Origin: Flavobacteriaceae bacterium LYZ1037
Lineage (GTDB): Bacteria; Bacteroidota; Bacteroidia; Flavobacteriales; Flavobacteriaceae
Assembly (NCBI GenBank): GCA_003144015.1
Contig: QFWS01000006.1
Location: forward strand, 124,001 to 188,000
Reading direction: 5' to 3'
Length of the DNA stretch: 64,000 bases
Below the pieces are notes generated by a model. The model searched no databases and was not told the DNA's origin. It saw only the letters and a list, made by a program, of their open reading frames with translations. Position 1 is the stretch's first letter, and each line of letters opens with the position of its first letter. Positions 1 through 64,000 of the stretch are shown piece by piece. A program made the position numbers and the translations under genes.

Positions 1-202
1 ATTTGTAGATACTTGTACCATACTACTTTTACTTTGCTCTTTCAACATCATTGCATGGGATAAATTTTACGGTCTGCTTTTAGCTGGCTTTTTATTTAAA
101 GTTTTAATTGCTATGCTAGACACGCCTTTTCTTTATTTAGGTGTTTATCTTTTCAAAAAACGTTTCAACTTAAAAACAAACGAAGAAATCGACCTTCTTT
201 AG
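1..202 (+). CDS. Queuosine precursor transporter, VUT/YhhQ family (3' end only)
   Basis: The window opens inside this gene; the reading frame begins at base 2 and ends with TAG at 200-202, giving about 66 C-terminal residues. The visible part contains two hydrophobic membrane segments separated by a short polar stretch, the F-V-D-T motif at its beginning, and the F-K-V-x(4)-L-D-T-P segment near the last helix. This pattern is typical of the VUT family (formerly DUF165), inner-membrane carriers that import queuosine precursors such as preQ0/preQ1. The family assignment rests only on the C-terminal quarter, so it is probable rather than certain. A queuosine-pathway enzyme (queG) also lies at the other end of the window, but 61 kb away and not linked in an operon. 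Confidence 0.72.
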   Translation, partial: FVDTCTILLLLCSFNIIAWDKFYGLLLAGFLFKVLIAMLDTPFLYLGVYLFKKRFNLKTNEEIDLL

Positions 203-294
203 GAGTATTAAAGTTTTATTAAACTTTTGTATATAAACAACTTTGATGCTATTTTATACGTATATACTTACAATTAACCAGAAAATCACTTAAC

Positions 295-2925
295 ATGAAG
301 AAAGTATTCAAAATTATTGGAATTACTTTATTAACCATATTATTAATACTAATTATTATCCCTTTTGCTTTTCAATCTAAAATTAAAGAGATTGTAAAAC
401 GAACGATTAACGAAAACCTCAATGCTCATGTAGAATTTAGAGATGTAAATTTAAGCTTTATACGAAGTTTCCCTCAAGCACAAGTAGATGTAAGCGACTT
501 GGTAATTACCAATTTCGAGCCTTTTAAAGATGAAAAATTAGCGACAGCAAAATCCATTTCGCTTAACATGTCTATAAAAGAACTGTTTAAAAAAGCGAGC
601 GATGGACCTATTGTTATTAACCAAATAAATTTAGATGAAGCACTAATTATACTTAAAACAAACAAAAGAGGCGAAACCAATTACGATATTTTTAAAGATA
701 AAAACGAAAAAGAAAGTACTAACCAAAACTCTACAAATGGGTTTACCTTAGATGTTAAAGATTATTCTATAGATAATAGTGCTATTACCTATCTTGACGA
801 GGGTTCTAACACAACATTTTATATTACCGAATTCAACCATTCTGGAAAAGGCAAGTTTTCTGAAACCACTTCTGAATTAGACACCAAAACAACAACCAGA
901 GTTAGTTTACAAATAGATAGCACCAATTATTTAAGTAATAACGAACTAAAACTTGATGCTTTAATAGGTCTTGATTTAGAGAATAATAAATATACTTTTA
1001 AAGAAAATAAAGCTATTATCAATCTGTTACCAATAGAATTTCAAGGCTATGTGCAATTGCTTGAAGAAGGACAAGAAATCGATATTACGTTTGAAAATTT
1101 AGGATCCGATTTTAAAGATTTCTTAGCCGTAATCCCAAAAGCTTATTCAAAAAACATTGAAGAAGTTGAAACTACTGGAAATTTTAAATTAAAAGGAATG
1201 ATTAAAGGTTTAGCGTCTAATGAAACCATCCCGAATTTAGACATTCAAGTCACTTCAGATAATGCCTCATTTAAATATCCCGATTTGCCAAAACGTGTTG
1301 ATAACATTACAATCAATGCAGCTGTAAAAAACAACACTGGAAATGCTGCAGACACCTATATAAACATCCAAGCTTTAAATTTTAAAATTGATCAAGATGT
1401 CTTTAAATCGTCTGCAACCTTAAAAAACATTACAGAGAACATGTTAGTCAATGCAGATATAGATGGTGTTTTAAATCTAGCCAATTTAAGCAAAGCCTAC
1501 CCTATTCAATTAGAAAATGAATTAAATGGGATTCTAAAAGCAAAATTAAATACAGCTTTCGACATGAATGCAATTGAAACCAATGCTTATCAACGTATAA
1601 AAAACAATGGCTCAGCCTCCATTACAGATTTTACCTTTTCATCTGAAGATATGGTAAACCCTATTCATATTAAAAAAGCAAATATGACATTTAATCCAGG
1701 AACGGTTTCACTTAGTCAATTTGAAGCTATTACAGGTAAGAGTGATATAAATGTAAACGGAACCATTAATAATTTACTGGGTTTCTTATTTAGCGACAAC
1801 AAATTACAAGGGAATTTTAATGTCAATTCTAATCTTTTTATTCTTGAAGATTTTATGGTTGAAAATAAAACAGCATCCAATAACAATAAAACAACTTCTG
1901 AAAAAGAATCGTTAAAAATCCCTTCCTTTTTAGATTGTACCATTCAGGCTGATGCAAAAACAGTTGTTTATGATAATTTAAATTTAGAAAATGTTCAAGG
2001 AACACTTATTATCAAAGACCAACAAGCCACCTTAAAAAACATGACCACAGATATTTTCGATGGAAAGCTAGCGGTTATTGGAAATGTTTCAACACAAAAA
2101 GCAACCCCAACATTTAACATCAATCTTGGCGCTGCTAATTTTAATATTTCGAAAGCATTTAAAGATTTAGATTTATTACAAGCTTTGGCTCCTATTGCAA
2201 AGATACTTGAGGGAAAGCTAAACTCAACCATTAGTCTAAGCGGTCAACTAGACAAAGAATTTGCTCCAGATTTAAACACCATTTCTGGTGATGCTTTTGC
2301 TGAATTATTAACAACTGATATTAATACAGAAAATAGTAAGATACTAAGTTCCTTAAGTGATAACTTAGATTTTATTGATTTTGATAAATTGGATTTAAAA
2401 GACTTAAAAACAAACTTAACATTTAAAGATGGTCTGGTTAGTTTAAAACCATTCACCATTAAATACGAAGATATAGACATCCACATTAATGGAGCACATG
2501 GATTCGATAAAAATATAAATTACAACGTTACTCTTGATGTTCCAGCAAAATATTTAGGAAGCGATATTAATAGACTTATCGGAAAAATTAGCGATCCAGA
2601 AGTGAATAAAATCTCCATACCTGTTTCGGCAAATATTACAGGTTCCTTTAACAACCCAACTGTTAAAACAGATTTAAGTTCAGCAGCTACTAAATTAACA
2701 AAACAACTTATTGAAATTGAAAAACAAAAATTATTAAATCAAGGTTCTAATACTATAAAAGATTTATTAAGTGGGTTATCTGAAGGGTCAAACACTGTTA
2801 ATCAAGATTCGATTTCGACACAAACAGACACCATTAAAACAAACAATACCATTAATAATGGTATAAAAGATCTTCTGGGTGGTTTACTAAATGGCAAGAA
2901 GACAAAAAAAGACAGTATTAAGTAA
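295..2925 (+). CDS. AsmA family protein (AsmA-like C-terminal region)
   Basis: An 876-residue protein with one N-terminal transmembrane helix (about residues 5-27) followed by a long, mostly beta-rich periplasmic body. The conserved AsmA start is visible just after the helix (K-I-K-E-I-V-K-R-T-I-N-E-N-L, then the V-x-F-R-D-V-N-L-S-F segment), and the AsmA_2-type region lies near residues 550-800. The family belongs to the repeating-beta-groove bridge proteins thought to carry phospholipids between inner and outer membranes. The last 80 residues are low-complexity, with two repeats of I-K-D-L-L-(S/G)-G-L. It is a single-gene unit between the transporter and rpoD on the same strand. The ATG at 295 directly precedes the lysine-rich signal anchor. 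The family is clear; the exact substrate is not known. Confidence 0.85.
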   Translation: MKKVFKIIGITLLTILLILIIIPFAFQSKIKEIVKRTINENLNAHVEFRDVNLSFIRSFPQAQVDVSDLVITNFEPFKDEKLATAKSISLNMSIKELFKKASDGPIVINQINLDEALIILKTNKRGETNYDIFKDKNEKESTNQNSTNGFTLDVKDYSIDNSAITYLDEGSNTTFYITEFNHSGKGKFSETTSELDTKTTTRVSLQIDSTNYLSNNELKLDALIGLDLENNKYTFKENKAIINLLPIEFQGYVQLLEEGQEIDITFENLGSDFKDFLAVIPKAYSKNIEEVETTGNFKLKGMIKGLASNETIPNLDIQVTSDNASFKYPDLPKRVDNITINAAVKNNTGNAADTYINIQALNFKIDQDVFKSSATLKNITENMLVNADIDGVLNLANLSKAYPIQLENELNGILKAKLNTAFDMNAIETNAYQRIKNNGSASITDFTFSSEDMVNPIHIKKANMTFNPGTVSLSQFEAITGKSDINVNGTINNLLGFLFSDNKLQGNFNVNSNLFILEDFMVENKTASNNNKTTSEKESLKIPSFLDCTIQADAKTVVYDNLNLENVQGTLIIKDQQATLKNMTTDIFDGKLAVIGNVSTQKATPTFNINLGAANFNISKAFKDLDLLQALAPIAKILEGKLNSTISLSGQLDKEFAPDLNTISGDAFAELLTTDINTENSKILSSLSDNLDFIDFDKLDLKDLKTNLTFKDGLVSLKPFTIKYEDIDIHINGAHGFDKNINYNVTLDVPAKYLGSDINRLIGKISDPEVNKISIPVSANITGSFNNPTVKTDLSSAATKLTKQLIEIEKQKLLNQGSNTIKDLLSGLSEGSNTVNQDSISTQTDTIKTNNTINNGIKDLLGGLLNGKKTKKDSIK

Positions 2926-3092
2926 TAATATATTATTGAGATATTCTTATTTATAAATAATTTGTTAATTATTTAACAGAATTCAACGATTTTTAAGCAA
3001 TTTCAACAAAGAAGTGTGCTTTTATTAGGTTTTTCAAAAAAAAAGGTTATTATGTAAGAATCCGTAATAACTAAATAATCTAAAAGGAATAT

Positions 3093-3956
3093 ATGAGGCA
3101 ATTAAAGATCACGAAGCAGGTAACAAATAGAGAGTCTAAATCTTTAGATAAATATTTACAAGATATCAGTAAGCTCCCATTAATTACTGCAGATGAAGAA
3201 GTCGAGTTAGCACAGAGAATAAGAGAAGGAGATCAATTAGCTTTAGATAAATTAACAACTTCCAATTTACGATTTGTGGTATCGGTTGCAAAACAGTATC
3301 AAAATCAAGGATTAACTCTTCCAGATTTAATTAACGAAGGAAATGCAGGTTTGGTAAAAGCTGCTAAACGTTTTGATGAAACCAGAGGATTTAAGTTTAT
3401 TTCGTATGCTGTTTGGTGGATTAGACAGGCTATTTTACAAGCCTTAGCAGAGCAGTCTAGAATTGTTCGTTTACCATTAAATAAAATTGGTTCTATAAAT
3501 AAAATCAATAAAGCCTATTCGTATTTAGAACAAGCACATCAACGTCCTCCGAGTCCTGACGAAATAGCTAAGGAATTAGACATGACGATTAGCGATGTAA
3601 AACAATCTATGAAAAATTCTGGTCGCCATTTATCGATGGACGCACCTTTAAAAGAAGGAGAAGATTCAAGTTTATACGATGTGGTTAAATCTGGCGAATC
3701 ACCAAATCCAGACGTTAGCTTAATGAAAGATTCGTTGAATCTTGAAGTTAATCGTGCATTAAACACACTTTCTCAAAGAGAAGCAGACGTGGTTAGACTT
3801 TATTATGGTATTAATAACGAACAACCTATGAGTCTTGAAGAAATTGGAGATACTTTTGGATTAACAAGAGAACGTGTTAGACAAATTAAAGAGAAAGGTA
3901 TTAGAAGATTACGCCATACCTCTAAAAACAAAATACTTAAAACATATTTAGGTTAA
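3093..3956 (+). CDS. rpoD: Primary RNA polymerase sigma factor RpoD (sigma-A, Bacteroidota type)
   Basis: A 287-residue sigma-70 protein. Region 1.2 is at about residues 17-50, region 2 at 55-125 with the R-F-D-x(3)-G-x-K-F-x(2)-Y-A-x-W-W-I-R-Q-A core, region 3 at 130-205, and region 4 at 220-285 with the R-E-R-V-R-Q-I recognition helix. Region 1.1 is absent, as is usual for the short (about 287 aa) primary sigma of Bacteroidota, which recognises TTG/TAnnTTTG promoters like those found elsewhere in this window. Four bases before the ATG is AAAAGGA (3082-3088), one of the few Shine-Dalgarno-like sequences here. A 7-bp inverted repeat (GTTATTA 3046-3052 / TAATAAC 3065-3071) sits in the leader. 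rpsU follows 41 bases downstream. Confidence 0.96.
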
Positions 3957-3997
3957 TCTTAAATAAATGAATAATTTAGACACCCAAAAAAAGATAG

Positions 3998-4192
3998 ATG
4001 ATAAAAATTGAAATTAAAGAAGGCGAAAAAATAGACAGAGCTCTTAAACGTTATAAGAAGAAACACAGAAATGTGAAAATTATGCAGAATATAAGAGAGA
4101 ATCAGTTTTTTACGAAACCTTCAGTAAAAAGAAGAAGACAGATTCAAAAAGCAGCATATATACAAAACTTAAGGGACCAAGAGGACATATAA
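3998..4192 (+). CDS. rpsU: Small ribosomal subunit protein bS21
   Basis: A 64-residue, very basic protein with the bS21 hallmarks: E-x-I-D-R-A-L-K-R-Y-K-(K/R)-K near the N-terminus and F-x-K-P-S-V-x-R-R-R-x-x-Q-K-A-A-Y in the middle. bS21 sits on the 30S platform next to the 3' end of 16S rRNA; in Bacteroidia it helps to bury the anti-Shine-Dalgarno sequence. The start at 3998 is preceded by a purine-rich stretch (AAAAAAAGATAG) but no GGAGG-like sequence, which is notable because flavobacterial rpsU leaders have been reported to carry a strong one. It lies 41 bases after rpoD and 5 bases before the GNAT gene, so the three probably form one transcript. A second rpsU elsewhere in the genome is possible. 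Confidence 0.93.
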   Translation: MIKIEIKEGEKIDRALKRYKKKHRNVKIMQNIRENQFFTKPSVKRRRQIQKAAYIQNLRDQEDI

Positions 4193-4197
4193 AATAT

Positions 4198-4641
4198 ATG
4201 CTTTTTAAAGTATATCATTCTAAATCAAAACCTTCAAAAGAAGACAAACAAACCATTGTAAACTTTTTACATGAACATTTACAAGAATTTAGAGATTCCA
4301 AAGAGGACATTTCTAAATGCTTGGATTACGCAGTAAAAAACAATGATTCAGCTTTTGGAGGTTTTGTTTTGCTTATTTATGAAGAGAAATTACTCCAAGG
4401 AATAAGCATTATTAATAATACTGGAATGACGGGTTACATTCCAGAAAACATCTTAGTTTATATTGCTATTCATAAAAATGCAAGAGGTAAAGGTGTTGGT
4501 AAAAAACTCCTACTAAAAGCTATTTCTTTAGCCGAAGGCGATATTGCTCTACATGTTGAACCCAACAATCCTGCTAGAAAACTTTATGAATCTTTAGGGT
4601 TTACCAATAAGTATTTGGAAATGCGACTTAAAAAAGATTAA
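4198..4641 (+). CDS. GNAT family N-acetyltransferase
   Basis: A 147-residue single-domain GNAT protein. The acetyl-CoA-binding motif A is visible at about residues 82-108, ending in A-R-G-K-G-V-G-K-K-L-L (the R-x-x-G-x-G pyrophosphate loop), followed by the N-P-A-R-K-L-Y-E-S-L-G-F motif B typical of RimI-like enzymes. The ATG at 4198 follows the rpsU stop by 5 bases, so it is probably translated from the rpoD-rpsU transcript. The acceptor cannot be told from sequence; adjacency to a ribosomal protein gene makes a ribosomal-protein target conceivable, but this is only inference. Confidence 0.88.
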   Translation: MLFKVYHSKSKPSKEDKQTIVNFLHEHLQEFRDSKEDISKCLDYAVKNNDSAFGGFVLLIYEEKLLQGISIINNTGMTGYIPENILVYIAIHKNARGKGVGKKLLLKAISLAEGDIALHVEPNNPARKLYESLGFTNKYLEMRLKKD

Positions 4642-4642
4642 T

Positions 4643-5437
4643 TTAAATAATTAAAATACCAACCACGTAACCTTCACTACCTCTAACATTAAAAACAGTA
4701 TCGTCGTCAAAAATTAAGTATTGCCCTTTTATCCCAACTAATTTACCTGTATAATTAGGCGTTTTATCTAAATTTAAACTTTTAGGCTTTTTAGGATACT
4801 TTAAAACTGGAAAAACAATGTTGGTTTCAGAATTAGATTCAATATAATAATCTTTAGCCTCGTCTGGTATATATTGTTTTAATTTGTTTCTCCAAGACAC
4901 TAAGTCTTCATCAGCTATATCATTTTTCAACATAGTACGCCAATTGGTTTTATCTGCTACGTAATCTTTTAAAGCCACTTCGGTAATACCAGCTAAATAC
5001 CTGTTTGGCACCTCAACAATTTCAATAGCTTCATGTGCTCCTTGATCAATCCAACGAGCTGGTACTTGGCTTTTTCTGGTAACACCAACCTTTACATTGC
5101 TAGAATTTGCTAAATAAACAACATGTGGTTGTAGCTGTACTTTTTTCTCGTATTCTAAATCTCGATCTTCCTTATCTATATGAGCCGTACTTAATTCAGG
5201 TCTTATAATCCAATCGGCAGCTTGAGGAATGTCGAAAAAGCAACTCTTACAAAATCCTTGTCTATAAATTGGCCTGTCTAAACTACAGTTTAGGCATTGA
5301 TACTTAACAAATTGAATACTTATGGTTTTACCTAACATCTGGTTCATGTTAATAAAATCTGATTCAAATACTAAATAATATTGAATGGGTTCGAAAAACT
5401 CCGTTGCCATTTTTGTTAAAACACCTTGGTAGGTCAT
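4643..5437 (-). CDS. DUF2797 domain protein with zinc ribbon
   Basis: A 264-residue cytosolic protein, convergent with the GNAT gene (one base between stops). An N-terminal zinc ribbon is formed by C48-x2-C51 and C63-x2-C66. Then comes a segment with the layout of a GIY-YIG nuclease fold: V-V-Y-L-A (106-110), V-K-V-G-V-T-R (115-121), R-W-I-D-Q-G-A (128-134), a glutamate in I-T-E-V-A-L (151-156) and T-N-W-R (164-167). The assignment to DUF2797 rests on the zinc ribbon and the T-R-x(6)-R-W-I-D-Q-G-A motif. Function is unknown; the nuclease-like reading is my inference. It is divergent from the GH3 gene, with only 41 bases between the two start codons. Confidence 0.82.
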   Translation of the reverse strand: MTYQGVLTKMATEFFEPIQYYLVFESDFINMNQMLGKTISIQFVKYQCLNCSLDRPIYRQGFCKSCFFDIPQAADWIIRPELSTAHIDKEDRDLEYEKKVQLQPHVVYLANSSNVKVGVTRKSQVPARWIDQGAHEAIEIVEVPNRYLAGITEVALKDYVADKTNWRTMLKNDIADEDLVSWRNKLKQYIPDEAKDYYIESNSETNIVFPVLKYPKKPKSLNLDKTPNYTGKLVGIKGQYLIFDDDTVFNVRGSEGYVVGILII

Positions 5438-5478
5438 GAAAAAAAGTCTTATTTTTATTTTTTAAATATAATGCAAAT

Positions 5479-6993
5479 ATGCCAATTCCTATAGTTAATT
5501 CTATTGCTTCCTGGTTTTTAAAAAAACGGTTTCATCAAATAGATCTATTTTTAAAATACCCTAACGAAGTTCAGCATGAGCTACTTACGCATCTTTTAAA
5601 TAAAGCAAAAGATACTGAATTTGGCAAACAATATGGTTTTGAATCTATTACAGATTATAAAACATTTACAGAGCGAGTTCCAATATCTACTTATGAGGAA
5701 TATCAAGAAGTTATTGAACGATCTCGAAAAGGAGAAAACAATATCTTTTGGCCACAACCCATTAAATGGTTTGCAAAATCTAGTGGAACAACTAATGCCA
5801 AAAGCAAATTTATTCCAGTAAGTGAGGACTCTCTTGAAGATTGTCATTATGCAGCAAGTAAAGATTTACTATGCATGTATTTAAACAACAATGAAAACTC
5901 ACAATTATTTACAGGAAAAAGTTTACGACTTGGTGGCAGTAAAGAACTTTATAAAGAAAACGGCACAGCTTTTGGCGACCTCTCGGCTATTTTAATAGAT
6001 AACATGCCATTTTGGGCCGAATTTAGCAGTACACCAAGTAGCAAGGTTTCTTTAATGAGTAATTGGGAAGAAAAAATGCAGGCTATTGTAGACGAAACCA
6101 TTCAAGAAAATGTAACAAGTCTGGCTGGTGTACCATCCTGGATGTTGGTTCTATTAAATAATGTTTTAGAAACTACAGATAAAGATAATTTATTTGATAT
6201 TTGGCCAAACCTTGAAGTCTATTTCCATGGAGGTGTTAGTTTCTTGCCATATAAAGACCAGTACAAAAACATATTACCCAAAAAAGATTTTAGATACTAC
6301 GAAATATACAATGCTTCTGAAGGCTTTTTTGCCATTCAAGACCATAACAATTCCAGTGAATTACTGCTCATGTTAGATTATGGTATTTTTTATGAATTTA
6401 TTCCTATGGACACTTATGGCACTAAAAATGAAAAAACAATCCCTTTAAGTGAAGTAGAAACTGATAAAAATTATGCTGTAATTATAACTACAAATGCAGG
6501 ACTTTGGCGTTATAAAATTGGTGACACCGTAAAATTTACTTCGACAAATCCCTATAGAATTAAAGTTACAGGCAGAACAAAACATCATATAAATGCTTTT
6601 GGTGAAGAATTAATTATTGAAAACGCTGAAGACGCCTTAAGAAAGGTCTGTAAAAAAACAAATTCAGAGATTGTAGATTATACAGCTGCACCTATTTTTA
6701 TGCAAGGCAAAGAAAAAGGAGCGCATGAATGGCTTATAGAATTTAAGACACCTCCAACTGATATTAATTATTTTAATGAGCTATTTGACAATGCCTTAAA
6801 GTCTATAAATTCAGATTATGAAGCTAAACGTTACAACAATATGACGTTAAACAAACCCACCATACATATAGCAAGAGAGCAATTGTTTTACGACTGGTTA
6901 AAGCAAAATAACAAACTTGGAGGGCAACACAAAGTACCAAGGCTCTCAAACACTCGAGATTATTTAGATGACTTGCTGCTTTTAAATAAATAG
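5479..6993 (+). CDS. GH3 family acyl-adenylate/amido synthetase-like protein
   Basis: A 504-residue protein of the GH3 family, ANL-type adenylating enzymes known from plants, where they conjugate auxin or jasmonate to amino acids. ATP-binding motif I is visible as S-S-G-T-T (around residue 100), motif II near Y-x-A-S-E-G-F (around 280), and motif III as the Y-x-I-G-D segment (around 350). There is no signal peptide or membrane segment, so it is cytosolic. Bacterial homologues are widespread in Bacteroidota but their acid substrate is not established. The gene stands alone and is followed by a possible terminator (7034-7084). Family assignment is firm; substrate is unknown. Confidence 0.88.
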   Translation: MPIPIVNSIASWFLKKRFHQIDLFLKYPNEVQHELLTHLLNKAKDTEFGKQYGFESITDYKTFTERVPISTYEEYQEVIERSRKGENNIFWPQPIKWFAKSSGTTNAKSKFIPVSEDSLEDCHYAASKDLLCMYLNNNENSQLFTGKSLRLGGSKELYKENGTAFGDLSAILIDNMPFWAEFSSTPSSKVSLMSNWEEKMQAIVDETIQENVTSLAGVPSWMLVLLNNVLETTDKDNLFDIWPNLEVYFHGGVSFLPYKDQYKNILPKKDFRYYEIYNASEGFFAIQDHNNSSELLLMLDYGIFYEFIPMDTYGTKNEKTIPLSEVETDKNYAVIITTNAGLWRYKIGDTVKFTSTNPYRIKVTGRTKHHINAFGEELIIENAEDALRKVCKKTNSEIVDYTAAPIFMQGKEKGAHEWLIEFKTPPTDINYFNELFDNALKSINSDYEAKRYNNMTLNKPTIHIAREQLFYDWLKQNNKLGGQHKVPRLSNTRDYLDDLLLLNK

Positions 6994-7033
6994 CAGGTTT
7001 TTTATCGGAAAAAAAGGTAGAAAAAAAACTTAC

Positions 7034-7084
7034 AACGACTTTTTTTTGTGCTTTGTCTAAAAACCATACTAGTCGTTTTTTTCT
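7034..7084 (+). terminator. Possible terminator of the GH3 gene
   Basis: Seven-base arms AACGACT (7034-7040) and AGTCGTT (7071-7077) run into a stretch of T. The 30-base loop is long for an intrinsic terminator, so confidence is moderate. Confidence 0.45.
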
Positions 7085-7122
7085 TACAATTAAAATACTA
7101 GTTTTACCATGCTATTAATAAT

Positions 7123-7178
7123 AAACGATATTATTTGTCTGGTGTTTATGACAAGTAAATGCCAGATAGATATCGTTT
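7123..7178. repeat. Imperfect inverted repeat, possible structured RNA or element remnant
   Basis: Outer arms AAACGATAT (7123-7131) and ATATCGTTT (7170-7178) are perfectly complementary over 9 bases, and inner arms TCTGG (7138-7142) and CCAGA (7162-7166) stack inside them with an asymmetric bulge. There is no T-run after it, so it does not look like a simple terminator. Confidence 0.5.
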
Positions 7179-7266
7179 CCTAAGATTACATTACCTAAAG
7201 ATTTTTGATAATAGAAATTATATCATAATGTCAAAGTATTAATTAAACATCCATATCCCCTAAATA

Positions 7267-7293
7267 AAAAACCACTCTTTTTGAGTGGTTTTT
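7267..7293 (-). terminator. Terminator of the MerR/B12 regulator gene
   Basis: ACCACTC (7271-7277) and GAGTGGT (7283-7289) with flanking A/T pairs form a stem with a T5 loop. On the minus strand it is followed by a T-run, 29 bases after the regulator's stop codon. Confidence 0.8.
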
Positions 7294-7321
7294 ATTATTA
7301 AAAACGCTTCTTTAATAGGGT

Positions 7322-8194
7322 TTAATACATTGTTTTTAATTTCTCTATCAAATCGTCTGGATGCGACAAATAGGTTATTCGTTTATCTTCCTTAAACCCA
7401 TCTATAATATCTGGGTTTCCAGAAACCAATAATGGAACAGAAGATTGCTCTAAAATAGCATCTAATTTCAGTTTTATAGAATCTTGAGTTGGTGTAATAA
7501 ACATTGACAACAACACTTTTGGGTAAACCACATCAACAACTTTCTTAATGTTTTCTGTTGGTACGTTTTGTCCAAGGTAATACACATTCCATCCCATTTT
7601 TCGAGCTAAAAAGTAAGCTAATAACAACCCAATCTCATGATGTTCATTTTCAGTTAAGAACATTAAAATAACTGGAGCTTTTTTATTGGCATAAGGCAAT
7701 TGATCGATGGCTGAAAACATTTTCTTCTTAATTAAATTAGAAACAAAATGTTCTTGAGCTGGCATTACTTTATTAATACCCCAAAGCACACCAATCTGAT
7801 TTAAAAAAGGATATATAATTTTAGTAGTCGTTAGTAATAAACCATTTTTTTTGATCTGTACGTTCAAGACCGCATCAAATGCTTTCTCGTCCATATCGAG
7901 TGTACTTACAATCAATGCACTGATATCATCTTCTTGCGTACTATCAATTAATTTATTAGCAATGACAGAATTAATTTCACTTTCAGACATTTTATCAATC
8001 TTAGAAATTCGATACCCATTTCGAGTAAGAATACTAATATTCATCAATTTTTTTAATTGTATATCAGTGTAATACCTAATGTTTGTTTCTGTTCTTTCAG
8101 GCGCTAAAAAGCTATATCTAGTTTCCCACTTCCTTAAAGTATGTGCTTTAACACCTGTTAATGCTACAATTTGCGCCATTGAATATGTACTCAT
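7322..8194 (-). CDS. MerR-type regulator with cobalamin-binding domain (CarH/LitR-like)
   Basis: A 290-residue transcription factor: MerR winged helix at about residues 4-70 (M-A-Q-I-V-A-L-T-G-V, then L-R-K-W-E-T-R-Y), a helical B12-cap at 80-165 and a Rossmann B12-binding domain at 170-290. The CarH signature W-x9-E-H is intact (W138, E148, H149), and so is the cobalt-ligand motif E-x-H-x2-G (E184, H186, G189). In the studied CarH the residue after this Trp is the histidine that ligates cobalt after light; here it is Gly139. CarH proteins use adenosylcobalamin as a light sensor and repress in the dark. I chose ATG 8194; the frame extends only to a TTG at 8215. A possible -7 element (TAACTTTG, plus positions 8213-8220) would place the transcript start between them. 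It is divergent from the fasciclin gene, its likely target. Confidence 0.88.
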   Translation of the reverse strand: MSTYSMAQIVALTGVKAHTLRKWETRYSFLAPERTETNIRYYTDIQLKKLMNISILTRNGYRISKIDKMSESEINSVIANKLIDSTQEDDISALIVSTLDMDEKAFDAVLNVQIKKNGLLLTTTKIIYPFLNQIGVLWGINKVMPAQEHFVSNLIKKKMFSAIDQLPYANKKAPVILMFLTENEHHEIGLLLAYFLARKMGWNVYYLGQNVPTENIKKVVDVVYPKVLLSMFITPTQDSIKLKLDAILEQSSVPLLVSGNPDIIDGFKEDKRITYLSHPDDLIEKLKTMY

Positions 8195-8259
8195 GTCTAA
8201 TATTTTACTAAGCAAAGTTAAACAAAAAATAAAGTTAATTGATAGAACTTAAAATTATT

Positions 8260-8343
8260 TTGTCTAACTTTTGTTGTAATTTGTTTGACAAAGAAAATAT
8301 AATTTATATATTTGTCCAAGTTAAATTAAAAAATATTAGACAA
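8260..8343 (+). promoter_or_regulatory. Two spaced inverted pairs of TTNGACAA half-sites (candidate operators)
   Basis: Between the divergent regulator and fasciclin genes are four half-sites in alternating orientation: TTGTCTAA (8260-8267), TTTGACAA (8284-8291), TTGTCCAA (8312-8319) and TTAGACAA (8336-8343). The first and second form one inverted pair, the third and fourth another; both pairs have exactly 16 bases between half-sites. The second half-site covers the -33 and the third covers the end of the -7 of the fasciclin promoter, and the fourth lies just before its ATG. A weaker relative, TTAAACAA, is at 8218-8225. This is the pattern expected of operators for a MerR-type repressor; binding itself is inferred. 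Confidence 0.65.
8285..8314 (+). promoter_or_regulatory. Promoter of the fasciclin gene (Bacteroidota consensus)
   Basis: TTG at 8285-8287, 19 bases, then TATATTTG at 8307-8314 match the TTG-N19-TAnnTTTG promoter of Bacteroidota sigma-A. Transcription would begin near 8320, leaving a leader of about 25 bases. Both elements are overlapped by the TTNGACAA half-sites. Confidence 0.7.
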
Positions 8344-8345
8344 AA

Positions 8346-9770
8346 ATGAAAACAAATAAATTATTAATCGCATTATTTAGTCTTTGTTTATTTATTACAT
8401 CTTGTAGTAATGATGATGACAGTACGACAACAACTCCCCCATCTCAACAAAAAAACATTGTTGAGATAGCCCAAGAAACTCCTGAACTAAGCTCGTTGGT
8501 TACAGCACTCTCTAGAGCAGATGGAAATTTAGTAAACGTATTAAGTGGCAATGGTCCTTTTACAGTTCTTGCTCCAACAAATACAGCTTTTGCTGCATTT
8601 CTTACAGATAATGGTTTTAGTTCCTTAGAACAAGTACCAACAGATGTATTATCGCAAATATTATTAAACCATGTAATTATGGCAGATGTTATGGCTAGCG
8701 ATTTAATCTCAACTGGTTCTGGATATGCTGCTGGAAGTGCAACTGGAGCAGGAGATCAAAACATCAGTATCTTTTTTGATACAGCCAATGGTGTTAGGTT
8801 TAACAATGTCGCTTCAGTAATAAATGCTGATGTAGATGCTTCTAACGGAACCATTCATGTAATTGATGGTGTTTTAGGCCTACCAGATGTTGTAGATCAT
8901 GCCTTAGCTAATCCATCGTTTTCAAGTTTAGTTGCTGCATTAGGAACTGCAGATGGTGATTTAGTTAACGTTCTAAAAGGAACTGGGCCATTTACTGTAT
9001 TAGCACCAGACAACAATGCTTTTGATACTTTTTTAGATGGAACTCCACTTGGAAACGTAGATACAGCAGTGCTTTCTCAATTATTATTAAACCACGTCAT
9101 TATAGGCTCAGCAATAGACTCTAGCATCTTAGTTGATGCAGGAGCAGGATATACAAATACAGGCGCTACTGGTGCAGGAGGGAATTCTATGAGTTTATAT
9201 TATAATACTTCAAATGGTGTCATGTTTAACGGCATTTCAACTGTAGCTCAAGCAGATGTTGTTGGCACTAATGGAATAATTCATGCAGTAGATACAGTCA
9301 TAAACATTCCTAGTGTGGTTACTTTTGCTACTGCAGATCCAAACTTTTCTACTTTAGTACTTGCTTTAACAGAATTAACACCTGCTACCGACTTTGTATC
9401 TATATTATCGAGAACTGAAGGAAGTAATGCAGATGGTATTAATCCAAATTACACAATTTTTGCACCAACAGATGATGCCTTCGATGCTTTAGCTTCTGTT
9501 CCTGCAGAACCGATTTTAACTCAAGTTTTATTACACCATGTTATTAGTGAAGCCAATGTTACTTCTGGAGATTTAAACAATCCTGGAGATACAACTGCTG
9601 CCACTTTACAAGGAGATAATATTACAATTACTCTTCCAGGTACGGGAGATAACATTGCAAATATAACTGATGGTTCTGGAGCTTCAGATGTTGGTGTTAT
9701 AGCTGTAGATGTCCAAGCTGGAAATGGTGTAATTCATGTTATTAATAAAGTAATGATTCCAAATCTATAA
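8346..9770 (+). CDS. Fasciclin (FAS1) lipoprotein with three FAS1 domains
   Basis: A 474-residue secreted lipoprotein. The signal peptide ends in a lipobox (I-T-S-C, Cys20) followed by S-N-D-D-D, an acidic start frequent in exported flavobacterial lipoproteins. Three FAS1 domains follow at about residues 35-180, 180-320 and 320-473. Each shows the H1 motif G-P-F-T-V-L-A-P or its relative Y-T-I-F-A-P and an H2-type ending such as G-x-I-H-V-I-D. Domains 1 and 2 are close copies that share a T-G-A-G loop; domain 3 is more divergent. FAS1 domains commonly mediate adhesion or carbohydrate binding on cell surfaces. The gene is divergent from a CarH-like regulator, which suggests light or B12 control. 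It ends before a hairpin and a strong terminator. Confidence 0.93.
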   Translation: MKTNKLLIALFSLCLFITSCSNDDDSTTTTPPSQQKNIVEIAQETPELSSLVTALSRADGNLVNVLSGNGPFTVLAPTNTAFAAFLTDNGFSSLEQVPTDVLSQILLNHVIMADVMASDLISTGSGYAAGSATGAGDQNISIFFDTANGVRFNNVASVINADVDASNGTIHVIDGVLGLPDVVDHALANPSFSSLVAALGTADGDLVNVLKGTGPFTVLAPDNNAFDTFLDGTPLGNVDTAVLSQLLLNHVIIGSAIDSSILVDAGAGYTNTGATGAGGNSMSLYYNTSNGVMFNGISTVAQADVVGTNGIIHAVDTVINIPSVVTFATADPNFSTLVLALTELTPATDFVSILSRTEGSNADGINPNYTIFAPTDDAFDALASVPAEPILTQVLLHHVISEANVTSGDLNNPGDTTAATLQGDNITITLPGTGDNIANITDGSGASDVGVIAVDVQAGNGVIHVINKVMIPNL

Positions 9771-9823
9771 CATAGGTTATTGAATTTAAATTTAATGAAA
9801 AAGAATAGGTTTTAGTTAGTAGC

Positions 9824-9853
9824 AAACCGGCAATTCTTGTGGTTGTCGGTTTA
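9824..9853 (+). terminator. Hairpin downstream of the fasciclin gene
   Basis: AAACCGGCAA (9824-9833) and TTGTCGGTTT (9843-9852) pair over ten bases with one G-T wobble. The T-run after it is weak, so it may be an accessory hairpin ahead of the stronger terminator at 9895. Confidence 0.5.
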
Positions 9854-9894
9854 ATTATGTTAAAACAATTATGAACAATATTAATTTACAAAAA

Positions 9895-9926
9895 AAGTCA
9901 TTCATAAGATTATGAATGACTTTTTT
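9895..9926. terminator. Bidirectional terminator between fasciclin gene and clpX
   Basis: Twelve-base perfect arms AAGTCATTCATA (9895-9906) and TATGAATGACTT (9911-9922) around a four-base loop, with T6 on the plus side and A6 on the other, serve the two convergent genes. Confidence 0.88.
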
Positions 9927-9946
9927 AATGATAACTAAATTGATTT

Positions 9947-11179
9947 TTAAGAAACCGCTTTCAGTTTCTTAATAGTTGTTTTTGTTAACTTTTCTTCAGC
10001 GTAAGCTTTTGTTACCTTAATTTCTTTTTCATCTGTACTAGGCAACTCAAACATAGCATCGGTTAATATTTCTTCGCATAACGAACGCAATCCACGTGCT
10101 CCAAGTTTATATTCTATAGCTTTTTCAACAATAAAATCTAAAGCACCATCTGTAATAGTAAAATCTATTTCATCCATTGCAAACAACTTCTTATATTGCT
10201 TAATAATGGCATTTTTAGGTTCCGTTAAAATGGCTCTCAACGTTTTAGCATCTAATGGGTCCATATATGTTAATACAGGAAGACGTCCAATAATTTCTGG
10301 TATTAAACCAAAATCTTTTAAATCTTTTGGAATAATGTATTGTAATAAATTATCGTGGTCTACACGTTCATCAGACATTGATGCACTATAACCAACGGCT
10401 TGCATGTTTAATCTTTTAGAGATAACTTTTTCAATACCATCGAAAGCTCCTCCTGCAATAAACAGGATGTTTTCTGTATTCACTTCTATAAATTTCTGGT
10501 CTGGATGTTTTCGTCCTCCTTTTGGTGGTACATTTACAACGGTTCCTTCTAACAATTTTAATAAAGCTTGTTGTACACCTTCCCCTGAGACATCCCTAGT
10601 TATAGAAGGGTTATCGCTTTTACGAGCAATTTTATCTATTTCATCAATAAATACAATGCCTTTTTCAGCTTTGTCTAAGTTATAATCTGCAGCTTGCAAC
10701 AAACGTGTTAAAATACTTTCAACATCTTCACCTACATAACCAGCTTCGGTTAAAACTGTGGCATCTACAATAGCTAAAGGCACATTAAGCATTTTAGCAA
10801 TGGTTTTTGCCATGAGGGTTTTACCCGTTCCTGTTTGTCCAACCATGATGATGTTTGATTTTTGAATTTCAATATCATCATCACTAGCTGGTTGTAAAAG
10901 TCTTTTGTAATGGTTATAAACAGCTACCGACATGACTTTTTTAGTCATTTCTTGCCCAATAATATACTCTTCTAAGAATTTTTTAATCTGCTTTGGCTTT
11001 CGCAACATAAGTTCTGCCGAGAGTTCGCTTTGGTCACTTTGTTTAGATTCTTCTAAAACAATACCATGAGCTTGCTCGATACACCTGTCGCATATATGCG
11101 CATCCAACCCTGCAATTAATAAATTTGTTTCTGGCTTTTTCCTACCACAAAACGAACATTCTAAATCTTCCTTTGCCAT
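9947..11179 (-). CDS. clpX: ATP-dependent Clp protease ATP-binding subunit ClpX
   Basis: A 410-residue AAA+ unfoldase. The N-terminal zinc-binding domain has C8, C11, C30 and C33; Walker A is G-Q-T-G-T-G-K-T, the pore loop is G-Y-V-G, Walker B is I-V-F-I-D-E-I-D-K, and sensor 2 is G-A-R-G-L-R-S. ClpX recognises tagged proteins and feeds them to ClpP. I chose the ATG at 11179 (M-A-K-E-D-L-E-C), which is the usual family start; the frame extends a further 8 residues without homologous look. It lies downstream of clpP and tig on the same strand, the classic tig-clpP-clpX order, and ends against a bidirectional terminator. Confidence 0.97.
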
Positions 11180-11258
11180 TACTAAATAAATTATAAATTC
11201 CAAATTCCAAGTCTGTCCTGGATTAGAATTAATTTTAATATTTTAATTCTAATGAAAT

Positions 11259-11933
11259 TTAGCTACGTACTAAAATTTCATCAATCATTCCGTACTCCTT
11301 TGCTTTATCAGATTTCATCCAATAATCTCTATCACTATCGGCATATACTTTGTCGTAATCTTGTCCCGAATGCTTACTGATTATTTTATAAAGCTCTTCT
11401 TTTAAAATCAAGATTTCTCTAGCAGTAATTTCAATATCACTTGCTTGACCTTGAGCACCTCCTAATGGCTGATGAATCATAACACGTGAGTGTGTTAAAC
11501 CACTACGTTTTCCTTTTTCTCCTGCACATAATAAAACGGCTCCCATTGAAGCTGCCATTCCAGTACAGATAGTTGCTACGTCTGGTTTTATAAATTGCAT
11601 AGTATCATAGATACCAAGCCCAGCATAAACTGATCCTCCAGGAGAATTGATATAAATTTGAATATCTTTAGATGAGTCTGTACTCTCTAAAAACAACAAC
11701 TGTGCTTGAATAATATTAGCCACTTGATCGTTAATTCCTGTCCCTAGGAAAATAATACGATCCATCATTAAACGTGAGAACACATCGAAGATGGCGATAT
11801 TCATTTGGCGCTCTTCAATAATGTTTGGTGTCAAGTTTGTTGGATACATACTACTAATAATTTTATTGTAGTACGTACTGCTTATCCCTTGATCTTTTAT
11901 AGCGAATTTTTCAAATTCTTTTCCGTAATCCAT
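11259..11933 (-). CDS. clpP: ATP-dependent Clp protease proteolytic subunit ClpP
   Basis: A 224-residue serine peptidase. The catalytic triad is visible as Ser129 (in G-M-A-A-S-M-G), His154 (in R-V-M-I-H-Q-P) and Asp203; the His-Asp spacing of 49 equals that of the E. coli enzyme. The oxyanion-stabilising S-P-G-G-S is at 97-101. About 30 N-terminal residues precede the mature-type sequence and are probably a cleaved propeptide. It forms the chamber to which ClpX docks. The next gene, clpX, begins 79 bases downstream; a strong hairpin (11966-11993) sits just upstream of its ATG. Confidence 0.97.
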
Positions 11934-11965
11934 AAATTGTTTTATATAATTAAATTGAATTAAAA

Positions 11966-11993
11966 AGGCGTTAAAAATACATTTTTAACGCCT
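11966..11993 (-). terminator. Hairpin between tig and clpP
   Basis: Arms AGGCGTTAAAAAT (11966-11978) and ATTTTTAACGCCT (11981-11993) pair almost completely. On the minus strand a T4 run follows, so it can end tig transcripts or set the tig:clpP ratio by partial read-through. It lies only 32 bases before the clpP ATG. Confidence 0.75.
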
Positions 11994-12028
11994 AAATATA
12001 AGGATTTATTCTTTAAAACTTTGTTAAG

Positions 12029-13357
12029 TTATTTATCTCCGTAAACTTCTTTTATAAAGTCTTCGTAGGTAAGTTCTTTTGTTTTAAGGTTTGCCTTTTC
12101 TTTATAAAGCGCTAAAAGTTTCTGACTAATAATTTGTTCTGATATTCTTCTAGCTTCGTCTTGGTTAGACAATACACGTGCAGCTATATCTTCAAGTTCT
12201 TTCTCTGAAGGATTCATTTGACCAAATTGAGCCATTTGCATTTTAATCATTTGCTTGGCGTGATCTTTAATATCATCCATGGTTACTTGGATGTTATTAT
12301 CTGTAATCAACTTCCCTTCTATTAACTGATAACGTAAGCTTTTTTCAGATTTCTCATACTCGTCTTTAGCTTCATCTTCACTTAATTGATTTTCCCCAGA
12401 GTTTTGCATCCATTTTGTAAGAAATTCTCCTGGCAAATCGAATTTGGTGTTATCTACAAGGTATTCAGTAACGTCATTTAATAATTTCTGATCTGCTTGT
12501 TGTTTGAATTGCTTTTCGGCATCTTCTTTAATTTTCTCTTTTAACTCGGTTACTGTTTTAACTGTATCTTTTCCAAATAATTTATCGAATAACTCTTGGT
12601 CTAATTCAGCTAATTCACGCTCATTAATTTCTGTTATAGTAAACGTTACTTCAATATCTAGACCATGTACATCACCATGTTCTAATTTTAAAGCATGCAT
12701 TAATTCGTGATCATCGCTATAAAGTCCTTTTGTTTTTAATGTAATAACATCTCCAACTTTAGCTCCTATAAATTTCTTTTCAGTTGCTTTTCCTTTAAAC
12801 TTATCCAAGGTTAACGTTACCGTGTTTTCAATCTCTTTTTCTTCATTTTTATAAACACCAGTAACTTCGCTATCTTTTGTTATTTCATTTTGAGGTAACA
12901 ATTTTCCATATTGTTTTTGGATATTTATTATTTGATCGTCGATCATTTTATCACCTGCAACTATGGTATAACTCGTTATCGCTTTTTTGCTTTTTAACTC
13001 AACGTCAAATTCTGGAGACAAACCTAGTTCGAATTCGAAAGATAGTTTTTCTGAATCCCAATCTAAATCATCTTGAGGCTTAGGTAGTGGATGTCCAAGA
13101 ACATCTAACTTTTCTTCTGTTAAATATTTATTTAAAGCTTCTTGCAATAATTTATTTACTTCATCAACTAAAACAGCTTTTCCGTATTGTTTTTTAACCA
13201 TTCCCATAGGCACGTGTCCTTTTCTAAAACCTGGAATGTTAGCTGTTTTTCTATAATCTGTTAAGATTTTTTCAACTTTATCACTATAATCTTCTTTAGC
13301 GATATCTACTTTTACTACAGCATTTAATGCATCGATGTTTTCTCTTGTAATATTCAT
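12029..13357 (-). CDS. tig: Trigger factor (ribosome-associated chaperone)
   Basis: A 442-residue trigger factor. The ribosome-binding loop G-F-R-K-G is at residues 43-47 (I-P-G-F-R-K-G-H-V-P). The central FKBP-like domain (about 155-245) is degenerate, as in other Bacteroidota, and the C-terminal chaperone arms are rich in charged helices. The ATG at 13357 is preferred over a TTG 48 bases further up: that stretch lies inside a terminator hairpin and upstream of the predicted transcript start of the promoter at 13384-13413. It heads the tig-clpP-clpX cluster, linking nascent-chain folding with proteolysis. Confidence 0.95.
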   Translation of the reverse strand: MNITRENIDALNAVVKVDIAKEDYSDKVEKILTDYRKTANIPGFRKGHVPMGMVKKQYGKAVLVDEVNKLLQEALNKYLTEEKLDVLGHPLPKPQDDLDWDSEKLSFEFELGLSPEFDVELKSKKAITSYTIVAGDKMIDDQIINIQKQYGKLLPQNEITKDSEVTGVYKNEEKEIENTVTLTLDKFKGKATEKKFIGAKVGDVITLKTKGLYSDDHELMHALKLEHGDVHGLDIEVTFTITEINERELAELDQELFDKLFGKDTVKTVTELKEKIKEDAEKQFKQQADQKLLNDVTEYLVDNTKFDLPGEFLTKWMQNSGENQLSEDEAKDEYEKSEKSLRYQLIEGKLITDNNIQVTMDDIKDHAKQMIKMQMAQFGQMNPSEKELEDIAARVLSNQDEARRISEQIISQKLLALYKEKANLKTKELTYEDFIKEVYGDK

Positions 13358-13375
13358 TATATTATGACATAAAAA

Positions 13376-13410
13376 TTGGGTTGCAAAAATACATATTTTT
13401 TGCAACCCAA
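13376..13410 (-). terminator. Terminator of the holin-like gene, overlapping the tig promoter
   Basis: TTGGGTTGCAAAAA (13376-13389) pairs with TTTTTGCAACCCAA (13397-13410), and a T5 run follows on the minus strand. It is 33 bases after the stop of the upstream gene. Confidence 0.85.
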
Positions 13411-13413
13411 CAA
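13384..13413 (-). promoter_or_regulatory. Promoter of tig (Bacteroidota consensus)
   Basis: Read on the minus strand: TTG (13413-13411), 19 bases, TATTTTTG (13391-13384). Transcription would start near 13378, about 20 bases before the tig ATG. The promoter is embedded in the terminator hairpin of the preceding gene. Confidence 0.65.
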
Positions 13414-13443
13414 AGTTTTTAACGTATTGTATTTCAGCCTACT

Positions 13444-13785
13444 TTAATCTTCTTTTAATAATGAAAATAAGATAGATTGAAGGAAAGATAGCAACAAGCT
13501 AAACAACAAGGCTATCCAAAAACCATCGACGGCAAAACCATCTATAAATTTATCTGCCAAAAGGATGATGCAGGCATTAATTACAAGCAAAAACAAGCCT
13601 AATGTAACCACTGTAATTGGTAAGGTTAAAATAACCAATATAGGTTTTATAAAAATGTTTAACAACCCTAAAACTACGGCAACTATAATAGCAGAAGTAA
13701 AGCCTTCTACAGCTACTCCTGGTAAAAATTTTGCTAAAATTACAACTGCTACAGCTGTTAATAATATTCGAATAATTAAGTTCAT
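13444..13785 (-). CDS. Phage holin family protein (four-helix membrane protein, DUF/Phage_holin_4_2 type)
   Basis: A 113-residue, almost entirely hydrophobic protein with four predicted transmembrane segments (about residues 4-20, 28-46, 53-75 and 85-110). The pattern G-L-x-N-x-F-I-K-P-I-L-x(4)-L-P-I-T after the second helix is typical of the chromosomal 'mycobacterial four-TM phage holin' family. Despite the name this is a common housekeeping-type membrane protein of unknown role; no phage gene is near. It lies between the hydrolase and tig on the same strand and has its own terminator. Confidence 0.82.
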   Translation of the reverse strand: MNLIIRILLTAVAVVILAKFLPGVAVEGFTSAIIVAVVLGLLNIFIKPILVILTLPITVVTLGLFLLVINACIILLADKFIDGFAVDGFWIALLFSLLLSFLQSILFSLLKED

Positions 13786-13830
13786 AAAATATTGTTTAAG
13801 TTAGATTTAAAGATAATGTTCTATGCGAAA

Positions 13831-14607
13831 CTATCCTAAAAATTTCATGACTTCGTTAAAAAAAGCCTTTGGGTTTTCTGCATGTAACCAATGTCCTGAT
13901 TTAGGAATGGTAACAAGTTTAGAGTTTGGAAAATGGTTTTTTATAATAGATTCATCTTGCTGCCCAATATATTCTGATCTATCTCCACGCAAAAAGAGGG
14001 TGTCTCCTTTATATTGCGCATGTATTGGTAAAGCTTCACCTATTTCTTCTATATTCTCTTTTAAAACTTCTAGATTAATTCTTAATGCAAGTTCTTTTTC
14101 TTCATTCCAATAGAGGTTTTTTAATAAAAATTGTCGCGTACCAAAATCAGAAACATACTTTGACAATTGTTTATCTGCTTCACCTCTACTCTTTAATTCG
14201 TTAAAATCTAGGCGACTTAAACCTTCTAGAATAGCATCATGATGCGTTGGATAAAATCTAGGAGATATATCTGCAATCAATAATTTTGAAACCAATTCTG
14301 GGTGTGTTGCAGCAAAAAGCATAGCTACTTTTCCTCCCATAGAATGACCTAACAAAACAAGGTCCTTTAGTTGATGAAATTCACAATAAGATTTTAAATC
14401 TTCGACCATGACTTCATAATTAAACACATGGCTATGAAAACTTCTCCCATGATTTCTTTGATCCAACAAATGAACCTGGTAATTAGCTTCACTAAACTTA
14501 GCTCCAAGAGTTTTCCAGTTATCGCTCATGCCAAGAAAACCATGTAAAATAACAAATGGCTTCCCTTCCCCTAATATGTTTGCGTGTAATGGTTCTTTAT
14601 TTTTCAC
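13831..14607 (-). CDS. Alpha/beta hydrolase (YbfF-like esterase)
   Basis: A 258-residue cytosolic alpha/beta-hydrolase. The oxyanion region L-H-G-F-L-G is at residues 21-26, the nucleophile elbow G-H-S-M-G-G gives Ser89, and the catalytic histidine is near the C-terminus in S-G-H-W-L-H-A-E-N-P. The D-Q-R-N-H-G-R-S motif after strand 4 is characteristic of the YbfF/ABHD11 group of acyl esterases. The physiological substrate is not evident. It follows pdxJ (57 bases) on the same strand and precedes the holin-like gene by 45 bases, so the three may be cotranscribed. Confidence 0.87.
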   Translation of the reverse strand: MKNKEPLHANILGEGKPFVILHGFLGMSDNWKTLGAKFSEANYQVHLLDQRNHGRSFHSHVFNYEVMVEDLKSYCEFHQLKDLVLLGHSMGGKVAMLFAATHPELVSKLLIADISPRFYPTHHDAILEGLSRLDFNELKSRGEADKQLSKYVSDFGTRQFLLKNLYWNEEKELALRINLEVLKENIEEIGEALPIHAQYKGDTLFLRGDRSEYIGQQDESIIKNHFPNSKLVTIPKSGHWLHAENPKAFFNEVMKFLG

Positions 14608-14663
14608 AAATTCACAAATGTTTTTAATTGTTATATCTGTTAACTTAGATTGAAAATGACATA

Positions 14664-15377
14664 CTATCTAAGTTTATGTAAATACATCTGAATCACATTT
14701 TCAACTCCTAAATATAAACTTTCTGAAATTAATGCGTGACCAATAGATACTTCTAATAAATCTGGAACGTGTTCTTTAAAAAATTGAATGTTTTCAAGAG
14801 ACAAGTCATGTCCTGCATTGACTCCCAAACCTAAAGAGTTTGCCAACTCTGCACAGGCAGTGTAAGGTTTTATAGCCGATTTATTCCCCAAGCTAAACTC
14901 ATGGGCAAAAGCTTCTGTATAAAGCTCAATTCTATCTGCACCTGTTGCTTTGGCTCCTTCAATTTGTTTTAAATCTGGATCAACAAAAATAGAAGTTCTA
15001 ATGCCGTGATCTTTAAATTCTTTAATAATATCAATTAAAAAAAGCTTGTGTTTTATGGTATCCCAACCTGCATTACTTGTTATGGCATCATCAGCATCTG
15101 GAACTAAAGTGACTTGTGTTGGTTTTAATTCTAAAACCATTTTGGTAAATTTGTCTATTGGATTTCCCTCTATATTATATTCCGTATAAACTTCCGATTT
15201 CAAATCGTAAGCATCCTGATATCTAATATGTCTTTCGTCTGGCCTTGGATGAATAGTAACACCTTCTGCTCCATATCTTTGCACGTCTTTCGCAAACTGA
15301 ATGACATTTGGCACATCTCCTCCTCTGGAGTTTCTTAAAGTAGCTATCTTGTTAATATTAACACTTAATTTTGTCAT
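14664..15377 (-). CDS. pdxJ: Pyridoxine 5'-phosphate synthase PdxJ
   Basis: A 237-residue TIM-barrel enzyme that condenses 3-amino-2-oxopropyl phosphate (1-amino-acetone 3-phosphate) with deoxyxylulose 5-phosphate to make pyridoxine phosphate, the last ring-forming step of the DXP-dependent vitamin B6 route. The diagnostic L-S-V-N-I-N-K-I-A-T-L-R-N-x-R-G N-terminus and T-I-H-P-R-P-D-E-R-H-I motif are present. I chose ATG 15377, the usual family start; the frame extends 12 residues upstream but without conservation. It is divergent from the CBS-protein gene, with 89 bases between the two starts. A lone -7-like TATTTTTG (15404-15397) lies upstream without a good -33. Confidence 0.96.
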   Translation of the reverse strand: MTKLSVNINKIATLRNSRGGDVPNVIQFAKDVQRYGAEGVTIHPRPDERHIRYQDAYDLKSEVYTEYNIEGNPIDKFTKMVLELKPTQVTLVPDADDAITSNAGWDTIKHKLFLIDIIKEFKDHGIRTSIFVDPDLKQIEGAKATGADRIELYTEAFAHEFSLGNKSAIKPYTACAELANSLGLGVNAGHDLSLENIQFFKEHVPDLLEVSIGHALISESLYLGVENVIQMYLHKLR

Positions 15378-15466
15378 GACCTTGAGTTTATTCAGACAAA
15401 AATACAAAGTCAATCAAGGTTATTATAGTATTTTTTTGATTAATTTGCAGTAACATTAAAAGACGT

Positions 15467-16126
15467 ATGAATCTTTCAGAGTATATTATAAACGATATAA
15501 AACCATTAAGCATTGAAGACAAAATTGGCGATATCCAATTATTGTTTAATCAATTAACGTATTCGCATTTTCCAGTTAAAAACAAAGATGGTGTTTATTT
15601 AGGCTGCATGTCTGAAACTGATGCTCATTGTTATAATAAAAATAAAAACATCTCGGAATACTCCCATGCTATTGAAGGTTTTTTTGTTAGACAAAATACG
15701 GTTTGGTTGGATGTTTTAGAAGCTTTCGCGCAAAACTCTACCAATATCATGCCTGTTTTAAACGAAAAGAACACTTATTTGGGCTATTATGAATTAAATG
15801 ACATTATTAGCCTTTTTAATGAAACCCCGTTTTTTGCAGGAGCTGGAAGCATTTTAATTGTTGAGAAAGGTTTAAACGATTATTCTTTTAGTGAAATTAG
15901 CCAGATCGTAGAATCGAACGATGGAAAAATTCTAGGAGCTTTTATTTCTAAAATCGAGAACGATGTAGCGCAAATAACACTAAAAATTGGAAGTACAGGA
16001 TTAAACGACATCATGCAAACCTTTAGACGCTACAGTTATAATATTGTTTCTGGACACGAAGAAGATAGTTATATAGAAAGTTTAAAAGAGCGATCGGATT
16101 ATTTAAACAAGTATTTAAACATGTGA
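15467..16126 (+). CDS. CBS-domain protein
   Basis: A 219-residue cytosolic protein. Two CBS motifs occupy about residues 1-120 (Y-S-H-F-P-V-x-N at 33-40 and N-I-M-P-V-L at 92-97); the rest (about 125-205) resembles an ACT-like ligand-binding fold. Such proteins sense adenine nucleotides or other ligands, but the ligand here is unknown. The stop codon is 5 bases before the nadK ATG, a tight pairing conserved in many flavobacteria, so a link with NAD(P) or adenylate status is plausible but inferred. Confidence 0.85.
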   Translation: MNLSEYIINDIKPLSIEDKIGDIQLLFNQLTYSHFPVKNKDGVYLGCMSETDAHCYNKNKNISEYSHAIEGFFVRQNTVWLDVLEAFAQNSTNIMPVLNEKNTYLGYYELNDIISLFNETPFFAGAGSILIVEKGLNDYSFSEISQIVESNDGKILGAFISKIENDVAQITLKIGSTGLNDIMQTFRRYSYNIVSGHEEDSYIESLKERSDYLNKYLNM

Positions 16127-16131
16127 TATAT

Positions 16132-17016
16132 ATGAAAATTGCAATTTTTGGACAATTCTATCATAAAAATGCGGAAGAAGCTGTAGAAATTCTACTAGAT
16201 TATCTTTTTAACAAGCAAATTGATGTTTATATAGAAGAAAACTTTTACGACATTATAAACCATCAACTTACCAGCCATAAAAATTATGACAAATTTAAAA
16301 CCTTTCAAGTTTTAGACAAAAGCTTCAACCTTTTAATTAGTATTGGCGGCGATGGTACCATGCTAAGAACCACGACCTTAGTTAAGGATTTAGACATACC
16401 AATTGTAGGTATTAATACAGGTCGTTTAGGCTTTTTGGCCACCATTCAAAACGAAAACATTATTGAAGCCATAGACGATATATTATCTGGCAATTATAAA
16501 ATATCTGAACGCAGCTTACTGGCTATAAAAACATCTCCGGAACATAAAGAATTTGAAGATTTAAATTTTGCATTAAATGAGATTGCTATAAGCAGAAAAA
16601 ACACAACCTCGATGATAACTGTAGAAACTAGGTTAAACGGAGAGTACTTAACATCTTATTGGAGCGATGGCTTAATAGTTTCCACACCAACTGGCTCTAC
16701 AGGATACTCTTTAAGTTGTGGTGGCCCAGTAATAACCCCAGACACTAACAGCCTGGTTCTAACACCAATAGCCCCACATAATTTAAGTGCTAGGCCATTA
16801 ATAATTACAGATTCTACAGAGATTCAGCTTAAAGTAAGTGGTCGTGAAGACAATTTCTTAATATCATTAGATTCAAGAATTGCAACTTTAAGCAATAATA
16901 CAGTTGTTACAATAAAAAAAGCCCCATTTAAAATAAAAATGATTGAACTTCTAAAAGAAAGTTTTTTAGATACACTTCGCAAAAAGCTACTTTGGGGTGA
17001 AGACAGACGTAATTAA
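16132..17016 (+). CDS. nadK: NAD kinase
   Basis: A 294-residue NAD kinase that phosphorylates NAD+ to NADP+. The catalytic G-G-D-G-T motif is at residues 72-76 (Asp74), the N-E loop is in F-A-L-N-E-I-A-I, and T-P-T-G-S-T-G-Y-S-L-S-x-G-G-P marks the family's conserved glycine-rich segment. I chose ATG 16132; a GTG three codons upstream overlaps the CBS gene stop and is less likely. It is cotranscribed with the CBS-domain gene. Confidence 0.96.
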   Translation: MKIAIFGQFYHKNAEEAVEILLDYLFNKQIDVYIEENFYDIINHQLTSHKNYDKFKTFQVLDKSFNLLISIGGDGTMLRTTTLVKDLDIPIVGINTGRLGFLATIQNENIIEAIDDILSGNYKISERSLLAIKTSPEHKEFEDLNFALNEIAISRKNTTSMITVETRLNGEYLTSYWSDGLIVSTPTGSTGYSLSCGGPVITPDTNSLVLTPIAPHNLSARPLIITDSTEIQLKVSGREDNFLISLDSRIATLSNNTVVTIKKAPFKIKMIELLKESFLDTLRKKLLWGEDRRN

Positions 17017-17067
17017 ACAATAATTTGTAAGAAAAACTGTTTTATTCCTAATACAATTTGATTCAAA

Positions 17068-17099
17068 TTGTTATAGGCTAATCTTATTTATTATATTTG
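17068..17099 (+). promoter_or_regulatory. Promoter of the DUF6089-uppS-bamA cluster
   Basis: TTG (17068-17070), 21 bases, TATATTTG (17092-17099). Transcription would start near 17105, only about 12 bases before the DUF6089 ATG at 17117. Confidence 0.55.
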
Positions 17100-17116
17100 C
17101 AAACTTTTGAACATTT

Positions 17117-17806
17117 ATGAGGTATTTAACCATAATATTTTTTTCCATAATTACCATTCAATTAAGTCATTCTCAAACACACGAAATTGGGGTGTTTTTG
17201 GGTGGGAGTAATTTTATAGGAGATGTTGGTGCAACAACTTACATTGCTCCAAACAAACCTGCTTTTGGTGGTATTTATAAATGGAATAGAAGCCCTAGAC
17301 ATTCGTTTAGGTTCTCGTTAATATATTCTGAATTAGAAGGAAAAGATTCAAAATCTGATGATCCAAGACGTCAAGAAAGAGACTATAATTTTAACAACCA
17401 CCTTGTTGAGGCCTCTCTTGGATTAGAATTTACATTTTTAGATTTCGATCTTCATGCTGAAAAAAATAAAGCAACACCCTATTTATATTCTGGTATCACT
17501 GTAGCCTATCACGATAATTTTTTCTTTACAAGACAAGGCGTATATACTTCAGAAAACACAACAAGTATTGCTTATGGCATACCAATGGTTCTTGGTTTTA
17601 AAACAAACTTCTTGCAAAGCTTTGTTTTAGCAGCAGAAATTGGCGCCAGATATACCTTTAGCGACGAAATTGATGGAAGTGTTCCAGATTATGACAATGA
17701 TGCTCCTACAGCATTTGGAAATAAAAATAATAACGATTGGTATGTGTTTACAGGAATAACATTAACCTATACCTTTGGTAAAAAACCTTGTTATTGCGTT
17801 TTCTAA
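17117..17806 (+). CDS. DUF6089 family outer-membrane beta-barrel protein
   Basis: A 229-residue protein with a cleavable signal peptide (about residues 1-19, ending S-H-S-Q) and alternating hydrophobic beta-strands ending in an aromatic strand (Y-T-F-G-K), the profile of a small outer-membrane barrel. G-V-F-L-G-G-S-N-F-I-G-D-V-G and the final K-K-P-C-Y-C-V-F are typical of the DUF6089 family. The role is unknown. Its stop codon abuts the uppS ATG (no spacer), and bamA follows, so it belongs to an envelope-assembly operon. Confidence 0.85.
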   Translation: MRYLTIIFFSIITIQLSHSQTHEIGVFLGGSNFIGDVGATTYIAPNKPAFGGIYKWNRSPRHSFRFSLIYSELEGKDSKSDDPRRQERDYNFNNHLVEASLGLEFTFLDFDLHAEKNKATPYLYSGITVAYHDNFFFTRQGVYTSENTTSIAYGIPMVLGFKTNFLQSFVLAAEIGARYTFSDEIDGSVPDYDNDAPTAFGNKNNNDWYVFTGITLTYTFGKKPCYCVF

Positions 17807-18547
17807 ATGGATAAAAAATCTAAAATACAAACAGACAGATTACCAAAACATCTTGCCATTATCATGGATGGTAATGGACGTTGGGCTAAACAAAAAGGAA
17901 TGTTGCGCGCTTTTGGACATGAAAATGGGACAAAAGCAGTAAGACAAGTAGTAGAAGGAAGTGCCGAATTAGGCATAGAGAACTTAACCCTATATGCGTT
18001 TTCTACCGAAAACTGGAACCGACCTAAACTTGAAGTTCAAACACTTATGAAGTTACTAGTTTCTTCCTTAAAAAAAGAAATAAAAACACTTCAAGATAAT
18101 AATATCAAACTGTTAGCAATTGGCAATTTAGACGAGCTTCCTAAAAAAGCTCGAAAAGAACTTAATGAAGTTATTGAAAAAACCAAAGACAACAGTCGCA
18201 TGGTTTTGACGCTTGCTTTGAGTTATGGTTCTAGAGAAGAATTAATAAATACAGTTAAAAAAATAAGCATTAAAGTTAAAAATAATATAATTTCGCCCGA
18301 AAATATTGATGAATCGGTTATTAATGAGCATCTTTACACGCGAAATTTACATGATGTAGATTTGCTTATTAGAACAAGTGGCGAACAACGCATAAGCAAC
18401 TTCTTATTATGGCAAATTGCCTATGCAGAATTGTATTTTACAAATGTACTTTGGCCAGATTTCACAAAGGAACATTTATACGAAGCAATTATAGAATATC
18501 AAAAAAGAGAAAGACGGTTTGGGAAAACAAGTGAACAAATTAACTAA
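17807..18547 (+). CDS. uppS: Isoprenyl transferase (undecaprenyl diphosphate synthase)
   Basis: A 246-residue cis-prenyltransferase making the C55 carrier for peptidoglycan and other surface glycans. The catalytic signature I-I-M-D-G-N-G-R-W-A is at residues 18-27 (Asp21), and further motifs are S-T-E-N-W-x-R-P and the C-terminal R-T-S-G-E-Q-R-I-S-N-F-L-L-W-Q. It directly follows the DUF6089 gene and its end overlaps the possible starts of bamA, so lipid-carrier synthesis and outer-membrane assembly are translationally coupled. Confidence 0.97.
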   Translation: MDKKSKIQTDRLPKHLAIIMDGNGRWAKQKGMLRAFGHENGTKAVRQVVEGSAELGIENLTLYAFSTENWNRPKLEVQTLMKLLVSSLKKEIKTLQDNNIKLLAIGNLDELPKKARKELNEVIEKTKDNSRMVLTLALSYGSREELINTVKKISIKVKNNIISPENIDESVINEHLYTRNLHDVDLLIRTSGEQRISNFLLWQIAYAELYFTNVLWPDFTKEHLYEAIIEYQKRERRFGKTSEQIN

Positions 18548-21161
18548 TAAAATACTATTGAAAACATATTTACTATCAATCTTTACATTAATACTTTTTG
18601 TAAATATTCAATCTATACAAGCACAAGACAATGTACAAAATGGTGAAAAATATATTATAGGAGGTATTTCAGTTAAAGGAAACACCAGCTTTAGTGAACA
18701 AACCATTATTACTTATTCTGGCCTTAGAGCTGGTGAAGAGGTTATAATTCCTGGAGATAAAATTAGTGCTGCTATTAAAAAACTTTGGAACTCTAATCTA
18801 TTTAATAATATAGAAATGTATATTAATAGAATAGAAGGTAATGAAGTTTTCTTAGAAATAAGATTGGAAGATTTACCTGAAATTAACGAGGTAAAGATTA
18901 ATGGTGTTAAAAAGAATAAAAAGAAAAAAATTATTGAAGAAAATACTTTAAACAAAGGAGTCAAAGTAACGGAAAACCTGTTAACAACTACTAAAAATTA
19001 TCTTGAAAGTAAATACAAAAAAGAAGGATTCTACAATGCTAAAGTAAACATAAATACTATAGAGATAGAACAGGTTGATACACTTCAAACTTCAACCAGA
19101 GCTATGAATATGGTTGTGAATATTGATAAAGGTAAAAAAGTAAAAGTAAAAGAAATTGTTTTTAATGGGAATACGGTTTTAAAAGATAGCAAGCTTAAAA
19201 AAGCTATGAAAAACACCAAACAGAAAAACATTACACATATTCTTAAACGTTCAAAGTACATTGAAGCAGATTATAAAACAGACCTTAACAGTATTGTAGA
19301 CAAATACAAAGAGAATGGCTATAGAGATGCTAGAATCACTTCAGATAGTATTGTTGTTTTAGATAAGAAAAATGTGGCTCTTTATATTGATCTTGAAGAA
19401 GGAGAACTCTATAAATTTGGGAAAATAGATTTTATTGGTAATACGGTTTATTCAGACGAATTATTACATAGAGTTTTAAGAATCAATCCTGGCGAGACAT
19501 ATAATGGTGTTTTACTTGAAAAAAGAATTGCAGATGTAGAAAACCCTGAAGCAAACGATATTACAAACTTATATCAAAACAACGGTTACTTATTCTCAAA
19601 TATTAATACAGTAGAAGTAAGTGCTGAAGGTAATGTTATCGATTTAGAGATTAGAATTTCAGAAGGAAAACCCGTTTATTTTAACAATGTCACTGTTGTT
19701 GGTAACGATGTTACAAACGATCATGTTATCTATAGAGAACTGCATACCCGACCAGGGCAATTATACAACAAATCTAATGTTATTAGAACCATTAGAGAGT
19801 TAAGTGCATTAGGATTCTTCGATCCAGCACAACTAACAACCGATTTCCCTAACCCTAACCCTAACGAAGGGACCATAGATTTAGAATATACTGTTGTAGA
19901 AACAGGATCTAGCCAAATAGAATTACAAGGTGGTTATGGTGGAGGTGGTTTTATTGGAACCTTAGGTTTATCTTTTAATAATTTTTCACTTAGAAATATT
20001 TTTAATCTAAAATCTTATCAACCAGTACCTAGAGGTGATGGCCAAAAATTAGCCTTACGTTTACAAGCTAGTCAGTTCTACCAAACCTATAGCTTCTCTT
20101 TTACTGAACCATGGTTAGGAGGTGAAAAACCAGTACAATTATCTACATCTGTATCGCATACAAAACAATTTTTATACAACTCTCAAACTGGAAAAGCCGA
20201 TAAAGACAAGCGTTTTAATATTACGGGAATCTCAGTAGGTTTAGCAAAACGTTTAAATGTGCCAGATAATTACTTTACATTATCTCAATCTGTAAGTTAC
20301 CAACATTATAATTTAAAAAATTATAATACGGGGCTATTTACCTTTGGTGATGGCTACTCAAATAACTTAGCATATACCATTGGATTAAGTAGAAACAGTA
20401 CCTATAACGACCCTGTGTTTCCAGTTGGTGGTTCAAATTTTAGTGTAAGCGCTAAATTAACATTACCATATTCTTTATTCAATAATGTAGATTATAACGC
20501 GTTAAAACATGAAAGAGAAGAATTATACGACATTGTTAACAATTCTTCAGATCAAGATGCACGTAATGAAGCATACGCAGGAATTTCAGAAATAGATCAA
20601 GAACGTTTTAAATGGTTAGAATTTTATAAAATAAAATTTAAAGCCGAATGGTACCAAGAAATTATTAAAAAGTTGGTTTTAAAACCTAGTGCAGAATTTG
20701 GATTCTTAGGAGCATACAATCAAGACCGAGGTGATATTCCATTCGAACGATTCTTTCTTGGAGGAGATGGCTTAGGTTCTTATAGTTTAGATGGTAGAGA
20801 GTCTATTGCATTACGTGGTTACCCAAACCAATCTATTCAGCCAGTAGATTCAAACGGAAATGTAACAAATGATGGTGGAACTATTTATAATAAATTTTCA
20901 TTAGAGTTAAGATATCCTATTACCTTAAAACAACAAGCAAAAATATTTGTTTTAGGTTTTATGGAAGGTGGAATTTCATTTAACGATTTTAAAGATTATA
21001 GCCCTTATGATCTTAAGAGATCTGCAGGTGTAGGCTTACGTGTATTCATGCCAGCATTTGGTTTATTAGGGATTGACTTTGGTTATGGATTCGATCCAGT
21101 TCCTGGTCAAACACAACCTAATGGATGGGAAACACACTTTATTATTGGGCAACAATTTTAA
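18531..21161 (+). CDS. bamA: Outer-membrane protein assembly factor BamA
   Basis: About 876 residues: a signal peptide (ending I-Q-A-Q), five POTRA domains (about residues 35-440, e.g. I-S-V-K-G-N-T-S-F-S at the start and V-V-G-N-D-V-T-N-D-H late), and a 16-strand barrel of the surface-antigen family ending in phenylalanine. It inserts barrel proteins into the outer membrane. There is no ATG start: TTG 18519, GTG 18531 and TTG 18558 are all in frame, the first two inside uppS and the last 11 bases after its stop. GTG is given; TTG 18558 also yields a normal signal peptide beginning with Lys at position 2. Two Skp-type periplasmic chaperone genes follow. Confidence 0.95.
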   Translation: MNKLTNKILLKTYLLSIFTLILFVNIQSIQAQDNVQNGEKYIIGGISVKGNTSFSEQTIITYSGLRAGEEVIIPGDKISAAIKKLWNSNLFNNIEMYINRIEGNEVFLEIRLEDLPEINEVKINGVKKNKKKKIIEENTLNKGVKVTENLLTTTKNYLESKYKKEGFYNAKVNINTIEIEQVDTLQTSTRAMNMVVNIDKGKKVKVKEIVFNGNTVLKDSKLKKAMKNTKQKNITHILKRSKYIEADYKTDLNSIVDKYKENGYRDARITSDSIVVLDKKNVALYIDLEEGELYKFGKIDFIGNTVYSDELLHRVLRINPGETYNGVLLEKRIADVENPEANDITNLYQNNGYLFSNINTVEVSAEGNVIDLEIRISEGKPVYFNNVTVVGNDVTNDHVIYRELHTRPGQLYNKSNVIRTIRELSALGFFDPAQLTTDFPNPNPNEGTIDLEYTVVETGSSQIELQGGYGGGGFIGTLGLSFNNFSLRNIFNLKSYQPVPRGDGQKLALRLQASQFYQTYSFSFTEPWLGGEKPVQLSTSVSHTKQFLYNSQTGKADKDKRFNITGISVGLAKRLNVPDNYFTLSQSVSYQHYNLKNYNTGLFTFGDGYSNNLAYTIGLSRNSTYNDPVFPVGGSNFSVSAKLTLPYSLFNNVDYNALKHEREELYDIVNNSSDQDARNEAYAGISEIDQERFKWLEFYKIKFKAEWYQEIIKKLVLKPSAEFGFLGAYNQDRGDIPFERFFLGGDGLGSYSLDGRESIALRGYPNQSIQPVDSNGNVTNDGGTIYNKFSLELRYPITLKQQAKIFVLGFMEGGISFNDFKDYSPYDLKRSAGVGLRVFMPAFGLLGIDFGYGFDPVPGQTQPNGWETHFIIGQQF

Positions 21162-21323
21162 TTTGGCACGATATTTTCTAATAACAATTTGATTATTTAA
21201 TTTAAGAATTAAAATTTTTAAAGTTAAATTTCGTTAATTTTGAAAATATTAGTTCAAAAATTGACAGACATATTAAATAATCCTCTGTCTCTTTTAGAAT
21301 TTATAGACCAAAAATTATAAAAT

Positions 21324-22331
21324 ATGAAACAGATGAAAATAAAAGTTCTTTTCTTACTGGTTATAGTATGTATGATTAGTCTATCTGCTCAAGCACAACG
21401 TGGTGTTAGAATTGGGTATATAGATACTGAGTACATTTTACAAAACGTTCCGGAATATCAAGAAGCTACGGCTCAATTAAACAGTAAAGTTCAAAAATGG
21501 AAAACTGAAATTGAAAGTCAATTAAGCGAGATAGAACAAAAACGCAAAGATTTAAGTAACGAAAAAGCACTTTTAACTAAAGAACTTATTGAAGAGCGTG
21601 AAGAAGATATAAGTTTTGAAGAAAAAGAAATTTTAGATTATCAGCAAAATCGTTTTGGTCCAAATGGTGATTTAATGATTCAGAAGAGACAATTAATTCA
21701 GCCCATTCAAGATCAGATTTTTGCAGCTGTTCAAGATATTGCTGAAAAAAGAAAATACGATTTTGTATTCGATAAATCTGCAGATGTTGTGATGCTGTAT
21801 TCAGCAGAAAGATTCGATTTTAGTGAAGAAGTTATTAGAAGTATTTCAAGAAGCGCTAAACGTACACAGGCCGAATCAAGATCTGAAAGAAGAGCTGCTG
21901 AAGATGAAGAACTTCATCCAGAAATAGATAAAGAACAAGAAGCAAAAGAAGCTGCTGCTGAAGCAAAAAGACAAGAAGCTTTAGACGAACGCGAACAAAG
22001 ACAATTAGAAGTTCAGAACCGAAGAGATAGTATTATAGCAGAAAGAGCTCGTTTAAAAGAAGAGAGATTAAATGCTAGATTGAATGATGGTAATGAAACA
22101 ATAGGTGAAGATGGCGAAGTTATTGAAGGCGAACAAAAAACTAGAGAAGAAATTTTAGAAGAACGTAAGCAACAAAAATTAAAAGATAGAGAACTTAGAA
22201 AGCAAGAACTAGAAGCAAGAAAACAACAAATTCTAGAAGAAAGACAAAAAGCAAAAGAAGAAAGAGAAAAACAAGCAGAAGAGAATAATAATACAGACGG
22301 CACAGAGCCTGACGACACAAATAACAATTAA
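21324..22331 (+). CDS. OmpH/Skp family periplasmic chaperone with long charged tail
   Basis: A 335-residue protein, about twice the usual Skp length. After the signal peptide (ending A-Q-A-Q) comes a complete OmpH domain (about residues 28-175, starting R-I-G-Y-I-D-T-E-Y-I-L). A further 160 residues follow, made almost only of E, K, R, Q, A and D in helical heptad-like runs, ending in an acidic/Asn tail. Skp chaperones hold unfolded outer-membrane proteins and hand them to BamA, which is encoded just upstream. Whether the tail is a coiled coil, a membrane or wall tether, or simply disordered cannot be told. A -7-like TAATTTTG at 21235-21242 could give a separate transcript. Confidence 0.88.
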   Translation: MKQMKIKVLFLLVIVCMISLSAQAQRGVRIGYIDTEYILQNVPEYQEATAQLNSKVQKWKTEIESQLSEIEQKRKDLSNEKALLTKELIEEREEDISFEEKEILDYQQNRFGPNGDLMIQKRQLIQPIQDQIFAAVQDIAEKRKYDFVFDKSADVVMLYSAERFDFSEEVIRSISRSAKRTQAESRSERRAAEDEELHPEIDKEQEAKEAAAEAKRQEALDEREQRQLEVQNRRDSIIAERARLKEERLNARLNDGNETIGEDGEVIEGEQKTREEILEERKQQKLKDRELRKQELEARKQQILEERQKAKEEREKQAEENNNTDGTEPDDTNNN

Positions 22332-22362
22332 AATTTATAACACACATTAATACTATTTAAAA

Positions 22363-22872
22363 ATGAAACATTTCAAGACCCTTTTATTGGCAACAGCTTT
22401 ATTTATTGGAGCAACAAGTTTAACACAAGCTCAAAGTAAAGTAGCTCATATTAATACACAAACATTAATTCAAGCTATGCCAGATATGAATACTGCTCAA
22501 GCTGAAATGGATAAGCTTGGTAAAACTTACGAAGCAGATATTCAAGCTATGGTTACTGAGTATCAAAACAAAATGAAACAATACGAAGCTGAAGTTGCTA
22601 CTAAAACTGACGAAGAAAATCAAAAACGTGCAGTTGAAGTACAAACAATGCAACAAAACATTCAACAATACCAAAGCAATGCGCAACAAGAAATGCAGAA
22701 AAAAGAAGTTGACTTATTAAAGCCAATTACTGAAAAAGCAAAAGCTGCTATTCTTAAAGTTGCAAGAGCTCAAGGTTTTGATTATGTATTAGATTCTACT
22801 CAAGGTGGTGGCGTAATTATGGCTGACGGTAAAAACTTATTAGACGATGTTAAAAAAGAATTAGGAATCTAA
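22363..22872 (+). CDS. OmpH/Skp family periplasmic chaperone (standard length)
   Basis: A 169-residue Skp homologue with signal peptide (T-Q-A-Q, cleavage near residue 24) and the OmpH fold: K-V-A-H-I-N-T-Q-T-L-I at the start, two long helices rich in Gln and Glu, and the closing K-V-A-R-A-Q-G-F-D-Y-V-L-D segment. It lies 31 bases behind the longer paralogue and ends with a strong terminator, completing the bamA-skp-skp unit. Confidence 0.93.
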   Translation: MKHFKTLLLATALFIGATSLTQAQSKVAHINTQTLIQAMPDMNTAQAEMDKLGKTYEADIQAMVTEYQNKMKQYEAEVATKTDEENQKRAVEVQTMQQNIQQYQSNAQQEMQKKEVDLLKPITEKAKAAILKVARAQGFDYVLDSTQGGGVIMADGKNLLDDVKKELGI

Positions 22873-22898
22873 TTTATTTTTTAAAATATATTTTTTAA

Positions 22899-22927
22899 AA
22901 GCCACTTTATATAAGTGGCTTTTTTTA
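22899..22927 (+). terminator. Terminator of the bamA-skp-skp operon
   Basis: AAGCCACTT (22899-22907) and AAGTGGCTT (22913-22921) around a five-base loop followed by a T-run. The T-run merges with a TATTTTTG (22926-22933) that could be a -7 element for murI. Confidence 0.9.
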
Positions 22928-22940
22928 TTTTTGGGTAACT

Positions 22941-23720
22941 ATGAGTAAACAACCTATAGGTATTTTCGATTCTGGTGTTGGTGGCACTTCCATTTGGAGA
23001 GAGCTCAAACTTTTATTACCTCATGAAAACACTTTATACCTTGCTGATAGTAAGAATGCGCCTTATGGTGAAAAAACCAAAGATGAGATTGTAGCACTTA
23101 GTAAGAAAAACATCGATTTACTTTTAAGTAAAGATTCCAAATTAATTGTTGTCGCCTGTAATACGGCAACCACAAATGCAATAGCTATTTTAAGAGACAG
23201 CTACTCCATTCCTATTATTGGTATTGAGCCAGCAATTAAGCCTGCAGCCTTACAAACTAAAACTAAAGCTATTGGGATTCTTGCAACAAAAGGCACACTT
23301 TCTAGCAGGTTATTTCACGATACATCAGATCTGTATACTAATGGCATTAAAGTTATAGAGCAAGTTGGAGAAGGCTTAGTACAATTAATTGAATCTGGTA
23401 AAATAAATTCAGAAGAGATGAGTTCGCTTTTAAAAGTTTATATAGAACCCATGTTAGATGCCAATATCGATTATTTGGTTTTAGGCTGTACGCATTACCC
23501 CTATTTAATGCCTCAACTTCTAGAGATTCTACCAAAACATATTAAAATAATTGATTCTGGCGAAGCTGTTGCTAAACAAACTCTTTCCGTGTTAAAACAA
23601 AACCAAATTTTAAACAGTTCAAAACAACAGCCAAAATTTCAATTTTTTTCTAATGGAGATTTAGAGGTTTTAACGTCACTTGTTGGAGAAAAACACAGCA
23701 TTGAATATTTAGACTTTTAA
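22941..23720 (+). CDS. murI: Glutamate racemase
   Basis: A 259-residue racemase supplying D-glutamate for peptidoglycan. The two catalytic cysteines are C73 (V-A-C-N-T-A-T) and C183 (L-G-C-T-H-Y-P), and the N-terminal I-G-I-F-D-S-G-V-G-G is canonical. It lies directly after the terminator of the bamA-skp unit on the same strand, so it probably has its own promoter, with a very short leader. It converges with the DUF6265 gene (7 bases between stops). Confidence 0.97.
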   Translation: MSKQPIGIFDSGVGGTSIWRELKLLLPHENTLYLADSKNAPYGEKTKDEIVALSKKNIDLLLSKDSKLIVVACNTATTNAIAILRDSYSIPIIGIEPAIKPAALQTKTKAIGILATKGTLSSRLFHDTSDLYTNGIKVIEQVGEGLVQLIESGKINSEEMSSLLKVYIEPMLDANIDYLVLGCTHYPYLMPQLLEILPKHIKIIDSGEAVAKQTLSVLKQNQILNSSKQQPKFQFFSNGDLEVLTSLVGEKHSIEYLDF

Positions 23721-23727
23721 CGACATC

Positions 23728-24219
23728 TTATTGACGTTTAAAATAGAAATTTACTTTTTGCTTCTCGCCTTTAATCGTTCCTTCAATCCAGGCATGAATA
23801 GAATCTTTTACTGGGTTTGAATACGATATACGACTAGGGAAATCATGTTCTGGGTTTTCAAATGTAAACACACCTTTCTCCTTTGAGCTTAATTTAAAAG
23901 TGACTGGTAGATTATCATTTTGATTATAAGCTACAACAGTAAATAATACTTCATTTTTATTTTGTTGTAATGTGACACGTTCTGCAAAAACTGTATCATT
24001 TTTAACTAAAGTAAAACTATGAGCAATTAAAGTACTATCGTTTAATTTAGACCAGTTTTCATAAGATTTTTCTTCTTCTGTAATATTTGTCCAATGACCT
24101 ATTAGCCATTGTAAGTCTTCAATTTCATTATAACTATTAATGAGCTCAATAGCTTGTTTCCCCTCATTTTTACATGAAACAAATACACCAAAGGCAAGTA
24201 TTATTATAATATTTTTCAT
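23728..24219 (-). CDS. DUF6265 family lipoprotein
   Basis: A 163-residue predicted lipoprotein: signal peptide with lipobox F-V-S-C (Cys16). The body shows the DUF6265 pattern, starting with the W-L-I-G-H-W motif and containing F-E-N-P-E-H-D-F-P and I-x-Y repeats of a small beta-barrel (lipocalin-like) fold. The function is unknown. It begins 1 base after the stop of the gamma-carbonic-anhydrase-like gene, so both are cotranscribed. Confidence 0.83.
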   Translation of the reverse strand: MKNIIIILAFGVFVSCKNEGKQAIELINSYNEIEDLQWLIGHWTNITEEEKSYENWSKLNDSTLIAHSFTLVKNDTVFAERVTLQQNKNEVLFTVVAYNQNDNLPVTFKLSSKEKGVFTFENPEHDFPSRISYSNPVKDSIHAWIEGTIKGEKQKVNFYFKRQ

Positions 24220-24220
24220 G

Positions 24221-24739
24221 TTAATCCTCTTTAAACCAACTAGAATAATTTACATAGTTTTCGGCAATTCTATTAATCTCTCCAGAAATTAATTCCATAC
24301 TAATGTCTTTCACTTTTTTTGCAGGTATTCCAGCATAAATACTACCAGTTTCAACTCTAGTATTTTTAGTAACTACAGCTCCAGCTGCAATAATAGTATT
24401 ACTTTCTACAACACAATCGTCCATTACAATACTTCCCATTCCAATAAGCACATTGTCTTGAATAGTACAACCATGTACTATCGCATTATGTCCAATAGAC
24501 ACATTATTACCAATGGTAGTTGGCGATTTTAAGTATGTAGCATGAATCACAGCGCCATCTTGAACGTTCACCTTGTTTCCCATTTTAATAAAATGTACAT
24601 CGCCTCTTATAACGGCATTAAACCAAACACTGCACGCGTTTCCCATGGTTACATCTCCTACTATAGTCGCATTTTCTGCTATAAAGCAATCTTTTGGAAT
24701 ATGAGGTCCTTTTCCGTTAACAGGTTTTATAAGAGGCAT
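24221..24739 (-). CDS. Gamma carbonic anhydrase family protein (left-handed beta-helix)
   Basis: A 172-residue hexapeptide-repeat protein. The three metal-ligand histidines of gamma carbonic anhydrases are present at H66, H84 and H89 (V-I-H-A, I-G-H-N-A-I-V-H-G), in a background of [LIV]-G-x4 repeats, followed by a C-terminal helix. Proteins of this group (YrdA/PaaY-like) form trimers; many bind zinc yet have weak or no hydratase activity. The ligands are intact, but activity cannot be claimed. Usual length for the family. Confidence 0.9.
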   Translation of the reverse strand: MPLIKPVNGKGPHIPKDCFIAENATIVGDVTMGNACSVWFNAVIRGDVHFIKMGNKVNVQDGAVIHATYLKSPTTIGNNVSIGHNAIVHGCTIQDNVLIGMGSIVMDDCVVESNTIIAAGAVVTKNTRVETGSIYAGIPAKKVKDISMELISGEINRIAENYVNYSSWFKED

Positions 24740-24803
24740 AATGCAGTTATTAGTTTTAATCTATTAAATTCAATTTTTAAAAAATAAATGTAGTAAAAAA
24801 ATA

Positions 24804-24827
24804 AAAGCCTTGAAATTTCAAGGCTTT
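24804..24827 (-). terminator. Terminator of the PorP/SprF gene
   Basis: A perfect palindrome AAAGCCTTGAAA / TTTCAAGGCTTT with a T-run on the minus strand, 7 bases after the stop codon of the gene at 24835. Confidence 0.88.
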
Positions 24828-24834
24828 AGATTCT

Positions 24835-25845
24835 TTAATTTATGGCAGGACAATTACAATGGTAACGTTCTTTTTTACAACCAAATTTAAACCCTAAGGT
24901 TAATTGATGAAAGCCTCCATTGTTATATACAACAGAATTTGCTTGGTAAGAATAGGTGTAAGCAAACATAAAATCTTTATAATCAATACCTAATATAGGA
25001 GTAATATATTGTAGTTTTTGACTAGCAACTTCTGTTCCGTCTTGAAATTCAGCGCCATCTAAGCTTCTTCTATAAGAAAGACCAGCCCAAACTGTACCAA
25101 AATCCATTCCTTTATATGCTTTGGCATTAATATCTATTGAAGATTCCTTAGTACCATCTTTATACATAAACATGGCCGAAGGTTCAAAACTCCATTCACT
25201 ACCGTATTTTTGAAAAACAGTTCCGGCACTAAATAAAAATTGTCTTGGATTATCATAGGCAAAAAGCCCGTTTTCGTTAGAATTTACACCTTCATTTTTA
25301 AGCATATTTTTTACGGTAGCGTGCGCATAAAAATTGTATAAAAAATAAGAAAAACCAAAATCTATATTAAAATTTGTAGCACTTTGCTCAATACCTGCAA
25401 TAATTGGATCAAAAGGTTCATCAATAAAAGCAGTTTCATCTAATTTATACTGAATAGCTCCAATACTTAAACCAAAAGAAAGCATGTTTAAATCTAATTC
25501 GCTTCTAGAAAACATAATATGGTGTGCATATGTAAGGTAAACACCAGTGTTGGAATGATATCCGTTTTTATCAGAATACAAAATAGCACCAACACCAGAA
25601 TTAGATTCTCCAATTCTTCCATTAATACTAGCAGTTAATAAACTTGGTGCATCTTCATCTCCAAACCATTGTTGGCGACCAGTAACTCTAATTTTAGCAC
25701 AATTAGCAGCTCCAGCCATCGATGGATGTATCAAGTAATAATTATCGGTTAAATAATCTGAGTAGATAGGCATTCCTTCTTGAGATTTAGCTGTCTGTGC
25801 AAGTAAAAACACACAAGCTAAAATATAGAACCGTTTTAATATCAT
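24835..25845 (-). CDS. Type IX secretion membrane protein, PorP/SprF family
   Basis: A 336-residue outer-membrane barrel protein. After the signal peptide (ending A-K-S-Q) comes the family's opening P-I-Y-S-D-Y-L-T-D-N-Y-Y-L-I-H-P-S-M-A-G, and L-T-L-G-F-K-F near the end. PorP/SprF proteins cooperate with the type IX translocon in exporting or anchoring cargo, and SprF-type members usually sit beside a giant adhesin gene. Here none is adjacent, so this is an orphan copy. A -7-like TATATTTG (25916-25909) lies upstream without a matching -33. The last residues contain three cysteines (C-K-K-E-R-Y-H-C-N-C), which is unusual for a barrel end. Confidence 0.92.
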   Translation of the reverse strand: MILKRFYILACVFLLAQTAKSQEGMPIYSDYLTDNYYLIHPSMAGAANCAKIRVTGRQQWFGDEDAPSLLTASINGRIGESNSGVGAILYSDKNGYHSNTGVYLTYAHHIMFSRSELDLNMLSFGLSIGAIQYKLDETAFIDEPFDPIIAGIEQSATNFNIDFGFSYFLYNFYAHATVKNMLKNEGVNSNENGLFAYDNPRQFLFSAGTVFQKYGSEWSFEPSAMFMYKDGTKESSIDINAKAYKGMDFGTVWAGLSYRRSLDGAEFQDGTEVASQKLQYITPILGIDYKDFMFAYTYSYQANSVVYNNGGFHQLTLGFKFGCKKERYHCNCPAIN

Positions 25846-26067
25846 AATTTTAGTTTTCAGGGACTCTATTTAAAACTTAATTTTAGCAATAAAATTATAA
25901 ATAGAAACCAAATATATAAAAATTACTTTTTATCTGTCCCTTATAAAGTTAAAGGTTGAACTTATTTTGGGAGAAAAAATAAAATTGTGCTTTTTTAAAA
26001 GCGAAAAAGTCAAATATATGGATATCTAAAGTTATCTTTTAGTATTTTTGCCAAAAATTTTATCCTT

Positions 26068-26970
26068 ATGAATACTTTTCAAGTTTCCATTCAAGAAACT
26101 TCCAATAATAGCATAATAAAGTTTGAAATAGATCAGTTTATTACCCAACATCAAAGTTTCGAATTTAACAATATTGATGAAGCGAAAAAATCTCCCTTAG
26201 CACAGCAATTATTCTACCTTCCTTTTGTAAAAAAAATTTATATCTCAGGTAATTTTATTGCTATAGAACGCTATAATATTGTAGAATGGAAAGATGTTCA
26301 AGAGGAAGTAGCTAGTCAAATTGAAACGTATTTAAATAATGGTGGTATAGTTGTAGAAGAAACAACTGCTCCTAAAAAAGTACCTGTAACTGTTTACGCT
26401 GAAAGCACTCCAAACCCTTCAGCAATGAAATTTGTTGTAAACAAAAAACTAACCACCACCACTTATGAGTTTACATCCATAGACGAGGCTAAATTATCTC
26501 CATTAGCGACAGAGCTATTTCATTTTCCATTTGTAAAGGGGGTCTATATAGATGAAAACTTTGTGTCAATAACTAAATATGAAGTAGCCGATTGGAGTGA
26601 AATAACTATGGAACTTCGTGAATTTATTAGAAGCTATATTGAACAAGGTAAAGAGATCATAGCTTCGAATGCTCCAAAAGCATCAGATAACACAACCAAA
26701 CAATTAGATAACTCTTCTGAAGAACTAGACGATATTTCTAATCAAATAATTAATATTCTTGATGAGTATATTAAACCAGCCGTTGCAAGCGATGGTGGAA
26801 ATATTCAATTTACATCTTACAATCCAGAAAGCAAAGTAGTAGAAGTGGTACTTCAAGGTGCTTGTAGCGGTTGCCCATCTTCAACTTACACACTTAAAAG
26901 TGGTATTGAAAACATTTTAAAAGAAATGCTGAAAGACAAAGTGAGTAGCGTTGTTGCTATAAACGGTTAA
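26068..26970 (+). CDS. NifU-like (Nfu) Fe-S scaffold with duplicated N-terminal domain
   Basis: A 300-residue protein with three domains: Nfu_N copy 1 (about 3-95), Nfu_N copy 2 (about 107-195) and the NifU C-terminal domain (220-299) with the cluster-binding C266-x2-C269 (G-A-C-S-G-C-P-S-S). The second copy keeps the family motif T-P-N-P-S-A-M-K-F; the first has the divergent T-S-N-N-S-I-I-K-F, so it has probably lost the original role or changed partner. Nfu proteins deliver 4Fe-4S clusters to target enzymes. Dodecin follows 50 bases downstream on the same strand. Confidence 0.92.
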   Translation: MNTFQVSIQETSNNSIIKFEIDQFITQHQSFEFNNIDEAKKSPLAQQLFYLPFVKKIYISGNFIAIERYNIVEWKDVQEEVASQIETYLNNGGIVVEETTAPKKVPVTVYAESTPNPSAMKFVVNKKLTTTTYEFTSIDEAKLSPLATELFHFPFVKGVYIDENFVSITKYEVADWSEITMELREFIRSYIEQGKEIIASNAPKASDNTTKQLDNSSEELDDISNQIINILDEYIKPAVASDGGNIQFTSYNPESKVVEVVLQGACSGCPSSTYTLKSGIENILKEMLKDKVSSVVAING

Positions 26971-27020
26971 TTTTCTTAACTTTAAGATTCATTAAAGTTG
27001 AACTAATAAAATTAAAAATT

Positions 27021-27221
27021 ATGGCAGTATTAAAAGTTATTGAAGTATTATCTAATTCAGATAAAAGTTGGGAAGATGCAACTAGGAAAGCAGTAAAAGA
27101 GGCTTCTAAAACTGTAAAAAACATCAAATCTGTCTATGTAAAAGAGCAAAGTGCCATTGTAAATGGAGATCAAGTTACAGAGTTTAGAGTAAATATAAAA
27201 CTTACTTTTGAAGTCAAGTAA
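27021..27221 (+). CDS. Dodecin family flavin-binding protein
   Basis: A 66-residue protein with the dodecin pattern: K-V-I-E-V-L-S-x-S-D-K-S-W-E-D-A, where the Trp is the flavin-stacking residue in this family, then a single helix and E-F-R-V-N-I-K-L-T-F-E-V at the end. Dodecins assemble as 12-mers that store riboflavin/FMN or lumichrome. It is followed by a strong terminator. Confidence 0.94.
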   Translation: MAVLKVIEVLSNSDKSWEDATRKAVKEASKTVKNIKSVYVKEQSAIVNGDQVTEFRVNIKLTFEVK

Positions 27222-27247
27222 ATCAATTTAAACATCTTAAATCAATC

Positions 27248-27275
27248 AAGCGTTCGTTAAAGAACGCTTTTTTTG
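27248..27275 (+). terminator. Terminator after the dodecin gene
   Basis: AAGCGTTC (27248-27255) and GAACGCTT (27262-27269) with a six-base loop and T7. Confidence 0.9.
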
Positions 27276-27301
27276 TGTCTTTAAATCCTTAACTTTGATA
27301 G

Positions 27302-29413
27302 ATGAAATATGTTCAGTTATTCATTTTAAGCATTTTAATAAGTTGCCAAGGACAAAACAAAGAGCCCATGAACCAACCATATACAAATAATTTAATTCAC
27401 GAAACTAGCCCTTATTTATTACAACATGCACACAACCCTGTAGATTGGCACCCTTGGAACGAAGAAGCCCTTGAACTAGCTAAAACAGAAAATAAGCTAC
27501 TATTAATAAGTGTTGGTTATGCGGCTTGCCATTGGTGTCATGTAATGGAACATGAAAGTTTTGAAGATACGACTGTTGCTCAACTAATGAACTCAAAATT
27601 TATAAACATAAAAGTCGATAGAGAAGAGCGTCCAGATATAGATCAAGTCTATATGAATGCCGTGCAGCTAATGACAGGAAGTGGCGGGTGGCCTATGAAT
27701 GTTATTGCACTTCCAGATGGCAGACCCGTTTGGGGAGGTACCTATTTTAGAAAAGAACAATGGATGAGTGCTTTGGAGCAAATCTCAGATTTATACCAAA
27801 GAAAACCTGAAAAACTTTACGAGTATGCAGACAAGTTAGAGCATGGAATCAAAGCTATGGATGTGGTTACTTTAAATAAAAACGTGGTCGATTTTAGTGA
27901 AGAATTCATTGATGAAACTCTAGAAAATTGGTCGCAATATTTCGACCATAAAGAAGGTGGATTAAAACGAGCACCAAAATTTATGATGCCTAATAACTAT
28001 CTGTTTTTATTACGCTATGCATATCAAAATAATCAAAAAAAAATACAAGAATTTGTAAATCTTACTTTAACACAAATGGCTTATGGAGGGCTTTACGACC
28101 AAGTTGGTGGTGGTTTTTCAAGATATTCCACAGATGTTAATTGGCATATCCCTCACTTTGAAAAAATGCTTTATGACAATGGACAATTGGTTAGTTTGTA
28201 TTCCGACGCATATTTAATTACAAAAAACAAGCTTTATAAAGATGTTGTTTATGAAACCATAGCTTTTATAGAAAGAGAATTAACAGCTGAAAATGGTGCT
28301 TTTTATTCTTCATTAGATGCAGACAGTAACACCCCAGAAGGTCATTTAGAAGAAGGTGCTTTTTATGTTTGGAAAAAGGAAGAACTGCAAAAATTAATAA
28401 CTTCAGATTTTGACTTGTTTTCAGATTATTATAACATTAACAATTATGGCTATTGGGAAAACACTCATTATGTTTTAATTAGAAAGAAATCAGATGATCA
28501 GATTCTAAAAAAACACAATATTGCCATCGATATTTTAAATAAAAAGAAACAAAACTGGAAAGAGCTTCTATTAAAAACACGTGAAAAAAGATCGAGACCC
28601 AGACTAGACGACAAAACTCTAACCTCTTGGAATGCCTTAATGCTCAAAGGTTATGTAGATGCTTATCGTGTGTTTGAAGAAGACCGTTTTTTGATTTCAG
28701 CTAAAAAAAATGCTCATTTTATATTGAACAACCAATTACGTGAAGATGGTGGTTTGAATCATAATTATAAAAACAACACAAGTACAATTAATGGTTATCT
28801 TGAGGATTATGCAACAACAATTGAAGCTTTTATTTCTCTTTACGAAAACACATTAGACAATAGATGGTTACTTACAGCCAGAGATTTAACCAATTATGTA
28901 TTCGATCATTTTTTCGAAGAAACGAATAACATGTTTTATTTTACGTCAAACGAAGATCCTGCTCTAGTAACAAGAAATATTGAATATAGAGACAATGTTA
29001 TTCCAGCTAGTAATTCCATTATGGCTAAGAATCTATTCAAACTATCTCATTATTTTGAGAATGATTATTATTTCAACACAGCAACTAATATGTTGAATAA
29101 TGTAAAACCTGAAATAGCAAATTATGGATCTAACTATTCAAACTGGTTAGATTTAATGCTAAATTATACACATCCATTTTATGAAGTTGCTATTTCTGGA
29201 ATTGAAGCACATCAAAAAACTAAAGAACTAAATAAAACATATTTACCCAATAAATTACTTATTGGAAGTACTGAAGAATCTAACTTACCATTATTAAAAA
29301 ACAGATATATTGAAAATGAAACATATATATATGTATGTGTTAATAAAGCTTGTAAGCTACCTGTTAAAGAAGCTGTAGAAGCTGTTGAATTAATAAAAAC
29401 TGATAACCTATGA
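27302..29413 (+). CDS. Thioredoxin-domain protein, DUF255/YyaL (SPATA20) family, predicted lipoprotein
   Basis: A 703-residue protein. Residues 1-15 form a lipoprotein signal with lipobox L-I-S-C (Cys15); residues 30-190 are the DUF255 thioredoxin-like domain with H-N-P-V-D-W and the C76-H-W-C79 motif; the rest is an alpha/alpha six-barrel resembling N-acylglucosamine 2-epimerase-type folds. Homologues are normally cytosolic. A second ATG at 27368 (residue 23) lies exactly where the canonical family begins, so both an exported and a cytosolic form are possible. A -7-like TAACTTTG (27290-27297) lies just 5 bases before the first ATG. The next gene overlaps by 4 bases. Confidence 0.9.
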
Positions 29414-29766
29414 CTTTAATTTTAACCATCTTAATTGCTCTTATAGCTTTAGAACATTTTTATTTTTTAATATTAGAAATGTTTTTATGGACCACACCCA
29501 AAGGCATCAAGGCCTTTGGATTAAAAACTAAAGAATTTGCAGAAGACACGAAAGTATTAGCTGCCAATCAAGGTCTTTATAATGGGTTTCTAGCTGCTGG
29601 TCTTATTTTTTCATTACTAATAAAAGATCCAAAAACAACCATATTCTTTTTGGTTTGCGTAACTATTGCTGGCATTTACGGAGCTTATTCAACTAAAAAA
29701 ATAAAATTATTTTACTTACAATCCATACCAGCCATAATAACTTTAGGCTTATTAATATTTAGATAA
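29410..29766 (+). CDS. DUF1304 family membrane protein
   Basis: A 118-residue protein with four predicted membrane helices. The DUF1304 pattern is visible: A-L-E-H[11 protein letters not shown] at about 15-29 and [13 protein letters not shown] at about 52-64. The function is unknown. The ATG shares four bases (ATGA) with the stop of the DUF255 gene, a sign of translational coupling. Confidence 0.88.
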
Positions 29767-29843
29767 TATTCTTTGATGTATTTAATAAAACAACTAGTTT
29801 CAATCATTTTTTTTAACTTTACAACTAATTTAAAATCAAAACT

Positions 29844-30656
29844 ATGGATATAGAAAAGTGGACAACAAAAGGAATTGAATTAGCAACCGAATATGGCTTA
29901 AAAATTATAGGAGCCATTATTATTTGGATTATTGGTTCTTGGATTATTAAAAAAATGCTTAATGGAACTAGTAAAGTCATGACCAAAAGAGGTTTTGATA
30001 TTAGTCTTCAAAAGTTCCTATTAAATCTAGTAGGTTGGATATTAAAAATACTTTTAATTCTTGCTATTTTATCGCAACTTGGCGTTGAAACCACTTCGTT
30101 TGCTGCTATTTTAGCTGCTGCTGGTTTAGCTGTTGGTTTAGCACTTCAAGGTTCTTTAGGGAATTTTGCTGGAGGTGTTTTAATTATGATTTTTAAACCT
30201 ATTAAAATTGGCGACTTAATTGAAGCTCAAGGCGAAATAGGCGTAGTTAAAGAAATTGAAATTTTTACTACGAAACTTATCGGCCTTTCAAATAAAGAAA
30301 TTATCATTCCAAATGGAGCACTGTCAAATGGAAACATTGTAAATTATTCTACCGAAGGAACTCGAAGAGTTGATTTAACTTTTGGCGTTGGTTACGATTC
30401 TGATATTAAAAAAACCAAAGAGGTTTTAATGAATGTAATAAGTTCACATCCTAAAGTTATTGCAGATCCAGCTCCAACAGTCAATGTGTCTGCATTAGCT
30501 GATAGCTCTATAAATTTTGCTGTAAGACCTTGGTGTAAAACTGAAGATTACTGGGCTGTTTTCTTCGACGTTACCGAACAAACTAAAGAAGCTCTTGATG
30601 CTGCTGGAATTGAAATTCCTTATCCACATCAAGTTGAAATTCATAAAAACGAATAA
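29844..30656 (+). CDS. Small-conductance mechanosensitive channel, MscS family
   Basis: A 270-residue channel of minimal MscS length. Three membrane helices occupy about residues 15-40, 60-80 and 88-125; the third is the Ala/Gly-rich pore helix (L-A-A-A-G-L-A-V-G-L-A-L-Q-G-S-L-G-N-F-A-G-G). After it comes the MscS beta domain (I-K-I-G-D-L-I-E) and the C-terminal alpha/beta cage. It releases solutes on hypo-osmotic shock. Single gene, convergent with tsaB. Confidence 0.93.
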   Translation: MDIEKWTTKGIELATEYGLKIIGAIIIWIIGSWIIKKMLNGTSKVMTKRGFDISLQKFLLNLVGWILKILLILAILSQLGVETTSFAAILAAAGLAVGLALQGSLGNFAGGVLIMIFKPIKIGDLIEAQGEIGVVKEIEIFTTKLIGLSNKEIIIPNGALSNGNIVNYSTEGTRRVDLTFGVGYDSDIKKTKEVLMNVISSHPKVIADPAPTVNVSALADSSINFAVRPWCKTEDYWAVFFDVTEQTKEALDAAGIEIPYPHQVEIHKNE

Positions 30657-30660
30657 TTAT

Positions 30661-31335
30661 TTATTTAGATTTTGGCTTTAATGCTATAAAATCTTTTAAA
30701 TAATAAGGTTCAAAATAAGCGACATCTTCGATGTCGTTTTTTTTGTACCTATAATAAGCTATTTGACCCATTTGGTTAGCTGAAGGTAATATGTCTTCTA
30801 CAAAGAAAGCATTTGGATGTTTAATAAGAGATTTTGTTTTTTCAACTCCATTCCCTACAAAATAAACAGCCCCCTGTTCTAGATATGCTGAAAAAGAATC
30901 TGCTTCTAGAATTTGTGCCTCAACTTGTCTAACTTCTTTATAATCTTGATCAAAAACTGCTGAATAGACTTCCATACGTCTGGCATCCAACATAGGAATT
31001 ACCATGCCTTTTTCAATAGAAACCTGATGTGCCAAAGCTTCTAAAGTGGAAACAGCAATTAAAGGCTTATCTAAAGCAAAACAAAGTCCTTTTGCTGCCG
31101 AAACGCCAATTCTTAACCCAGTATAGGAGCCAGGACCTTTGCTAACGGCAATAGCTACTAATTGATTGGCTTCAATATTATTATCTGATAATAACTTTTC
31201 AATGTAGACATGTAAGCGTTCTGCATGAGAATACTCTTTGCTATTATCTTCCAAAAGCGCAAAAGTCTCTCCTTGTTTAGAAAGAGAGACTGAGCAATTT
31301 GTTGTCGATGTTTCTATGCTTAATATAATATCCAC
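30661..31335 (-). CDS. tsaB: tRNA t6A37 threonylcarbamoyladenosine synthesis protein TsaB
   Basis: A 224-residue ASKHA-fold protein that, as the non-catalytic partner, holds TsaD for N6-threonylcarbamoylation of A37 in ANN-decoding tRNAs. I-L-S-I-E-T-S-T-x-N-C-S-V-S and G-P-G-S-Y-T-G-L-R-I-G are characteristic. The start is GTG at 31335, 5 bases after the stop of the TolC-like gene, so this housekeeping gene appears to be the last member of an export operon. Confidence 0.95.
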   Translation of the reverse strand: MDIILSIETSTTNCSVSLSKQGETFALLEDNSKEYSHAERLHVYIEKLLSDNNIEANQLVAIAVSKGPGSYTGLRIGVSAAKGLCFALDKPLIAVSTLEALAHQVSIEKGMVIPMLDARRMEVYSAVFDQDYKEVRQVEAQILEADSFSAYLEQGAVYFVGNGVEKTKSLIKHPNAFFVEDILPSANQMGQIAYYRYKKNDIEDVAYFEPYYLKDFIALKPKSK

Positions 31336-31340
31336 TTTAT

Positions 31341-32675
31341 TTAATCTACTAATGATTTTCCAAGATAGAAATCTAACACTTTTGTTTTAAATACAAAATC
31401 GTATTTAGAATTAGTAAGATTAGATTGTGCATTCACTAACTGAATTCTGGTTTGTTCTAAATCGAATGCGTTTAGTGCACCCAAATTATAACGTTCTTGT
31501 GCATTTTGAAATGACATTTCCTGAGCTTCTAAAGATTTTTTTGAAGCTTCGTATGTTTTAAATGCAGCTTTTGCATCTGTAAAAGCACGTTGAATATTGC
31601 TTTCTAAATTTAATTTGGTTTGTTCTAGATCCAACAAGCTGTTTTCTTGCTGAATTTTCGTTTTAGCCACATTTGTTTTATTATCGTAACCTGAAAATAT
31701 TGGAACTGCAACACTCAATTGAAAATTATGAGACTTTTGGTCATTCAATTGGTTAAAAAAAGTTTCTTCATCTTGAGTTAAATTAGAGAAAAACACATTG
31801 GAACCAAAACCATAGCCAAAAGATACTCTTGGTAAAAACCCACTTTTAGCTAGCTCTGTACTTAATAAAGAGCCTTCTATATTCTTTTCAGCGACTTTAA
31901 CTTCAGGTCTGTTTTCATAAGCATATTCTAAGATTGGTTTTACATCATTATACATTAAAGCTGCTGAAGGGCTTTCAACTTCTTCAATGGCGACTTGAAA
32001 CCCTTCATAAGGCAATTGTAGTAATTGAGATAAGCTAAGCAATGCTAAATCATAATTGTTTTCTGCTATGGTTAAATTTTGTTCATCCTTACTTAAAGTA
32101 GCTATAGCATCGTATGTGTTTGCTTTAGCCTGAACTCCAGCATCAACTAATTTATTTACTTGTTCTAATTGCTCTTTTGAAAATGCAACTTGTGCCTTAG
32201 CTATTTCTAAATTTTCTTTATTAAATAGCACATTTAAATAGGCATTAACCACATTTAAAGATATATCGTCTCTTATTCTATCTAACTCCATCTGGTTTAA
32301 TTCCAAATTAAGTTGTGCTTGTTTATATAGATTCGTATTTCTAAATCCGTTAAAAATAGTTTGATTAATATTAATCCCAAGATTAGTACTATGACTTGTT
32401 CTGTCGACAAACTGTCCTTGAAAAATTTCCTGGTTCCCTAAGTTCAAACTCTGACTAGCGTTTGCACTAACAGTTGGCAAAAAATTACCCTTAGTTTCAA
32501 TTACATCTTGTTCATTAGACAATAGAACATTAGTTCCTTTTCTAACAGTAATATTATTTTCTAAAGCATAATTTACACATTCCTCAAGCGTCCATAATTT
32601 GTCTTGAGCGAAGGAAGAAGCACCTATAAAAATAGTTAATACAACTGTTGTAAATATGTTTTTATTAATCTTCAT
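31341..32675 (-). CDS. TolC family outer-membrane efflux protein
   Basis: A 444-residue outer-membrane factor: signal peptide (ending S-S-F-A-Q), then two TolC repeats with long coiled-coil helices, including L-E-E-C-V-N-Y-A-L-E-N-N at the start and E-R-Y-N-L-G-A-L-N-A-F-D-L-E near the end. It is the exit duct of a tripartite pump with the adaptor and MacB-like permeases encoded upstream. Two adjacent ATGs (32675, 32678) overlap the end of the adaptor gene; the longer frame up to 32735 lies inside that gene and is unlikely. Confidence 0.94.
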   Translation of the reverse strand: MKINKNIFTTVVLTIFIGASSFAQDKLWTLEECVNYALENNITVRKGTNVLLSNEQDVIETKGNFLPTVSANASQSLNLGNQEIFQGQFVDRTSHSTNLGININQTIFNGFRNTNLYKQAQLNLELNQMELDRIRDDISLNVVNAYLNVLFNKENLEIAKAQVAFSKEQLEQVNKLVDAGVQAKANTYDAIATLSKDEQNLTIAENNYDLALLSLSQLLQLPYEGFQVAIEEVESPSAALMYNDVKPILEYAYENRPEVKVAEKNIEGSLLSTELAKSGFLPRVSFGYGFGSNVFFSNLTQDEETFFNQLNDQKSHNFQLSVAVPIFSGYDNKTNVAKTKIQQENSLLDLEQTKLNLESNIQRAFTDAKAAFKTYEASKKSLEAQEMSFQNAQERYNLGALNAFDLEQTRIQLVNAQSNLTNSKYDFVFKTKVLDFYLGKSLVD

Positions 32676-33780
32676 CATCGTTATTTTCTTTAGATGCTTT
32701 GTTCCACACTTTAATTTTATCACCTTCTTTAACACCTTCGGTGATTTCTACATTAATTCCATCAGAAATCCCAAGTTCTACATAAACTTCTTCATACGAA
32801 TTATCTCCATTTGAAATTTCAACAAAAGGTTTTTCGGTAATTCTATTAAACTGTAATAAAGCTTCTTTAATTACTAAAACACTGTCTTTGCTTTCTAAAT
32901 CAATTTCTGCATTGGCACTGTAACCAGCTCTTATTTTTGTAGATGGTGTTACAGAAACATCGGCTTTAATTGTAAATTGTACTGCGCCATTTTCTTCTTG
33001 TCCTTTAGGAGCTACAAAAGTTAATTTTGCTGGAAATTCTTGTTCGTTTAATGCTCCAAGAACTACGATTATTTCTCTACCTTCTTCTATTTTACCTACT
33101 TCAGCTTCATCTACTTTTCCTTCGAAAATCATTTTACTCATGTCTGCAATAGTAGCAACTGTTGTTCCTGCATTAAAGCTATTAGATTCGATAACTTGAT
33201 CTCCTTCACGAACCGGAATTTCTAATACTGTTCCAGGTATTTGGGCTACAATATTGGTATTTGCAGAACCTCCACCAGAAAGTGACCCTTGTTTAATAAT
33301 TTGATAATCGTTTTGCGCTTGAATTAAAGATTCTCTTGCTTGATTATAAGATAACTCGCTGTTTTCGAAATCTTGTTTAGAAATAACTCCTTTTTCAAAT
33401 AAGCCTTTATTTCTATCGTAAAGAATTTGAGCATTATCTAAGGCTAATCTTGCAGTACGTGTTCTACTATTCGCACTTGCTAAATTTTGTTCGTTTGGTA
33501 CAACACGAATTTTAGCAATTAAGTCTCCTTTTTTAACAATGTCTCCTTCTTCAACAAATATTTTGTCAATAATTCCAGCAATTTGAGGTTTTAACTCAAT
33601 TTCTTCTTCAGGATTAAGTTTTCCTGTTGCAACCACTTTTGTTTTAATGGAAGTATAGAAAGGTTCTTCTACTTTAAAATCTTCAATAGATTTAGAATTT
33701 GAATCTTTAAAATATTTAATTACCCATACAAAAAGTATCAGCAATACAATTCCAATTATGATTTTTACTGTTTTATTCAT
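32665..33780 (-). CDS. Efflux periplasmic adaptor (MacA/HlyD family)
   Basis: A 371-residue membrane-fusion protein: one N-terminal membrane helix (about 7-24), a lipoyl/barrel-sandwich domain split around a coiled-coil hairpin (about 100-160), then beta-barrel and membrane-proximal domains (I-R-A-G-Y-S-A-N-A-E-I). It links the MacB-like permeases to the TolC-like duct. Its last codons overlap the start of the TolC-like gene by 11-14 bases. The C-terminus is acidic (E-N-N-D-D-E-D). Confidence 0.93.
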   Translation of the reverse strand: MNKTVKIIIGIVLLILFVWVIKYFKDSNSKSIEDFKVEEPFYTSIKTKVVATGKLNPEEEIELKPQIAGIIDKIFVEEGDIVKKGDLIAKIRVVPNEQNLASANSRTRTARLALDNAQILYDRNKGLFEKGVISKQDFENSELSYNQARESLIQAQNDYQIIKQGSLSGGGSANTNIVAQIPGTVLEIPVREGDQVIESNSFNAGTTVATIADMSKMIFEGKVDEAEVGKIEEGREIIVVLGALNEQEFPAKLTFVAPKGQEENGAVQFTIKADVSVTPSTKIRAGYSANAEIDLESKDSVLVIKEALLQFNRITEKPFVEISNGDNSYEEVYVELGISDGINVEITEGVKEGDKIKVWNKASKENNDDED

Positions 33781-33855
33781 TTCTCTCTTTTTATTGTTTT
33801 GATTGGTTTAAATGACTCATTAATAATGATTCACTCTGTTTTATTATTTGATTAT

Positions 33856-35100
33856 TTATTCTTCTCTTAAGGCATCTATTGGTTTGATACTAGTTGCTTT
33901 AAATGCTGGAATTAATCCTATTAAAGTACCTAATACAACTAATATGATTAATGCAATAAATACAACTGCAATAGACACAGATGCATTTACAATAACAGCT
34001 TCGTCTCCTTGACCAAAAGCAGAATCGATACCTATCAATATCCAACCTCCAGTGATAATTCCAAAAACTCCAGCTAAAAGCGTAATAAAAACAGCTTCAA
34101 CAACGATTTGTCTTTTTATCTCAAACGGTGTTGCACCTAAAGCTCGACGTACTCCAATTTCTTTGGTTCTTTCTTTTACTGTTATTAAGAGTATGTTTCC
34201 AATAGCAAACACACCTGCAATTAGGGTTGCTATACCAACAAACCATGTTAAAAATTGCATTCCTATTAAAAAGCCTGTTATTTTGGCGAATTCTTTACCT
34301 AGGTTAAAGCTTCCAAAAGCACGTTTATCTTCTGGATGTATGTTGTTTAAATTTCTTAAAATGAGTTTGGCATCTGCTTCAATTTGAGAGATATCTGCAT
34401 CTGGTTTCCCAGTAAGCATCATCCATCCTATTTGGTTTCCTTGGTTATATATTTGCTGAAACGTAGTAAATGGTATATGAATATCGCTAGTTGGCCCCAT
34501 ATTAACATTGCCATTTTCAAACATGCCAATAATAGTAAAATTCATGCCATTGATTTTAATATATTGGCCAATCATTTCTTCGTCCTTCTCAAACAATTGC
34601 TTGTAAATATCTTCTGAAATAACAGCTACTTTTCTATTTTCTTCTATATCGCTTTGATTGATAAAGCGACCAAACATCATTTTCTTTTTTTGGACCTTAT
34701 CAAGCAACGGGAAGTCGCCATTAACACTATAAGTTCCAGATAAAAAATCTCTAACAACTAAGGATTGATTTTGATTTCTTGGCACTACAAACTCGATACC
34801 TTCAACATTTTCTTCAACCAATTTAGCGTCTGTAAGTGTTAGTTTTACACGTCTCCCTTCTTGAAATCCTTTAAAGGGCTTACTGGTACTTTGTCCCCAA
34901 ACAAAAACACTATTTGTAGCAAAACTTCCAAAGAGTCTATTAAAAGAATTTTCTAAACCCTTAGCAGAACCAAGCAGTCCAATAAGCAATAAAATTCCCC
35001 ACCAAACACCAACCATGGTTAGCATAGATCTTAGTTTGTTTTTACTAAGACTATCCCATACTTCTTGCCATGTATCTCTTTCTAATAAAAACTTTATCAT
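33856..35100 (-). CDS. ABC transporter permease, MacB/FtsX type (second of two)
   Basis: A 414-residue permease with an N-terminal helix (about 22-43), a large MacB periplasmic domain (about 50-240) and three C-terminal helices, with V-K-E-R-T-K-E-I-G-V-R-R-A-L-G-A between helices 2 and 3 and the closing K-P-I-D-A-L-R-E-E. It starts 1 base after the stop of the first permease. The two paralogous permeases probably form a heterodimer with the single ATPase; such mechanotransmission pumps export peptides, lipids or antibiotics. Substrate unknown. Confidence 0.93.
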   Translation of the reverse strand: MIKFLLERDTWQEVWDSLSKNKLRSMLTMVGVWWGILLLIGLLGSAKGLENSFNRLFGSFATNSVFVWGQSTSKPFKGFQEGRRVKLTLTDAKLVEENVEGIEFVVPRNQNQSLVVRDFLSGTYSVNGDFPLLDKVQKKKMMFGRFINQSDIEENRKVAVISEDIYKQLFEKDEEMIGQYIKINGMNFTIIGMFENGNVNMGPTSDIHIPFTTFQQIYNQGNQIGWMMLTGKPDADISQIEADAKLILRNLNNIHPEDKRAFGSFNLGKEFAKITGFLIGMQFLTWFVGIATLIAGVFAIGNILLITVKERTKEIGVRRALGATPFEIKRQIVVEAVFITLLAGVFGIITGGWILIGIDSAFGQGDEAVIVNASVSIAVVFIALIILVVLGTLIGLIPAFKATSIKPIDALREE

Positions 35101-35101
35101 A

Positions 35102-36331
35102 TTAATCGTCTCTTAGGGCTACAATTGGTTTAATTTGTGATGCTTTCTTAGCTGGCAAATAACCTGCTATTGCACCAGCAGCAATAAGTGTTATGGTTGC
35201 TCCAACAACCAAACTTGTACTAACACTAGGGTCTTTTATAAAATAGGTTTCTAAACTTGGTCCTATTAATTCTAGAACTCCCATCCCAACCAATAAACCT
35301 ACATAACCTGCAATAGCAGTAATTAAAACCGATTCTGTTAAAATGATAGTAATAATAGATTTAGGTTGAGCACCCAAAGCTTTACGAATACCAATTTCTT
35401 TAGTTCGTTCTTTTACAATAAAAATCATAATGTTACTTACGCCAACAATTCCAGCGATAAGAGTACCAAAACCAATAACGATAATAATAACTCCTAACCC
35501 AAAAGTCATTTGGTTTACTGTTTTCGATTCAATTGCTAAATTTCTAACACGAATAGCCCTTTGGTCGCTACTTGCTACATCAAAACGGTCTTTTAAATCT
35601 TTGGTAAGTGCATTACTAAATGAAATAGCTTTATCGTAATCCATTTCTGGATTGTAGGTTAAGTTAATTTGATCTATATAATCGTTATTCCCATAGACTC
35701 TTTGAGCTGTACTTACTGGCATATAGATTAAACGCTCTTCGTTATCTCCTCCATCATCTTCAAAAGTCCCAACAATTTTATACTGTAGACCATTCAAACT
35801 AAGATACTTCCCTAATGCTGTTGTTTTTAAAAATAGATCGTCTTCAACCAACCTTCCTATTACTATAACTTTGGATTTATTATCAATATCTAATTGATTG
35901 ATAAATCGGCCTTCCTTAATTTTTGTATTCTCTAAATACTGGTGGTCTGGATTTACAGCTCTTACCGAGTATGAATCTTTTTCATTTCTAAAAGAAGCAT
36001 TTACATTTAAGTAAATTCTAGACGTAATATATTGTACTTTTTCGTTGTATTCTTCTTTAATGTAATTGAGATCTTTATTTTTAAATTGAATTTGTCTTCC
36101 AGCTTGATACCCTTTGTTTGCTTTGGTAGTTGTACCAGATTGGATAAAAATGGAGTTGTTGGCGTCGTCGGCAAAAGCTTCGGCAAAGGTGTTATTTAAA
36201 CCGTTTGCAATTCCAAAAAGTATGGTAAACAATAAAATAGCAAATGCGACTGTAAAACCAGAAAGTACACTTCTGGTTCTATTCATATTGATACTTTGAA
36301 ATATCTCTCTCCAAAGGTCTCTATCAAACAT
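35102..36331 (-). CDS. ABC transporter permease, MacB/FtsX type (first of two)
   Basis: A 409-residue paralogue of the next gene with the same layout: first helix at about 22-45, MacB periplasmic domain, three C-terminal helices, V-K-E-R-T-K-E-I-G-I-R-K-A-L-G-A and final K-P-I-V-A-L-R-D-D. It overlaps the ATPase gene by 8 bases. The two permeases are clearly different sequences, so neither is a recent duplicate. Confidence 0.93.
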   Translation of the reverse strand: MFDRDLWREIFQSINMNRTRSVLSGFTVAFAILLFTILFGIANGLNNTFAEAFADDANNSIFIQSGTTTKANKGYQAGRQIQFKNKDLNYIKEEYNEKVQYITSRIYLNVNASFRNEKDSYSVRAVNPDHQYLENTKIKEGRFINQLDIDNKSKVIVIGRLVEDDLFLKTTALGKYLSLNGLQYKIVGTFEDDGGDNEERLIYMPVSTAQRVYGNNDYIDQINLTYNPEMDYDKAISFSNALTKDLKDRFDVASSDQRAIRVRNLAIESKTVNQMTFGLGVIIIVIGFGTLIAGIVGVSNIMIFIVKERTKEIGIRKALGAQPKSIITIILTESVLITAIAGYVGLLVGMGVLELIGPSLETYFIKDPSVSTSLVVGATITLIAAGAIAGYLPAKKASQIKPIVALRDD

Positions 36332-37025
36332 ATTGAGAGGCTCTTACTTGTTCAACTTTTTCATCTTCCAGAATTACACCATCTGTTAAACGAACGATAC
36401 GCTTACACATATGGGCTATATCCTCTTCATGTGTAACTATTAGGATAGTTTTTCCTTCATCGTTTAGACTCTGGATAAAGTCCATTATTTCGTAAGATGT
36501 TTTGGTGTCTAGTGCTCCTGTAGGCTCATCTGCCAATAACAATTTAGGATTTGCAGCTAAAGCTCTGGCAATGGCGACACGCTGTTTTTGACCTCCAGAT
36601 AATTCGTTAGGCAAATGTTCTGCCCAAGGCTTTAATCCTACTTTTTCTAAATGGAACAAGGCTTTTTCTTGTCTTTCCTGTCTTTTTATACCTTGATAAT
36701 ACAAAGGCAAAGCGACATTGTCTAAAGCATTCTTGTAGTTTATTAAGTTAAAAGATTGAAAGATAAATCCAAGAAACTTATTTCTATAAATAGCTGCTTT
36801 TTTTTCTGTTAGATTTTTAATTGGAACACCGTCTAGAATATATTCTCCATCATCTGCTTCGTCCAACATACCAATAATATTTAGTAAGGTAGATTTTCCT
36901 GATCCCGAAGAACCCATAATCGCAACCATCTCGCCATTATCAACAGACAGATCGATTCCTTTTAATACATGTAAACTAGAATCTCCTATTGGATAGGATT
37001 TATGAAGCTTTTTAATATTTAACAT
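36324..37025 (-). CDS. ABC transporter ATP-binding protein, LolD/MacB type
   Basis: A 233-residue ATPase: Walker A G-S-S-G-S-G-K-S-T, Q-loop F-Q-S-F-N-L-I, signature L-S-G-G-Q-K-Q-R, Walker B L-L-L-A-D-E-P-T-G-A-L-D-T, H-loop V-T-H-E. It is the first gene of the ATPase-permease-permease-adaptor-TolC-tsaB unit. A -7-like TACTTTTG (minus strand, 37099-37092) lies 67 bases upstream, without a clear -33. Confidence 0.95.
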   Translation of the reverse strand: MLNIKKLHKSYPIGDSSLHVLKGIDLSVDNGEMVAIMGSSGSGKSTLLNIIGMLDEADDGEYILDGVPIKNLTEKKAAIYRNKFLGFIFQSFNLINYKNALDNVALPLYYQGIKRQERQEKALFHLEKVGLKPWAEHLPNELSGGQKQRVAIARALAANPKLLLADEPTGALDTKTSYEIMDFIQSLNDEGKTILIVTHEEDIAHMCKRIVRLTDGVILEDEKVEQVRASQYV

Positions 37026-37107
37026 ATTTATTTTTTGTTGCTTTTAATAGCCTTATAAAAGTTAGACTATATAAAGGTTAAAATGTTACAACAAAAGTAA
37101 ATATATT

Positions 37108-37335
37108 TTAATGGGTCGTTTTTTTTGACTTGTTAAACTTTTTATAAATTAAAAAGCCAAGCCCCCCAACAAGTATGTATGGAATGGCCATTAGATAAAC
37201 AATACCATCGTTAATGCCCTTTGCTGTTTCTTGGCCTTCTTCGCTTTCTAATACAGCACGACACATGGCGCATTGTGCATTTGTTTGTAGAAAAATGAAG
37301 AAAGTAATTAAGAAAAAGAATATTTTACGTTTCAT
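37108..37335 (-). CDS. Small CxxC membrane protein downstream of SCO/DUF420
   Basis: A 75-residue protein of unknown function: signal peptide (ending T-N-A-Q), C22-A-M-C25 immediately after the predicted cleavage site, and one transmembrane helix at about 45-64 followed by a lysine-rich end. The C-x2-C would face the periplasm. It is the last gene of the DUF420-SCO assembly block, 12 bases after the DUF420 stop, so a role in copper or thiol handling for cytochrome oxidase is a reasonable inference only. Confidence 0.8.
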   Translation of the reverse strand: MKRKIFFFLITFFIFLQTNAQCAMCRAVLESEEGQETAKGINDGIVYLMAIPYILVGGLGFLIYKKFNKSKKTTH

Positions 37336-37347
37336 AATCAGAAATAT

Positions 37348-37893
37348 TTAAGCATAATAAGGGGAGATCATAATATAAACCAAAACACCAGAGATAGCTA
37401 CATATAGCCATAATGGGAAAGTAATTCTTGCAATTTTTTTATGTTTTTCAAAATCTTCTGTGATAGCTCTAACAAAAGTTATTAAAACAAATGGAATGAT
37501 TATTACAGAAAGTATAATATGAGTTATTAATATAAAGTAATAGACATATTTTATTGCACCTTCGCCTCCGAATTTCGTTGAATCACTAGTCATATGATAC
37601 GCCACATATAAAATTAAAAATACAGCTGAACATCCAATTGCAGTTGTCATTAAATTTTCGTGGAGTACTATGTTTTTATTTTTAATTGCAATAAATGCAA
37701 TAATTAAAATAACGGCTGTTAAACCATTAATGGTAGCATAGATTGGAGGCAACATGGTTAAGGGCTGTACATTAAAACCTAAGTCTCGTAAATTAATTCC
37801 AAACAAGGCAGCAACAACTAAAGGAATTACTATAGATAGTACAACTATCCATCTATTATATTTTTTTATGTCTTTTGGAGAATGACTACTCAT
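37348..37893 (-). CDS. DUF420 family membrane protein
   Basis: A 181-residue protein with five predicted membrane helices (starting at about 15, 48, 80, 115 and 155). Conserved His residues in helices (A-Y-H-M-T-S and I-T-H-I-I-L-S) are typical of DUF420, a family commonly encoded next to SCO and cytochrome-oxidase genes. It overlaps the SCO gene by 8 bases. Role in oxidase assembly is likely but not demonstrated. Confidence 0.88.
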   Translation of the reverse strand: MSSHSPKDIKKYNRWIVVLSIVIPLVVAALFGINLRDLGFNVQPLTMLPPIYATINGLTAVILIIAFIAIKNKNIVLHENLMTTAIGCSAVFLILYVAYHMTSDSTKFGGEGAIKYVYYFILITHIILSVIIIPFVLITFVRAITEDFEKHKKIARITFPLWLYVAISGVLVYIMISPYYA

Positions 37894-38629
37894 TTAATAA
37901 TTTTTTTATGTCTTCTTTAAGCATTGTGATTTGTTGTTCCTGACCATCATCATCTATTCCTTCTGTTTCAGAAATAATTCCATTATAATAAATAATTGGG
38001 TTTTCGTTTAAAATTCTAGAACGAATAAAACCGTTTTTATCAATTAGAGCAAAATTACCAGAATGCTCAAAACCTCCTTCTACGTCTTCCTCTTGAGCTG
38101 TATAAAGATTAAATCCTTGATTTGCTAACTCATAAATATCTTCTTGTTTTCCAGTCATTAAATGCCAATTTGGATTTGTAATTCCATATTGTTCGGCATA
38201 ATCTTTTAAAACTTGAATGGTATCGTGTGCTGGGTTTATTGAAAAAGAAGCGATTCCAAAATCTTCGTTCTCTTTAAAAGCGTTTTGAATTTGAACTAAG
38301 TTATCGTTCATTTTAGGACAAATGGTAGGACAAGTGGTAAAGAAAAACTCTACTACGTATACTTTCCCCTCGTAATCTTTATTTGATATGAGGTTCCCAT
38401 TTTGGTCTGTAAAAGAAAATGACGGCACTTTTTTAGATTCTCCGTCGATTACCATAAAAGCTAAATCGCTTTCAGATTTATTAATATTTCCTGTTTTTAC
38501 ATTCAATCTGTCCTCTTGAACTATTGAATTATTTGATATTCTATCTATTATTCTTGGAATAAATAAAATTCCGAATACTAGGATAATAAATGCAATTCCT
38601 ACGTATGAATAAGTTGTTTTATTGCTCAT
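37886..38629 (-). CDS. SCO1/SenC family copper chaperone
   Basis: A 247-residue membrane-anchored thioredoxin-fold protein. One helix at about 8-26 anchors it; the copper-binding C100-x3-C104 (F-T-T-C-P-T-I-C-P) and the third ligand H189 (F-E-H-S-G-N) are intact. SCO proteins load the CuA site of cytochrome oxidase subunit II. It overlaps the upstream 240-aa gene by 11 bases and DUF420 by 8 bases, so the three are translationally coupled. Confidence 0.93.
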   Translation of the reverse strand: MSNKTTYSYVGIAFIILVFGILFIPRIIDRISNNSIVQEDRLNVKTGNINKSESDLAFMVIDGESKKVPSFSFTDQNGNLISNKDYEGKVYVVEFFFTTCPTICPKMNDNLVQIQNAFKENEDFGIASFSINPAHDTIQVLKDYAEQYGITNPNWHLMTGKQEDIYELANQGFNLYTAQEEDVEGGFEHSGNFALIDKNGFIRSRILNENPIIYYNGIISETEGIDDDGQEQQITMLKEDIKKLLNE

Positions 38630-39341
38630 GACTATTATTTAAATCGTTAGCTCTTCTTGAAGATGAGTCGAAATTTCCTTTTCTTTTTTCTCTGTATTCT
38701 TGAAATAAGACACGTAAATCATCGGCACTCATTTTATTTTTTATTTCGGCTACCTCTATACAGTTATAGGCATAAAGAGGGTATGCAGCTTTTTTCTTCT
38801 CTTTTTCATTATCTGTTCTGTCGTCAAGTCTTCCACGTTGGTTTAAGTCTTTATCTATTATAAATACATCTGGCGTGGATAAGTCTTCTTTTAATGAATG
38901 TGTGGACTTTAAACTTTTAAAGACATTTTTTATATCTGTTTCCTCGCCAAAAACAAAATGCCAATATTTTAAATCTTCGTAAGATTTTATTTCTCTTTTT
39001 AAAAGGTCTATTTGATTTTCTGTTCCATAAGGTAATAACAACACAATTTGAAATTTTTTAAACCCTTTAAACTTATCGTAAACCAATTCTTTTAAATTTG
39101 AAGCGGCAATGGTATTATTGATAGGATTCTTTCCCAAAAATCCAAGAACTGTAATGTGATCTTTTAAAACAATCTGTTGGTTTTCTTCAGAAATAAAATT
39201 GTTTAAATCGGCAACATTACTATGCACAACATCTAACGGGTTATAATGATGTTTAGCTGGGAACAACATTAATAAGAAAATGACAGGAAGAAAGAATAAT
39301 ATTCCTAAGGTAGTATAACGTTTTATAAGCTTTTTATTCAT
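38619..39341 (-). CDS. Conserved membrane-anchored protein upstream of SCO, thioredoxin-like
   Basis: I do not recognise a named family. The 240-residue protein has one N-terminal helix (about 11-28) and a soluble domain with a thioredoxin-like order of strands (I-T-V-L-G-F-L-G-K-N-P at 63-73, then F-Q-I-V-L-L-L-P-Y-G, and P-D-V-F-I-I-D-K-D-L near 158). No C-x2-C or C-x3-C is present; the only cysteine is in Y-N-C-I. It therefore looks like a redox-inactive relative of SCO. The tail is basic and polar. It overlaps the SCO gene by 11 bases. A -7-like TATTTTTG (39431-39424) lies upstream. Confidence 0.75.
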   Translation of the reverse strand: MNKKLIKRYTTLGILFFLPVIFLLMLFPAKHHYNPLDVVHSNVADLNNFISEENQQIVLKDHITVLGFLGKNPINNTIAASNLKELVYDKFKGFKKFQIVLLLPYGTENQIDLLKREIKSYEDLKYWHFVFGEETDIKNVFKSLKSTHSLKEDLSTPDVFIIDKDLNQRGRLDDRTDNEKEKKKAAYPLYAYNCIEVAEIKNKMSADDLRVLFQEYREKRKGNFDSSSRRANDLNNSHEQ

Positions 39342-39432
39342 TTATAAGCTGTAAAAAGAATCGATTTTACCTTCATAAAAATCGATAATAATAAATTTTA
39401 AACTTGCTCTAAGTCTTATAGTGCAAAAATAG

Positions 39433-39460
39433 AAAAAGACGGTTGAAAAACCGCCTTTTA
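39433..39460 (-). terminator. Terminator after the cytochrome-oxidase subunit IV gene
   Basis: AAGACGGTT (39436-39444) and AACCGCCTT (39449-39457) pair with one mismatch around GAAA, with a T-run on the minus strand. It separates the structural oxidase genes from the assembly block. Confidence 0.75.
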
Positions 39461-39486
39461 ATATCTATTTAACTATAATATAGCTT

Positions 39487-39873
39487 TTAAAAATCACTTT
39501 TAACGAAGCCATTCGTTAAAACACTTCCTACATAACCTCCTTCTTGTAGAAGAATAAATACCAGGTAGCAAATTAAGAAAACACCTGTCCAAACAACCAT
39601 GCGTCTTAAAGCCGCTACTTCGTCTCTCATATGCATAAAATCCCAAGTAATGTAATATGCTTTAACAATTGTTAAGATAATAAAAATCCAATTTAAAATT
39701 TTCATACCCATCAAGTGTCCCATCAAGATTTCAGGTTTATAAATACCTAAAACAACTTCAATAGCTGTAACAATCGATAAAAAGATTAATACACCCCAAA
39801 TTTTTTGAGTGTTGGATTTAAATTTAATTAATCCTCTAAATATTTCTAATTTATGTGCGTGTGTGTCTGCCAT
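39487..39873 (-). CDS. Cytochrome c oxidase subunit IV family protein
   Basis: A 128-residue protein with three membrane helices (about 24-43, 55-75 and 90-112) and a His-containing N-terminus. The segment between helices 2 and 3 (Y-Y-I-T-W-D-F-M-H-M-R-D-E) is conserved in the small CoxIV/CyoD-like subunit of Bacteroidota caa3-type oxidases. It follows the long subunit III gene by 54 bases and precedes a terminator. Confidence 0.88.
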   Translation of the reverse strand: MADTHAHKLEIFRGLIKFKSNTQKIWGVLIFLSIVTAIEVVLGIYKPEILMGHLMGMKILNWIFIILTIVKAYYITWDFMHMRDEVAALRRMVVWTGVFLICYLVFILLQEGGYVGSVLTNGFVKSDF

Positions 39874-39927
39874 TATTTACTGTATTTTAAATCCCTTTTC
39901 TATTGGGATGAAATATATTTTATTTAA

Positions 39928-40908
39928 TTAAACCAGGTAGAAGAATGTAAATACAAATACCCAAACTAAATCTACAAAGTGCCAGTACAATCCTACTTTC
40001 TCAACCATTTCATAACTTCCTCTTCGTTCGTATGTTCCAAGAATGACGTTAAAGAAAATAATGATGTTTAGTAATACTCCAATTGAAACGTGGAAACCGT
40101 GGAAACCAGTAATAAAAAAGAAGTAGTTTGCAAATAGTGGTGGTCCGTATTCGTTTTGAATAAGGTTAGCACCTTCAACTACATTTTTCCCTTTAGTTTT
40201 TAATTCTTTTAAAGATTCATTTCTAGATAAAATAGTTTTATGTCCTGTAGCTTCGTCTATATAAGTTGTTTTAACCAATAAATTTTGATTGGCTTCGAAA
40301 CCAGCTATTACTTCTTCAACCGTATAGGTTGGTAAGGTTCCTTCTTTAATAAACCACAATCCACTTTTGCTCTCATGTACAACACGTTGTTTTTCTTCAG
40401 CAACTGCAAAATCTTTTAAAGCTACACGATTTCCATCGGTATCAACAAACTGAATAATATTTCCGCTATGAGTTCCAACAGCTCCATACTCTCCTTTTAT
40501 AAATGTAGTCCATTCATAAGCCTGTGAGCTTAAGAATATCAATCCTCCAATTACTGTTAAGAACATATATATGGTGGTTCTTGATTTATCCATTTTATGA
40601 CCAGCATCTACAGCTAACACCATAGTTACCGATGACATAATTAAAATAAAGGTCATGAATGCCACGAAAATCATTGGATAATTTCCATGAATAAAAGGAA
40701 CGTGTGTAAACACATTATCTGCAATAGGCCAAATGTCGGCAAATTTAAATCTTGAGAATCCGTAAGATGCTAAAAATCCTGAAAAGGTTAATGCATCGGA
40801 AGTGATGAAAAACCACATCATCAATTTTCCATAACTTGCATTTAAGGGTTTATTCCCTCCTCCCCAAGTTTTTTCGTCTGTTCCAGTATCTACAACTGTC
40901 GTGTTCAT
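39928..40908 (-). CDS. Cytochrome c oxidase subunit III, long form
   Basis: A 326-residue heme-copper oxidase subunit III. Membrane helices flank a hydrophilic insertion of about 105 residues (145-250). After it the conserved F-F-F-I-T-G-F-H-G-F-H-V and Y-W-H-F-V-D-L-V-W motifs are intact. The insertion lies on one side of the membrane between helices and is usual in this clade's second subunit III. Subunits I and II are not in the window. A possible promoter lies upstream (41043-41075), leaving a leader of about 130 bases. Confidence 0.92.
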   Translation of the reverse strand: MNTTVVDTGTDEKTWGGGNKPLNASYGKLMMWFFITSDALTFSGFLASYGFSRFKFADIWPIADNVFTHVPFIHGNYPMIFVAFMTFILIMSSVTMVLAVDAGHKMDKSRTTIYMFLTVIGGLIFLSSQAYEWTTFIKGEYGAVGTHSGNIIQFVDTDGNRVALKDFAVAEEKQRVVHESKSGLWFIKEGTLPTYTVEEVIAGFEANQNLLVKTTYIDEATGHKTILSRNESLKELKTKGKNVVEGANLIQNEYGPPLFANYFFFITGFHGFHVSIGVLLNIIIFFNVILGTYERRGSYEMVEKVGLYWHFVDLVWVFVFTFFYLV

Positions 40909-41042
40909 ATAATTGGTTTAGTATTTATTTAAAATTTGAACAAAAATAATCAATTTATCTTTCTAACGAAATTTACTCATCTAAAATTTAAGTACTCTAA
41001 ATAAGGTTTGCTACAGTTAGCATCGCTGATTGTTTAAAAAAA

Positions 41043-41075
41043 CAAAGGTATTTATTTTACAAAATACAAAAACAA
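41043..41075 (-). promoter_or_regulatory. Possible promoter of the long coxIII gene
   Basis: Minus strand: TTG (41075-41073), 22 bases, TACCTTTG (41050-41043), overlapping the last codons of the short subunit III gene. The spacing is at the long end of the accepted range. Confidence 0.35.
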
Positions 41076-41633
41076 AAAGAGATATATCCATAGTATATCA
41101 ATAAAATGCCAAAACGTTGCAGCTAGCTCCAAGCCTAGCATTTTTGTAGGTTGATACTTTTGTTTAAAATGATTATAAATTACCACTAATAAACAAATAA
41201 GCCCTACAACAACATGTAAAATATGTACAACAGCTATTAAATAGATGTAAGACATAGTTATATTACTAGTTGGTCCTGTAAAATTATACCCTAAATCGAT
41301 GATTTGCTGAAATCCTGAAAATTGAGAGATAATAAAAATAATTCCTAGAACTAGAGTTGCAAACAACCATAATGTTGCCTGTTGTCTTTGGCTGTTTTTT
41401 ACAGCTCTTTTAGCAAAAACAAAAGTTATGCTACTTATTATTATTACAATTGTACTTAAAATAAATGCATTTGGTAATTGAAAATCACTCAACCAATCTG
41501 GTCGCGTGCTGCTAACAACAAATGCACTTGTCCATCCTGCAAAAGACATGATAAGTGATATAATACCAAACCAAAGCATCATTTTTTTTGCTCTGTTGTT
41601 TTTTTCTTCTAAAGTACCTTGGGTTAAATCCAT
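41052..41633 (-). CDS. Cytochrome c oxidase subunit III, short form
   Basis: A 193-residue subunit III with five membrane helices and the conserved V-H-I-L-H-V-V-V-G and F-W-H-F-I-D-I-L-W-I motifs but no insertion. It begins 3 bases after the ctaB stop. The presence of two subunit III genes in a row, short then long, probably reflects one oxidase containing both, as in other Bacteroidota. Confidence 0.92.
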   Translation of the reverse strand: MDLTQGTLEEKNNRAKKMMLWFGIISLIMSFAGWTSAFVVSSTRPDWLSDFQLPNAFILSTIVIIISSITFVFAKRAVKNSQRQQATLWLFATLVLGIIFIISQFSGFQQIIDLGYNFTGPTSNITMSYIYLIAVVHILHVVVGLICLLVVIYNHFKQKYQPTKMLGLELAATFWHFIDILWIYLFLFLYFVK

Positions 41634-41636
41634 GAT

Positions 41637-42530
41637 TTATCTAATAAACTTATCTATAACGTAAACTATTTGCAACAATGTAATGTAAGACACGCTCGCT
41701 AACATAAGCTGTCTTGCTGCTATAACAGTCATTTTTTTATATAATTGAATGGCATAATACAACATCCCTAATCCGAGTAAAAACACAATGATTGCCGACA
41801 CTGGTGTTAAATACAAACGTCCAGTAAAACCAAATGCTGGTACAATAGAAACTAAAATGGTCCAAACAGTGTACATGATAGTTTGAACAGCTGTACCTTT
41901 ATCCTGTTTTCCGGTAGGCAACATAAAGAAACCACCCTTTTTATAATCTTCAAATAGAAACCAGCCTATTGCCCAAAAGTGTGGAAATTGCCAGAAAAAC
42001 TGAATAGCAAATAAGGTCCCTGGTTCTATGCCAAAATTATTTGTGGCAGCAACCCAACCTAACATAAATGGGATTGCTCCAGGAATTGCTCCTACAAAAA
42101 CAGCTAATGGTGTTTTTGTTTTTAAAGGTGTGTAAGCACACGTATAAAGAAAGATGGAAATAGCTCCAAACATTGCTGTTTGAGGATTGATACTGTATAA
42201 TATTCCAATTCCTAAAATAGTGAAAATAGAAGCAATTATAAAGGCTGAAGTTACACTCATCCTCCCTGCTGGAATGGGTCTGTTTTTTGTGCGATCCATT
42301 AATGCATCAAGATCTTTTTCAATAATTTGATTAAATGCATTCGAAGCTCCAACCATAAAATAACCTCCAAAAGCTAAAAGCAATAACGTTGTATAATCGA
42401 CTGTTTCAACACCTAAAAGATATCCGGCTAATGAAGAAAATACGACACTAACCGACAAGCGGATTTTAGTGATTTCCTTAAAATCTGAAACGATAGAATG
42501 CTTAACTGTTGAAGTGACTGTTTTACTCAA
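41637..42530 (-). CDS. ctaB: Protoheme IX farnesyltransferase (haem O synthase)
   Basis: About 297 residues with up to nine membrane helices. The prenyltransferase motif N-Q-I-I-E-K-D-L-D-A-L-M-D-R-T-x-N-R-P is present, as is the second aspartate-rich loop near E-D-Y-K-K-G-G. It farnesylates haem B to haem O for cytochrome oxidase. There is no ATG. The frame runs up to TTG 42572, but that codon lies inside a good promoter -7 element, so the transcript would start after it; TTG 42530, giving M-S-K-T-V-T-S, is therefore chosen. The two subunit III genes follow. Confidence 0.93.
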   Translation of the reverse strand: MSKTVTSTVKHSIVSDFKEITKIRLSVSVVFSSLAGYLLGVETVDYTTLLLLAFGGYFMVGASNAFNQIIEKDLDALMDRTKNRPIPAGRMSVTSAFIIASIFTILGIGILYSINPQTAMFGAISIFLYTCAYTPLKTKTPLAVFVGAIPGAIPFMLGWVAATNNFGIEPGTLFAIQFFWQFPHFWAIGWFLFEDYKKGGFFMLPTGKQDKGTAVQTIMYTVWTILVSIVPAFGFTGRLYLTPVSAIIVFLLGLGMLYYAIQLYKKMTVIAARQLMLASVSYITLLQIVYVIDKFIR

Positions 42531-42569
42531 AGTAATAAGTGCTTTGCCTGAGGCTTTATATTGCGTTTG

Positions 42570-42599
42570 CAAAGATACTTTGAAAAGTTAATTCTACAA
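42570..42599 (-). promoter_or_regulatory. Promoter of ctaB, overlapping the remB stop codon
   Basis: Minus strand: TTG (42599-42597), 19 bases, TATCTTTG (42577-42570). The spacer contains the remB stop codon (42596-42594). Transcription would begin near 42564. Confidence 0.65.
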
Positions 42600-44708
42600 A
42601 TCAAAATACCAATTAAATAGGTCTGTTCTAATTCCTACATTAAACCAAACGGTGTTACTACTAATTGTATTTATAGTTTGTGCTTCAGGATTAAAATCTC
42701 TAAACGTGACATCTGTAAAAATCTTTAAATTTGTTGCAGGGTTAACAACATAGCCTACTTGAAGGTTTGCAAAGAATGTGGATGTTTTATTTCCTTGCCC
42801 AACTTCGATTCCTGTGTCAAAAGGCCTATCGTTATAGTCTCTATAAATGTCTCCTCCATAACTGTAGTTATCTATTCCATTATTAAAATCTAAGCCCCTA
42901 GTTCCTAAAACTAATTTAGCATTACCAAACCAACGTTTGTAATGATAACGACCAATAACGATAAACTCACTAAAGTTAGAACCCCAAAGGTGCGCCATAG
43001 ATTGATTACTATGACCATAATTTAATACTATAGTGTTATGCGAATATGTATAAGGTCTAACTCTGTTATACTCTGTTTGAAGCATTAAATTTTTTACCTT
43101 AAAAGCATTATAATATTTAAACCCTAGTTGGTAACCAAATTTATTTTTCCAGCTTTTTTCTCCTCCAGACATATCGCTTAGAGAAAATTCATCTAATATA
43201 AATTGTCCATAAACATTCATGTTATCGTTTAATTTATATTTACCAGACAATCCCATTAATGCATTTCCAGCCCCTTGACCAGTTTCGAATTCGATGGCTC
43301 TAAAAAAGATAATTGGATTTAAGTAATTAATATCGAAACCTCTATTGTTTGCATTATTCCAAATAACGGATTCAAACAAACCTATATTTAATCTTTTTGA
43401 GACATTCCAACTTAAGAAATGCGTCGCCATATATTTTGGAAAATAGGCACCATCTACTTCTACTTCTGGTCTTACATCTCTTAACCACATCCATGTACTT
43501 GTGTATTTTATTTTCCAAAACGTCGTGTTTAACTTTAAAAATGGATGAGGTGTTGCTACATCACTAATAAATAACGAACGATACCCATCTCCAATAAAGT
43601 TTTTACCATGCCCAAATTGCACATTTAAAAACTTAAAAGGGGTGTACGACAAATAAGCTTCAGCTACAGGATAGTCGTAACCGTTATCTTTAAAAGATTT
43701 CGCAATACCACGACCAGGAATTATAGCAGCTTCATCAGCAGCTTTAATAGATTCGGCATAACGATTATAATATTGAGCAAAACGCCCCTGACTTTCGAAA
43801 AAAGATGTGTAAAAACTAAATTTTTTCCCAAAACCACCTTGAATATTAATTCCTCTAGTATTGTTATAAGTGTTTGAAAAATCTGCTTCTGTATCTTTTC
43901 CCATTTCAAAATCGAAAATAGGGTCGATTGTAAACCAATAATCTTTGCCTTCAACTCTTACTAATCTTTCATTCCAAAGCTTTCTTCCAGCAAAAGTTTT
44001 TGTGTCTTTTGATAAGGTATCAACTGCTGCTTGAAAATCGTAATATGCTGAAACATCTTCATACATATATGGCTTTGAAGCTGTATGACTATTCGTGCCA
44101 ACTAAATTGATGCTTCTATCGAATTTCGCATAATTGCTATGCGTAAAAGGAATGTTTAACTGACTTTTATATTCTTTATTTGAAAAAGGTACCAACTTCA
44201 AATTCACGCTATCGTATTCCTTTTTAGCTGCATTCTCTAATTTTGTTAATTCTTTATCAATGGTTGGATCTTCATCTTTTGATAAGTCTTTAGTTGCCAC
44301 TGCTTGATTAACTAAAGGAATTTTAACAGCTATGGAATATTGTTTGTACGTGGGGTTTCCATTATAAGTTCCTGGCTCTATTTTTGGAAACTCTTCAAAA
44401 ACTCGTTTAGCCTCGTCTTTTAGTTCTTGATAAGTAGCATCCACATATATAACCCGAAAATCGCCTTCTTTACTAACTTCAAAGAGCACGACTACATCGC
44501 CTTTATAATTATCATCAATAACTTCTTGTGGCACTTTAAAATTGCTAAAAACCTGATTAAAGATCTGATTATCAAAACACTTTTGAAGTAACTCTAATTC
44601 GACTGTTTCACATTCAGAAAACACTGGTGGTTTTTCGTATAGAAAATCGTTTTGAGCGAAACTATATATTTGAAAAAATAAAAAACCAATTACGAAGAAT
44701 TTCTTCAT
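42594..44708 (-). CDS. remB: Gliding motility protein RemB-like outer-membrane protein
   Basis: A 704-residue protein. After the signal peptide (ending Y-S-F-A-Q) comes an N-terminal module of about 105 residues related to the TonB C-terminal domain (C33, C44, then G-D-V-V-V-L-F-E-V-S-K-E-G and L-K-D-E-A-K-R-V). After that comes a beta-barrel of about 500 residues with strands such as F-L-N-V-Q-F-G-H-G-K-N-F-I-G-D-G-Y-R-S-L and a final strand ending Y-F-D-L. The barrel matches the RemB group required for full gliding or surface-protein function in Flavobacterium; the name is from recollection of the family. I chose ATG 44708; another ATG lies two codons upstream. ctaB follows 63 bases further on. 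Confidence 0.85.
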   Translation of the reverse strand: MKKFFVIGFLFFQIYSFAQNDFLYEKPPVFSECETVELELLQKCFDNQIFNQVFSNFKVPQEVIDDNYKGDVVVLFEVSKEGDFRVIYVDATYQELKDEAKRVFEEFPKIEPGTYNGNPTYKQYSIAVKIPLVNQAVATKDLSKDEDPTIDKELTKLENAAKKEYDSVNLKLVPFSNKEYKSQLNIPFTHSNYAKFDRSINLVGTNSHTASKPYMYEDVSAYYDFQAAVDTLSKDTKTFAGRKLWNERLVRVEGKDYWFTIDPIFDFEMGKDTEADFSNTYNNTRGINIQGGFGKKFSFYTSFFESQGRFAQYYNRYAESIKAADEAAIIPGRGIAKSFKDNGYDYPVAEAYLSYTPFKFLNVQFGHGKNFIGDGYRSLFISDVATPHPFLKLNTTFWKIKYTSTWMWLRDVRPEVEVDGAYFPKYMATHFLSWNVSKRLNIGLFESVIWNNANNRGFDINYLNPIIFFRAIEFETGQGAGNALMGLSGKYKLNDNMNVYGQFILDEFSLSDMSGGEKSWKNKFGYQLGFKYYNAFKVKNLMLQTEYNRVRPYTYSHNTIVLNYGHSNQSMAHLWGSNFSEFIVIGRYHYKRWFGNAKLVLGTRGLDFNNGIDNYSYGGDIYRDYNDRPFDTGIEVGQGNKTSTFFANLQVGYVVNPATNLKIFTDVTFRDFNPEAQTINTISSNTVWFNVGIRTDLFNWYFDL

Positions 44709-44771
44709 ATCCATATGTAAGATTAATTTGCGTTGAAAGATACTATTTTTTTAATAATGATAGCATGAAAA

Positions 44772-44801
44772 AAAGCCGTTAACATCTCTGTTAACGGCTT
44801 T
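44772..44801 (-). terminator. Terminator of the first TonB gene
   Basis: AAAGCCGTTAAC (44772-44783) and GTTAACGGCTTT (44790-44801), a perfect 12-bp stem with a six-base loop and a T-run on the minus strand. Confidence 0.92.
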
Positions 44802-44823
44802 GAATCTAGAAATATTTCAAACT

Positions 44824-45612
44824 TTAATTTATAACTTGAAATTTTATAGGTAAACTATAAACCACTTCTACATTTTTGTCCTTTTGTTTTGCAGGTGTCA
44901 TTTGTGGTAATTTATTTATAACACGTTCTGCTTCTTTATCCAACTGACTGTAGTTTGAATTTGTTTTAATATCCTTTACACGACCTTGTTTATCTATTTT
45001 AAACATGACGTAGATTTTTTGCTCTCCCTTTAATCCCATATTTCCAGCAATATCTGTGTTGAATTTCCTCTGGATGTGAACTGATATTTTATCAGACAGA
45101 CATTGTCTTCTAGCTTCATTGGTTTTTGCATCTTCGCAGCCTGGAAAAATTGGTACTTGCTCTACTACCATTATATTGGTTGGCTGTATATCCTCAGGTT
45201 TTTCTTCAACCTTAACTTTTCTTGGGTCGACAGGAGGACTTTCTTTTAGTGGCTCTATAACAACATCTTTAGATTCTATTATTGGATCGTCATTCTCTTT
45301 AATCACTGGATTATTAAATACAATAGGTTTCCTTTCCTTTTTCTCAACTTGACTGGCATCTTCTAAAATTTTAATTGGAACATTGTAAACATAGAGGTCG
45401 TCATCTTCTAGATTTGTCAATTTTTGAGAAACAATTTCAGTTGTTATAAAAGACGTTTCAAAGAGTCCATAAGCAACAAGCAAACAGATTATTAATCCGA
45501 TTTGAAAATAAAGCGATGAGTTTTTTTGTAAATTTGCATCATGCTTTTGAGATTTTGTTTCGCACGTCTCATTTTGCAGAATGAGATTGCGATTTTTCTT
45601 TTTGAAAATCAT
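44824..45612 (-). CDS. Energy transducer TonB (262 aa)
   Basis: A TonB-type protein: cytosolic start with basic residues, one membrane helix at about 35-53, a periplasmic linker (70-150) with few prolines for a TonB, and a C-terminal TonB domain (155-260) containing the two-cysteine signature F-P-G-C159...C171 and L-P-I-K-F-Q-V at the end. TonB passes inner-membrane proton-motive energy from ExbB/ExbD to outer-membrane receptors, none of which are encoded nearby. It shares its C-terminal module with the next gene upstream and with RemB downstream, and it has its own terminator. Confidence 0.92.
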   Translation of the reverse strand: MIFKKKNRNLILQNETCETKSQKHDANLQKNSSLYFQIGLIICLLVAYGLFETSFITTEIVSQKLTNLEDDDLYVYNVPIKILEDASQVEKKERKPIVFNNPVIKENDDPIIESKDVVIEPLKESPPVDPRKVKVEEKPEDIQPTNIMVVEQVPIFPGCEDAKTNEARRQCLSDKISVHIQRKFNTDIAGNMGLKGEQKIYVMFKIDKQGRVKDIKTNSNYSQLDKEAERVINKLPQMTPAKQKDKNVEVVYSLPIKFQVIN

Positions 45613-45669
45613 AATAATAAAATTTAAATGTTAATATTATGATAAAATATCAATAAACATACCAAAAAG

Positions 45670-45700
45670 AAATCCCGTTACAGTTATTGTAACGGGATTT
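45670..45700 (-). terminator. Terminator of the second TonB gene
   Basis: AAATCCCGTTACA (45670-45682) and TGTAACGGGATTT (45688-45700) with a five-base loop; the minus strand continues with a T-run. Confidence 0.92.
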
Positions 45701-45727
45701 TAATTTTATTTTAGAATACAAAAAATC

Positions 45728-46447
45728 TTATTCTTGTACCTGGAATTTAATAGGTAAGTAATAAGGCACTCTTACTGCTTTTCCTCTTTGTTTCCCTGGT
45801 TTCATTTTAGGAAGCATTCCAACAACTCTTTTCGCCTCTTCTTCTAATCTTGGGTGTGGTGCTCTTGCTTTAACATCTACAATATCACCTGTTTTATCAA
45901 TCTTAAAGAATACACTTATTTTTTGAATACCACTTAATCCTAAGTCTCCTGCTAAATCTGTGTTGAATTTTTTCTGAATAAACTTTTGAAGTTTTTCATT
46001 CATACACGCTTTTTTATCTTCGTTGTTACCACTTTCGCAACCTGGAAATACTGGCACGTTTTCAATAACTGCAAATGGTACTTCTAAATCTTCTTCAACT
46101 TCTTCTACTTCTACTTCTTCAACCTCAACAATTTCTTCTTCTTGACTTGTTTCTGTAGATTCAATTACAGTTTCTTCAACTTCTTCTTCATCTTCAACAA
46201 CTTCTATAACTTCAGGAGCTGCTGGTGGTGGAGGTGGAGGTGGTGGTGTTTGTAATTGTTCCGTAATTGGAATTTCTTCATCAAATTCATCATCCATATT
46301 TAACTGTCCAATATCTATTGCAGACTTATCATACGTTTTATAATTAATAGCATAATTAGTTATAAATAGCATTAATGCTAAACCAACAGCAAAGTACAGA
46401 GCACTGTTTCTACCTACGTTAGCTTTCGGATTTTTCTTTTGTTCCAT
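45728..46447 (-). CDS. Energy transducer TonB (239 aa) with acidic linker
   Basis: One membrane helix at about 16-34, then a run of eight prolines (68-75) followed by a strongly acidic, Glu/Val-rich linker (about 80-122) instead of the Lys/Pro-rich spacer of classical TonB. The C-terminal TonB domain (130-238) has C137 and C148, G-I-Q-K-I-S-V-F-F-K-I-D-K-T-G and the ending L-P-I-K-F-Q-V. Its length is typical for the Bacteroidota 'energy transducer TonB' group. It is separated from the next TonB gene by a terminator, so the two are separately transcribed. Confidence 0.93.
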   Translation of the reverse strand: MEQKKNPKANVGRNSALYFAVGLALMLFITNYAINYKTYDKSAIDIGQLNMDDEFDEEIPITEQLQTPPPPPPPPAAPEVIEVVEDEEEVEETVIESTETSQEEEIVEVEEVEVEEVEEDLEVPFAVIENVPVFPGCESGNNEDKKACMNEKLQKFIQKKFNTDLAGDLGLSGIQKISVFFKIDKTGDIVDVKARAPHPRLEEEAKRVVGMLPKMKPGKQRGKAVRVPYYLPIKFQVQE

Positions 46448-46504
46448 GAGTTTAAGTTTTCCTGAATGCTAAAATAACCATTTATTTGGCAAATAAGCAA
46501 ACGA

Positions 46505-46888
46505 TTAATATTTTTTAACTTCAATTTTTATACAGTTATTGATTAAAATAGCTGCAATTAATATTCCAAGCAAATTAGCTAAGATATCTTTAACATCAAA
46601 ACTTCTTGATGTTGTTATAAGTAGTTGTAATACTTCAATAATTATACCAAAAAGTGCCGAAACGATGACACTTCGAATAATACTTTGGTTTTTATTGTTT
46701 CTAAATTTATAAAAAAAGGTATTAAACCAAAGTCCGGTAAAAAGGATATAGGCAAGAAAATGAAATATTTTATCGCTAAACGATGGGATTATTTCTTCAA
46801 CATTGTCTAAATCTAATTTAACCAAACTTACTATTGTAAGCGTAATTGTGTAAGAAACAGAAAGTAATAACGCTTTCTTTTTAAGCAC
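46505..46888 (-). CDS. VanZ family membrane protein
   Basis: A 127-residue protein with four membrane helices. [15 protein letters not shown] at about 39-53 and [16 protein letters not shown] near the end are the VanZ-like signature (the S-x2-D-x2-D-x3-N pattern). The function outside teicoplanin resistance is unknown. There is no ATG: GTG 46888 (or TTG 46891) overlaps the end of gcvH, so it is translationally coupled to it. Confidence 0.88.
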
Positions 46889-47261
46889 CAATTAAAGCTT
46901 TATAATCATCGGAAGACATCAACCCATCTACTTGAGAAAGGTCTGAACATTTTAATTTTATCATCCAACCTTCACCATATGGATCTGAATTTACTTTTTC
47001 TGGTTCGTCTTCTAAAGATTCATTAAATTCTATAATTTCGCCTGAAAGAGGTAGAAATAAATCTGAAACTGTTTTAACAGCTTCAACGGTTCCGAAAATT
47101 TCTTCAGCATCTAAGGTTTCATCTACAGTTTCTACTTCAACATAAACGATATCTCCTAGCTCTCCTTGGGCAAAATCTGTGATTCCAATAGTAGCAACAT
47201 CTCCTTCTATTTTAATCCATTCGTGATCTTTTGTGTACTTTAAATTTGATGGAATATTCAT
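46881..47261 (-). CDS. gcvH: Glycine cleavage system H protein
   Basis: A 126-residue lipoyl carrier. The lipoylated lysine is Lys63 in [14 protein letters not shown] and [12 protein letters not shown] near the N-terminus are canonical. It shuttles the aminomethyl group between the P, T and L proteins, whose genes are not in this window. It has its own promoter although it lies just 61 bases behind sprA. Confidence 0.97.
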
Positions 47262-47282
47262 TATAATATGTATTTATTTTCG

Positions 47283-47312
47283 CAAATGTATTTATTCAAT
47301 TTTTAATATCAA
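47283..47312 (-). promoter_or_regulatory. Promoter of gcvH
   Basis: Minus strand: TTG (47312-47310), 19 bases, TACATTTG (47290-47283), a full Bacteroidota consensus. Transcription would begin near 47277, giving a leader of about 15 bases. Confidence 0.7.
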
Positions 47313-47322
47313 ACAGATTTTA

Positions 47323-50300
47323 TTAATTACCAAAATTATATCTTAAAGTAATTCCTGAACGAATAGTAGTTTGAGGGTATGCTGTAGAAATAGCATATTC
47401 TGAAAACATATAATCGAAATAGAAAATTCCTGTTAGATTTTTGCTAAATGAATAATCTGCAGTAAGTTTTCCAGACCAGATCGTTTGTCCTGATGTAATC
47501 TGGTTGTTATCTAAGTCTAAATATCTAATAATTGTTTCGTTTCTTCTGTAACCTAAGTCTGCTTTAAAGTTTAAATCGCTAACAATTCTTTTGGTTGGGC
47601 CAGCTAATTTAGATTTTATTCTAACATCTTTAATTCTATAACCTAATCCAATAATGTATTCGTTTCCTTGAATTTCGGTCATTAAGTTATTATCGAAACT
47701 TAGAGATAAAAGTCTGTCCTTTTTAATTTCGGCTAAAATCTTAATAGAATTTCTCATCTCCATATCTATTCGGATTAACGGACTAAACATTTCAGTTAAG
47801 TTAACATTACTATAGATGGTTTCGTTTTTAAAATTTCCTCCTTGATCTAATTCTTCTGGATCTTGGGAATCGTAATCTAAATTTGATCTGAATTGATTGA
47901 TGGTATAGTTAGCACGATATCCATGGATTAATGAAAAACGCTTAAATCGTTTCTTAAACCATCCCAAATTCATTAATCCAGTATATTTAATGTCCCAATT
48001 AGGAATTGGAAAATCGCTAATTGCAGATAAAGAAATACCATTGGCTTCTTTTCCTTTATAAGCAGCTAAAAACGACGGTAGTAATACAGCTTGATTATTT
48101 TTTCCATAACCCACAGGATATCCTTCAGAATCAACTGGGAAATTAGAACTTCCGTAATGTTCTTCGGCCAATCTATTAGCTACATCTAATCTGTTAGATC
48201 TAAAATCATCGAAAGCAGCAGATTGGGTCTCATCACTTTTACTAAATGCTGTATTAATTAATATGGTAGAGATACTAAAATTCCCAAAAGTGTTTGGCGT
48301 AAGAGATTCGTATTCATACCCATCACCATAATCGTTTATTCTATAGTTTTCTGTATAATTTTCAGCATATAACCTGGTACCAACTAAGTCTATTTTTAAA
48401 TCGTTAAAAGGCTCAATATTTGCTGTATAATCTAATTGTTGTGTTTTAACAGCTGAATATTGTTCATTAAAATCTGGATATACAGTTAACCATCCATTTC
48501 TTGCTGCAAGATCTCTAACATCTCTTTGACTTCCGAAAGTAAATCCAACAGTTGGTTTTAAAGTACCTATAAATCCTGGTGTTCTTAAATATCCAGGCAA
48601 ATATGTTCCGTTAGTTTCAGCAAAATTAAACTGAATTCTTTTAACGCTTGTTAATATGTCAATTCCAACGTTTGCTAATTTCTGTCCACCATTTTTAACT
48701 TTTGCAGGCTTTGGACCATCTTTACCTTCTTCTACTTCTTTAGTTACGGCAGCTGCTCTTGGCGTGCTGTTTTTTCTAACTGTTTTCTTTTTAAGTCCTA
48801 TAAAATTATAGAGCTTATTCATATTAAAAGTTGTATTAATATTGTGTCTGTTGGCATTAGAAATGGTGTTACCTAAATCGTATGTTTGTCCATCAATTTC
48901 TAAATTACCAAATAAGTCAGATCCTTTTTGCCATTGAAAATCACCACTATAAGAGTAAGCAGCATCGATAAAACTAAAGACTGGAATTTTGTTTAATGGA
49001 ATGTCGTAATTAATTCCTAATTGTTGAAACTGTCTGTTTGGGTCGCCAAAATCGAAAAAGCCATCCCAAACATCTAATGATGGATCCTGCTGTCCATTAA
49101 TTATTCCATCTTTAAAATAATTTCTTACAATATTATTGTTTGATGCTGTAAGGTTTAGCTGTAAAGACTTGGTTAAATTATAATTTATTGTGTATTGGTA
49201 ATCGAAGGTATAGTTTCTTCTATAAAATTCATCTAAGCCAATATTATTACCGGTTAAATCTACTTCCCTAAATTTTTGTTGGTTGTATTGTCGGTTAATA
49301 TTGGTATTAACTGTAAAACTTGAAGGTAGCGGATTGAAATTAAATTCTTTTAACAGTTTTAAGTATTCGCTAGTAAATAGCGAGTCGTTTTTCTTAAAAG
49401 GTTCAATAGAAATTGGTTCAAAATTATAGGCATAATTTGCTCCAGCTCTTACTGTTTGATCGATAGAGTTTTCGATTTCAAAATCTCTGTGCTTAATTTT
49501 ATTATAAGAATAGTTGAAGGTTAAATTTTCTACATCGTAGAAACGTGGTTTAGAATCGTTTGTTTTTATTTTTCTAACACCAATAAAATTGATACTTCTT
49601 CTTTTAGTATAATTTTCAGATTGTTCTCGTATTAGATCTTTTTCATCGTCAGAATCTGCAGCATCAATCCTAGATTCTAAGGTTAAATCTTTATAATACT
49701 CATCGTATTTTGGTGTAATTAATTCTTCACCTTGACCATAATTAAACGGAATTTGAATTCCCCATTTTGGTGGTAATAACTGTCCTACATTTACGTTAGT
49801 AACAACATCATATTGTTCGACATCTTCTCTACTTCTTTGGTTTGGGCCTTGTTCTAAGGAGCCGAAACCTGTGGTGCTTTTTCTACCAGTTGCACTTACA
49901 TTTGCAAAATCTGCAAAATTGGTATCGATACTTAAAACGGCTGCCCAACCTCCTTCATTATCCATATCCGATAAGCGAAGCTCATTAAACCATAAGACAG
50001 CACATTTATCTGTTACAGCAGCATTTTTTACACCTACCATTAAGGTTCTAATATCACCAAAATTTGGATTACCAATTATGGCTATACGTTGCTGACCTAG
50101 GGTATATGGCGAATATTCTGGAACAGGATTTTCACTTAAATTACCATCAATAACATCATAAAATGTTGGATCGGGACTACTAATTGTTCCATTACTTATG
50201 CCTTCTGCTTTAATAGCCTGTAACAATTCTAAAGATAAATTAATTTCGTTTTCTTCAGGCCATAATAACTCTCTTGATGTACCATCGCTAACTTTTAATG

Positions 50301-53300
50301 GAATTTCTATTTGGTAATAATTTTGAGTTAAATCGTTACCCATACGAATAAAACCAATTAAATCTTCGTCATTTAAGCCTGGTATTTCTCCTTCTTCAGC
50401 ATGCATAAACATTCTAAGTTTTTTATACTGACGCATATCTAAATTAATATTTTTATAGACAGCTCTGGCATCTTGAGATTCTAATTCACAGACATCTAAA
50501 ACTAAAGATTGTTCGTTTTGACGAATGACTGTATTATTATTATAAAACTCTTCTGGTTCTACTCCTGGTGGAGAAATATATGTCCCATTGTTTTCTATGG
50601 TTCCAATAACACCTACACTAAACTCTGTATTATCTAAACTTGGATCACCTCCATCTGCATCTAATGTTAATGAATACCTTCTCCAATCGCTTCTAACTAA
50701 ATCTAAAGTACCAAAACGGAATACTGTTTTTTCTGTAAATTCTTTTAAATACATACGTGCAAAACGAATAGATCTAAAGTCTGAAATACCTCCAATTTCA
50801 TTAGTGAATTCGTCTACTGGAATTCTAAACTGCAACCATCTTGGAGTAACAGATTGCCCATTTGGCAATTCTCTTACTTGATCTTCTTTTATGTCTACAA
50901 TAAATGGGTTGTTTAAGTTTAATGTAGTAGGTTTTAAATCTAACTCATATTCATAATAACTATCAATGGTATTCATGGTGTTATCACGATTAATATCTTC
51001 CACATCTGGTTGTGTGGTAGAACCTCTGTCAGTATCTGAAAAAACATCTGGAGAGTTTCCTTCTAGGCCATTATAACGCTTGTAACGTTCAAAAATATCT
51101 CCTTCTGTATTTAAGAAATATGTATAATTATCGTTTGCTGGATCTGGTAAAGACGCATAATCTGTAAAAATTTGAGCTTCCTCTGAATCATCATATCCGT
51201 CGAAACCTACATCTTGATTGGTACGTTGATCTCCAGTTGTGTCAAATGCGTAAATTAAGGATTGGTTTTGAGGGTATACGGTTTCCCAAGAATCAGATGG
51301 AGGTAAAACACCTATTACATTACCATCTGCTGGTAATCCGTTTTCGTACACTTTTCTACCATCTTTAATAACATCTTCAGAAATATTACCAAGATTTAAT
51401 ACTAATTTCCCTCCTGGATTGGCGGCATTGTCTTGATAAGGATCTTGTAACCAAAACTCTATATATTCAACATTAGATTGTTCGAAATCTGTAGATGTTA
51501 GTTGTCTTGTAATCCCTGCCCAATTCTCAATTGGGTTGGTAAGTGTATTTGTTGACACATCGACATCTGATGTTTGAAAGTTGTAAGGTCCTCTTTCTGT
51601 AGGGTAAAATGCTAAATCTAACGTATTAACAACGGTAGTTTGTCCTTGTGCTATATCTTGGTTTGGAAATAATTCTTCTATAAAAACACGACTGGTATAT
51701 AAATCTGAAATATCGTCGTCTGTAATTCCACTTGGACTTCTACTTCCGTAGAAAATAGGATCAATATTATACCAGTTTAACAAAGCTCTTTGATACCCAT
51801 TTTGAATCCCATTTTCATCTTCGGTTGGATTTGAAAATACATTTAATTCTTTCGGTCTACTCGATAAAAACCAAGACTGTGGAGATTTTAAATCGATAGC
51901 ATTTTGCGAGCCTTCAAAATCGTCGATATAGGAGGTTGCTTCTCCATCAAATTCGGTTCCTTTAGGAGATCCAGGAGTTAAATAAGCAAATTCACCTCTA
52001 ACTGAAAGATTAGAAGGAACATCTGTATCGATATTTGGTAATTTATTTACTAAACGTGTAAAGAAGGGTACTTCGGTTGAATAGTTACCGTGAATTCCAA
52101 AAATATGATTGTTAATTGGCTCTTGATCGTAATTTGCTTTTTGGGTGATTGGTCTTTCACTTAAATGAAGCCATGTGGCACCTAAAACAAAATTTTCGTT
52201 AAATTGATGATCTACATTAATTCCTGTAAACCGCTTTGTTTGTTGTCCAAATACAGCGTTATTTTCAGTTGTCACTTGAATAGGTGTATTGGATGCTTTT
52301 AAAGCTTCATCAAGAATCTGGACAGTTCCTTGTTGATAATTTACGGTATAATCTATGCCTTCTACTAAAACACGGCCACCTGCTGTAACTTGAACAGACC
52401 CTCTAGGTACATTAAAGGCTCCTATTGGAATACCATCTCCACCAGTAGATTTATAACGTCCTTTAATTTTGAATTTATTTTTGTCTGCAGCCTCTAAAGC
52501 AGCAGTTTTAGTTTCCTTATAAAGAACATCGTAAACATATTTTGTTTGATTATCGTTATAAGTCATGTCATTATTATAATCTTCACCACCTAGTGCTAGT
52601 TTGTTAAATAAGTACTCTCCAAAAGGCTCAGCTTTTGTGAATATTATTTTTCCATTTTGTGGAATAACCGTAATTCCAGGAACAAAATCGAAAAATCCAT
52701 CTCCATTTGTTTGTGGATCGCCATTAAAATTTAATCTATCTAAATTAAAGAGACGCAATAAGGTGGTGTTCTGGATTAAGTCTTCTGGTGGTGTTGAAGG
52801 TGTTACGGGGCTTCCATTAATATCAACACCAAAAGAACTTCCATCAGCTGGTGAAATAAAGTTTAACGGAGATGCTTCGTTATAGAAAATATTTAATTTG
52901 AAGTCTTCCTGACTTAACTGATAAGCTCCAGTGTTATAAATATTCTTCATCATTAAGTCCCAAATAGGCTGATTAACATTGGTAATAGGACTTTTTAACA
53001 ATTTCAAAATTAAATTGTTATTGGTTACTGTTGTTATCCCTCCAGGGTTGGTATCTACTCCAGTAGCATCTAAACCATCATTAGCAAATTCTCCTACTTG
53101 GTACACTTGTCCTCCAACAGTATATTGGAACGCTACAGCAAGAACTTCATCGTTATTTAATCTTTGGTTCAACGAGATATACCCTAATTGAGTATCCACT
53201 GTATATTCTTGACCTTGTTGTAGTTTTCTAGCATTTTCAAGTTTTGCATAATCAGAACCTTCATTCACAGAATTAGATAGTGAACCAAAACCTTGTTGCA

Positions 53301-54537
53301 CTGTAGCTATATCTCTAATTTGCTGGGTTAAAACAGAACCTGAACCAATTTGAGTTGGGTTATAATCGTTATTTCCATTATCTGGAAAAGCATTTGGTCC
53401 TGCATTAATAAATCCAGGAGGGATTGGTTGCAAATACATATTATTTGCATTCGGGTCTGGATTAGATTCCCCCAAATCTTGTAATGCAACAACATTTCGT
53501 ACATTTTCTGTACTATTACTTCTATTTGTTACCCAAACTTCTATTCTGGTAATCTGCACATTAGAATTAATAAAAGGATAGTTTTCTAAGGATGCATCAT
53601 ATTTATCTCTAAAATAGTGCGCTAAGAAATAGTGTCTGTTTTCATCATATTCTCTAGCAAAAAAATCAAACTCTTCAAGGGTTCCTCCTCCTTGAGCAAT
53701 AACAGTCGTTCTATCTGATTTTTGTTCAGAAAACACGCCTGTAATGGTTGTTTTTCCAAATTGTAACTCCGCTTTTACACCAAACAGACTTTGAGCTCCT
53801 GTAATTAAAGAACTGTTTAATGGCATACTTACATTACCCACTTCTATTTTTTGAATAATGTCGTCTTCGGTTGGTGTGTATTCTAACTTGATAAGATTTT
53901 GAAAATCGAAAGTAGATTCGGTATCGTAATTTGCCGTTACTTGAAGTCGAGTTCCTACTTTACCTAATAAACTCAAACTGATTCTTTGGTCAAAATCGAA
54001 AGTGAAGTTACTTCTATTTTGAGGTGAAAATGTAGGATTGTCTTGTTTTGTAAATAAAACACCTAAATCCATTTCAACAGAACCCTGTGGCACTACATTA
54101 ATGGTATTACCTCCAAAAATAGTTTCAAATAAACCCGATCTTACATAAAACTCTGGAAGTAAGTTTTTTTGTTCTTCTTCTGCCCCTTCTTTCTTGCCGT
54201 CATAGGCATCAATTTTTTGCTTATAATAAGCTTTTAAATTTTCTTGAAGTACTAACTCTCTAAATTCTTCAGGAGTTAATATAATGGGGTAGTTAATGTT
54301 AAAATTACCAACTGTTTCTGTATAAATATATCTATCTGTAAGTGGATCGTAAGTATATTTAGATTCAATACTATTTGGGTTAGGCATATTTAGATTTCCT
54401 AATGCATAACCTGTACTAGTACTATCTTGTTCTGTTGGTGTTACCTGAGAGTATGAAAATACACTAAAAAGCATGAAAAGACTTAATACTGTATACTGCT
54501 TGATTTTTATTGAAAAAATATGGTTGGTTGTGCTCAA
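47323..54537 (-). CDS. sprA: Type IX secretion translocon protein SprA (SOV)
   Basis: A 2404-residue outer-membrane protein, the very large single-chain barrel through which type IX cargo crosses the outer membrane. A signal peptide ends near F-S-Y-S-Q (residue 31); SprA-type motif regions lie near the N-terminus (about 110-500) and in the C-terminal third, and the chain ends in an Asn-rich barrel strand (R-Y-N-F-G-N). Length agrees with SprA of Flavobacterium. The only usable start is TTG 54537, 5 bases after the ruvA stop; the next ATG (residue 22) would destroy the signal peptide. Order maeB-ruvA-sprA-gcvH. Confidence 0.96.
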   Translation of the reverse strand: MSTTNHIFSIKIKQYTVLSLFMLFSVFSYSQVTPTEQDSTSTGYALGNLNMPNPNSIESKYTYDPLTDRYIYTETVGNFNINYPIILTPEEFRELVLQENLKAYYKQKIDAYDGKKEGAEEEQKNLLPEFYVRSGLFETIFGGNTINVVPQGSVEMDLGVLFTKQDNPTFSPQNRSNFTFDFDQRISLSLLGKVGTRLQVTANYDTESTFDFQNLIKLEYTPTEDDIIQKIEVGNVSMPLNSSLITGAQSLFGVKAELQFGKTTITGVFSEQKSDRTTVIAQGGGTLEEFDFFAREYDENRHYFLAHYFRDKYDASLENYPFINSNVQITRIEVWVTNRSNSTENVRNVVALQDLGESNPDPNANNMYLQPIPPGFINAGPNAFPDNGNNDYNPTQIGSGSVLTQQIRDIATVQQGFGSLSNSVNEGSDYAKLENARKLQQGQEYTVDTQLGYISLNQRLNNDEVLAVAFQYTVGGQVYQVGEFANDGLDATGVDTNPGGITTVTNNNLILKLLKSPITNVNQPIWDLMMKNIYNTGAYQLSQEDFKLNIFYNEASPLNFISPADGSSFGVDINGSPVTPSTPPEDLIQNTTLLRLFNLDRLNFNGDPQTNGDGFFDFVPGITVIPQNGKIIFTKAEPFGEYLFNKLALGGEDYNNDMTYNDNQTKYVYDVLYKETKTAALEAADKNKFKIKGRYKSTGGDGIPIGAFNVPRGSVQVTAGGRVLVEGIDYTVNYQQGTVQILDEALKASNTPIQVTTENNAVFGQQTKRFTGINVDHQFNENFVLGATWLHLSERPITQKANYDQEPINNHIFGIHGNYSTEVPFFTRLVNKLPNIDTDVPSNLSVRGEFAYLTPGSPKGTEFDGEATSYIDDFEGSQNAIDLKSPQSWFLSSRPKELNVFSNPTEDENGIQNGYQRALLNWYNIDPIFYGSRSPSGITDDDISDLYTSRVFIEELFPNQDIAQGQTTVVNTLDLAFYPTERGPYNFQTSDVDVSTNTLTNPIENWAGITRQLTSTDFEQSNVEYIEFWLQDPYQDNAANPGGKLVLNLGNISEDVIKDGRKVYENGLPADGNVIGVLPPSDSWETVYPQNQSLIYAFDTTGDQRTNQDVGFDGYDDSEEAQIFTDYASLPDPANDNYTYFLNTEGDIFERYKRYNGLEGNSPDVFSDTDRGSTTQPDVEDINRDNTMNTIDSYYEYELDLKPTTLNLNNPFIVDIKEDQVRELPNGQSVTPRWLQFRIPVDEFTNEIGGISDFRSIRFARMYLKEFTEKTVFRFGTLDLVRSDWRRYSLTLDADGGDPSLDNTEFSVGVIGTIENNGTYISPPGVEPEEFYNNNTVIRQNEQSLVLDVCELESQDARAVYKNINLDMRQYKKLRMFMHAEEGEIPGLNDEDLIGFIRMGNDLTQNYYQIEIPLKVSDGTSRELLWPEENEINLSLELLQAIKAEGISNGTISSPDPTFYDVIDGNLSENPVPEYSPYTLGQQRIAIIGNPNFGDIRTLMVGVKNAAVTDKCAVLWFNELRLSDMDNEGGWAAVLSIDTNFADFANVSATGRKSTTGFGSLEQGPNQRSREDVEQYDVVTNVNVGQLLPPKWGIQIPFNYGQGEELITPKYDEYYKDLTLESRIDAADSDDEKDLIREQSENYTKRRSINFIGVRKIKTNDSKPRFYDVENLTFNYSYNKIKHRDFEIENSIDQTVRAGANYAYNFEPISIEPFKKNDSLFTSEYLKLLKEFNFNPLPSSFTVNTNINRQYNQQKFREVDLTGNNIGLDEFYRRNYTFDYQYTINYNLTKSLQLNLTASNNNIVRNYFKDGIINGQQDPSLDVWDGFFDFGDPNRQFQQLGINYDIPLNKIPVFSFIDAAYSYSGDFQWQKGSDLFGNLEIDGQTYDLGNTISNANRHNINTTFNMNKLYNFIGLKKKTVRKNSTPRAAAVTKEVEEGKDGPKPAKVKNGGQKLANVGIDILTSVKRIQFNFAETNGTYLPGYLRTPGFIGTLKPTVGFTFGSQRDVRDLAARNGWLTVYPDFNEQYSAVKTQQLDYTANIEPFNDLKIDLVGTRLYAENYTENYRINDYGDGYEYESLTPNTFGNFSISTILINTAFSKSDETQSAAFDDFRSNRLDVANRLAEEHYGSSNFPVDSEGYPVGYGKNNQAVLLPSFLAAYKGKEANGISLSAISDFPIPNWDIKYTGLMNLGWFKKRFKRFSLIHGYRANYTINQFRSNLDYDSQDPEELDQGGNFKNETIYSNVNLTEMFSPLIRIDMEMRNSIKILAEIKKDRLLSLSFDNNLMTEIQGNEYIIGLGYRIKDVRIKSKLAGPTKRIVSDLNFKADLGYRRNETIIRYLDLDNNQITSGQTIWSGKLTADYSFSKNLTGIFYFDYMFSEYAISTAYPQTTIRSGITLRYNFGN

Positions 54538-54542
54538 ATCTT

Positions 54543-55124
54543 TTATAAATTTTTTAAAGCCTGTTTTATAATTACTTCGACACTTGCATCTGGCTGAATT
54601 GTTATAATTTTATCTACCACACGTTCAGATTGTTTTTTATTAAATCCAAGAACATCTAAAGCAGATAACGCTTCATCTTTATTCGTATTGCTTTTCTGGG
54701 TTGAAAGTTCGTCAATATCATACACTTTCAAAATTTTATCTTTTAAATCCAGAATTACTCGTTGAGCTGTCTTTGCTCCAATTCCTTTTATAGATTGTAT
54801 TAAAGCAACATCTCCAACAGCTATTCCTTCCCTAACTTGTTTTGGTGTTAAAGATGACAACATGGTTCTTGCTGTACTAGCTCCAACACCACTTACTGAA
54901 ATCAATAATCTAAAAATTTCTCTTTCTGCTAATGAAGAAAACCCAAACAACGTATGTGAATCTTCTTTAACTTGAAGGTGAGTAAACAATTTTAAATTTT
55001 CTTGATCAGGGATTTGCGAGAAGGTATGCAAAGAAATGTTTAATATATAACCTACACCATTACAATCTATAACAACATCGGTTGGATTTTTCTCAACAAG
55101 TTTCCCTTGAATATGTGTAATCAT
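54543..55124 (-). CDS. ruvA: Holliday junction branch migration protein RuvA
   Basis: A 193-residue RuvA: OB-fold domain I (1-63, starting M-I-T-H-I-Q-G-K-L-V-E-K), helix-hairpin-helix motifs in domain II (L-L-I-S-V-S-G-V-G and S-I-K-G-I-G-A-K-T-A), and the C-terminal domain III that regulates RuvB. I chose ATG 55124 rather than a TTG two codons upstream. A -7-like TACATTTG (55154-55147) precedes it. Its partner ruvB is at the right end of this window, 8.4 kb away, so ruvA and ruvB are not an operon here. Confidence 0.96.
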   Translation of the reverse strand: MITHIQGKLVEKNPTDVVIDCNGVGYILNISLHTFSQIPDQENLKLFTHLQVKEDSHTLFGFSSLAEREIFRLLISVSGVGASTARTMLSSLTPKQVREGIAVGDVALIQSIKGIGAKTAQRVILDLKDKILKVYDIDELSTQKSNTNKDEALSALDVLGFNKKQSERVVDKIITIQPDASVEVIIKQALKNL

Positions 55125-55181
55125 TAACAAAACTTTAATAAACTCTCAAATGTAATAAAATTATTCGCATTATAAAGCCGT

Positions 55182-57485
55182 TTATTTTTCTAATACATCT
55201 TTAATTTCTAGTTCTTTTTTTTCTTTTTGTTGTGCATCTATTACTGCTATAGCTGTCATGTTAACAATTTCATCAACACTTGCGTCTAACTGAAGGATAT
55301 GTACAGGTTTTCGTAACCCCATCATTATAGGCCCAATAGAGTCTGAATTGTTTAGTTCTTTTAATAGTTTATAAGTAATATTAGCTGATTCCAGATTTGG
55401 GAAAATTAACGTATTTACTTTCTTTCCTGCCAATTTAGAAAATGGGAAAATGTCTTGAAGCATCTCTCTATTTAAAGCAAAGTCTGATTGAAGCTCTCCA
55501 TCTACTGCTAAATTGGGATGTCTTTTATGCAAATAACTTACAGCTTCACGAACTTTTGTTGCTGTTTGGTTTTTTGAAGAGCCAAAGTTTGAATAGGATA
55601 TCATAGCCATAACGGGTTCCATACCAAACATCTTTACAACACCAGCAGTCATTTGAGCAATTTTAGTTAAATCTTCTGCAGTTGGATTAATATTTATAGC
55701 AGTATCGCTTAAAAACATAGGGCCTCGTTTAGTCATCATTACGTTTGTTGTAGCAATTCGAGTTGAATCTGGAGCTAATCCTATAAGCTCTAATACAGGT
55801 TTCACGACTGAAGGATAAGATCTTGAAAAACCAGAAATCATAGCATCTGCATCACCTTCATTTACCATCATGGCTGCAAAATAATTTCGTTCTCTCATTA
55901 TTTTTTGTGCAGAATACAATGTTTCTCCTCTTCGATTACGTTGTTCCCAATAAACTTTAGCATATTTATTTTTACGAGCCTCTTCCTCGTCCGATTTAGG
56001 ATCGATAATCTCTACATCTGCATCAAATTCTATCTCTTCTTTTAATTTTTCAATGGCGTCTCTTCTTCCTAATAAAATAGGTATTGCTATTCCTTCATCA
56101 AATACAATTTGAGCAGCTTTTAAAACATCTAAATGATCTGCTTCTGCAAAAACCACTCTTTTTGGATTAATTTTAGCCCTATTTAATAATAATCTTACAA
56201 TTTTATTATCAGAACCTAAGCGCTCTAAAAGCTCGTCTTTATATTTTTCCCAATTTTCAATTGGTTCTTTAGCTACTCCGCTATCCATAGCAGCTTTGGC
56301 AACTGCTGGAGGCACTTCGGCTATTAATCGTGGATCGAAAGGTTTTGGAATAATATATTCTTTGTTGAATGTTAAACGTGTTTCCCCATAAGCAACATTC
56401 ACTTGTTCAGGCACAGGTTCTTTTGCTAATTTTGCTAATGCTTTTACGGCAGCCATTTTCATGGCTTCATTAATTTTGGTGGCACGAACATCTAAGGCTC
56501 CTCTAAAAATAAATGGAAAGCCTAATACATTATTTACCTGATTTGGATTGTCTGATCGTCCCGTTGCCATAATAATATCTTTTCGCGTATTGATTGCTAA
56601 TTGATATTCTATTTCTGGATCTGGATTAGCCATGGCAAAAACAATAGGGTTCTTAGACATCGACAATAACATATCTGGAGTTAAGACATCTGGTTTAGAA
56701 AGACCAATAAATACATCGGCATCTTTCATGGCTTGTTCTAAAGTATCTATTTGTCTATGAGTAGCATACTCGGCTTTCTCAGTGGTTAAATTAGCTCTGT
56801 CTTGTCTAATAACACCTTTACTATCAAGCATGACAATATTTTCTCGTTTGGCACCAAAGGCCTGATATAGCCTTGTGCAAGAAATGGCAGCAGCTCCTGC
56901 GCCACTAATAACAATTTGTACGCGCTCTATGTTCTTTTTAGAAAGCTCTAATGCATTTAACAAGGCAGCAGCCGAAATAATTGCTGTTCCGTGTTGGTCA
57001 TCATGCATGACTGGAATATCCAATTCTTCTTTAAGTCTTCTTTCTATTTCAAAAGCTTCTGGAGCTTTAATATCTTCTAAATTGATGCCACCAAAAGTTG
57101 GTGCAATCATTTTAACCGTTTGAATAAATTCTTCAATATTCTCAGTATTGACTTCAATATCGAACACATCAATATCTGCAAAAATCTTAAAGAGCAATCC
57201 TTTGCCTTCCATAACTGGTTTTGATGCTTCGGGACCAATGTTTCCCAGCCCTAAAACGGCAGTTCCATTAGAAATTACGGCAACTAAGTTTCCTTTTGCT
57301 GTATATTTATAAACATTATTCACATCTTTTGCAATTTCCAAACATGGTTCAGCCACTCCTGGAGAATAAGCCAGAGATAAATCTCTTTGTGTGGCATATT
57401 TTTTTGTTGGCACCACCTGAATCTTTCCTGGAGTTGGTTTTGCATGATATACTAAGGCTTCTCGTCGTTTACTTTGCTTGCTCAT
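55182..57485 (-). CDS. maeB: NADP-dependent malic enzyme (MaeB type with phosphotransacetylase-like domain)
   Basis: A 767-residue two-domain protein. Residues 1-420 are the malic enzyme, oxidatively decarboxylating malate to pyruvate with NADP+ ([23 protein letters not shown] in two pieces around residues 60-80). Residues 430-767 are a phosphate acetyltransferase-like domain that in MaeB serves regulation by acetyl-CoA. Length equals that of E. coli MaeB. A -7-like TACATTTG lies upstream (57514-57507). It provides NADPH for biosynthesis. Confidence 0.95.
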
Positions 57486-57615
57486 ATTACTGATAATTCT
57501 TAATTACAAATGTAATAATACTAAAATTTAAACTCTAATGTTTTACCAGTTGAATATATAAAGTCTCTAGACAATACATCATTATTTTCTATCTTTACTT
57601 TAATTATATAGCAAT

Positions 57616-59235
57616 ATGCAAAAACATTTAAGGTTTCTTTTCTTTTTGATATCTATCTTTAGCTATGCACAAGACCCAGTAAACAACTTAATAGATAGCT
57701 TAAATCTTGTAAATAGCTCTGAAAATAAAATTAAACTTGCACAGAAAATCGCATTAAGTTTAAAAGAAAATGATTGGGATCGAGCAATTACCTATTTAGA
57801 ATTATCTGAAAGTGAAGCAAAAAAAACAGATAAACCTGAGTCTTATCTTGCAGGCATTTATGTCAATGCAGGTAACATGTATAGCTCTAAAGATGTCTTA
57901 GATGTTACATTAGATTATTATCAAAAAGCATATAACATTTATTACAATGCTAATAATATTCCTGAAGCATCAAAAATAGAGAATAACATTGCCGTTGTTT
58001 ATGCCAGATTAAACAATAAGGAAGAGGCTTTAAAACATTTTAAACAAGTCTATTTATATCAATTAAAAAAGAATGACTCCTTACGTATTGCACAAATACT
58101 GAATAATATTGGGACTATTTATCTGGAAGAAAACTTAGACTCCTCATTATATTATTATAACAAATCTCTAAAAATTTCTAAAAAAATTAATGACACGATT
58201 TTAAACGCTTATTTATATACAAATCTTGGTCGGATTTACGATTTAAAAAATGATAGTGTCTCTGCTCAAAATTATTTTAATAAAGCACTATTAACTATTA
58301 AGAACTCTAATCATGATAATGCAAACTCTTTTGTTTACCAATCGATATCTGAATATTATTTAAACAAAAGTGAAAATGATTCTGCAATAAGTTATGCTAA
58401 TAGAACTTTAAATGTTCATGATGAAGCTGCATATAATTTTACTAATTTGAATGCTATAGAAACTCTTTTTACTGCTTATACTAATAAAGAAGATTTTAAA
58501 AGTGCTGTTCAATATTATAAAAAATACAACACATTAAGAGACAGCTTAAATATTGAAGACAAGGCTGTTAATGTAGAACGACTTAAACTTCAACAAGAGT
58601 ATAAAACACGTTCTCAAATTAGAGAATTACACGAAGAAAAGCAACAATTCAAATATTTTTTAATTGGACTTAGTTTGATTATTGGCATTTTAGGCCTCCT
58701 TATTTTAGTTATAAAATACCGAAATCGAATGACTAAAAACCGGCTTGAAAAAGAATTATTAAAAACAAAACAACAAGAATTAAGACATAGTTTAGATGCA
58801 AAAAACAAAGTGTTAATAGGGAAAGCTATGACCGAAATGCACAGAACAGATATAGTAAACGACATTTTAAAAGATTTAAAACATATTAAACTAAAAGCTG
58901 TTAAAAAAGAAACCCAACAAGCAATAGACTTTATTTTAAAACGTTTACAACGTGATTTAAACACAGATATTTGGCAAGAATTTGAAGTTAGTTTCGAACA
59001 AGTGCATAAATCATTTTATAAAAATCTTACCAAAAAACACCCAGATTTAACACCTAAAGACCGAAGGTTATGCGCTTTACTTTTTCTTGATTTAACTTCT
59101 AAAGAAATCTCTCAAATTACTGGACAATCTTTCAAATCTGTAGAAAATGCGCGAACTAGATTACGTAAGAAGCTAGATCTAACCAACGAAAAAATTAATT
59201 TATCAACCTATCTCAACTCTCTTTCCCTTAATTAA
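57616..59235 (+). CDS. TPR sensor-regulator with transmembrane helix and C-terminal HTH
   Basis: A 539-residue protein: signal peptide (about 1-18), periplasmic tetratricopeptide repeats (about 40-310, e.g. L-D-Y-Y-Q-K-A-Y-N-I-Y and A-L-K-H-F-K-Q-V-Y), one membrane helix at about 345-367, a cytosolic coiled coil, and a LuxR-like helix-turn-helix at about 478-525 (L-T-P-K-D-R-R-L-C, then S-F-K-S-V-E-N-A-R-T-R-L-R-K-K-L). This is the Bacteroidota arrangement of a one-chain signal transducer. The neighbouring 43-residue ORF and T9SS cargo gene on the same strand are candidate targets; that link is inferred. Confidence 0.88.
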   Translation: MQKHLRFLFFLISIFSYAQDPVNNLIDSLNLVNSSENKIKLAQKIALSLKENDWDRAITYLELSESEAKKTDKPESYLAGIYVNAGNMYSSKDVLDVTLDYYQKAYNIYYNANNIPEASKIENNIAVVYARLNNKEEALKHFKQVYLYQLKKNDSLRIAQILNNIGTIYLEENLDSSLYYYNKSLKISKKINDTILNAYLYTNLGRIYDLKNDSVSAQNYFNKALLTIKNSNHDNANSFVYQSISEYYLNKSENDSAISYANRTLNVHDEAAYNFTNLNAIETLFTAYTNKEDFKSAVQYYKKYNTLRDSLNIEDKAVNVERLKLQQEYKTRSQIRELHEEKQQFKYFLIGLSLIIGILGLLILVIKYRNRMTKNRLEKELLKTKQQELRHSLDAKNKVLIGKAMTEMHRTDIVNDILKDLKHIKLKAVKKETQQAIDFILKRLQRDLNTDIWQEFEVSFEQVHKSFYKNLTKKHPDLTPKDRRLCALLFLDLTSKEISQITGQSFKSVENARTRLRKKLDLTNEKINLSTYLNSLSLN

Positions 59236-59277
59236 AAAGATTTTTTAATTTTTTTTACTGATTGATTGTCAATTGTT

Positions 59278-59314
59278 TAAAATACAATGAGTGTGTTTAT
59301 GTTGTTGTATTTTA
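59278..59314. repeat. Perfect 10-bp inverted repeat upstream of the small ORF
   Basis: TAAAATACAA (59278-59287) and TTGTATTTTA (59305-59314) are exact complements separated by 17 bases, with no T-run to make a terminator. Could be an operator or an RNA stem in the leader. Confidence 0.55.
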
Positions 59315-59398
59315 AGGATTGAGTGTTTTAGCAATAGCTCTTTTTTTTTAATTCTTTTATCTCTGCTTTAGTTTTGCTTCAGCTAATACAGAACTATT

Positions 59399-59530
59399 AT
59401 GGCTTCATCAAAATCTAAAAAGAACGAAACAAAAAGTTTGGAGGAATTATTAGAAGACTCTAAAATAAAAAAAGAAGCTCTTAAAAAGATTATTGATAAA
59501 ATGAACAAGAACACTAATAAACACAATTAA
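59399..59530 (+). CDS. Small lysine-rich protein of 43 residues
   Basis: An ATG-initiated frame of 43 codons plus stop, too short for common gene calling but with a coding look: it ends 2 bases before the ATG of the T9SS cargo gene, a -7-like TAGTTTTG (59369-59376) lies 22 bases before it, and the protein is a plausible charged helix (K-S-L-E-E-L-L-E-D-S-K-I-K-K-E-A-L-K-K-I). It lacks a signal peptide. Function unknown; it may be a regulator or a leader peptide controlling the cargo gene. Confidence 0.55.
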   Translation: MASSKSKKNETKSLEELLEDSKIKKEALKKIIDKMNKNTNKHN

Positions 59531-59532
59531 TT

Positions 59533-61137
59533 ATGAAAAAAATTACTCTTTTAATGGTTTGTTTACTTACAACCATTTTTGCAAATGCACAATGGAATAG
59601 TGATACTGCTATAAACACCTTAGTATCTAATTCTAATGCAGGAGACACACAGTCTGTAGTAGGATCTAACGACTATACATACATCGTATTCTGGAAAAGT
59701 ATAGCGTCACCAACAAATTACGAATTAAGAATTCAAATTCTTGATGATTCAGGTAATCAATTATTAGGGGCTGATGGTTCTTTAATAAGTAACACCATAC
59801 CTATGAGTACATTTACACAAGTCTGGTCATTAATCTTAGATGACTCAAATAATGTATATATAGGACTTACAGGTACAGCAGGGAATGTTGGACGTGCTTT
59901 TAAATTAGACAGTAATGGCAACAACTTATGGACAAGTAATGGTCTTGATCTTGGAACGGCATATACTGTTAGAATACAGCCATTACCAACTGATGACGTA
60001 TTAATTTCTAAGTTGAATGGCTCAAATTTTAATGGAGAAATTCAAAAATATGATAGTGATGGTGCAGCAATATGGGCAAACCCAACAAGTTTAGGTTCTG
60101 GAACAGTACCTGCAAATTTATATGAATTATCAAATGGTGATTTTATTTCAGTTTACCATGTTCTTGGTTCTGGAATTACATCTACCATGTATGCACAACG
60201 ATTTAATGATTCTGGTGTAGCGCAATGGGCAAATCCAACTCAGCTATTTGCAAGTGGCAACAATACAGCTTATAATACAACTTATTTTGGCGCTCAAGAT
60301 GGAGATAACATCTACTATTCCTACAAATTAGCCCATGATAGTAGGTTTGATGCCTATGTACAACGCATTAATCCAGATGGCACTTTACCTTGGGGAATTA
60401 CTGGGATGGATTTTGATATTAGACAAACAAATTATGAGCAAGAAATTCAAATTGCATATCAACCAGGTTCTACGTCAATTTGGGCTTTATGTAGATATAC
60501 TGATGCTGCTCAAGGCCAAGTAGGTATATATATTCAAAGTTTTGATAAAACTACTGGAGCCCGACAACTTACAGATAACGCGAAAGCAGTGTATACCATA
60601 AGTAATCTTGGTATTAGTCCTGTAGGTAATTTTAGATTAACAAATTCTGGACAACCTATTTTCTTAACTGCAATAATTGATAATAGCCTAAATGTAAACC
60701 TTTTAGATTCTAACGGGGATTTTGTTTGGACAGAGGGAACTAAGCCTTTAGCAACATCCACAGGAAGTAAATCTCGTATAAATTTTCACGCATTTTCAAA
60801 CAATGATTTTGTGACCACTTTTGTTGAAAATAGAACTGGTACTTCTTTAGCATATGCACAAAACTTTACAGATAATGCGTTGTCTATAAACGAAGTTGAT
60901 GAGATTGATGATTTACAATTTATAAACCCAATTACAAATCGTTTAGAACTAAAAAGTAATCATACAATTCAAGAAGTATCTGTTTACAATACTTTAGGAC
61001 AATTAATAAACAAAATAGAAAAAAATAACAGTAATACACTTACAATAGATTCTGAAAACTGGAATCCTGGAATGTATTTAGTTCATGTAAAAACCACACA
61101 AAATAAAAATCAAGTGGTTAAAATTATTAAAGAGTAG
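59533..61137 (+). CDS. T9SS type A sorting-domain protein, beta-propeller-like
   Basis: A 534-residue secreted protein. Signal peptide ends near A-N-A-Q (residue 19). The body contains repeats of the form D-S-x-G-x2-L-W (e.g. around residues 120-135, 175-185, 225-235, 395-405), suggesting a beta-propeller. The last 75 residues are a type A type IX sorting domain (I-x-E-V-S-V-Y-N-T-L-G-Q, then W-N-P-G-M-Y-L-V-H-V-K, and a terminal V-V-K-I-I-K-E), which directs export through SprA and cleavage or anchoring at the surface. The ligand or activity is unknown. Confidence 0.9.
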   Translation: MKKITLLMVCLLTTIFANAQWNSDTAINTLVSNSNAGDTQSVVGSNDYTYIVFWKSIASPTNYELRIQILDDSGNQLLGADGSLISNTIPMSTFTQVWSLILDDSNNVYIGLTGTAGNVGRAFKLDSNGNNLWTSNGLDLGTAYTVRIQPLPTDDVLISKLNGSNFNGEIQKYDSDGAAIWANPTSLGSGTVPANLYELSNGDFISVYHVLGSGITSTMYAQRFNDSGVAQWANPTQLFASGNNTAYNTTYFGAQDGDNIYYSYKLAHDSRFDAYVQRINPDGTLPWGITGMDFDIRQTNYEQEIQIAYQPGSTSIWALCRYTDAAQGQVGIYIQSFDKTTGARQLTDNAKAVYTISNLGISPVGNFRLTNSGQPIFLTAIIDNSLNVNLLDSNGDFVWTEGTKPLATSTGSKSRINFHAFSNNDFVTTFVENRTGTSLAYAQNFTDNALSINEVDEIDDLQFINPITNRLELKSNHTIQEVSVYNTLGQLINKIEKNNSNTLTIDSENWNPGMYLVHVKTTQNKNQVVKIIKE

Positions 61138-61164
61138 TAATTAGATTGATTAATAGTTGTTTGT

Positions 61165-61197
61165 AAAAGCTCTTTTGAAAATTTCGAAAGAGCTTTT
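61165..61197. terminator. Bidirectional terminator between the T9SS cargo gene and queG
   Basis: AAAAGCTCTTT (61165-61175) and AAAGAGCTTTT (61187-61197) around an 11-base loop, serving two convergent genes. Confidence 0.8.
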
Positions 61198-61201
61198 CGT
61201 T

Positions 61202-62131
61202 TTAAGAATCTTTTATAAAATTAATATTCCGTTTTAAACCTGAATATTTGGTTCGCTTAACTGCCGATTTCTTAAATACTTTTTTAAAAGTGTCTTCTGT
61301 AATCTCTTCCCAATCTTTTTTGGACATGGACAGCAATTCAGGATGCGGATTAAATAAAGGCTCATTATGAGCTTTTGAAAACCGATTCCATGGACATACA
61401 TCTTGACAGATATCGCAACCAAACATCCAATCGTTAAATTTGCCTTTAAATTCAGTTGGAATAGTTTCTTTTAACTCAATGGTGAAATACGAAATACATT
61501 TGCTTCCATCAACCACATAAGGTTCTGTGATGGCATCCGTTGGACACGCATCAATACATTTAGTACAAGTACCACAATGATCTGAAGTAATACCATCATA
61601 TTCTAATTCCAAATCAATTATCAATTCAGCTATAAAATAGAATGATCCCACTTGTTGTGTTAGAAGGTTACTGTGTTTTCCTATCCAGCCTAAACCTGAT
61701 TTTGCGGCCCATGCTTTATCCAGTACAGGTGCCGAATCTACAAAGGCTCGACCTTCCACTTCGCCAATTTCATCTTGTATTACATGTAATAAAGATTTTA
61801 ATTTATCTTTTATAATAAAATGATAATCTGTTCCGTAGGCATATTTAGAAAGTTTAAAAGTGTTGTCTAATTGAGTTTCTGCAGGATAATAATTTAACAA
61901 TAAAGACACAACACTTTTGGAGCCTTCAACTAATTTTGTTGGATCTAAGCGTTTATCAAAATGGTTTTCCATATAGCTCATTTCTCCATGACTATTATTT
62001 TTGAGCCATTTTTCGAGTCGTGGTGCTTCTTCTTCTAAAAATGTTGCTTTACTAATACCACAAGATATAAAACCGAGACGCTTGGCTTCGGTTTTTATAA
62101 ACTGACTGTATTTAGATTTATTTTCTATCAA
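61202..62131 (-). CDS. queG: Epoxyqueuosine reductase QueG
   Basis: A 309-residue cobalamin-dependent Fe-S enzyme that reduces epoxyqueuosine to queuosine in tRNA. Two 4Fe-4S clusters are formed by C186-x2-C189-x2-C192-x3-C196 and C239-x2-C242-x3-C246 together with C212. The likely catalytic aspartate is D132 ([10 protein letters not shown]). Its ATG shares four bases (ATGA) with the stop of the cytochrome P450 gene, so it is translationally coupled to it. It requires B12, as does the CarH-like regulator elsewhere in the window. Confidence 0.96.
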
Positions 62132-63465
62132 AAGATTCTTTCTTCAAATCTTAGAAACGCATTTTTTGGTTTCAAAGTAATTAATGGTGTTATCTCAATT
62201 GTATCAAATTCGGCATGTATTTTAAATTTAGAAACGAGTTCGCTTACAGCTATTATCATTTCAAACATCGCAAAATTATTCCCTATACATTTTCTTGGTC
62301 CAGCCCCAAACGGAAAATATTGAGAAGAGTATTTTCGGCTTCCATTAACAAATCGTTCAGGCAGAAAAGCATCTGGTTGTTCCCATAAATCTGGATGACG
62401 ATGTATTTCATAAACTGAAAATAATAGATTGGAGCTTGGTTTAAACACCATGTCTTTAAAACGATCTTCAGAAACATTTACTCGATCTATAAAATAAACT
62501 GGAGGAAACAATCGCATAGATTCTTCAATAACTTGCTGACAAACCTTAGACGAAGTTACTATGGTCATTAAATCATCCGTTTCTTTTTTAATTTCTATTA
62601 TCTCCTGATGAATTTTTTCTTGCCAATCTGGATGCAATGCTAAAAGCTGAAAGGTAAAAGTTAATGCATTTGAGGTGGTTTCATGACCAGCTGTAAACAA
62701 GATTAGAATCTCATCAATTAGTTGTTCTTCGTACATTGCGGAACCATCTTCATATTTAGCATCTAATAACATGTCTAATAAATCATGTTCTTTTACTTCT
62801 GATGCTCTCCGATCGGAAACAATTCGTTTTAATATTTGACGTGCTTCTTCAGTTAACGCAAGATGTTTTTTAATATTTCCACTAATAGTAAACCACCATC
62901 CTAAATAAGGTTGACGTAGCTCTTTAACTAGCATTTTTTGAGCTGCTTCAGTTATGTATTGAAGCCTGTCTATATCTTTTTGATTTGCAGCACTACTGAA
63001 CAGAGATTTCACAACGGTTTGAAACGCTAAATCGTTAAGAATTGGAAATATATCCATAACATCATTAATACTAATTCTTGAGTACTCAGTGAAAATAGCA
63101 AGTTTAATAGTTTCTAATAAATTCTCTAATTGTTTTTTATGAAATGCTGGCTGAATTAGTTTGCGTTGTTTTTTCCAGTGTTCACCTTCAGAAGTAAGTA
63201 ATCCTTTACCAACATATTTAGCCAGGTCTTCTGTTTGAATTTTAGATTTTATATAATTCTTTTGATTTTTCTGGAGCACATATTCTGCAAAAGCTGCATC
63301 TCTAGAAAAGTAAATGGTGGTATTAATACCAATATTTAAACTGAAAGTATTCCCTTTCTCTGAAAAGTTTTTATGATGAAATGGTAAAGGGTTTTTTAGA
63401 ATATTTAATGAATGCTTTACAAACTGCGATAAAGGAACTTTAGGTATGTTATTATTAATACTCAT
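62128..63465 (-). CDS. Cytochrome P450
   Basis: A 445-residue soluble P450. The I-helix A-G-H-E-T-T is at 259-264, the K-helix E-x2-R at 315-318 (E-S-M-R), and the haem-binding [10 protein letters not shown] loop at 386-395 with Cys393 as the thiolate ligand. There is no membrane anchor and no fused reductase, so it needs separate electron donors, which are not encoded nearby. Fatty-acid hydroxylases of Bacteroidota look similar, but the substrate cannot be deduced. It is upstream of and overlapping queG. Confidence 0.94.
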
Positions 63466-63533
63466 GACAATGTATTTCCTTTTACGGTAGGATGAAAGTC
63501 TGAAGCGAATTCAGAATAACATTATATTTTTTT

Positions 63534-64000
63534 TTAAAACAAACCACCTTGAACAGGACCTTTTACCCTTCCTAGATGTTTATATGCTAATTCGGTGACT
63601 TCACGTCCACGAGGTGTGCGCATGATAAAACCTTGTTGAATTAAGAAAGGTTCATACACCTCTTCAATAGTTTCAGCACTTTCGCTTACAGCTGTTGCTA
63701 TGGTTGTTATTCCCACAGGACCTCCTTTAAATTTATCGATAAGAGTTGTAAGGATTTTATTATCCATTTCATCTAGGCCATGAGCATCTACATGTAACGC
63801 TTCTAAAGAAAATCTGGCTATTTTAATATCGATTTTTCCATCTCCTTTTATCTGTGCAAAATCTCGTACACGACGTAATAACGCATTTGCAATACGAGGT
63901 GTTCCTCTACTTCTTCCAGCTATTTCTACTGCTGCTTCCATAGAAATTGGAACTTTTAAAATGTCTGCACTACGTTGTACGATAGTAGTTAATAATTCGG
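63534..64000 (-). CDS. ruvB: Holliday junction branch migration DNA helicase RuvB (C-terminal part)
   Basis: The gene runs off the right edge; about 155 C-terminal residues are present. [13 protein letters not shown] starts the visible part, then [22 protein letters not shown] (sensor 2 region) and the winged-helix domain with [10 protein letters not shown] and [10 protein letters not shown]-x-R-T-P-R-G-R, ending in a basic/Gly tail. It drives branch migration with RuvA. The P450 gene lies downstream on the same strand. Confidence 0.97.

Follow-up and report, generated by a model that had tools for sequence, protein, structure and literature searches.

Among known proteins, the regulator studied here comes nearest to CarH/LitR, which in Thermus thermophilus, Bacillus megaterium and Myxococcus represses carotenoid genes in a B12-dependent manner. 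In the available part of one account, the CarH repeat is given as nnnnTnnACAn, and the histidine after the tryptophan, a bis-His cobalt ligand of the light state, is present in many but not all CarH proteins (PMC9304148). A Wx9EH motif caps the adenosyl group, according to an excerpt of a second account (PMC8156234). The carotenoid clusters of Nonlabens and Echinicola contain a MerR gene, which in Nonlabens is the first gene, as far as the accessible sections of these papers go; the word fasciclin does not occur in the text of either (PMC11855829, PMC8683446). For the fasciclin (FAS1) family, the portion available of a study of AstaP states that the FAS1 domain of the algal protein can bind carotenoids and that SynAstaP, its Synechocystis homologue, did not bind carotenoid (PMC10147662). 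Among titles and the openings of abstracts outside subscription papers, we found no report of a bacterial FAS1-carotenoid operon; outside subscription papers, none was found that brings CarH, Bacteroidetes, carotenoid and MerR together.

The window analysed here is a stretch of 64,000 nucleotides from Flavobacteriaceae bacterium LYZ1037, in which two genes stand back to back:

7322..8194, minus strand: CarH/LitR-type MerR regulator, 290 aa (the ORF extends to TTG 8215)
8346..9770, plus strand: three-domain FAS1 (fasciclin) lipoprotein, 474 aa, divergent from the regulator

The initial annotation had placed both genes here as a divergent pair, with CarH motifs in the regulator, operators between the genes and no carotenoid gene in the window, all of which the results below bear out. 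We consider it likely that the pair was once the front end of a carotenoid operon and stayed behind when the pigment genes were deleted in this lineage.

We compared the locus with nine named relatives from a contig scan (L013-L021) and with a family sample of 249 genomes, 202 of which had a regulator match at E 1e-25. Close orthologues (E below 1e-90) were found in 18 of the 249, our own included; the remaining family-sample rows among the matches listed share 31-39% identity with the regulator. After deduplication by contig or sequence there were 27 close loci, comprising the window, the nine named relatives, fifteen sampled relatives and two congeners. FAS1 is divergent from the regulator in 26 of the 27 and is absent only in L038/L072, where the same operator, with one mismatch, stands before crtI. 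Carotenoid genes adjoin the pair locus in 24 of 26 relatives (9/9 named, 13/15 sampled and 2/2 congeners, the congeners' genes being placed by PF00494 position and not read through to full order). Of these 24, 18 show the complete order FAS1-crtI-crtB-crtZ-lycopene cyclase, nine of them named and nine sampled relatives. Throughout the nine named relatives the regulator diverges from a three-domain FAS1 gene that is followed on the same strand by crtI, crtB, crtZ and lycopene cyclase, with crtI broken into two frames in L015. L065 ends in crtI, and L070 shows crtB and crtZ and no crtI. The products in L021 were identified as CrtI (NF058655, above cut-off), SQS_PSY, FA_hydroxylase and Lycopene_cyc, the FA_hydroxylase being the protein that we take to be CrtZ; elsewhere, genes were named from tblastn searches with the L021 proteins or by inspection. 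Beyond the regulator, the window and all nine named relatives also share a GH3-family protein (5479-6993, plus strand), of the plant auxin-conjugase family, and a DUF2797 protein (4643-5437, minus strand).

Departures from this order bear on the place of FAS1 in it. In L079 the regulator is followed on its own strand by crtI-crtB-crtZ-cyclase, and FAS1 is divergent; the operator of L045/L079 is degenerate, with 6 mismatches. Because in L045/L079 the crt genes lie on the regulator strand while FAS1 remains divergent, FAS1 appears to be targeted independently of them. Two sampled relatives lack adjacent crt genes: the contig ends in L074, and in L075 there are none within 5 kb, the operator there having one mismatch. 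L075 is possibly a second decoupling of the pair from carotenoids. Its divergent gene (L075:5007-7829, plus strand), next to a close regulator orthologue, encodes a 940-aa protein with six Fasciclin domains, and the L075 genome holds a second regulator match. Of the distant regulators, 12 were inspected, and each is immediately followed on its own strand by carotenoid genes, crtI in 10 loci and crtB-crtZ in 2. These loci differ from the close ones, with no FAS1 match in any of the 12 (3.7-3.8 kb each).

Downstream of FAS1, the window reads as follows:

9771..9855, plus strand: remnant of the FAS1-crtI spacer, after which crtI, crtB, crtZ and lycopene cyclase are absent
9824..9852, plus strand: conserved hairpin of the spacer, AAACCGGCAA...TTGTCGGTTT
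9947..11179, minus strand: clpX, directly after the scar

Searching the window with CrtI, CrtB, CrtZ and lycopene cyclase of L021 gave nothing better than E 0.39. Phytoene synthase (PF00494) had no match in our genome, which is 99.89% complete. It was found in six of the eight genus genomes (own included); the other genome with no match is 75% complete, so that ours is the only one lacking PF00494 among the seven that are at least 90% complete. The best crtI_fam score in our genome is 131 bits, below the cut-off of 238, against 399.5 in L021. Rhodopsin, another use of carotenoid, gave no match in our genome, nor did it in the control genomes. Alignment of the DNA behind FAS1 to the FAS1-crtI spacers of L013, L014, L020 and L021 gave scores of 85, 110, 92 and 115, for which the maxima in 100 base shuffles each were 62, 65, 61 and 75. 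The next stretch can be aligned to the end of clpX in L013 (81) and L021 (100), scores that include clpX codons and carry no shuffle control. In seven of the nine named relatives clpX lies beyond the crt block, directly in three and with one gene between in four; the region read in L014 and L020 does not extend to it. The extra gene between cyclase and clpX (4/9 named, L021 among them) is likewise missing in the window. Because the spacer is kept and clpX is then reached, the crt block appears, as far as the flanks tell, to have been lost by deletion. The spacer hairpin has 14 pairs, 5 of which are changed on both sides across nine aligned sequences (L019 left out), and in the relatives it may set FAS1 expression above that of crt.

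The intergenic region carries these features:

8213..8226, minus strand: TTTGTTTAACTTTG, just upstream of the regulator, possibly its own -7 element and a degenerate fifth half-site
8259..8292, no strand: operator pair 1, TTTGTCTAA - N16 - TTTGACAAA (half-sites A and B)
8284..8314, plus strand: putative Bacteroidota-type FAS1 promoter, with -33 TTTG at 8284-8287, a 19-bp spacer and -7 TATATTTG at 8307-8314
8311..8344, no strand: operator pair 2, TTTGTCCAA - N16 - TTAGACAAA (half-sites C and D), 52 bp from pair 1

Four TNGACAAA half-sites, at 8259, 8284, 8311 and 8336, alternate in strand, with the word TTTGTCNAA or its complement at each of these positions and a TnnACA core in each half-site. 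Together they make up two inverted pairs, separated by exactly 52 bp, which lie over the FAS1 promoter; its elements we assigned by the Bacteroidota promoter consensus. The -33 TTTG overlaps half-site B and the -7 TATATTTG overlaps half-site C, where TAnnTTTG is found in 24 of the 27 close loci. Words of the TTTGTCNAA type number 14 in the whole window against 7.4 expected, a count that 2 of 100 shuffles reach. Genome-wide, the looser single pattern TTTGTCNAA-N{0,1}NTT is not enriched (29 + 35 against 97 + 60 for the reversed control), and single half-site words therefore say little. By contrast with these words, the exact spaced inverted pair occurs at two places in the 3.19-Mb genome, both at this operator. 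With one mismatch it occurs at five places, three inside ORFs and two overlapping an ORF start, which we provisionally treat as background; with up to two mismatches there are 42 places, against 55 for the control. A wider regulon was rejected, given unenriched single sites and an exact pair confined to this operator.

We scored operator conservation as total mismatches over the four sites, with one base of play. Totals were 0 to 6 in 26 of the 27 close loci and 9 in L039, and none of 108 randomised regions with their own base-neighbour frequencies scored under 7. Ten of the 12 distant loci could be scored, the other two having no start found: one region had 5 mismatches and nine had 10 or more, placing the inverted-pair operator in one of ten at most. 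The operator is conserved, overlaps promoter-like elements and is the predicted binding site of the regulator.

The regulator probably starts at ATG 8194 and not at TTG 8215, because the proteins of relatives start MSxYxMAQ. It matches MerR_1 (3e-15) and B12-binding_2 (4.4e-7) in Pfam, and scores 17.7 bits against B12-binding, below the cut-off of 32.1, and 95.9 bits (E 2.4e-27) against the NCBIfam CarH equivalog NF052513, whose cut-off of 400 is not reached. The closest solved structures by sequence are those of T. thermophilus CarH/LitR (3whp and 5c8d, E ~1e-16), and the fold of its AdoCbl-binding domain resembles TtCarH. No second copy was found in our genome at E 1e-3. Numbered from ATG 8194, its Wx9EH motif is W138-x9-E148-H149, kept in 27/27 close orthologues, and E184-x-H186-x2-G189 is also present, with the His in 27/27 and the final Gly in 25/27. 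Compared with the B12-binding motif ExHx2Gx41SxV/Tx22-27GG, the part downstream of ExHx2G is altered, with x40 and SMF for x41 and SxV/T and SG for GG. The regulator keeps the AdoCbl-contact residues, and the positions of TtCarH Trp131, Glu141, His142 and His177 are invariant in the 27 close orthologues. At the position of TtCarH His132 the window regulator has Gly, the residue found there in 25 of the 27; the other two have Thr. Because Gly stands there, light sensing by this protein is uncertain: light control would be likely by analogy with the family and is doubtful given the missing histidine. A tentative possibility is that the regulator senses the supply of B12 (AdoCbl) and not light, AdoCbl driving DNA binding with no release by light in the absence of His132. 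The residues just described fit such a sensor, as does TtCarH H132A, which according to one report remained largely tetrameric when illuminated; an earlier report, cited within it, instead saw H132A disassemble in light (PMC10442372, from the part available).

On the preferred reading, a carotenoid operon reduced to its front end, the ancestral order would have been the regulator, the operator and, running the other way, FAS1-crtI-crtB-crtZ-lycopene cyclase. A deletion would have taken out crtI through the cyclase but spared the regulator and operator, the promoter, FAS1 and the spacer behind it. The regulator, most likely a CarH-type repressor, would bind the four half-sites when carrying adenosylcobalamin, cover the -33 and -7 of the FAS1 promoter and shut out RNA polymerase; the operator would be freed once light removes the adenosyl group or the cofactor is lost. 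FAS1 would be the only detectable target left to it in this genome, and might bind, store or deliver pigment or guard the envelope against photo-oxidation. Several findings count against this reading. FAS1 has stayed intact though the carotenoid genes are gone, a possible sign of a role independent of carotenoids; single half-sites show no enrichment across the genome; the NCBIfam CarH score is far below cut-off, the B12 motif is altered and His132 is Gly; the operator consists of inverted pairs and not of TtCarH tandem repeats; and the L075 pair has no crt within 5 kb.

It is also conceivable, if rather unlikely, that crt loss is recent and that the regulator and FAS1 are passengers on their way out. 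The isolated absence of PF00494 among the genus genomes at least 90% complete would suit such a remnant, as would FAS1 dN, raised on the window branch relative to the L021 branch with two of three outgroups (1.85, 1.05 and 1.53). Against it, regulator dN is not raised (0.82, 0.67 and 0.73), and both reading frames, the four half-sites and the promoter are all intact. The same ratios are 1.37, 1.43 and 0.81 for the GH3 neighbour, 1.53, 0.93 and 1.88 for the DUF2797 neighbour and 1.61, 2.14 and 0.91 for a 147-aa acetyltransferase-like neighbour. Because these neighbours span a similar range, 0.81 to 2.14, the FAS1 rise is not special, and we rejected dN/dS as a test of relaxed selection here. 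Against L021, dN/dS is 0.10 for FAS1, 0.11 for the regulator and between 0.03 and 0.19 for three neighbours; dS, at 0.7 to 1.5, is near saturation. Judged from these substitutions, the regulator and FAS1 are still constrained on average over a branch that includes pre-deletion time, so that this constraint says little on whether FAS1 functions in the absence of carotenoids.

The FAS1 protein scores 217.6 bits against PF02469, with three Fasciclin domains above cut-off, and carries a lipobox-like ITSC close to its N-terminus. By sequence it matches the AstaP structure 8c18 (E 1.2e-10); its own predicted structure is a poor model (pLDDT 40.6). The only other Fasciclin domain in our genome is in a short single-domain frame (L022; G000:C30:167395-167760). 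FAS1 is probably a carotenoid-linked surface lipoprotein. In the available portion of a study of Chryseobacterium lacus, the gene for a lipocalin-type outer-membrane lipoprotein lies beside crt genes and is induced by light along with them (PMC7064467). The pairing of a lipoprotein with carotenoid genes thus has a precedent.

Adhesion is a possible role of FAS1 itself. We think it improbable that FAS1 is a surface adhesin with which the regulator, controlling it in the ancestor along with the pigment genes, switches attachment by light or B12 supply. The family name, the predicted lipoprotein, the survival of FAS1 after crt loss and the six-domain L075 pair speak for it, and the part of the AstaP paper available describes adhesion as the common FAS1 function (PMC10147662); the company of carotenoid genes in nearly all relatives speaks against it. 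The initial annotation had raised a regulatory pair acting as a possible light- or B12-controlled adhesion switch; it did not mention the Gly at the bis-His position or the deletion behind the lack of carotenoid genes. Conservation of the pair, which it proposed to survey, holds across part of the family, and the CarH-like regulator with operators over the FAS1 promoter agrees with regulation. The switch, set apart from carotenoid biology, is not supported, given the carotenoid genes beside the pair in relatives and their loss in the window, and the direct pointer to adhesion is the family name Fasciclin; the pair points to carotenoid biology and probably to no such switch. An assembly fault is a possible source of the missing block, against which the window contains no N.

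The retained-front-end reading would link FAS1, a family of bacterial surface proteins that is poorly understood, with carotenoid synthesis throughout a clade by gene order and shared operators. It would amount to a natural deletion experiment, in which the pigment genes have been removed from beside a surviving regulator, operator and FAS1. It also presents a CarH branch with a distinct conserved operator design and no light-switch histidine, in which the role of that histidine can be tested in nature. A long shot is that FAS1 lipoproteins heading CarH-type carotenoid operons in Flavobacteriaceae are surface-anchored carotenoproteins, co-regulated with pigment by a bis-His-less CarH variant, and that the window species, its own pathway being lost, keeps the pair to take up or hold the carotenoids of its neighbours.

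Like CarH/LitR, the window regulator combines MerR and AdoCbl domains, has Wx9EH and ExHx2G, is paired with a TnnACA half-site core and an operator over promoter elements, and in relatives has carotenoid genes next door. Unlike CarH/LitR, its clade has Gly or Thr at the His132 position, SxV/T and GG are changed, and a FAS1 gene is the first target. The tandem 11-bp repeats of TtCarH and BmCarH likewise differ from the window operator, with its two inverted pairs. AstaP of green algae resembles the window protein in its FAS1 domain, by sequence, and in a tie to carotenoids and light stress; AstaP is algal and water-soluble, whereas the window FAS1 is a predicted lipoprotein for which carotenoid binding is a candidate role.
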